64,000 nucleotides of DNA, from contig NW_022651108.1 of NCBI RefSeq assembly GCF_004027225.2, positions 124,001 through 188,000 on the forward strand, given 5' to 3'. Source of the DNA: Strigops habroptila. Taxonomy: Eukaryota; Chordata; Aves; Psittaciformes; Psittacidae. The notes beneath the pieces were generated by a model. It was not told the DNA's origin, searched no databases, and worked only from the letters and a program-made list of their open reading frames with translations. Numbering within the stretch: the first letter of the stretch is position 1; each line of letters begins with the position of its first letter. The position numbers and the translations under genes were made by a program. This document shows positions 1 through 64,000 of the stretch, piece by piece.

Positions 1-3000
1 GTTCTTCAAGGAAGCCGGGATCCCGCCGGGCCCCGCCGTCAGCTACGCCGTCATGTTTGTGGACAACAGGTACCCCCCCCCCCAAAAAAACAGATCCCAC
101 GGGAGGCAAATCCATAGGGAATGAGGAGGGGGGATCCCTCGGGACACGGTTTTCCTGCCGCCAGGATCCGGAAGAACATGTTGTTGGATCTCAACAAGGA
201 GCTGATGAACGAGCTGGGCATCACGGTGGTGGGAGACGTCATCGCCATCCTCAAGCACGCCAAAGTGGTGCATAGGCAGGTACGGGAACGGGTTATTCCC
301 ATGGGAATGGGGCAGCCGCAGGCTCCTGCCCCTTCTCCCGGCGGGAAGCTGGCGTTTTCCAGCCTTTTCCAAGGGTTTCTTCCCGCAGGAGATGTGCAAA
401 GCGGCCACGGAGCTGCTGGGCCCCGGCTCGTCCCCGCTGCCCCCGGAGCTGCGCCGCGGAGCCAGCACCGGTGAGCGGCGCCCGGCCGCGGGGACCCTGC
501 CCGGGAAGCGGGAATGCCGGGGGGGACGGGGGGGGGGTGGGATGGGGTGGAATGGGATGGATTGGAGTGGAATGGAATGGGATGGGATGGAATGGGATGA
601 ATGGAGTGCAATGGGATGGATTGGAGTGGAATGGAATGGGATGGGATGAATGGAGTGGAATGGGATGGATTAGAGTGGAATGGAATGGGATGGGATGGGA
701 TGAATGGAGTGAAATGGGATGGATTGGAGTGAAGTGGAATGGGATGGGATGGAATGGGATGAATGGAGTGGAATGGGATGGATTGGAGTGGAATGGAATG
801 GGATGGGATGAATGGAGTGGAATGGGATGGATTAGAGTGGAATGGAATGGGATGGGATGGGATGAATGGAGTGAAATGGGATGGATTGGAGTGAAGTGGA
901 ATGGGATGGAACGGGATGGGATGAATAGAGTGAAATGGGATGGATTGGAGTGGAATGCAATGGGATGGAATGGAATGGAATGGGATGAATGGGATGGATT
1001 GGAGTGGAACGGAATGGGATGGAATGGGATGAATGGAGTGGAATGGAATGGGATGGGATGAATGGAGTGGAATGGGATGGATTGGAGTGGAATGGGATGG
1101 GATGGAATGGGATGAATGGAGTGAAATGGGATGGATTGAAATGGAATGGGATGGGATGGAATGGGATGAATGGAGTGAAATGGGATGCAATGGACTGGGA
1201 TGGAATGGAATGGGATGGGATGAATGGAGTGAAATGAGTTGGATTGGAGTGGAATGGGATGGGATGGGATGGGATGAATGGAGTGAAATGAGTTGGATTG
1301 GAGTGGAATGGAATGGGATGGAATGGGATGAATGGAGTGAAATGGGATGGATTGGAGTGGAATGGAATGGAATGGGATGGGATGGGATGAATGGAGTGAA
1401 ATGGGATGGATTGGAGTGGAATGGAATGGGATGGGATGGAATGGACTGGGATGGAATGGGATGGGATGGACTGGGATGGAATGGGATGGATTGGAGCAGA
1501 ATGGGATGGGATGGAATGGACTGGGATGGAATGGGATGGGATGGACTGGGATGGAATGGGATGGATTGGAGCGGAATGGGGTGGGATGGACTGGGATGGA
1601 ATGGGATGGATTGGAGTGGGATGGGATGGAATGGGATGGAATGGGATAGATTGGAGCGAAACGGGATGGAATGGGATGGATCGGAGCGGGATGGGATGGG
1701 ATGGAATGGAGCGGGATGGGATGGGATGGATTGGAGCGGAATGGGATGGAATGGGCTGGATTGGAGCGGGATGGGATGGGCTGGATTGGGATGGGATGGC
1801 ATGGATTGGAGCGGGATGGGATGGGATGGATTGGAGCGGGATGGGATGGAGTGGACTGGGATGGAATGAGATGGATTGGAGCGGGATGGGATGGGATGGA
1901 TTGGAGCGGGATGGGATGGGATGGGATGGAGCGGGATGGGATGGGATGGGAGGCAGCTCAGAGCTCCCGCAGCCCCAGCAGGGGCAGGGGCACCTCCCAG
2001 GCTGCAGCTCCCGGTCTGGTGCTGCCCCCGGCGCCCCGAGGCCCCCTCAGGGCTGTGTGCCGGGATGTGCCCCATCCCACGGGATGGGCTCCCTCATTCC
2101 CTGGCGATGCTCCCCCGCAGCCGCCGGCCGCATGATCGCCAACAGCCTGAGCCGGGATTCGCTTCCCGCCGCCCCGCTCCAGCCCCACGGCTCCAAGATC
2201 TCCATCACCGTCCCCAACAAGCTGGTGGCGGCGAAGGCAGGTAGGGAAGGGGCTGATCCCGCCGGGAATGGTGCCGGGAAGGGCTTTGTGCATTCCATGG
2301 GGCATGAAACTCCTCATCCAGCAGCTGGGAAAGGCCTTTCCCATTCCATGGGGCATGAAGCTCCTATTCCAGCAGCTGGGAAAGGCCTTTCCCATTCCAT
2401 GGGGCATGAAACTCCTCATCCAGCAGCTGGGAAAGGCCTTTCCCATTCCATGGGGCATGAAGCTCCTATTCCAGCAGCTGGGAAAGGCCTTTCCCATTCC
2501 ATGGGGCATGAAGCTCCTATTCCAGCAGCTGGGAAAGGCCTTTCCCATTCCATGGGGCATTAAGCTCCTATTCCAGCAGCTGGGAAAGGCCTTTCCCATT
2601 CCATGGGGCATTCAAGTCCCACAGAACATCCTTGTCTCTCCATTGGAGACCTCAATTTGATGGATGGAGCACTCGGTGGATGAAGACCTGGCTCCATGGC
2701 CACACACACAACGAGTTGTGGTCAATATCCAGTTGGAAACCAGTAACGATGGTGTTCCTCAGGGATCGGGGTTGGGATTGATCCCGTTCAACACCTTTGT
2801 GGGCATCATGGACGGTGGGATTGAGGTGATGACACCAGGCTGGGTTAGAGGGAAGGGATGGGATCCAGAGGGACCTGCACACGCTTGTGAGGGTCAACGT
2901 CAACCTCATGAAGTTCAACCAAGCCAAGGGCAAGGTCCTACATGTGGGTCACTGCTGCAGGTTGGGGGGAGAAGAGGTTTGGAGCAGCCTGAGGAGAAGG

Positions 3001-4680
3001 ATTTTGGGGGTGTGGGGTGAGGAGAAGCTTGAGATGAGCCCCAAAACCACCCGTGTCCTGGGCTGCGACCATGGGTTGAAGGGGCTGATCCTGCCCCTCT
3101 GCTCTGCTCGGTGAGACCTCACTTGGAGTATTGTGGCCACTTGTGGCGTCCTCAACATCAGGAGGACATGGAGGTGTTGGAGCAGGTCCAGAGGAGGCCA
3201 CGAGGATGAGCAGGAGCTGGAGAACCTCCCATATGGAGCCAGGTTGAGACCATTGGGGCTGGAGAAGACCTCAGAGCAGCTGAAGGGGGCTCCAAGGATG
3301 CTGGAGATGGGACCTTCAGCAGGGATTGGAGCGGTAGGACAAGGGGTGATGGCTTCCAAGTGAAGTTTAGGTTGGAGATAAGGAAGTTCTTCCCTGTGAA
3401 TGGGATACCCAAGGAAGTTGGGAATGCTCCATCCCTGGTGGTGGTGAAGGCCAGGTTGGATGGAGCCTTGGGTGATGTGGTTCAGTGCGAGGTGTCCCTG
3501 CCCATGGCGGAGGCTTGGAACTGGATGATCTTAAGGTCTTTTTCCAAGCCAACCCCTTCCATGATTCCATGAAAGTCCTTTTCCCTCCATCCCAGCAGGA
3601 TTAGGGAACGCGGGCGCCGAAATTCCATCGATCCCGGCGAAGCGGCGCCGGGTGACGGCGGAGATGGAGGGGAAGTACATCATCACCATGCCCAAAGGCA
3701 CCACGCCGCGGACAAGGAAAATCCTGGAGCAGCAACAAGCAGCCAAAGGTACCGGCGGTGCCTTCTGCTCCCTGCATTCCCAATTCATCCCCATCCGTCC
3801 CCAAATCCCACCCCAAAAATCCCACCTTGGCCTCTTGAATCCCAAAGGGCCGCCCAGGACGTCGGTCTTCGACCGGTTGGGAGCCGAGGCCAAGGGGGAC
3901 GCGGCTGCAGGAGGGAAGGTGAGAGGAGATGGGGTGATCCCGGAGGGGTTTTCCTCCTTGGAATTCGAAGCCCTGGTGATTTGGGAACCCCGGGAGGTGT
4001 TTTCCCTCCTCCCGAGGGAAGTGGAAGTTTTGGGATGTCAAACAAGCCTCATCCCCTCCAGCAATCCAGGAGGGAACAGGGTTTCCTGGGAGCTGAGCCC
4101 TGTTCCCTCATTCCATTTGGGAATGGAACGGCTCATTCCATTGCCCGTCGCATCCCAAAAGTCCCCTTGGGAAGGGTGATGGAGCTGGGATGCGGGTGCT
4201 GGGAGCTGGGATGTGGGTGCTGATGGGTGCTGCCCCCTTTGGCTCCAGCCCACCGGCGTCTTCAGCCGCCTGGGAGATTCCCTACGGGATAAATCCATGG
4301 AGAGCGACGACGACGATGACGACGACGGCTCCGTCCTTCCATACGCCGGTGTCCTGAAGAAACCCAATGCTCCATGGAAAGAGAGCGCCGAGCCGGGAAT
4401 GCCGGTCAAGGCGAAAGCCACCAGCTCGGAAGTTAAACCCATTCCCACCCCCAGGAATGCCGCCGGTGTCCGGCCGGCACCGTGCCAAGCGGGAGAAGGG
4501 CGAGAGGCCGACGACGGCGTGAGCAGCAGCAGCAGCAACAGGGATAAATCGGAGCGGGAATGTCGGGTGATGATCCGGAGGACGTGGGGCTGCGGGAAGG
4601 TGAGCAGCACCAGCGATGCCATGATGGACAACGCCGGCACCGTCAGCGTCTTCCAGCGCCTGGGCAAGAAAACGGATTGA
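1..4680 (+). CDS. C19orf47: C19orf47 homologue, SAM-domain protein (5' end outside window)
   Basis: Seven exons are visible: 1-69, 165-279, 389-470, 2121-2240, 3599-3748, 3848-3918 and 4249-4680 (TGA 4678-4680). All junctions are GT-AG and the phases close. The first two exons encode most of a SAM domain (FFKEAGIPPG, then NMLLDLNKELMNELG). Later exons carry a basic patch AKRRRVTAEMEGKY that may be a nuclear signal, the block MPKGTTPRTRKILEQQQAAK, two short RLG motifs (TSVFDRLGAE, TGVFSRLG) and a C-terminal TVSVFQRLG. The order and motifs match vertebrate C19orf47, whose molecular function is not established; SAM domains usually mediate protein or RNA contacts. The last exon has an acidic run after DKSMES. 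The start codon and first exon lie to the left. AKT2 follows on the same strand, as a neighbour of C19orf47 also does in human. Intron 3 is a satellite-like array and intron 4 holds a CR1 tail. Confidence 0.92.
540..1955. repeat. GGGAT/GGAAT pentamer-based satellite-like array
   Basis: About 1.4 kb built from ATGGGATGGA and ATGGAGTG words fills C19orf47 intron 3. The left half has a longer period that includes GGGATGAATGGAGTG; the right half becomes more regular and GC-richer (GGATTGGAGCGGGATGG). The pentamer resembles human satellite II/III (GGAAT), but here it is intronic. Frames stay open through it only because the unit lacks stops. Confidence 0.9.
2290..2612. repeat. 51-bp tandem repeat, about six copies
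   Basis: The unit contains CCATGGGGCATGAA, then CAGCAGCTGGGAAAGGCC. The copies are nearly identical, which suggests recent expansion. It lies in C19orf47 intron 4 just upstream of the CR1 fragment. Confidence 0.92.
2645..3578 (+). mobile_element. CR1 LINE fragment, 3' part of the reverse-transcriptase ORF plus tail
   Basis: A diverged, 5'-truncated CR1 element in sense orientation in C19orf47 intron 4. Near 2751 the translation reads GVPQGS followed by an LFN.F-like stretch and DGGIE, typical of the CR1 reverse transcriptase. Near 2905 it reads NLMKFNQAKGKVLH, typical of the C-terminal part. The end (about 3425-3575) follows the CR1 tail: CATCCCTGG, a TGGATGATCTTAAGGTC block, and a degenerate ATTCCATG octamer repeat at 3562-3571. 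Many interruptions indicate an old, inactive copy. CR1 is the dominant LINE of birds and reptiles, so it supports the taxonomic call. Confidence 0.85.
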
Positions 4681-5559
4681 GATCCAATGGGATCCGTCTG
4701 CTTCCGGGGCTTCCCCGTTATCCCAACGCAAGAGCCAGCGGAGACTCGATCCCGGGGGATCACCCCATAGGGGAATCCTATGGGGAAGGGGTTAATGCCG
4801 TGTGGAAAGGGAGTTTCCACAGGGAAAGGCTTAATCCCAGTGGGAAGCATCCCATAGGAAAACAATGGAGGGAAGAGAAGGGGGGGGATAACCCTTCCCA
4901 AGAGATTCCCTGCCCGTGGTCCGGGTGAATCCAGCCGAATCATCGCTCTCCATCCTCTTCCCCACCACTGAAGCCTTGATTTGCCCCTTTATTCCCACCC
5001 CCCCGCCGGTTCTTTCCTGCTTTGAGGAATTCTCCCCGCGCAGGCTGGGTCTGGCCTTGCTGTGCCTGCTTTTCCCTTCCTCTGCCGCTTGGTTGCCCGG
5101 TATTTATGGATCCGCTCCGGAATGCCGCCCTCGATCCTTCGGGACGATGGCATCCATTGGGATGGATTTCGGAGCAGCATTCCCGAAAAACCCCCCAAAC
5201 CCACCCCAAAACCTTAAGAAGAACCTTTTTGGGGGGGGCTCAAAAACCAGCACCACCCCCCCCCCCCCCCCCCAAAACTGCCTTAATTCCCGGGACGCCG
5301 TCGCTCCGGACATGGCCTTTGCCTGGAATTGCTCCTTTTCCCCCCAAATCCCAGGGGGTTTTCCTCAACTTATTTATTTTGCCCCAATTCCTCACAAATC
5401 TCTTGCCCCCCCCCACCCCCCAATCTGGTTTCTTTAGTTCTGCTCTAAACCCCAAAACCACCTTTTTTCTCCCCAAAACGAAGCTGGGGGGAGCCGCGCC
5501 GGGAGGTTTGGGATGCGGAAATCCCCCCATTCCTTTGGTTTCAGACAGAAAATCCCCCC

Positions 5560-6365
5560 AAATTCACCAATTCCTGCATTTTTCATAGAAAAATTCACCA
5601 ATTCCTTCATTTTAAGAGGAAAATTCACCAATTCTTGTGGTTTTATCCTGAAAATGCACCAATTTCTTCATTTTTAATACAAAATTTCATCGATTCATTC
5701 ATTTTTAATACAAAAATTCATCAATTCCTTTGTTTTTAATACGAAAATGCACCAATTCCTTCGTTTTTAACACAAAATTTCACCAATTCCTTCATTTTTA
5801 AGATGAAAATTCAAAATTCCAATTTTAATATGAAAATTTGCCAATTCCTTTGTTTTTATCATGAAAATTTACCAATTCCTTCATTTTTAATGCGAAAATT
5901 CACTAATTCCTTCTTTTTTAACACAAAATTCAAAATTCCGTCATTTTTAATATGAAAGTTCACCAATTCCTTTGTTTTTAACACAAAAATTCGCCAATTT
6001 CTTCATTTTAATATGAAAATTCATCAATTCCTGCATTTTAACACAAAAACTAAAAATTCCTTCATTTTTAATATGAAAATTTGCCAATCCCTTGGTTTTT
6101 ACCATGAAAATTCACCAATTTCTTCATTTTTAATACAAAATTCACCATTCCTTCATTTATAATATGAAAATTCGCCAATTCCTTTGTTTTTATAATGAAA
6201 ATTCACCAATTCCTTCATTTTTGATACGAAAATTCCCCAATTCCTTTGGTTTCACCATGAAAATTCACCGATTTCTTAATTTTTAATACAAAATTCGCAA
6301 ATTCCTTTATTTTTAATGTGAAAATTCAAAATTCCTTCATTTTTAGCACAAAAATTCCCCAATTT
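5560..6365. repeat. AT-rich ~31-bp tandem array
   Basis: About 25 degenerate copies of a unit containing AAAATTCACCAATTCCTTC and ATTTTTAATA. It is the only clearly AT-rich block in the window. It lies between the C19orf47 stop and the AATAAA at 6482, so it is probably transcribed as part of that 3' UTR. The preceding 4681-5560 shows no gene, only low-complexity C-rich sequence. Confidence 0.88.
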
Positions 6366-6481
6366 CTTGCTTTTGCCCACTTTGGGGGTGTTTTTCTTCC
6401 CGTTTCGGGCGTTTGGTGTGTGTGCGCCACGAGTGCTTCGGGGGAGGGTCTTTTCCCCCCCCATTTTTGACCTCTTTTGGC

Positions 6482-6487
6482 AATAAA
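6482..6487 (+). terminator. AATAAA polyadenylation signal, probable C19orf47 3' end
   Basis: First canonical hexamer seen after the C19orf47 stop, 1.8 kb downstream, and just before the CpG-rich AKT2 promoter. Assignment to C19orf47 is by position. Confidence 0.6.
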
Positions 6488-6512
6488 GCGTGAAACGGCC
6501 CCGTTCTGGTTT

Positions 6513-6846
6513 ATGCAAATCCATGCAAATTAGATGGGGGCTGAAAGGGGGCGGGGCCCGGGCTGCGCCTGCGCGCCGGGGGGCGGGGCCGGGCTTCCCG
6601 CGCCTGCGCGCGCTCCCCTCCCGCGCTTCGGCGCATGCGCAGCGGCGGCGCCTGGAGCCGAGCGGGGTCTTTCCCCGTCTCCGGTTCCCCACGCCCCCCC
6701 CCTCCACTTTCCGTGTCCCGCCGCCACCGTCTCCGGTTCCTCTCCCGCTTCCCGGGCTCCGGCACCGCGGCCGCCGCCGAAGAACCGGAGGGAGTGGAAC
6801 CGGGATGAGCGGCAGCAGCCGGCGGGGCCCGCGGCGTCCATGACAG
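6513..6846 (+). promoter_or_regulatory. AKT2 promoter and non-coding first exon
   Basis: CpG-rich block with two tandem ATGCAAAT octamers (6513-6520, 6523-6530) and a palindromic NRF1-type site GCGCATGCGC (6631-6640). A plausible non-coding exon ends at 6846 (CATGACAG before GTGAGG) and would splice to the acceptor at 7497-7498 ahead of the AKT2 ATG. The exact transcription start is not determinable here. Confidence 0.65.
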
Positions 6847-7515
6847 GTGAGGAACCGGCCTTGCTCTGCCTTAACCCCACACCCCCCCACCCCCCCGGCG
6901 CCGCGCAATGGACTCGCCCGCCCCTCGCCGGCCCCCGCGCGGACCGTACCACCCGCGCCCCTCCGCCGGGGGTGCGCCCCCACCCCCCCCCGCGCCCCAC
7001 AGTGAGCTCGCCCGCCTTGGGGTAGGGAACGCCGCCGGGAGCGAACCACCCGCTGCGGGGGGGGGGACACCTGAAATAGGGGTCCTGGGGGGGGGCTCTG
7101 GAAGGTTGGGGGGGACTATATTAGGGTCCAGCAGGGTCTGGGGGGGCCCTGGAAGGCTTTAGGGGGCTCTATAGGGCCCATGCAGGGTCGGGGGGCCCCA
7201 TGGAGCTGCGCTGAGGGGGTTTGGGGGGCACTTTATGCCCCTCTGTGTCTGGGAGGGGGCTTTTGGGGTCCCCCCGTGTGGGCTCCATCCCCATCCAGCG
7301 GGAATTGAGCCCGTCCCTTGGGACTGGGGGGTTAATCCCATGCTAGGACTTGGATTCGTTCCCTTGTTGCCAGGTCCCCCCTTCCCCTGGGTGCTGGGAA
7401 CCGGCCGCATCCCGGTGTTGGGATGTTTGGGATCCGTATCCCAAGGGAAGGGAATGGCAGGATCCATCCCATCCCGTCCCATCCCATCCCGTCCGCAGGT
7501 CCTGGCCGGCGTTAG

Positions 7516-13072
<5,557 letters not shown>

Positions 13073-13229
13073 CGGAGCCGGAGCCGGAGCCGGGGGGGGA
13101 CGACCCGGAGGGCAGGACCCCCCCATGGGCTCCGTCAGCCCCCGCCATGGGTCCCATCAGCCCCCCCCCCGTGGGCTCCATCCAGCCCCACACATCCCGC
13201 GCTGCCGGCTCCGCCTTGAAGCCACCTGG

Positions 13230-13750
13230 ATCCCAAGCGGGACTCGACAGGAATCCAAGTGGATCCCAACTGAAGCGCAACCGGATCCCAGGTGAAACTC
13301 AACCGGATCCCAACTGGAATCCATCGAGGACTCAACTGGTTCCCAACTGGATCTCAACCAGATCCTGACCGGATCCCAACCAGGACTCAACCACATCCCA
13401 ACCGGATCCCAGCTGGATCTCAACTGGGATTCAACCGGTACCCAGCCAGGACTCAACTGCATCCCAACCGGATCCCAAACCGGATCCCAACCAGGACTCA
13501 ACTGCATCCCAACCGGATCCCAACTGGATCTCAACCGGGATTCAACCAGATCCCAACTGGATCCCAACTGGATCTCAACCAGGATTCAACCGGTACCCAA
13601 CCAGGACTCGACTGCATCCCAACTGGATCCCAACTGGATCTCAACCAGATCCCAAACCGGATCCCAACCAGGACTCAACTGCATCCCAACCAGATCCCAA
13701 TTGGATCTCAACCGGGATTCAACCACATCCCACCCGGATCGCAGCCGGAT
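13230..13750. repeat. ~24-bp array in AKT2 3' UTR
   Basis: Degenerate units combining CAACCGGATCCCAAC and AGGACTCAACTGCATCCCAA begin about 160 bp after the AKT2 stop. Because the AATAAA lies downstream, the array is probably part of the mRNA. Confidence 0.85.
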
Positions 13751-14019
13751 CCCACCCATGGCGCTGGGGCTGGATGCCGGGCCCCCCCCGCACCCCACAT
13801 TTGGCTTTGCCGGTGCCTTACCCGCGGTGACGGCGTCACCGGAACCCGCTCCTGGTGCTCCCGGTGCTCCCGGCTCCGGCCCCACGGACGCTGCGGCAAA
13901 CGCCGGCCCCATGGAGGCGAATTGACTCAAACCGGGGTGGCGCCGGGGGGGGGGGGGTGGACGGGACACAGGGGGTGTCCCCCCCCCCAAATTTGGGGGC
14001 CCCCCCGGACGGTACGAGC

Positions 14020-14025
14020 AATAAA
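14020..14025 (+). terminator. AATAAA polyadenylation signal of AKT2
   Basis: Canonical hexamer 950 bp after the AKT2 stop and 235 bp from the convergent QPCTL stop. No canonical hexamer for QPCTL was seen on the opposite strand. Confidence 0.75.
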
Positions 14026-14259
14026 CTGGGAGATTTTTGGATTTGGGGTCTTTTTTGTGCTGGTTTTTGGAAGAATCGGGATGAGGCGGCTTGGGGGGGG
14101 GGGGTGGGAGGGGGGGGCACGTCCTTAGGGGGGGGCCCAAAGTCCCCAAAGGGAGGGAAGTCCCCAAGAGGAGTGTCCAAATGGGAGCCCAGGGGCGCCC
14201 CAAAGGGGGTCCCAAAGGGGGGTCCCCAAAGGGGGTCCCGGGGGGGGTCCCGGGGGGGC

Positions 14260-20243
<5,984 letters not shown>

Positions 20244-20456
20244 GGCGGGAGGCGGGGCCTCCGCACGGGGGGGTGGGCGGGGCCACGAGGGTGACGGGGC
20301 CGGCGCTGATTGGGAAAGGGGCGGGGCTAAGGCGGGCTCGGCCACGCCCTCTTCGGACCCGGAGCCAGGCGCGGGAGGGCGGGGCGGTGGCGACGTCACG
20401 GGAGATGTGTGACGTCACGGAGAATAAGGGGTGGCACTCCCCCGAGATGACGTCAC
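20244..20456 (-). promoter_or_regulatory. QPCTL promoter with three CRE-type sites
   Basis: The CpG-rich sequence upstream of the QPCTL ATG holds an inverted CCAAT (ATTGG 20309-20313). It also has one GACGTCA core (20392-20398) and two perfect TGACGTCA palindromes (20410-20417, 20448-20455). Confidence 0.65.
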
Positions 20457-21135
20457 CTCCCATGGAGCCATCATCCGCCATGGGGCCAGCACCCTCCATG
20501 GGGCCAGCACCCTCCATGGGGCCAGCACCCGCCATGGGGCCATTGCCATGGGGCCAGACCCTCCATGGGTCCAGCACCCTCCATGGGGCCAGAACCCTCC
20601 ATGGGGCCAGAACTCTCCATGGAGCCATTGCCATGGGGCCAGCACCCTCCATGGGGTCATTGCCATGGGGCCAGCACCCTCCATGGGGTCATCACCATGG
20701 GGCCAGCACCCTCCATGGGGTCATTGCCATGGGACCAGCACCCTCCATGGGTCCAGCACCCTGCATGGGGCCATCACCATGTGTCCAGCACCCTCCATGG
20801 GTCCAGCACCCTCCATGGGGCTATTGCCATGGGGCCATCACCCTCCATGGGGTCATTGCCATGGGACCAGCACCCTCCTTGGGGTCATCACCATGGGTCC
20901 AGCACCCTCCATGTGTCCAGCACCCTCCATGGGGCTATCGCCATGGGTCCAGCACCCTGCATGGGGCCATCACCATGTGTCCAGCACCCTCCATGGGTCC
21001 AGCACCCTCCATGGGGCTATTGCCATGGGGCCATCACCCTCCATGGGGTCACTGCCATGGGTCCAGCACCCTCCATGGGTCCAGCACCCTCCATGGAGCC
21101 ATCACCACGGGTCCAGCACCCTCCTCGTGGCCACC
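20456..21135. repeat. ~30-bp CCATGGGG array
   Basis: Units of CCAGCACCCTCCATGGGG and TCATTGCCATGGGG lie between the QPCTL promoter and the FBXO46 stop. They probably overlap the FBXO46 3' UTR. No canonical AATAAA was found for FBXO46. Confidence 0.9.
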
Positions 21136-21291
21136 CCCCCCCCCGTCCACCCCCCATTTCCACTCCAAACTTCGCTCCTTTTTGCTTTTCACTTTTCTTT
21201 TCCTGCTCCTCCATCACCCCAAAAAACCCCCCCTGGGCCCCCCCCATCCCCTCCCCACCCCACATCTCCCCCGACCCCCCCCCCCATCCCT

Positions 21292-23056
21292 TCACCTCCC
21301 ATCGTCGCGCCGCGGCGCCGGGTGCACCCAGTTGTTATCGTGCAGCCCCACACGGCAACCCGGCGCCTCCTTGTCGGGCCGGCGGCAGCACATCCAGTAG
21401 GACCTGCCGTAGGGCAGGTCGTGGTGGTAGGGTTTGGGGTGCCAACGGCACAGCGACACGTCCCCCTTCTCGTAGCGCTTCCTGCACTGCTTGCAGGGGT
21501 CGTCGCGGTACAAGGGGTCCCGGTTCCACCGCGAATCGGTGGCGCGGACGCCGAAGGTCTCGATGAGGGATTTGAAGTAGTGGCAGGAGCACTTGAGGGC
21601 GGCCAGCGCCTGGGTGGGCAGGTAGCTGAAGATCTTCACCATGACGTGCTCCGGCAGCAGCAGCATGTACTGCCGCGGCTCCAGCAGCCGCTGGATCTTG
21701 AACCGGATCTCCAGGAAGTCGTGGGACACGTGGCGGTACAAGCGGCAAAGCGAAGGGTCGGCCCCCGGTGCCGTCGGCTCCGGCTCCGGCGCCGCCGCCG
21801 CCGCCGCCGCCGGCTCATCGGTGATGGGGAAGAGGAAGAGCTGCCCCGGCGGCGGCGGCGGCGGCGGCGCCGGCTCGTCCTTGGGTGCCGCGGGCAGCCG
21901 CACCGTCTCCTCCGTCACCTGCTTGGCGCTGTCCTTGCCGTAGAAGACGCATTGATCCACCACGCCGGTCACCACCACGTCCACATGGAAGCCGGCGGCG
22001 CAATCCCGCCCCGGCGCCGCCGCCGCCGCCGCGTCCAGGGCTCCATCGCACGCGTCCGCCTTCGCCGCCGGCGCCGCCGCGCTCTCGCTGCGGCCAACAA
22101 CGGCGTCGCCACCATCGCCGTCGCCTTTAGGCCCGGCGGCGGCCAATAGCAGCTCCACGTTGGTGGGCAGCACGTCCCGGGACGGGCTGATCAACCGGTA
22201 CAGGTCGCACGTGATCTTGTCCTTGGCGCGGCCGCCGGCGCTGGCGCCGCTCACGAACACGCAACCGGGGCGACCGGTGCCGCCGGCTTCGGTGGCGGCG
22301 CCGGCGCGCGGCTCGCGGCCGCTGGCGATGCGGAAGGCGATGCGGACCTCACCGGGCGCCGCCGGTGCTGCCGCCGCCGCCGCCGGGCATTCGGCGCCGG
22401 GCCGGCACAAGCCGTTGGGTCTGGCGGCGCCGTCGCGGTGCCGCGACTCGAAGTGGGCGACGGCTTCGGCCACGCGGCTGCAATCGGCGGCGCTCGGCGC
22501 TTTGGCGTCGCCGCCGCTCGGGGCCTCCACCAGCACCGGGGGGAAGCTTTGCAGCGCCAGCGCCGTGCGCTGCTCCACCAGCGCCACCATCTCCGCCACC
22601 GACACCAGCTCGGCGGCTTCACCGGGCAGCGGCTCCTCGTCGGCGCCGACCGCGCTCGGCTTCGCCTTGGCCGGGTCGTGGCAGCGCCGGCGCCGCTTGG
22701 CTTTGGAGCTGTCGCTGCCCCAGTTGCCTTTGACCTTCATGGTGCTGGCGCGGGCGCCGGCGCCGCACTGGTGCGCCACGAAGAACGCCACCTTCTCCTT
22801 GGTGTTGCCGGGCTTGATGACGTACCACGTGTCCAGCAGCACCCGGCCCTCCTCCGACGCCGGTGCCGGTGGTGCCGGTGGTGCCGCGGCGCCGGTGCCG
22901 GTGCTCGGGGGGGGGCGGCGTGTTCTCGGTGTGGCGGCAGGACGGGCTGAAGGGTTTCTTGGCGGCGCCGGGGCCGGCGCATGGCTTGTTCTGGCTGTAG
23001 GTGCCGAAGGGCCGCGGGCACCAGAGCTGCAGCTGTGGGAAGGCGTTGGGCTCCAT
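21292..23056 (-). CDS. FBXO46: F-box only protein 46 (FBXO46), one coding exon
   Basis: A single coding exon on the minus strand, starting with MEPNAFPQLQLWCPRPFG at 23056 and ending at the TGA at 21292-21294. It encodes about 587 aa (human 603). Conserved blocks follow in order: WYVIKPGNTKEKVAFFVAHQ, a basic KAKRRRRC, ISPSRDVLPTNVE, FHVDVVVTGVVDQC, CRLYRHVSHDFLEIRFKIQ, an F-box (LPEHVMVKIFSYLPTQAL) and a C-terminal Cys/His region (CKQCRKRYEKGDVSLCRW, SYWMCCRR). F-box proteins recruit substrates to SCF ubiquitin ligases. The N-terminal 50 or so residues and the remainder are in different frames, separated at a nine-G run (22907-22915, + strand). Reading eight restores one frame, so an assembly error or length polymorphism is likely. 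Alanine-rich insertions are longer than in human. Confidence 0.95.
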
Positions 23057-23104
23057 CAGGGCTGCATGGCACTGCCGGGGCGGCCACCGCGGCGCCGGCG
23101 CTGC

Positions 23105-23885
23105 CGGGACGAGAGGGCTGTTAGTGCGGCTGCTGGGGCCGGTGCGGGGCTGCTGGGGCCACTGTGGGGCTGGTGGGGCTGGTGTGGGGCTGGTGTGGGG
23201 CGTGTGGGGCCGGTGTGGGGCTGGTGGGGCTGGTGTAGGGCTGGTGTGGGGCCAATATGGAGCTGGTGGGACCATTATGGACCCAGTATGGGGCTGGTGG
23301 GACCAGTGTGGGCCCAATGTGGGGCTGATGTGGGGCCGGTGTGGGGCTGGTGAGACCAGTGTGGGGCTGGTGTGGGGCTGGTGAGACCAGTGTGGGGCTG
23401 GTGTGGGGATGGTGGGGCTGGTGTAGGGCTGGTGTGGGGCCAATATGGAGCTGGTGGGACCATTATGGACCCAGTATGGGGCTGGTGGGACCATTATGGA
23501 CCCAGTATGGGGCTGGTGGGACCAGTGTGGGCCCAATGTGGGGCTGATGTGGGGCCAGTGTGGGGCTGGTGGGACCAGTGTGGGCCCAATGTGGGGCCGG
23601 TGGGACCAGTGTGGGGCTGGTGTGGAGCTGGTGGGGCTGGTGTGGGGCTGGTGGGACCATTATGGACCCAGTATGGGGCTGGTGGGACCAGTGCTGGCCC
23701 AACATGGGGCTGGTGGGACCAGTGTGGGGCTGGTGTGGGGCTGGTGGGGCCAGTGTGGGGCTGCTGGAGCTGGTGTGGGGCCGGTGTGGGGCTGACGTGG
23801 GGCTGCTGGGACCACTGTGGGGCTGGTGGGGACGGTGTGGGCCCATATGGGGCTGTGGGTCCCGCTGTGGGTCCCATGGGGTGAC
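23105..23885. repeat. GGGGCTGGTG array upstream of FBXO46
   Basis: Units such as TGTGGGGCTGGTGGGACC and CATTATGGACCCAGTATGG occupy the interval between the FBXO46 coding exon and its promoter, presumably a 5' UTR intron. Confidence 0.9.
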
Positions 23886-24069
23886 CCCGCTGCCCCCCCC
23901 AACACACTCACCCCGCGCCCCGCCCCTTCTCAAGCCCCGCCCCTTCTCAAGCCCCGCCCTCCCCGCAGAGGCCACGCCCCCTCCCCTCTCCCTGCCCTTA
24001 AAGCGGCCGCGGCGCGAACAGCGCCAGGCCCCGCCCCTCCCTGAGCCGCCACGCCCCTTTCCCCACCGC

Positions 24070-24700
24070 GCCGACCAATCAGTCAGCCGCGTTCGGGCCA
24101 TGCCCATATATGGACGGTGGCAGCGCGGTGGGCCTAGGGGGCGCGGAGGGGGCGTGGCCTACGCCGAAGGGGGCGTGGCCAGCGCTGGAGGGGGCGTGGT
24201 CATGGAGGAGGGGGCGTGGCCACGTGTCCCCGCCCGCCCCGGTCCCGCGTGGGCCCGGCCGGTGCCGCCCCCCCCCCGCCCCGGGGGGGTAACGGGAGAG
24301 CGGGGGGGGGGCTCCGGTGACCCCGGTGGGTGGCGGGAGGCCGGGCCTATAGAGACACCCCCCACACACACACACCACCCACCAAGCGCCATCCCCGGGG
24401 CCCGGCGGCCGGTACCGAGCGCCGCGGCAGGGCCTACGCGGCGCCCCCCCCCGCCCCGCGCTCCCCGAGCCCCGGGGCCCCGCCCGGTGCCGCCGCCCCT
24501 CCCCCGCTCACCGGGCAGGTGCCGGGCGCGGCCGCTCCGCCTCTCCGCGCCGCTTCCGGGGTGCCCCCCCGCGCATGCGCACACACGCGGCGCAGCGCGC
24601 CTGCTCAGCCGCGAAGGGGATGATGGGAGTTGTAGTTCGCTTTGGGGTGCCGGGGGGGTGTGTGTGTTGTGGCGGGGACTCCGCGCATGCGCGGTGAGCG
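24070..24700 (-). promoter_or_regulatory. CpG-rich FBXO46 promoter region
   Basis: It contains a CCAAT box (24075-24079), a perfect CArG box CCATATATGG (24104-24113) and two NRF1-type GCGCATGCGC palindromes (24571-24580, 24683-24692). It also has a ZNF143-type site (24617-24636; ACTACAACTCCCATCAT on the minus strand). Assignment to FBXO46 is by position; GIPR ends to the right on the same strand. Confidence 0.6.
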
Positions 24701-24831
24701 TGAGGGAGCCCAGTGCCCCCCCACTGCCCCCCCAGTGCCCCCCCACTGCACCCCAGTGCCCCCCCACTGCATCCCCAGTGCCCCCCCAGTGCCCCCCCCG
24801 TTGATTTCACAGGACTCACAGTGTCACCACG

Positions 24832-24837
24832 TGTATT
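24832..24837 (-). terminator. Possible variant polyadenylation signal AATACA for GIPR
   Basis: It lies about 280 bp downstream of the GIPR stop on the minus strand. It is a known weak variant hexamer; no AATAAA was seen nearby. Confidence 0.3.
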
Positions 24838-25114
24838 TTTAGGGTCCAGAGCTGGGGACACCCCCCTGAGACCCCCCCCCCAGCACCCAAAGGTGTCAAC
24901 GGCCCCCCCCTCCATATCCCCCCCGACCCCCCCAAAGACCCCCTTAACCCCACCCCAGCACCCAAAGCTAACAGGGACCCCCCCCAATCCCTCCCCAGCA
25001 CCCCAAGACCCACTGACCCTGCTCCCCAGCACCCACAGGTATAGTGGGACCCCCCCCCCCAGCACCCCAATGCATTGGGGACCCCCCCCCCAGCCCCGCT
25101 GCCCCCCCCCCCCC

Positions 25115-28100
25115 TCAGCAGACGCTCTCGGCCCCCGGGTGCCCCCCGGTACCGGGGGGGGGCTGCGGTCGCTGCTGCCCCCCCACGGCCACGTAGCGCC
25201 GGGCCCCACGGGGGGGGCCCCGGGGGGGGCGGCGGGGGGGGCAGGGGCCAGCGAGGCGACAGCGCTGCCACCCGCGGCGCACCTCGGCCTGCACCTGCGA
25301 CACAGCGACACTCAGCGGCACGATAGGGCACGACAGGGCACGACAGGGCACGACTGGGCACGACAGGGCACGATAGGGCACGATAGGGAACGATAGGGCA
25401 CGATAGAGAACGGCAGGGAACGATAGGGCACGACAGGGCGCGATAGGGCTCGATAGGGCGCGATAGGGCATGATAGGAAACGATACGGAGCCCCCCCCCC
25501 GGGTCACACCCCACCCCCAACGCACCTCCTTGTTGACGAAGCAGTAGAGGACGCTGACAACGAGGCCCTGGAGGGGGGGGGGGGGGTATGTCGTGATACA
25601 TCGTGCACACCCCTCGTTGCAAGAGCGACCGCCCCATTGCACTCCCATGTCCACCCATGAGGCCCCATATCCCCATGGCCCCATGGCCCATGGCCCCATG
25701 CCCCATATCCCATACCCTATACCCCACACCCCACATCCCACACCCCATATCCCCATATCCCACACCCCGTACCCCATAGCCAACACCCCATATCCCATAC
25801 CCCACACCCCACACCCCACACCCCATACCCCATACCCCATACCCCATATCCCCACCCCCCACCCCACACCCACACCCACACCCCCATCCCACACCCGCAC
25901 CCCACACCCCCCCACGCCCCACACCCCACACCCACACCCCATATCCCCATATCCCATACCCCATACCCCATATCCCACACCCCACACTCCCCACCCCCAC
26001 CCCCACCCCCACACCCACACCCCACACCCCATACCCCACATCCCACTCCCCACACCCCACACCCCACACCCCATATCCCCATATCCCCATATCCCATATC
26101 CCCACCCCACATCCCACACCCCACACCCCCCACCCCCCACCCCACACCCCATATCCCCATATCCCATACCCCATACCCCATATCCCACACCCCACATCCC
26201 ATAACCAACACCCCATATCCCCATATCCCCACCCCACACCCCACACCCCACACCCCACGCCCCCCACCTCCACACCACACCCCACATCCCACACCCCGTA
26301 CCCCATATCCCACGCCCCACACCCCCCGCCCCACACCCCACACCCCATATCCCCATATCCCCATATCCCATACCCCATACCCCATATCCCACACCCCACA
26401 TCCCATAACCAACACCCCATATCTCACACCCCATATCCCACACCCCACAACCCCACCCCACACCCCCCACACCACACCCCCCACCCCACACCCCAAACCC
26501 CACACCCCATCCCCATACCCCACACCCCGTACCCCATAACCAACACCCCATATCCCATACCACATATCCCATACCCCATACCCCACCCCCCACACCCCAT
26601 ATCCCCATATCCCACTCCCCATATCCCCATATCCCACACCCCCCACCCCACCCCCCGCCCCACACCGCTGCCCCCGGCCCTGCCTGTGAGGACGACAGCA
26701 GCACTTGCAGGCAGAGCCGCACCAGCCGCAGGGGCCCCCCCCCCGGGCCCGTCCCCGGCCAGAGCAAAGGCCACTTCGTGCACCCCCAGCAGCGGGATCA
26801 GCGTCAGCGTGGACCGGGCCAGCCTGGGGGGGGGGGGGGGGCACGATGGGGACCCCCAGGGGCACCCCAGAGACCCCCCGGCAGCCACAGGGACCCCCCC
26901 CACGGAACCATTTCAGACGGGGACCCACTATGGGGGATGTGGTTTGGGATGGGGAACCCCCCAATGGGACCCCCATGGAGATGGGGACCCCCCCAGGGAT
27001 CCGTTTTGGATGGGGACCCCCCAAATGGGACACCCTTGGGGATGGGGACCCCCCTCAAGGACCCATTTCAGATGGGGACCCACTATGGGGGATGTGGTTT
27101 GGGATGGGGACCCCCCCCAATGGGACCCCCTTGGGGATGGGGACCCCCCCAGGGATTCGTTTTGAATGGGGACCCACTATAGGGGACACGCTTTGGGATG
27201 GGGACCCCCACAATGGACCCATTTCGGATGGGGACCCAGTATAGGGGACGCACTTTGGGATGGGGACCCCCCCAAGGACCCATTTTGGATGGGGACCCAT
27301 TATGGGGGATGTGGTTTGGGATGGGGACCCCCCCAGGGATCCGTTTTGGATGGGGACCCCCCCAATGGGACACCCTTGGGGATGGGGACCCCCCCAAGGA
27401 CCCATTTTGGATGGGGACCCACTATGGGGGATGTGGTTTGGGATGGGGAACCCACCAATGGGACCCCCTTGGGGATGGGGATCACCCCCAAGGACCCATT
27501 TTGGATGGGGACCCACTATAGGGGACATGCTTTGGGATGGGGACCCCTCCAATGGGACACCCTTGGGGATGGGGACCCCCCCCAAGGACCCATTTTGGAA
27601 GGGGACCCACTATAGGGGACACACTTTGGGATGGGGACCCCCCCAAAAGACCCATTTCGGAGGGGGACCCACTATAGGGGACACACTTTGGGACAGGGAC
27701 CCCCCCAACGGAACCCTTTTGGATGGGGACACGGTTGGTGACAGGGACCCCCCCAAGGGACCCATTTTGGATGCAGACCCCCCCCCCCCGCCCCGGGCAC
27801 ACCTTTGAGGATGGGGACCCTTTATGAGGCCCACCTTTGGGGCTGGGGACCCCCAATATCCCCCCCCCCCTTGCCCCTGGTGCCCCCACCTGACCCTGGT
27901 GTCCCCCCTGGACACTTGGTGCGCCCGGACCTTGGCCACCAGGATGCGGACGATGCGGATGAAGACCACGAAGTTCACCTGAGGACACGGGGACCACAGC
28001 AGTGACCCCCCCCCGCCCCCCAAATATATGTGGGTCCCCCCCCCCCCCCAACCCCATGTCCCACCGTCACCCACCGCCACGGCCACCAGGATGGGGCAGC

Positions 28101-31100
28101 GGATGATCCACCACACCGCCGGCTTCTCGTTCCTCTCCCAGCATCTGCCATGGGGGGGGGGGGTCACCGGGGTCCCCCCCCCCGGGCACCCCAAGGTGAT
28201 AATGTGGGGGGGGGGGGGGTCTGGTGGCCTCACCCCTCGTTCTCGTAGAGGTACCTCACCACCACCCATGGGACCACGAAGAGCACGGGGGCACCTGGAG
28301 GGGGGAGGAGGTTGTGGGGATATGGGGGGATGTGTGGGGTGTGGGGTGTGGGGTGTGCGGTAGGGAATATGGGGTATGGGATATGGGGTGTGGGGTATGG
28401 GGTGTGGGGTATAGGGTGTGGGGTGTGGGGTATAGGGTGTGGGGTGTGGGGTGTGGGGTGTGGGATATGGGGTATGGGGTGTGGGGTATAGGGTGTGGGG
28501 TGTGGGGTGTGGGGTGTGGGGTAGGGAATATGGGGTATGGGGTGTGGGGTGTGGGGTAGGGGGTGTGGGGTGTGGGGTATAGGGTGTGGGATATGGGGTA
28601 TGGGGTGTGGGGTATAGGGTGTGGGGTGTGGGGTATAGGGTGTGGGGTGTGGGGTATGGGATATGGGATATGGGATATGGGGTGCGGGATATGGGGTATG
28701 GGGTATGGGGTGTGGGGTATGGGGTATGGGATGTGGGGTATGGGGTATGGGATATGGGGTATGGGGTGTGGGGTATGGGATATGGGGTATGGGGTATGGA
28801 GTGTGGGGTATGGGATATGGGGTACGGGATATAGGGATATGGGGTATGGGGTTTGGGGTGTGGGGTGTGGGGTGTGGGGTATGGGATATGGGATATGGGG
28901 TATGGGGTATGGGGTATGGGATATGGGGTATGGGATATGGGGTACAGGGTATGGGGTACGGGGTATGGGGATATGGGGTATGGGGTATGGGATATGGGGT
29001 ACGGGATATAGGGATATGGGGTATGGGGTGTGGGGTGTGGGGTGTGGGGTATGAGGATATGGGGTATGGGGATATGGGGATATGGGACATGGGGCTATGG
29101 GATATGGGATATGGGATGTGGGGCTATGGGATATGGGCTATGGGATGTGGGGCTATGGGACACAGGGATATGGGCTATGGGGCTATGGGGCTATGGGACA
29201 CAGGGATACGGGATATGGGACATGGGGCTATGGGACACAGGGATATGGGATATGGGCTATGGGGCTATGGGGACATGGGGACATGGGGCTCACCCCAGCC
29301 GAGGAGCAGGAATGCCGGGAGGCAGCGCTCGCCGGAGAAGGCCGCCAGCACCAGCAGCTTGTGCAGGAAGAGCCCCTCGGCCAGCAGCCACCCGTAGTTG
29401 GCTCCCACACAGTACTGGGTGATGGCCTGCGCCAGGCGGCACCCGGCCACCGCCTGCACCGCGCCGCCGGCACCCACACCGGCACCCGCACCCGCACCCG
29501 CACCCGCACCCGCACCGGCGTGGGGAGGAGCAGGGCATGGAGGGGCAGGGGCACGGAGGGGCAGGGGCATGATGGACCAACGTCAGGATGGACCGATGTC
29601 ATGGAGAACCAACACCAACATGGACCAACGTCATGTTGGCCAAGTCCCCCCCTTGCATCCCACCATCCTGCCCCATGGCTCCCCCGATGGCTACCCCATG
29701 GGTCCCCCCATGGTTTCCCCTATGGTTCCCTATATGGTTCCCACATAGATCCCCAATGTCCTCCCCACGGATCCCCCATGTCCTCCCAATGTCCCGCCCA
29801 TGGTTCCCCTCATGGATCCCCCATGGATCCCCCCATGGTTCCCCCCATGATCCCCCCATGGTTGCCCCCATGATCCCCACCGAGTTCCTCCCATGCCCCC
29901 CACATGATTCCCCCATTGTTCCCCCCATGGATCCCCCCATAGCTCCCACATGATTCCCTCCATAGTTCCCCCCATGCCCCCCAAATGATTCCCCCATTGT
30001 TCCCCCTATGGTCCCCCCCTAGTTCCCCCCATGGCCCCAACATGATTCCCCTATTGCTCCCCCCATGGTCCCCCCCTAGTTCCCCCCATGCCCCCAACAT
30101 GATTCCCCCATGGATCCCCCCATGGTCCCCCCGTTGTTCCCCCCATGCCCCCCACATGATTCCCCCATGGATCCCCCCATGGTCCCCAAATAGATCCCCC
30201 CATGCCCCCCACATGATTCCCCCATAGTTCCCCCCATGCCCCCCCCACATGATTTCCCCATTGTTCCCCCCATGGTCCCCCCCTAGTTTCCCCCCACATG
30301 ATTCCCCCATGGATCCCCCCATGGTCCCCCCATTGTTCCCCCCATGGTCCCCCATAGTTCCCTCCATGCCCCCCACATGATTCCCGCATTGTTCTCCCCA
30401 TGGATCCCCCCATAGTCCCCCCCTAATTTCCCCCATGCCCCCCACACGATCCCCCCATGGTCCCCCCATAGTTCCCGGTCCCCCCCGGTCTCCCCGCGCC
30501 GCGCACCTCGTGGCGCAGCCCGTGCAGCGGGTGCCCGGCCCCGGCCCGCAGGCGGCGCTGCAGCAGCGCGTCCCGCGTCAGGATGGCGCCGGCGCGAAGC
30601 ACGAAGGACACGAACAGGTTCGCGTGGATGAAGTTGCGGGTGCAGCGGAGGCGCCTGAGCAGCACCGGGGGGGGGGACCCCACCGTGGGTGCCCCCCCTC
30701 ACTATGGGTGCCCCCTCACTATGGGTGCCCCCCTCACTATGGGTGCCCCCTCACTATGGGTGCCCCTCACTATGGGTGCCCCTCACTATGGGCACCCCTC
30801 ACTATGGGCGTCCATCGCTATGGGTGCCCCCTCACTATGGGTGTTCATCACTATGGGTGCCCCCTCACTACAGGTGTCCATCACTATGGGTGCCCCTCAC
30901 TATGGGTGTCCATCACTGTGGGCGTCCATCACTATGGGCGCCCCCTCACTATGGGCGTCCATCACTGTGGGTGACCCTCACTATGGGTGTCCATCACTAT
31001 GGGCACCCCCTCACTATGGGTGTCCATCACTGTGGGTGCCCCTCACACCCATGGGTGCCCCCCTCACTATGGCCATCCATCACTACGGGTGCCCCTTCAC

Positions 31101-34100
31101 TATGGGTGTCCATCACTATGGGTGCCCCTCACTATGGTTGTCCATCGCTATGGGTGCCCCTCACACCCATGGGTGCCCCCTCACTCCCATGGGTGCCGGG
31201 TCGGTACCTGAAGAGCAGCAGCAGCAGCAGCGCCAGGACCAGGGCGACGAGGGACAGGGAGTAGCCGATCGTGTAGAGCAGCCGGAGCTGCTCCAGCAGC
31301 CAGGCCTGGCGCTGGGGACATGGCACCGGGGACATGGCACCAGGGACATGGCACCGGGGACATGGCACCGGGACCAGGATCACGGCACCGGGACCAGGGA
31401 CATGGCACCGGGACCAAGGACACAGCACCGGGACCAGGGACATGGCACCGGGACCAAGGACACAGTACCAGGACCAGGGACATGGCACTGGGGATACGGC
31501 ACCGGGACCAGGGACACGGCACCGGGACCAGGGACAGGGCACCAGGACCATGGGCACGGTATCAGGACCAGGGGCATGGCACCGGGGACACGGCACCGGG
31601 ACCAGGGTCATGGCACTGGGACCACGGACATGGCACCGGCACCGGGGACACGGCACTGGGACCAGGGACATGGCACCGGGGACACAGCAACGGGACCAGG
31701 GACATGGCACCGGGGACACGGCAACGGTACCAGGGACATGGCACCGGGGACATGGCACTGGGGACATGGCACCAGGACCAGGGGACACGATCCGGCACCA
31801 CAGGGACACAGCCTGGAGTTTATGGCATGGGATGGAGGAACATGTGAAGAAGGAACATGGGATGGGATGGAGGAACATGGGATGGAGGAACATGGGATGG
31901 AGGAACATGGGATGGCACAGAGCAACACGGCACAGAGGAACACGGGATGGGATGGAGGAAGATGGGATGGGATGGAGGAACATGGGATGGGATGGAGGAA
32001 CATGGGATGAGCTGGAGGAACACGGGATGGGTTGGAGGAAGATGGGATGAGCTGGAGGAAGATGGGATGAGCTGGAGAAACACGGGATGGGTTGGAGGAA
32101 GATGGGATGAGCTGGAGGAACACGGGATGGGATGGAGGAAGATGGGATGAGGTGGAGGAACACGGGATGGGATGGAGGAAGATGGGATGAGCTGGAGGAA
32201 GATGGGATGAGCTGGAGGAACACGGGATGGGATAGAGGAAAAATGGGATGGGATGGAGGAAGATGGGATGAGCTGGAGGAACATGGGATGGGATGGGGGA
32301 AAAATGGGATGGGATGGAGGACCATGGGATGAGGTGGAAGAACACGGGATGAGCTGGAGGAAGATGGGCTGACGGCGCCGGGACGCGGCACAGCGCACGG
32401 CACAGCATGACACGGAGCAAGGCGGCGCGGAGCTGCACGCTCCGGCGCATCCCAGCATCCCCCCGCACATCCCACGCTGCCTCATCCCGCCTCATCCCGC
32501 CACATCCCGGCGCATCCCAGCACGGGGCACGGCAGCGTGACACAGCCCAGCGTGGCAGCTCCAGCTTGCCGCGGCACCCCCCGGCGTGCCGGCACCCCCC
32601 GGCGCTCCATAGCTCCCTATAGCTCCCTATAGCCCCCTATAGCCCGCCCCGTAACCCCACCTGCAGCGGCTGCTCGGGCGCGGTGTCCTCGCACTGTCCA
32701 TGGTCCTGCCACGGCCGCCCGGTGCCGTCGGTGACCCAGCGCCCGTCGGGGCCGCAGCGCCGGAACACCAGCCCCCCCTGCACTGCAGCCGGTGGCACCC
32801 CACGGGGGTGGCACCCATCGTCATCCCCCCCATTGGGTGCCCCATAGGTGTGACACCCGCGAATGTGGCACCACCCCCCCTATGTCCATGCCGTCCATGG
32901 ATGTGACACCCATGCATCACCCATGTCCATGTCACCCACAGCCATGGCCCCCCCACGGTAGTGTCACCCATGGGCACCCCATGTCCATGGCCCCCATGTC
33001 CATGTCCCCCCATGTTCATGTTCATATGCCCCATGCCCCTGGCCCCCCATCTCTCCCCATGTCCATGCCCATGTCCCCCCATCTCTCCCCATGTCCCCCC
33101 ATGTCCCCCCATGCCCATGTCCCCCCATCTCTCCCCATGTCCCCCCATGTCCCCCCATGTCCACGGCCCCCCATCTCTCCCCATGTCCCCCCCATTCCCC
33201 CCATGCCCATGTCCATGCCCCCGGCGGGGGGGGTACCTCGGTGGTGCCAGGGCAGGTAGGGGGGGCAGGGGACGCTGGCGGTGCTGTTGGGGGGCGCGTC
33301 CCCCCAACACGCGTACATGTCGAAGCTGCGGTTGCAGACGGGCCCTGGGGGGGTGCCGCGGGTCAGGGGGGGCCCTGGGGGTGTCACCGACATCCCCCCC
33401 CCCCAACCCCGTGCCGGGGCTCACCGGGGGCCGGCGGGTCAAGGCGCAGGCGCAGCTCACAGGCCTGGCGGTACCGGAGCCACGCGGCCAGTGTGGCGCG
33501 GGCAGAGCGCTCCTGTGGGGACACAGCCATGGGGAGAGCAACATGGGGACACCACCATGGAGATATCAGCATGGGGACATCAGCATTGAGTGACCACTAT
33601 GGGGACATCAACAATGGGGACACCACCATGGGGACACCACCATGGGGATATCAGCATGGGAACATCAGCACTGAGTGACCACTATGGGGACATCAACATG
33701 GGGACATCAACATGGGGACATCAACATGGAGACACCACCACGGGGACAGCAATGAGTGACCACTACGGGGACATCAATGGGGACACTGCCATGGGGACAC
33801 TGCCATGGGGACATCAACATGGGGACACCACCATGGGAATATCAGCATGGGGACATCAGCATTGAGTGACCACTATGGGGACATCAACATGGGGACATCA
33901 ACGTGGAGACACCACCATGGGGACAGCAATGAGTGACCACTATGGGGACATCAATGGGGACATTGCCATGGGGACATCAACATTGAGTGACCAGTAAGGG
34001 GACATTGACAATGGGGACACCGCCATGGGGATATCAACGTGGGGACATCAACATGGGGACACCACCATGGGGACATCAACGTGGGGACATCAACAACGGG

Positions 34101-34347
34101 ACACCACTATGGGGCTACCAGTATGTGGACATCAATATGGGGACACCACCATGGGGGCATCAACATGGGGACACCGCCATGGGGACACCACTATGAGGAC
34201 ACCACCATGGGGTCATCAATATGGGGACACCATGACTGCAGCCACCCCCTTGGGACACACAGACACACACTTGGGGGTCCCGGCTCTCACCTCTGCCCCA
34301 CGCAGGACCCGGTGAAGCAGGGTGGGGGCCGCTGCCCAGTGCCCCAT
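25115..34347 (-). CDS. GIPR: Gastric inhibitory polypeptide receptor (GIPR), class B GPCR
   Basis: Thirteen coding exons, minus strand: 34347-34291, 33512-33425, 33344-33237, 32782-32661, 31311-31208, 30654-30507, 29453-29294, 28294-28234, 28144-28075, 27978-27890, 26823-26684, 25567-25526 and 25294-25115. They encode about 455 aa (human 466). The N-terminal domain has the six class-B cysteines ([43 protein letters not shown]). Seven membrane segments follow, with [73 protein letters not shown] and [12 protein letters not shown]. The receptor binds GIP and raises cAMP. Exon 1 (19 residues, good Kozak) is the weakest call. In exon 11 a ten-C run (26735-26744, + strand) must be nine to stay in frame. 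The exon 11 donor is GC rather than GT. Confidence 0.94.
25315..25485. repeat. 10-bp array (GATAGGGCAC) in GIPR intron 12
   Basis: About 17 copies of GATAGGGCAC / GACAGGGCAC between the last two exons. Confidence 0.9.
25665..26665. repeat. CCCCATATCCCACA array, GIPR intron 11
   Basis: About 1 kb of 7-8-bp words (CCCCATA, TCCCACAC, CCCACAC). It is the reverse complement in composition and order of the array at 28315-29290. Confidence 0.92.
26895..27780. repeat. ATGGGGACCC array in GIPR intron 10
   Basis: Larger units combine GGATGGGGACCCACTATGG, GGGATGTGGTTTGGGATGG and AAGGACCCATTTTGGATGG, with period about 60-110 bp. Confidence 0.88.
28315..29290. repeat. GGGGTATGGGATAT array, GIPR intron 7
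   Basis: About 1 kb of GGGGTGT, GGGGTAT and GGGATAT words changes to GGGGCTATGGGACACAGGG at the right end. It fills the intron almost from donor to acceptor and is complementary to the intron 11 array. Confidence 0.92.
29470..30475. repeat. GIPR intron 6 arrays
   Basis: A short CACCCG hexamer run (29470-29517), a GGGGCAGGGGCA stretch, then about 830 bp of CCCCCATGGTTCC / CCCCCCACATGATTCC units, the last complete near 30470. Confidence 0.88.
30690..31195. repeat. CTCACTATGGGTG array in GIPR intron 5
   Basis: 15-18-bp units (CTCACTATGGGTGCCCC, CATCACTATGGGTGTC) fill the intron. Confidence 0.9.
31315..32375. repeat. Two arrays in GIPR intron 4
   Basis: GGGACATGGCACCGGGACCA units (31315-31790) are followed by GGAGGAACATGGGATGGGAT units (31845-32375). 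A short unique stretch with CATCCCGCC repeats precedes exon 4 side. Confidence 0.9.
32880..33230. repeat. CCATGTCCCC array in GIPR intron 3
   Basis: Units of CCCCATGTCCCCCCATCTCT with CATGCCCATG variants. Confidence 0.85.
33525..34240. repeat. GGGGACATCAACAT array in GIPR intron 1
   Basis: Units of ATGGGGACATCAACATGGGG and GGGACACCACCATGG, with GAGTGACCACTATGGGG. They resemble the QPCTL intron 4 array (15800-16585). Confidence 0.9.
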
Positions 34348-34794
34348 GGCAACAGCTCCTGGGGGGGGGGGTGTCAGCACCGTGTGTCCCTTGTCCCCCC
34401 CCCAATGTCCCTTATCCCCCCATGGCCCTTGTCTCCCCCCCATGGCCCTTATTCCCCCCCCTTCACCCCTCAATGTCCCTTGTCCCCCCTCCCCCATGTC
34501 CCGGTGCCACCCCCGGTGTTCCTTATCCCCCCCACGTCCATTGTCCCCCCCCATGTCCCTTGTCCCCTTCTCGTCCCTTATCACCCCCCTTGTCCCTTAT
34601 CACCCCCCCTTTGTCCCCCCCATGTCCCGGGTCCCCCCGGATCCCCCCCGTTCTCCGGTACCGGCTCGTCGCGGGGCTCCGCCGCCCTCGGGGCACCGGC
34701 ACCGGCGGCACCGCCCCGGGATGGGCGGGGGACGGGGGGGGGGCTCTGGTGGAGCAACGTGATCCGGGGAGGGGGGGGGGCACCCGGCAGGGTC

Positions 34795-36275
34795 CCAGTG
34801 TCACCATGGGGGGTCACAGTGTCACCATGAGGGGTCCCAGTGTCACTATGGGGGGTCCCAGTGTCATTTAAGGGGGTCCCAGTGTCATTTAGGGGCGTCC
34901 CAGTGTCACTAAGGGGGTCCCAGTGCCAATTAAAGGGGTCCCAGTGTCATAAGGGGGTCCCAGTGTCACTAAGGGGGGCCCCAGTGGTCACTAAGGGGTC
35001 CCAGTGCCAATTAAAGGGGTCCCAGTGTCACTAAGGGGGTCCCAGTGTCAATTAAAGGGGTCCCAGTGTCGCTATGGGGGGTCCCAGTGTCATTTAGGGG
35101 GGTCCCAGTGTCACTAAGGGGGTCCCAGTGCCAATTAAAGGGGTCCCAGTGTCACTATGGGGGGTCCCAGTGTCATTTAGGGGGGTCCCAGTGCCACTAA
35201 GGGGGTCCCAGTGCCAATTAAAGGGGTCCCAGTGTCACTTAAGGGGGTCCCAGTGTCATTTAGGGGGGCCCCAGTCTCAATAATGGGGTCCCAGTGTAAC
35301 TTAAGGGGGCCCCAGCATCACTAACGGGGTTCCCAGTATCACCCAGGGCGTCCCAGTGTCACTTAGGGGGGTCCTGGTGTCACTATGGGGGTCCCAGTGT
35401 TACTCAAGAGGGTCCTAGTGTCACTATGGGGGTCCCATTGTCACTTGGGGGGGTCCCAGTGTCACTATGGAGGTCCCAGTGCCCATTAAAGGGGTCCCAG
35501 TCCCACTTAGGGGGGTCCCAGTGTCAATTAAAGGGGTTTCAGTGTCACTTAGAGTGGTCCCAGTGTCACTGTAGGGGTCCCAGTGTCACTATGGGGTCCC
35601 CAATGTCACTATGGGGTCCCCGGTGTCACTATGGGGGTCCCAGTGTTACTCAAGGGGGTCCTAGTGTGGGATTTCCATTTTCACTATGGAGATCGCAGTC
35701 ACTTAATGGGTTCCCAGTGTGAATTGGGACCCCCTTAAGTTACACTGGGACCCCCTTAGTGACACTGGGACCCTCCTAAATGACACTGGGACCCTCATAG
35801 TGACACTGGGAACCCACTATGGGGGGTCCCAGTGTCATTAATGGGGTCCCAGTGTCACTGTGGGTGTCCCAGTGTTACTTAGGGGGGTCCCAGTGTCATT
35901 AAGGGGGTCCCAGTGTCACTAAGGGGTCCCAGTGCCAATTAAAGGGGTCCCAGTGTCATAAGGGGGTCCCAGTGTCACTAAGGGGGGTCCCAGTGGTCAC
36001 TAAGGGGTCCCAGTGCCAATTAAAGGGGTCCCAGTGTCACTAAGGGGGTCCCAGTGTCAATTAAAGGGGTCCCAGTGTCATAAGGGGGTCCCAGTGTCAC
36101 TTAGGGGGGTCCCAGTGCCAATTAAAGGGGTCCCAGTGTCACTAAGGAGGTCCCAGTGTGATTAAAGGGGTCCCAGTGCCAATTAAAGGGGTCCCAGTGT
36201 CACTATGGGTGTCCCAGTGTCACTTAGGGGGGTCCCAGTGTCATTAAAGGGGTCCCAGTGTCCCTATGGGCGCCC
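34795..36275. repeat. ~22-bp GGTCCCAGTGTCACTAAGG intergenic array
   Basis: About 65 copies between GIPR and the OPA3 promoter, with CACTATGG, CATTTAGG and CCAATTAAAG variants. A short segment near 35718-35812 is inverted. No gene is seen here. Confidence 0.93.
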
Positions 36276-36289
36276 CAGTGTCCCATGGA

Positions 36290-36518
36290 CACCGCAGCGG
36301 GGGGCGTGGCCAGCTCGGGGTGGGGCGTGTCCAGCTCTTTGGGGGGCGTGGCCAATACGGTTGGGCCGTATCCTAGCAACGGGGAGGGGGAGGCGTGGCC
36401 TATCCCAGGAGGGGGGGGGGGGGGGGCGTGTCCTTTTCGCGGCGGGAGGGCGGGAAAGCGCGCGTCCTCCCGCCCCGCGCGTCGCGCGCGCTCTGACGTC
36501 AGCCGCCCGGCGCGCGCG
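36290..36518 (+). promoter_or_regulatory. OPA3 promoter
   Basis: CpG-rich, with three GGGGCGTG-type KLF/SP boxes (36301-36350), a CCAAT (36352-36356) and a perfect TGACGTCA (36494-36501) 18 bp before the ATG. Confidence 0.6.
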
Positions 36519-38948
36519 ATGGTGGCGGGCGCGTTCCCGCTGGCGAAGCTGCTGACGCTGGGCGCGCGCCAGCTGAGCCGCCCCCTGGCGGCGCGCATCA
36601 AGGCCGGGGCGCGCGCGAGCCCCTTCTTCCGCACGTGCATCTGCCTCCCCCCCGCGCAGCGTGAGCACCGGGAATGGGGGGGGGGGCATCGGGAATGGGG
36701 AGGTCACTGCGAATGGGGAGGGACACCCGGAATGGGAGGAGGGCACCAGGAAGGGGGTGGTGTCAGTGGGAATGGGGGGGGAGCAACCGGAATGGTGGGG
36801 TGTCATTGGGAATGGGGGGTCATTGGGAATAGGGGGGTGTCACTGGGAATGGAGTGGGGGCAACGAGAATGGAGGGGGGCAACAGGAATGGGGGGTCATT
36901 GGGAATAGGGGGGTGTCACTGGGAATGGGGGGGGCAACAGGAATGCAGGGGGGCACCGGGAATGGGGGGGGGTCATTGGGAATGGGGAGGTCACTGGGAA
37001 TGGGGAGGGACAGCGGGAATGGGAGGAGGGCACCAGGAATGGGGTGGTGTCAGTGGGAATGGGGGGGGGGCAACCGGAATGGTGGGGTGTCATTGGGAAT
37101 GGGGGGTCATTGGGAATAGGGGGGTGTCACTGGGAATGGGGAGGGGCAACGGGAATGGAGGGGGGCAACAGGAATGGAGGGGGACAACAGGAATGGGGGG
37201 TCATTGGGAATAGGGGTTGTCGCTGGGAATGGGGGGGGCAACGGGAATGGAGGGGGGCACCGGGAATGGGGGGGTCATTGGGAATGGGGGGGTCACTGGG
37301 AATGGGGGGGGACACCGGGAATGGGGGGGACACCGGGAATGGGAGGAGGGCACCAGGAAGGGGGTGGTGTCAGTGGGAATGGGGGGGCAACGAGAATGGT
37401 GGGGTGTCATTGGGAATGGGAGAGGGCAGTGAGTATGGGGAGGGGTGTCACTGGGAATGGGGGGGGCAACGAGAATGGAGGGGGGCAACAGGAATGGAGG
37501 GGTATCATTGGGAATGGGGGTGTCATTGGGAATGGGGTGGCATCGGGAATGGGGGGGTGTCATTGGGAATGGGTATGGGGGGGTCATTGGGAATAGGGGG
37601 GTGTCACTGGGAATGGGGGGGGCACCGGGAATGAGGGGGGTGTCATTGGGAATAGGGGGGGGTGCCGGGAATGGGTATGGGTGGGTCATTGGGAAAGGGA
37701 GAGGGCAGTGGGTATGGGGGGGGGGTGTCAGTGGGAATAGGGGGGTCATTGGGAACGGGGGGGACACATCGGGAATGGGGGGGGTCATTGGGAAAGGGAG
37801 AGGGCAGTGGGTATGGGGGGGTGTCAGTGGTTACGGGGGTGTCACTGGGAATGGGAGGGGGGCACCAGGAAGAGGGGGGTGTCATTGGGAATGGGGGGTC
37901 ATTGGGAATGGGAGAGGGCAGTGAGTATGGGGGGGGGTTTCAGTGGTTATGGGGGGGTCATTGGGAATGGTAGGAGGGCACCAGGAAGGGGAAGGTGTTA
38001 TTGGGAATAGGGGTTCATTGGGAAAGAGTGGGTACCATTGGGAATGGGAAAGGGCAGTGGGTATGGGGGAGTCAGCAGGAATGGGAGGAGGGCACTTGGA
38101 ATGGGGTGGTGTCATTGGGAATAGGGGGTCAGTGGGAGTGGGAGGGGTCAGTGGGTATGGATGGGGGCATTAGGAATGGGGGGGCATTGGGAATGGTGGG
38201 GGCATCGAGAATGGGAGGGGGCAGCAGGAATGTGGGGGGTGTCACTGGGAATACGGGCTCAGTCAGTGGAGGGTATCAGAGCGTTTGGGAGTGGGGGGGG
38301 CAAATAGGAAGGGGAGGAGGTCACTGTGAAGGGAGGGGATTAACAGGGCTGGAGGTGGGTCACTCTCCAGGGGGTATCACTGGGGCTGAGGCGGGGGGGG
38401 GGGGGTGTCCCCAGCCTGGGGGTGCCACCGTTGCAGTGTACCACTGGGTGGAGATGCGCGCCAAGATGCGGTTGATGGGCTTCCGCGGCGCCACCGTGAA
38501 GCCGTTGAACGAGGAGGCGGCGGCGGAGCTGGGGGCCGAGCTGCTGGGCGAAGCCATCGTGTTCGGCGTCGGGGGGCTCTGCCTCTACCTCGAGTACGCG
38601 CGGCAGGCGGCAGCCACCCGGCGCCGGGAGGAGGAGCAGGCGGCCGCCATGCGGGACCTGCGCGACCGCCTCGACCGCCTGCACCACGAGGTGGAAGCCT
38701 TGGCGGGAAACAGGCCGCCTGGACACGCCCCCGACGGGCAAAGCCACGCCCCCAATGGGCAAAGCCACGCCCCCTCGTCGGGCTCGAACCCGCGCCCCGG
38801 TGGCTCAAGCCCCGCCCCTGGTGGCTCAAGCCCCGCCCCTGGTGGCTCAAGCCCTGCCCCTGGCGGCTCAAGCCCTGCCCCTGTAGGGTCTAACCCCGCC
38901 CCCGTAGGCTCTAACCCCGCCCCCTCCGGGGATGGCCACGCCCATTAA
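36519..38948 (+). CDS. OPA3: OPA3, mitochondrial lipid/outer-membrane regulator
   Basis: Two exons, 36519-36660 and 38437-38948 (TAA 38946-38948), encoding 217 aa (human 179). Exon 1 gives [20 protein letters not shown] and [12 protein letters not shown], the N-terminal mitochondrial-targeting and OPA3 domain. Exon 2 gives [38 protein letters not shown], a membrane-spanning stretch and a coiled-coil ([18 protein letters not shown]). OPA3 loss causes optic atrophy and 3-methylglutaconic aciduria in human. The C-terminus departs from the family: after about residue 150 it becomes tandem NPAPxGS / SSPAPGG repeats encoded by an in-frame minisatellite (38715-38940). The intron, 36661-38436, is an array. 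The gene is tail-to-tail with VASP, as in human. Confidence 0.94.
36665..38260. repeat. GGGAATGGGGGG array filling OPA3 intron
   Basis: About 1.6 kb of 18-22-bp units (CATTGGGAATGGGGGGTC, CAACGGGAATGGAGGGGG, CACCGGGAATGG). The last 170 bp before exon 2 is less regular. Confidence 0.92.
38715..38940. repeat. 18-bp coding minisatellite at OPA3 3' end
   Basis: Units of GGTGGCTCAAGCCCCGCCCC (variants CGGGCAAAGCCACGCC and GTAGGCTCTAACCCCGCC) translate in frame to SSPAPGG-like repeats. The codon-preserving 18-bp period keeps the frame open. Confidence 0.85.
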
Positions 38949-38949
38949 A
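38944..38949 (+). terminator. ATTAAA polyadenylation signal overlapping the OPA3 stop codon
   Basis: The hexamer contains the TAA stop (38946-38948). No AATAAA for OPA3 was seen before the VASP 3' end, so this is the best candidate, which would give a very short 3' UTR. Confidence 0.45.
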
Positions 38950-39157
38950 ATGTGGTTGGTGCTCACGCTTTTTTCCCCGCCTGATTTAGGGGCGGGGCTA
39001 AGAGGAGGCGGAGCTTAAGGGGTGGGGGCGTGGCCTGAGGGTTGTGAGCGGGGTCGACGGCTTGGGGGCGTGGCCTTGTGGGGGGCGGGGCTTATGCGCC
39101 AAGGGAGGGGTAAAGGTGACGCAAGGACACGGGGGGGGGGTCATGTACAAAACTGTG

Positions 39158-39163
39158 TTTATT
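39158..39163 (-). terminator. AATAAA polyadenylation signal of VASP
   Basis: TTTATT on the + strand, about 240 bp after the VASP stop on its own strand. Confidence 0.8.
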
Positions 39164-39400
39164 TGGGGGGGGTCACCCCAAAAATAACCCCAAAAAAGGT
39201 GAAAAACTCAAAAGTGGCATAAAAAGGGCCCCCGGGAGGTCCCTGAAGTGTCGGTGGGGAGAGGGGGGCACAGTGCGGGGGGGGCTGCTGGGGCCCCCCC
39301 AAAGTGGTAAGGCACAGCCTGGGGGGGGCCCAGGGCAGTGGAATGGGGGAGGGAGGAGGTGAGACCCCCCCCACACCCCCAAATCTGGGGTCTGGGGGGG

Positions 39401-44288
<4,888 letters not shown>

Positions 44289-44855
44289 GCTGGCAGCGGG
44301 GCCTCGCTGGGGCCAGGCCGGGCCCTTCCGGTGGCGGCGACGGGGGGGGGAAGGACCGGACGGTCCCGGCCCGAGGCCACGCCCCCCCCCCCCCCGAGGC
44401 CCCGCCCCACCGGCGCCCGGTGGCTGGTGTCGGTTCCCGGTACCCGGTGCCCGGTGCCGGTTCCCGGTGTCGGTTCCTTGTTCCCGGTGCCGGTGCCCGA
44501 ATCCCGGTGCTGGTTCCCTGTTCCCGGTGTCGGTGCCCGGATCACGGTTCCCTGTTCTCGGATCCCGGTGCCGGTGCCCGGTTCCCGGTGCTGGTTCCCG
44601 GTTCCCTGTTCCCGGTGTCGGTTCCCGGTGTCGGTGCCCGGATCCCGGTGCCCGGTGCCCGGTTCCCGGTTCCCGGCTCCCCTCGGTCCCGCCCCGGGCC
44701 CCGCCCGCCGCCGCCCCGCCCCCGCCGCCGCCGCCGCCCTTTGTCCGCCGCCGTTGCCGCGGGCCCCGCCATGGCGGAACGGTGATGGGCGGCGGGGCCG
44801 GCCCGAGGATAACGGGGCCGAGGGGAACCGGGAGCCTCATGCCGGGGCCGCCGCC
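44289..44855. promoter_or_regulatory. Bidirectional VASP/RTN2 promoter
   Basis: 570 bp of CpG-rich sequence separate the divergent VASP and RTN2 start codons. The centre (44400-44690) is an array of GGTTCCCGGTGTCGG units. No TATA was seen. The head-to-head arrangement fits a shared CpG-island promoter. Confidence 0.6.
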
Positions 44856-47800
44856 ATGGGGCAGGTCCTGGGCTTCGCCCACTGCAGTATGAACCGGGAA
44901 CCGGGAACCGGGGCCAGGGAGGGGCGGCGGCACCGGGAGCGGCTGCGGATGGAGGGGACCGGGATGGGGACCCGCGAATGGGGGGATAGGGATGGAGAAC
45001 CGGGGGGGACTGGGGATGGGGAACCGGGAACCGGGAGGTGCCGGGGATGGGGGCACCGGGAATGGGGGAGTAGGGATGGAGAACCGGGAGGGACTGGGGA
45101 TGGGAGTACCGGGAATGGGGAACCAGGGACACAGGGATGGGGAACCGGGATGTTAACCGCGATGGGGGGACCGGGAGTGGCCAGGAATGGGGGTACCGTG
45201 GATGGGGAACCGGGAACGGGGAGGGACCGGAATGGGGGGGGGAACCGGGGGACTGGTGGTTCGGGAACGGGGGGACGGGGTGGGTCCGAGGTCAGGGATA
45301 ACCGGGGCGGCGGCACCGGGAGTGGCCGGGGATGGGGGTATCGGGATGGATCTGCCGGGAATGCGGGTACCGGGATGGGGGGATCGGGGATAGAGGGACC
45401 GGAATGGGAGGGACCGGGGATGCAGGGACCGGGATTGATGGACCGGGAATGGGGGTACCGGGGATGGGGAGTCCGAGGGGAGCACCGGGAGTAGCTGCGG
45501 GGGCAGGGACAAGGGGTGGGGGGAGTGCTGGAGTCGGTTTGGGGGTACCGGGACACTGGGGGGGGTCCCCACGGCCCCCCCACCGCCCCTTTGCGTGTCC
45601 CCCCGCAGAAGAGGCTCCATCCACGGCCTCCACCACACCGGACTCCACGGAGGGTGAGCGGGGCCGAACCCCCCTTTGGGGGTGCAGATTTGGGGAGGGG
45701 GGAACCCCAAAACCCCCCCCTTGACCCCCCAAAACCCCCCTCAAAGGTGGCCCCGAGGAGCCCGAGTTCCCCCCCGAGCTGCCGGCGGCCCCGGTGCCCC
45801 CCGAGGAGGAAGAAGAGGATGAAGATGGGGGGACCCCCCCTCGGACTCCCCCTCGCGAACTCACCTTCTCCTACATCACCTTTGGGGGAGGGGGCAGCGC
45901 CCCCCAAACCGAGCCGGGCCCCCGCTGCCGCCGGGACCCCCGCCGAGGGCGCCCCCCCCGCCTGGGCTCAGGGCCCCCCCCCCCGGGGGCTGGACCCCCA
46001 TTTAGGGGTCAGAGCCCCCCCAAAGCGGCAAGGGGAGCCCCCGGCTCCCTCCGAGGGGCGGCTGGAGCTGGGGGGGGCCCTTCTGGGGGGGGGAAGGCCC
46101 GAGATGGAAGAGCCCCCGATGAGGCCGGGTATGGGGGGGAGGCTTGGGGGGGTCATGGGGGGGTCCTGAGGGTCCCCAAGGGGGGGTGGGGGCAATGGGG
46201 GCTCATGGGAAGGGCTTGGGGGGAGTAGTGGGGGTGTCTAAGGGGGCTGCGGGTCATTGAGGGTAACGGGGGGAGGTCCCCAAGGGGGGGTGGGGGGCTT
46301 GGGGAGTCCTCAAGGGGGGTTGGGGGCAATGGGGGGGTCATGGGGGGGGGTCTCAAGGGGAGCTGGGGGCAACGGGGGGGGTTAAAGGGGGGAATGGGGG
46401 CCTTGGAGGGGTCATGGGAGGTCCCTAAGGGGGGGGCTGGAGGCAATGGGGGGGTCCCCAATATGGACTCGGTGTCATGGGGGGGCCCCGGGAGGGTCTC
46501 GGGTCCATGGGGGGGTCCCTATAACCCTCTGACCCCCTCATTCCCTCAGCAGCCCCTCCCCAGCCCGCAGGGGGAGCCCCGCGGCCGGCCCCCCCCGCGC
46601 CCCCCCCGGACCCCCCCTCGACCCCGGACCCTCCCCCGGCGCCCCCCGACCAATCAGCGAGCCCGGCGGGCGCTGATGTACTGGGTGAGCGGCCAATCAG
46701 CGCCCCCGGGCACGGCGCGGGGGGGAGCTCACTGCGCGGGGGGGGCCCCGGGGTCCGGTTGCGGGGAGGACCCGGGCGGCGGCGCGGGATTGGCCGCTAA
46801 AAATAGGGGTGACCCCCCCCCCCAGGGCCCCCCCCCGGCAGCGACCGAGGGAGCCATGGAGAGACAGGGTGGGGGGGGCACCGGGGGGGCACTGGGGGTA
46901 CTGGGGGTACTGGGGGGCACTGGGAGCACTGGGGGGCACTGGGGGGGCACTGGGGGTACTGGGGGGTACTGGGAGCACTGGGGAGCACTGGGGGGGGCAC
47001 TGGAGGGGATACTGGGTAGCACTGGGGGGGTAATGGGGGTACCGGGAAGTGCTTAAGGGGATACTGGGAATCACTGGAGGCACTGAAGGGGATACTGGGG
47101 GGCACTGGGGCATCTCTGGAGGCACTGGGAACACTGGGGGGGGGGGCACCGGTGCTGCCGTGAGTGCAGTGTGGGAGCTGCTGTACTGGGATGCACTGGG
47201 AGGACTGGGATGCACTGGGGAGCACTGGGGAGCACTGGGGTGCACTGGGATGCACTGGGGGCAGTGGGGGGGCTCTGGGGGTCACTGCGCTGCCGTGCCC
47301 GCAGTGTGGGAGCTGCTGTACTGGGATGCACTGGGATGCACTGGGGTGCACTGGGATGCACTGGGGTGCACTGGGGCCAGTGGGGGGGCTCTGGGGGTCA
47401 CTGCGCTGCCGTGCCCGCAGTGTGGGAGCTGCTGTACTGGGATGCACTGGGAGGACTGGGATGCACTGGGGAGCACTGGGGAGCACTGGGGTGCACTGGG
47501 ATGCACTGGGGGCAGTGGGGGGGCTCTGGGGGTCACTGCGCTGCCGTGCCCGCAGTGTGGGAGCTGCTGTACTGGGATGCACTGGGATGCACTGGGGTGC
47601 ACTGGGATGCACTGGGGTGCACTGGGGCCAGTGGGGGGGCTCTGGGGGTCACTGCGCTGCCGTGCCCGCAGTGTGGGAGCTGCTGTACTGGGATGCACTG
47701 GGATGCACTGGGGTGCACTGGGATGCACTGGGGTGCACTGGGGCCAGTGGGGGGGCTCTGGGGGTCACTTCGCTGCCGTGCCCGCAGTGTGGGAGCTGCT

Positions 47801-50800
47801 GTACTGGGATGCACTGGGATGCACTGGGGGGCACTGGGGTGCACTGGGGGGGCACTGGGGGTCACGGTGCTGCCGTGCCCGCAGTGTGGGAGCTGCTGTA
47901 CTGGGATGCACTGGGGTGCACTGGGGTGCACTGGGGTGTGATGGGTGGCACTGGGGTGCACTGGGGATCACTGGGGGGGCACCGGGGGTGACGGCGCTGC
48001 CGTGCCCGCAGTGTGGGAGCTGCTGTACTGGCGGGACCCCGCGCGCTCGGCGCTGGTGCTGGTGTCGCTCCTGGCCGCGCTGGGCTGCCTCGCGCGCTTC
48101 AGCGCCGTCAGCGTGGGCGCCTACGGGGCGCTGGCCGTGCTGGGGGTCACCCTGCCCCGGCGCCTGCACCGCGCAGCACTGCGGGCCCTGCGGCCCCCCC
48201 CGCACCCCAGCCGGTGAGTGACCCCCAACGGCGCCCCCAGGGGCACCCCCGGGACCCCCAGAGACACCCCCATTGACATCCCCATTGACCCCCCCATCGA
48301 CATCCCCATTGACATCCCCATTGACCCCCCCATTGACATCCCCATTGACATCCCCATTGACCCCCCCATTGACATCCCCATTGACCCCCCCATTGACATC
48401 CCCATTGACATCCCCACTGACACCCCATTGACATCCCCATTGACATCCCCAGTGACACCCCCAGTGACACCCCCAGAGACCCCCCAATGACACCCCCAGT
48501 GACTCTCCCATCGACACCCCAGTGACATCCCCATTGACCCCCCCATTGACATCCCCAGAGACACCCCCATTGACATCCCCATTGACCCCCCCATTGACAT
48601 CCCCAGTGACATCCCCATTGACATCCCCATTGACACCCCCAGTGACACCCCCAGTGACTCTCCCATCGACACCCCATTGACATCCCCATTGACCCCCCCA
48701 TTGACATCCCCATTGACACCCCCAGAGACACCCCCAGTGACATCCCCATTGACATCCCCATTGACACCCCCAGTGACACCCCCAGAGACTCTCCCATCGA
48801 CACCCCATTGACATCCCCATTAACACCCCAGTGACACCCCTGGGACTCCCGGAGACCCCCTTGACACCCCCCATTGATACCCCCAGAGACACCCCCAGTG
48901 ACACCCCCGGGACCCCCAGACACCCCCCAGTGACACCCCCAGTGACATCCCCGGGACCCGCCTTGATGCCCCTATTGAAACCCCAGTGACACCCCCAGTG
49001 ACACCCCCGGGACCCCCAGACACCCCCCAGACGCCCCCAGTGACACCCCCGGGACCCCCAGACACCCCCCAGTGACACCCCCAGTGACACCCCCGGGACC
49101 CCCCTTGACGCCCCTATTGACACCCCAGTGACACCCCCAGTGACACCCCCGGGACCCCCAGACACCCCCCAGACACCCCCAGTGATACCCCTGGGACCCC
49201 CAGACACCCTCCAATGACACCCCAGTGACACCTCTATTGACACCCCATTGACACCCCACTGACACCCCCATTGACACCCCCACTGACATCCCCATTGACA
49301 CCACCAGTGACACCCCAGGACCCTCGGAACCCCCCCGGGGACCCCTCCACGTCCCCCCAGACACCCTCCAGGGACACCCCAACTACCGCCCCAGGGACCC
49401 CCCCAGGGATCCCCCAATGACACCCCAGGGACCCCCAGAGACACCCCAGAGACCCCTCTGGGACACCCAGTGACGCCCTTGGGACACCCTGGTCTGGCCC
49501 AATGTCCCCATGGGAGGTCCCAATGTCCCAATCCCCATGGTATGGATGGCCTTGATGTTCCCATGGGGCGGTCCTGGGGTCCCCATGACCCATAGCATGG
49601 GGCGGCCCTGGGGTCCCCATGACCCATAGCATGGGATGGTCCTGGGGCCCCCATGACCCATAGCATGGGATGGTCCTGGGGTCCCCATGACCCATAGCAT
49701 GGGGTGGTCCTGGGGTCCCCATGACCCATAGCATGGGGTGGTCCTGGGCTCCCTGTCCCATGCGGTCCCCCGATGTCTCCATCCTCATGGGTGGTGCTGA
49801 TGTCCCCATGTCCTCATGCCATGGGGTGTCCCCATCCCTGTCCCTGCCCCATAGGGCGCCGCCGGAGGCTGCAGTGGGGCTGAGCCCCGAGGAGCAGCGG
49901 CGCTGGGCCCGGCGCCTGGCCCGGCACGTCACCGCGGCCACCCGCACCCTGGCCCGGCTCTTCCTCGTGCACAGCGTCCCCGAGTCCCTCAAGGTGGGGA
50001 GGTGTAGGGAGACATGGGGCATGGGGGGACATGGGGGATATGGGGGGATATGGGGACATGGGGAGATATGGGGAGATATGGGGACATTGGGATATGGGGA
50101 CATGGGGGGGACATGGGGAGATATGGGGACATGGGGGGATATGGGGACATGGGGAGATATGGGGACATTGGGATATGGGGACATGGACATGGGGATATGG
50201 ACATGGGGGATACAGGACACAAGGTGATATGTGGTGACATGGGGGGACACGGGGGGACACAGGGGGACATGGGGGACATGGGGACATGGTGACATGGACA
50301 TGGGGATATGTGGACATTGGGATATGGGGACATGGACATGGGGACATGGGACATGGGGTTATGGGGACATGGACATGGGGACATGGGACATGGGGATATG
50401 GGACATGGGGATATGGGAACATGGGGATATGGGACGTGGGGGATAAGGGACACAAGGTGATATGTGGTGACATGGGGGACACGAGGGGACACGGGGGGCA
50501 GTGGGGCGCTGGGGGGTGTGGGATGCGGGTGGTGACGATGGTGCTGGTGACAACGTCGATGCCGACGGTGGCTCCGGGCACAGTTCGCCTTCTTGTTCTA
50601 CCTGCTGACCTACGTGGGGGCCGTCTGCAACGGGCTGACGCTGCTGGGAGCCGGTACGGGACGGGAATGGGAATGGGACGGGAATGGGAATGGGATGGGG
50701 ACAGGATGGACATGGGATGGGGATGGGATGGAGTGGAGATGGGGTGGGAATAGGGATGTGATGGGGACAACAAGGGATGGAGATGGGATGGGGATGGGAT

Positions 50801-52548
50801 GGAATGGAAATGGGATGGGGATGGGATGGAATGGAAAAGGGATGGGAATAGGGATGTGATGGGGACAACAAGGGATGGAGATGGGATGGGGATAGGGATG
50901 GGATGGGAATGGGATGGGAATAGGGATGTGATGGGGATAACAAGGGATGGAGATGGGATGGGGATGGGATGGAGTGGAGATGGGATGGGAATAGGGATAT
51001 GATGGGGACAACAAGGGATGGAGATGGGATGGGGATGGGATGGAATGGAGATGGGATGGGAATAGGGATGGCATGGGATGGAATGGAGATGGGATGGGAT
51101 GGGATGGAATGGAGATGGGATGGGAATAGGGATGTGATGGGGACAACAAGGGATGGAGATGGGATGGGGATGGGATGGAGATGGGATGGGAATAGGGGTG
51201 TGATGGGGATAAAAAGGGATGGGCATGGGAATGGGATGGAATGGAGATGGGATGGGAGTAGGGATGTGATGGGGATAACAAGGGATGGAGATGGGATGGG
51301 GATGGGATGGGATGGAATGGAGATGGGATGGGAATAGGGATGGGATGGGATGGAATGGAGGTGGGATGAGAATAGGGATGTGATGGGGACAACAAGGGAT
51401 GGAGATGGGATGGGGATAGGGATGGAATGGGAATGGGATGGGGATGGGATGGAGATGGGGACATGGCATTGATGTGGGAGACAAGGGACATGGGATGGGG
51501 ACAGGGACATAGAGGGATGGGAGACAAAGGACACAGGATGGGGACATGGTGCGGGGATGGGGACATGGGATGGGGATGGGATATAAGGGGTGTGTGATGG
51601 GATATAAGGGGCGTGTGATGGGATATAAGGGGTGTGTGATGGGATATAAGGGGTGTGGGATGGGGTATAAAGGGTGTGGGATGGGATAGGGATGGGGACA
51701 CGGGATGGGGACACAGTGTGACGAGGTGCTGCCCATCCAGGCGTCATCTGCGCGTTCACCTTCCCCGTGCTCTACCGGCACCACCAGGTACATGGGGGGG
51801 ACATGGGGGGACACGGAGGGACAAGGGGGTGCTGGAGCAAGTCGGGGGGTGCTTCTCTGCCCCCCCCATGTCCCCAATTGTCCCCCGTGTCCCCAGGCCC
51901 AGATCGACCAGTACGTAACCCTGGTGCGGAGCCACCTGAGCCACCTCCGGGCCAGGTCAGGGCCCCCCCGAGCCCCCAAACCACCCCCAGCACCCCAAAC
52001 CCAACCCCTGATCCCCCAAACCCACCCCCAGCACCCCAAAACCACCCCCAGCACCCCAAACCCAGCCCCAGCACTCCAAAACAAGCCCCTGGACCCCAAA
52101 CCCACCCCCTGACCCCCCAAACCAGCCCCAGCACCCCAAAACCAGCCTCAGCACCCCAAACCCACCCCCTGACTCATCAAACCACCCCCAGCACCCCAAA
52201 ACCACCCCCAGCACCCCAAAACCAGCCCCTGGACCCCAAACCCACCCCCGACCCCCCAAACCACCCCCAGCACCCCAAAACAAGCCCCTGGACCCCAAAC
52301 CCACCCCCAGCCCCCCAAAACCAGCCCCTGGACCCCAAACCCACCGTCTGACCCCCCAGACCACCCCCAGCCCCCCGAACCACGCCCCTGGACCCCAAAC
52401 CCACCCCCTGGCCCCCCCCAACCGCTCGGGGGGGGAGGTTGTTATGGGGTGCTCCCGGGGGGGTTTGGGGCACCCCGGCCCCCCCCCAGCTCCGCTCTCC
52501 CCCAGGATCCAGGCCAAGCTCCCGAGTGCCAAAGCGAAGCCGCAGTGA
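44856..52548 (+). CDS. RTN2: Reticulon-2 (RTN2)
   Basis: Ten exons: 44856-44886, 45609-45653, 45747-46128, 46553-46684, 48012-48213, 49855-49993, 50584-50653, 51741-51787, 51897-51955 and 52506-52548 (TGA 52546-52548). They encode about 382 aa, between the human long (545) and short (205) forms. The N-terminus MGQVLGFAHCKEAPSTAS and PRELTFSYITFGG match human RTN2. The C-terminal reticulon homology domain starts VWELLYWRDPARSALVL, with two hairpin membrane segments (LVLVSLLAALGCLARF; FAFLFYLLTYVGAVCNGLTL) and the terminal HHQAQIDQYV block. Reticulons curve and tubulate smooth ER. Exon 3 changes frame unless an eleven-C run (45974-45984) is read as ten. The exon 5 start is repeated upstream in intron 4. 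Confidence 0.93.
44900..45490. repeat. GGGAACCGGGA array, RTN2 intron 1
   Basis: Degenerate units of ATGGGGGAACCGGGAATGG and GGGATGGGGGTACCGGG. Confidence 0.82.
46135..46475. repeat. GGGGGGTCATGG array, RTN2 intron 3
   Basis: Units of GGGGGTCATGGGGGG, GTCCCCAAGGGGGG and GGGGGCAATGGGGG. Confidence 0.82.
46870..48011. repeat. GGGGCACTGG array with a captured splice acceptor, RTN2 intron 4
   Basis: 46870-47150 is simple GGGGGCACTGG/TACTGG. From about 47155 units of 97-135 bp each include GCCGTGCCCGCAG plus TGTGGGAGCTGCTGTACTGG, the true exon 5 acceptor and first 20 nt. Exon-like starts are at 47170, 47305, 47421, 47556, 47672, 47788 and 47885; the real one is at 48012. Confidence 0.93.
48240..49760. 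repeat. RTN2 intron 5 arrays
   Basis: GACATCCCCATTGACCCCCC units (18 bp based) lead, then GTGACACCCCCGGGACCCCC. Near 49560-49745 are about five copies of a 33-bp unit with CATAGCATGGGGTGGTCC. Confidence 0.9.
49995..50500. repeat. GGGGATATGGGGACAT array, RTN2 intron 6
   Basis: 7-8-bp words on the coding strand, close to those of QPCTL intron 6. Confidence 0.9.
50655..51690. repeat. GGGATGGAATGGAGAT array, RTN2 intron 7
   Basis: A higher-order unit of roughly 80 bp is built of GATGGGATGG words with GATGTGATGGGGACAACAAG once per unit. About five copies of GGGATATAAGGGGTGTGTGAT lie at 51575-51680. Confidence 0.9.
51960..52425. repeat. CCCCAGCACCCCAAAACCA array, RTN2 intron 9
   Basis: 19-24-bp C/A-rich units alternate with CCCTGGACCCCAAACCCA. 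Confidence 0.9.
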
Positions 52549-52654
52549 CCCCCCCCCGTGTGTCCCCCCCTGCCCCGAGGTGACAGCGGGGGGGGGAGAA
52601 GGAGGCGGGGTCCCCCCACGGCCCCCCCCCGTCCTGTGGGGGGGGTCACACTTT

Positions 52655-52660
52655 AATAAA
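52655..52660 (+). terminator. AATAAA polyadenylation signal of RTN2
   Basis: Canonical hexamer 107 bp after the RTN2 stop. Confidence 0.85.
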
Positions 52661-52919
52661 GACTCTTGTGACAACCGGGATGGATTTGGGGACACGGCGG
52701 GGGGGGGGGATGGAGGGGAGGGCGCTGGGGGACCCCCGTGTCTCCCGTCGGACCCCTCTGACCCCGCCATGTGTCCCCCCGGGCCCCCTCCAGCGCGGGA
52801 ACCCGGCGGCGCAAACCCCGCCCCTTTCCCACCCTGGCCACGCCCCCATAGGGGTCTGACCACGCCTCCCTCCCTGCTGGCCACGCCTCTTTTTTGCTCC
52901 CTCCTCCCTCACCCCCCCC

Positions 52920-53035
52920 CGCTCCGTTGCCAAGGACACGGCGGTTGCCGCGCGACGTAAACACGGGACGCCGGACGTGGTGACGTCACCGGCATGGAAC
53001 GCTGTCGCCGGGCGACACGCGCGTGTTTACAGCGC
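52920..53035. promoter_or_regulatory. Orphan palindromic regulatory island
   Basis: It holds a palindromic CRE TGACGTCA (52981-52988), an inverted pair of forkhead-like motifs (GTAAACACG 52957-52965 and CGTGTTTAC 53022-53030), the palindrome GTCGCCGGGCGAC (53004-53016) and GTTGCC words at 52925 and 52944. No gene start could be tied to it. Confidence 0.5.
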
Positions 53036-53039
53036 GGGG

Positions 53040-54455
53040 TGGGGGGGGAAAGAGACCGGGACAGCGAATGGGATAGAGACCGGGATAGGGACCGGGATAG
53101 GGACCGGGATAGGGATAACGGGGATAGGGACCGGGATAGGGACAGGGATATGGGGGTAGGGACCGGGATAGGGACTGGGATAGGGACCGGGATAGGGATA
53201 ACGGGGATAGGGACCGCGATATGGGGATAGGGACAGGGATATCGCGATTGGGACCAGGATATGGGGATAGAGAGCGGGATATGGGGATTGGGAGTGGGTT
53301 AGGGATCGGGGTATGGGCATAGGGACCGGGGTATGGGGATAGGGACGGGGATAGGGATAACGGGGATAGGGACCGGGATGGGGACCGGGACAGGGACCGG
53401 GATACGGGGATAGGGATAGGGATAACGGGGATAGGGACCGGGATAGGGACCGGGACAGGGAGCGGGATACGGGGATAGGGACCGGGATATGGGGATAGAG
53501 ACACGGATATGGGGACACCGGGATACAGGGACATGGGAACACCGGGACACCGGGATACAGGGATATGGTGACTCCGGGACACCAGGTTACAGGGATATGG
53601 GGACACCGGGATACAGGGACATGGGAACACTGGGACACGGGGATATAGGGACACTAGGACACTGGGATACAGGGATATGGGGTCACCGAGACATCGTGAT
53701 ACAGGGATATGGTGACAGGGAAACGGGGACACCGGGAGGAACACTGCCAGGAACAGGACAAAGGCAGGGACACCGGGAGAGCCCGGTCAGACCCCAGAAT
53801 ACCGGGATACCAGGACACCGCGGAGAGCCCGGCCGGGACCGGAGCTGGGACACAGGAGCTGGGACCGGGACCCCGGGATACTGGGACAATGGGGGGAACC
53901 CGTCCGGACCCCGAGACACCGGGACACGAGGACACCGGAATCCGGAGGGAACCCGGCTTGGACCGGGATACGGGGCTGGGAACACCGGGGAGAGCCTGGC
54001 CGAGACCAGGGTACTGGGACAATGGGGGTAACCCGGCCGGGACCGGGACACCGGCATACAGGGACACCGGGACACTGGGGAGAGCCTGGCCAGGCCCCGC
54101 CGGGATACCAGGACAGGGATACCGGGATACCGGGGGCTGCCGGCATAACAGAAAACCGGGACTGGGACATCGGGACCCGGGAGGAATCTGGCCGGGACCG
54201 GGAGACCGGAGGGAATCTGGCAGGACCCGGGCGCAGGGACAGGGACACCGGGACTGGAACGGGGAAAGGAACCCCGGGGGAGGAACGTGAGCAGGACACT
54301 GGGACACCGGGACAACGGGGACAGCCCGGCCGGGACCGGGACACCGGGGGAAACCCGGCCCGACCCCGGAACCGAGATCACGGGAACAGCACGGAAAAGG
54401 ACGGGGACCGCGGGGCTGGGAATACCGGGACACCACCGGGACACGGGGGCTGCCC
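53040..54455. repeat. GGGATAGGGACC and CCGGGACAC arrays, RTN2-FOSB intergenic
   Basis: 12-18-bp GATAGGGACCGGGATAGG units (53040-53510) grade into GGGACACCGGGATACAGGG and then longer GGGAGAGCCTGGCCGGGACC units up to 54455. The rest, to about 55100, is GC-rich unique sequence with an ATGAATGAATGA run near 54530. No gene was recognised. Confidence 0.85.
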
Positions 54456-55188
54456 CCCCCCCGGCCCCGCCCCCCCGCGCTGGGGGCGGGACTTGCCCTG
54501 ATGAATAAACGACCGAGTGAAACGAATGAATGAACCGATGAATGAATGAATGGATGAGGGGGCGTGGGAACGGCCCCCCCACCTCCTCTCCCCCCCCCCC
54601 GCTGCCGGTGACCCCACCGTGACTCAGCGCCGGTTCCCGCCGGTGACATCAGCCCCCGCTGCCCAATAACGGGATCGAGACCCCCCCACGGGAGGCTCCG
54701 GTTTGCCGGGACCCCCGTTACGGGCCCACCCCTCCGTCCATGGACCGTGGCCCTGCACCCCGGTACCGGGACCCCACTCCCGGTGTGCGCCCCCCCGTTA
54801 CCGGGACACCCCCCTCCCCCCATCCATCAGTGGGTCAGTGCCTGGGAGCGGGACACCCCCATCGCGGGACGGGCCTTTAGAAGCGGGGGGCGGGGGGTGT
54901 CACCGGGGGGATAAAGGGTGTTTCCGGGTGGGGAGGGGTGACCGGAGGGGTTACCGGAGGGGGAAAAGGGGTCCTGGGGGAGGGGGTCACCGGGTGGGAG
55001 GGTGGGGGTCCCGGGGGGAGGGGTGCCGGGGGGGTGGTCCTGGGAAGGGTGGGGGGGTGTTACCGGGGGGTCACCGGGGAGTTACCGGCGTTGGGGCCCG
55101 GACGGTTCAGGCCGTTTCTAGAACCGCGGCGGCCGTTTCTATTAATACGCGTTTTCGGCGGCGGCGGCGGCGGCGAAGGGATTCCCTG

Positions 55189-55490
55189 TGACGTCATTGC
55201 TAGGATACCAAACAAACACTCCGAGACAAGCCCATATATGGCTAATTGCGTCACAGGAACTCCGGAGGGGGCGGGGCGAGGGATCCCCCCCGTTCCCCGC
55301 CCGTAGAGGAGCCTCTTAACGGCGGCGACGGCTCCCGGGGCTTCAGAACGACGGCGGCGACGGTGGCGGCGGCGACTGCGGGGTCCGGAGGGTCCCGGGG
55401 GTCCCGGGACAGCGGCGGCGGGGGCCGTGACGTCAGCTCAGGGGGCGGGGCCTTGCCGTATAAAGTGCCGGCGCGGCGGGCGAGCGGTTC
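55189..55490 (+). promoter_or_regulatory. FOSB immediate-early promoter (CRE, SRE, FAP-like site, CRE, TATA)
   Basis: In order: TGACGTCA (55189-55196); CArG/SRE CCATATATGG (55232-55241); a TGCGTCAC FAP-like site just after it (about 55247-55254) with an ETS-type CAGGAA; TGACGTCA (55428-55435); TATAAA (55459-55464). The SRE plus FAP order and the CRE-TATA spacing match mammalian FOS-family promoters. The transcription start is expected near 55490. Confidence 0.85.
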
Positions 55491-55519
55491 ATTCATAAAA
55501 TAGCGGAGAGCGGGGGGCG

Positions 55520-56280
55520 AGCGGCGGTGAACGGGCTCAACCGGGACTTTGCACCGGCGGAGAGGATGTACCGGGGCTCGTAACGGCTGAATCGGAGCCT
55601 GGGAAGGGATTTACCGGAGCTTGCAGCGGCTCAACGGGGACTTTGCACCGGAGATCCGGATCCTGGGGGACGGACGGACTGGGGTTGGTAGAGGCGAAGC
55701 GGGGCTTTATATCGGATAACCGGAGCCTGGGACGGATACACCGGGGCTTATAGCAGCGAACCGGGGCTTTGTACTGGACAATCGGAGCCTGGCACGGCTG
55801 CACCGGCGCTTATAGCAGCGGATCGGGGCTTTATACCGGACAACCAGAGCCTGGGACGGACGCACCGGGGCTTATAGCAGTGAACCGGGGCTTATAGCAG
55901 TGAACCGGAGCCTGGGACGGACCCACCGGGGCTTATAGAGGCTGCATCGGGGCTTGTAGCAGCGAATCAGAGCCTGGGACGGACGCACCGAGGCTCGTAG
56001 TTGCTCACCGGAACCTGGCTCGGACCCACCGGGGCTTATATCGGCTGCACCGGGGCTTATAGCAGCGAACTGGGGCTTTATACCGGCGAACCAGAGCCTG
56101 GGACGGGCACACCGGAGCTTCTAGCAGCGAACCGGAGCTTTATACCGGAGAACCGGGGCCTGGGACGGACACACCGGAGCTTATAGCAGCGAACCGGAGC
56201 CTTATACCGGACAACCGGAGCCCGGCACCCCTGCACCGGCGCCCGGCACCCCTGCACCGGCGCTCGTAGCCGCTCCCCGG
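55520..56280. repeat. ~60-bp tandem repeat in the FOSB 5' UTR
   Basis: About 12 degenerate copies of a unit with GGGGCTTATAGCAGCGAACC, GGGGCTTTATACCGGA and GGAGCCTGGGACGGAC. It lies between the TATA-box start and the FOSB ATG with no convincing intron, so it is probably transcribed leader. Confidence 0.8.
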
Positions 56281-56448
56281 CGCCTGGAGCGGCCACCCCG
56301 GCCCTTCCCCCCCCCCCCCCCCGGCTGCATCGGGACTCCTGAAGGCACCGCTGCCCGTTCCTAGTTCCGCTGCCGGGGGCGCCCCGGGATGCCGGTAGCG
56401 TGACCCGCAGCCTTGGCGCGGCGGGGCGGCCCCCGCGGCCCCGGGGCC

Positions 56449-60680
<4,232 letters not shown>

Positions 60681-60789
60681 AACGGGGGGGCCCCGGCTCA
60701 CCCCCACGCACGGGCACCTCCCCCTCCCCGGCTGGTGGCTTCTTGGGACCCTTTGCCCATGGCGGGGGGGGCGGGTTTTGGATGGGTCC

Positions 60790-61460
60790 AAGTTCTTCTG
60801 ATGGGGTTTTGGATGGTTTCTCGGACGGTTCCTTTGAGGGGCTTGGATGGTTCTTCGAGGGTTCCTGAATGGCTTTTGGATGATGGTTCCTTGATGGTTC
60901 CTTGATGGCTTTTGGATGGTTCTTGGATGGTTCCTTGATGGCTTTTGGATGATGGTTCCTTGATGGTTCTTGGATGGTTCCTTGATGGTTCTTGGATGGT
61001 TCCTTGATGGCTTTTGGATGGTTCCTTGAAGTTCTTGGATGGTTTTTTGGGATGCTTTCGGATGGTTCTTTGATTTTTATTTTTTTTTTTGGGGGGGGAT
61101 GGTTTTTGATGGTTTTTGATGGTTTTTGATGGTTTTTGATGGTTTTTGATGGTTTTTGATGGTTTTTGATGGTTTTTGATTTTGCTTTTTTGGATGGCTT
61201 CTGATTTTTACATATTTTTTTTTTTTTTAATGGTTTTTGATGGGTTTTTGGTTTTTTGGATGGTTTTTGATGGTTATTTTGTGGTTTTTTTAATGGCTTT
61301 TGGTGGTTTTGGTTTTTTTGGGGGGATGGTTTATGATGGGTTTTTTTTTTTTTTTTTTTTTTTGCTTTTTTTTTTTTATTTTTTTTGGGTTGTTCTTGAT
61401 GGCTTTGATCGTTTTTGGATGGTTTTGGATGGGTTTTGGATGGTTTTTTGACGTTTTTTG
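60790..61460. repeat. GGTTTTTGATG T-rich array in FOSB 3' UTR
   Basis: GGTTCCTTGATGGCTTTTGG units pass into (GGTTTTTGAT)n and long T runs near 61338-61362. Confidence 0.85.
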
Positions 61461-61599
61461 GGTATTTCCCCCCCATTTCACTCCATTTCTCAGACGGGCT
61501 GGGCTCTCGGTGAGGTTCAAGGGCAGCTTTGCCCAGCCCTGGATGTGCTGGAGGTGTCTGTCGTGTGTCACCATCAGCGCTGCAGCGTCCCGGCTGCTT

Positions 61600-62420
61600 T
61601 AGGGGTGTCTGTCCCCCCGTCCCCACCATCCCAAGGGGGTTCCTGCAGCATCTCCCTGCTTCTGGAGATGGTTCCTGCCCCGTTTCCACCACCCGGGCAA
61701 GGTTTTCCATCACCTTAGAGGTGCCCGTCCCCCATCCTCATCATCCCATGGGGCTTCCTGCAGCATCTCCATCCCTTTAGAGATGGTTCCTGCCCCGTTC
61801 CCACCACCCTGGCAAGATCCTCCATCACCTTAGAGGTACCCATCCCTGGTCCCCATCATCCCATGGGGGTTCGTGCAGCATCTCCATCCCTTTGGAGATG
61901 TCCATGCCCTATTTCAGCCGTCCCAGGAAGGTCCCTGTGGCACTGGTGCCACCTCAGCGGTGTCTCTGCTGGTCTCTGTTGCCCTGGAGGTGCTCCCTGT
62001 GCCATCTCCATCCCTTTGGAGATGTCCATGTTCTCTCTCCCCACCCCACGAAGGTCCCTGCATCATTTCTGTTGCTCTGGAGATGTCGGTGTCATCTCCA
62101 CCACCCATGGGGGGTGCCCATGGGGCATCTCCTTCACCCTGGAGGCACCCACATAGCATCTCTGCTCCCCCTTGGAGAGTCCTTGTGGCTCCTTCATCAC
62201 CCCAGAACTCTTTGTGCTGCATCCCCACCGCCCCACGGGGCTTCTTGCAGCATCTCCACCACCCCAGAGGCGCCCATGCTACGTCCCCACCATTCCATGG
62301 GGTCACTGAAGGATCCCCATCACTTTGGGGGTGCCCATGCTCCATCCCCACCACCCTATGGGGTCCTTGAAGCTTCTCCATCACTTCTGGGGTGCCCAAC
62401 CCAACCTCCATCACCTTGTG
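61600..62420. repeat. Degenerate CATCTCCATCCCTTTGGAGA repeats in FOSB 3' UTR
   Basis: Imperfect units of about 100 bp share CAGCATCTCCATCC, TTTGGAGATG and CACCATCCCATGGGG. Confidence 0.7.
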
Positions 62421-62832
62421 GGGGGAGGCCTTGTGCCACCTCCATGGTGTCGCCATCCCCTTGGTTGGGGGTCCCCAGCCCCATTGCTGCTGCTGGGCCC
62501 CCCCCTCGCCCTCTCCAGCACCCCCAGCATTGGGGGGGCTCCCGTCCTGCTTTTGTGTGTGTGTGTCCCCAACTGTGAAGGCCTCTGCCCCATGTCCCCT
62601 GTGGTGTCCCCTGTGGTGACCAAGCTTCGCCGCCGCCTCTGTCCATGTCCCTCCTCTTGGGTCGCGTCGCGCCGCGGGAGATGTTTAGTTTTTTATTGAT
62701 GATGGATTTATGGATCATTATGGATTATTATGGATCATTGTGGATCATTGTGCATCATTGTGGCTGTGACTGGTCCTGGGGCCAACCCCCCCGGCCCTAC
62801 CGCGTCCGCGCTTCACCCATCCCAACGTGGCC

Positions 62833-62838
62833 AATAAA
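62833..62838 (+). terminator. AATAAA polyadenylation signal of FOSB
   Basis: Canonical hexamer 2.15 kb after the FOSB stop. It follows an AU-rich stretch (62680-62760) with ATTTATGG and repeated ATGGATCATT, as expected for an unstable immediate-early mRNA. Confidence 0.75.
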
Positions 62839-63074
62839 GCAGCTTCGGATCGGCCCCGCGGCTCCTCTGTGCCTTGGGGAGGGAGGGCGGGATGGGGAGA
62901 CCGTGGGGATGGGGACGTGGAGCTGTGGGGCGTGGGGATGTGGGGACATGGGGCTGTGGGGTAGGGAGCTTCAGGGGGACATGGGAGACTTGGCGATACA
63001 AGCCCCCCCCCCCGCTGAGCTGCGGGCGGCCACCAGGGGGCGCGAACGGATGAGGGGGGCGCAGACCTGCCCCG

Positions 63075-64000
63075 TTTAGGGGTGTCTATTTCCACTTTGG
63101 GGGTGTTTATTCCCAGTACAGGGCATCTATTCTCACTTTGGGGGTGTTTATTCCCAGTTCAGGAGCATATATTCCCAGTTTAAGGGTGTCTATTCCCAGT
63201 TTGAAGTGTTTATTCCCAGTTTAGGGGTGTCTATTCCCAGTTCGGGGTGTCTATTCCCAGTTCAGGGCATCTATTCTCAGTTTGGGGGTGTCTGTTCCCA
63301 GTTTAGGGGCATCTATTCCCAGTTTGGAGCATATATTCCCGGTTTAGGGGTGTCTATTCCCAGTTTGGGGCATCTATTCTCACTTTGATGGTGTCTACTC
63401 CCAGTTTGGAATGTTTATTCCCAGTTTAGGGGTGTCTATTCCCACTTTGGGGGTCTTTATTCCCAGTTTAGGGGTGTCTATTCCCACTTTGGGGGTCTTT
63501 ATTCCCAGTTTAGGGGTGTCTATTCCCAGTTTGGAGTGTTTATCCCCAGTTTAGGGGTGTATATTCTCACTTGGGGGGTGTTTATTCCCTGTTTGGGGTG
63601 TCTATTCCCAGTTTAAGGGTGTCTATTCCCACTTTGGGGGTCTTTATTCCCAGTTTAGGGGTGTCTGTTCCCACTTACGGGTATCTATTCCCGGTTTAGG
63701 GGTGTCTATTCCCAGTTTGGAGTGTTTATCCCCAGTTTAGGGGTGTATATTCTCACTTTGGAGGTGTTTATTCCCTGTTTGGGGCGTCTATTCCCAGTTT
63801 AAGGGTGTTTATTCCCAGTTTGGGGTGTCTATTCCCAGTTTAGGGTGTCTATTCCCAGTTTGGGGTGTTTATTCCCAGTTTGGGGTGTTTATTCCCAGTT
63901 TGGGGTGTCTATTCCCAGTTTAAGGGTGTCTATTCCCAGTTTGGGGTGTTTATTCCCAGTTTAAGGGTGTCTATTCCCAGTTTGCAGTGTTTATTCCCAG
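63075..64000. repeat. ~21-bp GTTTAGGGGTGTCTATTCCCA array
   Basis: About 43 copies run to the window edge. Variants are CACTTTGGGGGTGTTTATTC and AGTTTGGGGTGTC. Many units contain TTTAGGGG. Confidence 0.93.

Follow-up and report, generated by a model that had tools for sequence, protein, structure and literature searches.

This locus raises the question of what becomes of an exon whose 3' splice site has been copied repeatedly within the intron that precedes it: does the array offer usable exons, a regulatory device, or splicing noise? A sequence-only reading of the window, by which we mean the whole stretch of 64,000 nucleotides analysed here, had proposed that a minisatellite multiplied this splice site, and this is right, as seven upstream copies of the exon edge are present. 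We conclude that the locus very probably represents exon stuttering in what is probably a bird RTN2 gene, derived from a single founding junction, with decoys that would act mostly as splicing noise.

The gene looks like RTN2, the bird reticulon-2. The source exon of the copied edge, a reticulon exon (PF02453), is open and unaltered; alone, it matches the Pfam family PF02453 (Reticulon) with E 1.2e-07 (32.2 bits, where the family requires 31.8), and the reticulon exon translations, joined manually, reach E 1.6e-31 over profile positions 1-155 of 157. Protein queries run with tblastn gave reticulon, FOSB, VASP and AKT matches in the window, and an OPA3-like exon was recognised by eye. Three things point to RTN2 in particular, namely the short match EEAPSTASTTPDSTEG at the N-terminus (E 0.011), an MGQVL start noticed by eye and neighbours like those of the human gene; the AKT gene, named from sequence features, is presumably AKT2. 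The upstream exon, whose donor at 46869 scores 2.25 bits (approximate matrix), joins in phase 1 as G/TG TGG GAG (a slash marks a boundary here and below) to give MERQVWELLYW, a junction that resembles the human MGSK/VADLLYW border.

The exon edge TGTGGGAGCTGCTGTACTGG is present in eight identical copies, all in direct orientation, at 47170, 47305, 47421, 47556, 47672, 47788, 47885 and 48012, with spacings of 135, 116, 135, 116, 116, 97 and 127, and no exact match was found on the opposite strand; the coordinates and spacings first given for these copies were exact throughout. The 13-nt acceptor GCCGTGCCCGCAG stands unchanged before seven of the eight edges, namely the true site and six of the seven upstream copies. 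The statement that every upstream unit carries an acceptor together with 20 nt of exon consequently holds for six units, the acceptor of the leftmost copy being degraded to GCCGTGAGTGCAG, with three changes in 13 nt and an extra AG at -7, and with no TNAY or branch-like motif in the preceding 50 nt. The proposed row of up to eight near-identical acceptors is thus reduced to seven, six decoys and the true site, plus this degraded eighth. With up to two mismatches, GCCGTGCCCGCAG has 13 matches in the window, of which seven are exact and all seven lie in the RTN2 intron array, and none of 100 shuffles reached 13 (mean 3.03, largest 8). The 36-mer GCTGCCGTGCCCGCAG+TGTGGGAGCTGCTGTACTGG has seven exact matches and one with three mismatches, and nothing else with up to eight mismatches on either strand of the 64-kb window. 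The degraded first acceptor (47157-47169) also holds GTGAGT, the top-scoring donor-like site in the intron, although its exon side, GCC, is poor (0.92 bits, approximate matrix).

Table 1. Features of the RTN2 intron array and its flanking exons; a slash marks an exon boundary.
Feature	Position	Strand	Remarks
3' end of upstream coding exon, ...ATGGAGAGACAGG (MERQ + 1 nt)	46843..46868	+	donor CAGG/GTGGGG at 46869; left edge 46843 is a guess
Intron, 1143 nt	46869..48011	+	tandem repeat from 46873 on; 48% G on coding strand
Pre-array, first 288 nt of intron	46869..47156	+	mostly ~10-nt words of types GGNNCACTGG and GGGTACTGG, without exon copies
Leftmost copy: degraded acceptor GCCGTGAGTGCAG + exon's first 20 nt	47157..47189	+	sequence
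Units U1 (135 nt) + U2 (116 nt)	47170..47420	+	U1 = U3 135/135; U2 = U4 116/116
Exact decoy acceptor GCCGTGCCCGCAG	47292..47304	+	five more begin at 47408, 47543, 47659, 47775, 47872
Units U3 + U4, identical to U1 + U2	47421..47671	+	lag 251; exact run 287 nt
Units U5 (116), U6 (97), U7 (127)	47672..48011	+	end of U7 is the true acceptor
True acceptor GCCGTGCCCGCAG	47999..48011	+	
First reticulon-homology exon, 202 nt, intact	48012..48213	+	donor CCG/GTGAGT at 48214; first 20 nt are the copied edge

The minisatellite had been placed from 47155 onwards; there is repeat at this position, but the whole intron is a tandem repeat, in which masking by Tandem Repeats Finder (TRF) begins just after 46872 on the left and amounts to a coverage of 1.00 after rounding. 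The intron contains 91 runs of at least three G and nine non-overlapping G4-type motifs, the latter covering 751 nt. Steps of about 19 bp between units, which had been suggested, apply to the units of 135, 116 and 97 nt, 19 nt being two words of ~10 nt, but not to the last unit of 127 nt, which is 11 nt off 116. U5 and U2 differ by one base, and U1 and U6 are 38 gap positions apart in a pairwise count; the elements most diverged by substitutions are the leftmost acceptor and U7, and by gaps U6. Because the identity at a lag of 251 is exact over a run of 287 nt, we propose that, in the most recent expansion still visible, two units were copied together in a block of 251 bp. An exact duplication of this kind, or even the set of all copies, could have been made by the assembler, and one assembly only was available; such an artefact is nevertheless very unlikely, given that the unit types differ by indels and substitutions and that raw nanopore reads served to check the published class in the case of PHF8 (Hron et al, 2026; PMC12954441).

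With regard to the origin of the array, the exon sequence breaks off at one and the same base in each of the seven copies, ...CTGTACTGG/GATGCACTGGG (...TACTGG/GATGCACTGGG), at which the true exon goes on CGGGACC, and a single founding junction is therefore probably the simplest explanation. The breakpoint sits at GTACTGG (exon position 20), which belongs to the 5 of 196 exon 7-mers present in the pre-array (46869-47141); seven TACTGG words are found in the pre-array, four of them with the 7-nt match. As five exon 7-mers occur there, microhomology at the breakpoint is suggestive, not strong. It can be hypothesised that the intron was already a G-rich minisatellite of ~10-nt words when the first 20 nt of the exon, with the acceptor, became fused to an array word, perhaps through the GTACTGG that both contain. 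The fused unit may then have been amplified by unequal exchange or templated re-copying, most recently as the two-unit block, and selection for the last copy would have preserved the coding exon.

The class to which this phenomenon belongs is already in print, as exon stuttering on avian dot chromosomes, in which intronic arrays copy an exon edge together with the splice site; 190 of the 236 introns reported lie on avian dot chromosomes, 183 of 192 exon-stuttering introns differ in length among chickens, and in the example of figure 2 of that article the repeats lie within 20% edit distance of their consensus (Hron et al, 2026; PMC12954441). The likeness is close: RTN2 has seven direct tandem copies of exon positions 1-20 and of the acceptor (degraded in the leftmost copy) in an adjoining intron heavily covered by simple repeats (TRF 1.00), the exon is intact, the repeated blocks of 97-135 fall within the published range of tens to hundreds of bases, and AKT2, one of the genes analysed in detail in that article, lies, by our naming, in the same window. 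What sets RTN2 apart is the exon part of exactly 20 nt, which is within the criterion of at least 20 bp but at the bottom of the published range (20-187, median 36). Because the exon part is so short, each of the seven copies scores 40.1 bits with blastn-short, compared with at most 32.2 bits among 200 mononucleotide-shuffled introns, and falls under the bit score of at least 42.1 used by Hron et al, which is a cut-off of their blastn-short screen and not of the phenomenon. RTN2 is a clear case that this cut-off would drop, if the exon is annotated there as here, and such a seven-copy case suggests that the published screen undercounts. The main text of that article contains no occurrence of RTN2; as to mechanism, its authors write that they can do no more than speculate, and they point to a comparable pattern in genes of gerbils. 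Our literature search found no report of multiplied acceptors in RTN2, and in the portion of PMC13192246 considered here there is no occurrence of AKT2, FOSB, VASP, OPA3 or reticulon. Tandem duplication also multiplies splice signals in intron gain in Drosophila (PMC2891723), but no new intron arises at RTN2, where only acceptors are copied inside an existing one. What is new here is the founding junction, which we infer to be single, the recent 251-bp two-unit duplication and the predicted consequence for splicing. The window as a whole, with a GC content of 0.64, 57% of positions 1-64000 masked by Tandem Repeats Finder, and AKT2 and FOSB identified by tblastn, is compatible with an avian dot chromosome, on which it may lie.

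Judged by its core signals, the true site is no stronger than the decoys. Pyrimidines occupy 11 of the 20 positions from -22 to -3 at the true site, 12-14 of 20 at the six good decoys and 10 of 20 in the leftmost copy, and a TNAY motif is found at -21 in the true site and the six good decoys, the true site having a second at -42. The spliceosome would meet six near-perfect decoy acceptors ahead of the true one, and exon definition would be expected to give the advantage to the last site, the only one at a distance of 202 nt from the GTGAGT donor. Where the introns on either side are large, splice sites nearest to each other across an exon were found to be preferred (Carranza et al, 2022; PMC9225289); the introns flanking the reticulon exon, of 1143 nt and ~1.6 kb, may count as large in this sense. 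The choice of the last site is not assured, however, because the same authors describe an overall upstream preference of 3' sites, albeit one that is significantly reduced under exon definition. The two situations are alike in that one donor is contested by acceptors of comparable strength that are separated by more than 20 nt, and differ in that alternative pairs are concerned there, whereas RTN2 has seven near-identical sites and a degraded one, made by a repeat array.

When joined, the decoy frames open with VWELLYW and continue into repeat-encoded residues, as had been read from the sequence. In the scan, which ran to 48213 and which requires only the exon phase set by the reticulon frame, none of the seven decoys gives an in-frame, stop-free exon extension: for four (47421, 47556, 47672 and 47885) the extension contains a stop, and the other three (47170, 47305 and 47788) run into the reticulon exon in the wrong frame, the extended exons measuring 329-1044 nt compared with 202 nt for the true exon. 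Useful exon extensions are ruled out by frame, and the decoys are therefore expected to lose to the true site or to yield waste transcripts. We expect the true site to win in most cases and the decoys to leak, in which case their splicing, as seen from the extended exon, would produce out-of-frame or stop-containing RNA and would amount to noise that scales with copy number.

The array could also be imagined to encode extra exons. Three 75-nt cassettes (47305-47379, 47556-47630 and 47672-47746), inserting VWELLYWDALGCTGVHWDALGCTGA, are in frame and free of stops, and a 51-nt cassette at 47885-47935 is likewise open and in frame, with a donor GGG/GTGTGA of 0.7 bits (approximate matrix). The donor of the 75-nt cassettes, CCA/GTGGGG, has A and not G at -1, however, and scores -0.81 bits against 2.25 for the intron donor and 6.3 for the next donor (approximate matrix); as this donor is poor, these cassettes are only a weak rival, and extra exons are highly improbable. 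Recursive splicing is the least probable of the alternatives: after joining to a decoy, the junction CAG/GTGTGG would be a better donor (4.48 bits against 2.25 for the original, approximate matrix) and could be re-spliced to a later site, but the upstream exon would thereby lose its final G and, as derived by hand, the frame would shift, so that this route cannot make reticulon protein; it was rejected as a route to this protein on account of the dropped base.

The absence of any decoy that keeps the frame without a stop (0 of 7) means that any use of decoys would lower output, and it is conceivable, although unlikely, that they form a working device in which their number sets the output of productive RTN2 mRNA via unproductive splicing and decay. 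A 41-nt core, comprising the last 16 nt of the acceptor region and the first 25 nt of the unit, has no variable column compared with 18 of 62 other columns (hypergeometric P 3e-5, with five sequences standing for seven units and the 62 columns free of gap-only differences). The outer region, however, consists of slippage-prone 10-nt words of uncertain alignment, the units are not independent, the leftmost acceptor with its three changes in 13 nt was left out of the core alignment, and recency and conversion explain the core identity equally well. Selection on the core is not claimed here, since slippage and non-independent units undercut the test. That the number of decoy acceptors, likely to vary from one individual to another in line with the published class, sets the productively spliced share of RTN2 pre-mRNA is a proposition to which we would give a slender chance. 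Were it true, a neutral repeat process would have become a heritable dial on an ER-shaping gene. We prefer to read the decoys mostly as noise. The RTN2 array is a natural setting in which to study the choice of the spliceosome between successive, near-identical 3' splice sites, and each wrong choice of acceptor is detectable in RNA by its junction.

Elsewhere in the window, 33 approximate exon segments (AKT2 13, OPA3 1, VASP 5, RTN2 10, FOSB 4) were compared with their flanking introns (2 kb at gene ends), and only the RTN2 exon at 48012-48213 has a match of at least 40 bits; the exon limits are approximate, short edge copies may escape, and the screen left out the rest of the window, such as 13-38 kb and the gene at 1-7 kb. 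In a set of 28 approximate introns, repeats make up 65% or more of 13 of the 17 that exceed 500 nt, and 10 of the 11 shorter ones are without any. VASP (- strand) and RTN2 (+ strand) lie head to head (43575-44815), with their first recognised coding sequences ~1.2 kb apart. CTAAAAATAG at 46797-46806, 50 nt upstream of the ATG at 46856, is a perfect MEF2-type box and could be a putative muscle promoter for a short RTN2 isoform beginning MERQVWELLYW. Chicken RTN2 is among the genes described as up-regulated in early wooden breast muscle (PMC6826700). The next RTN2 intron (48254-49489) is largely a C-rich array of ~12-nt words (CCCCATTGACAT), whose style complements that of the G-rich array preceding the exon; of the 216 inverted pairs found, the 25 longest link the two introns, with arms of 35-47 nt and 71-80% complementarity.
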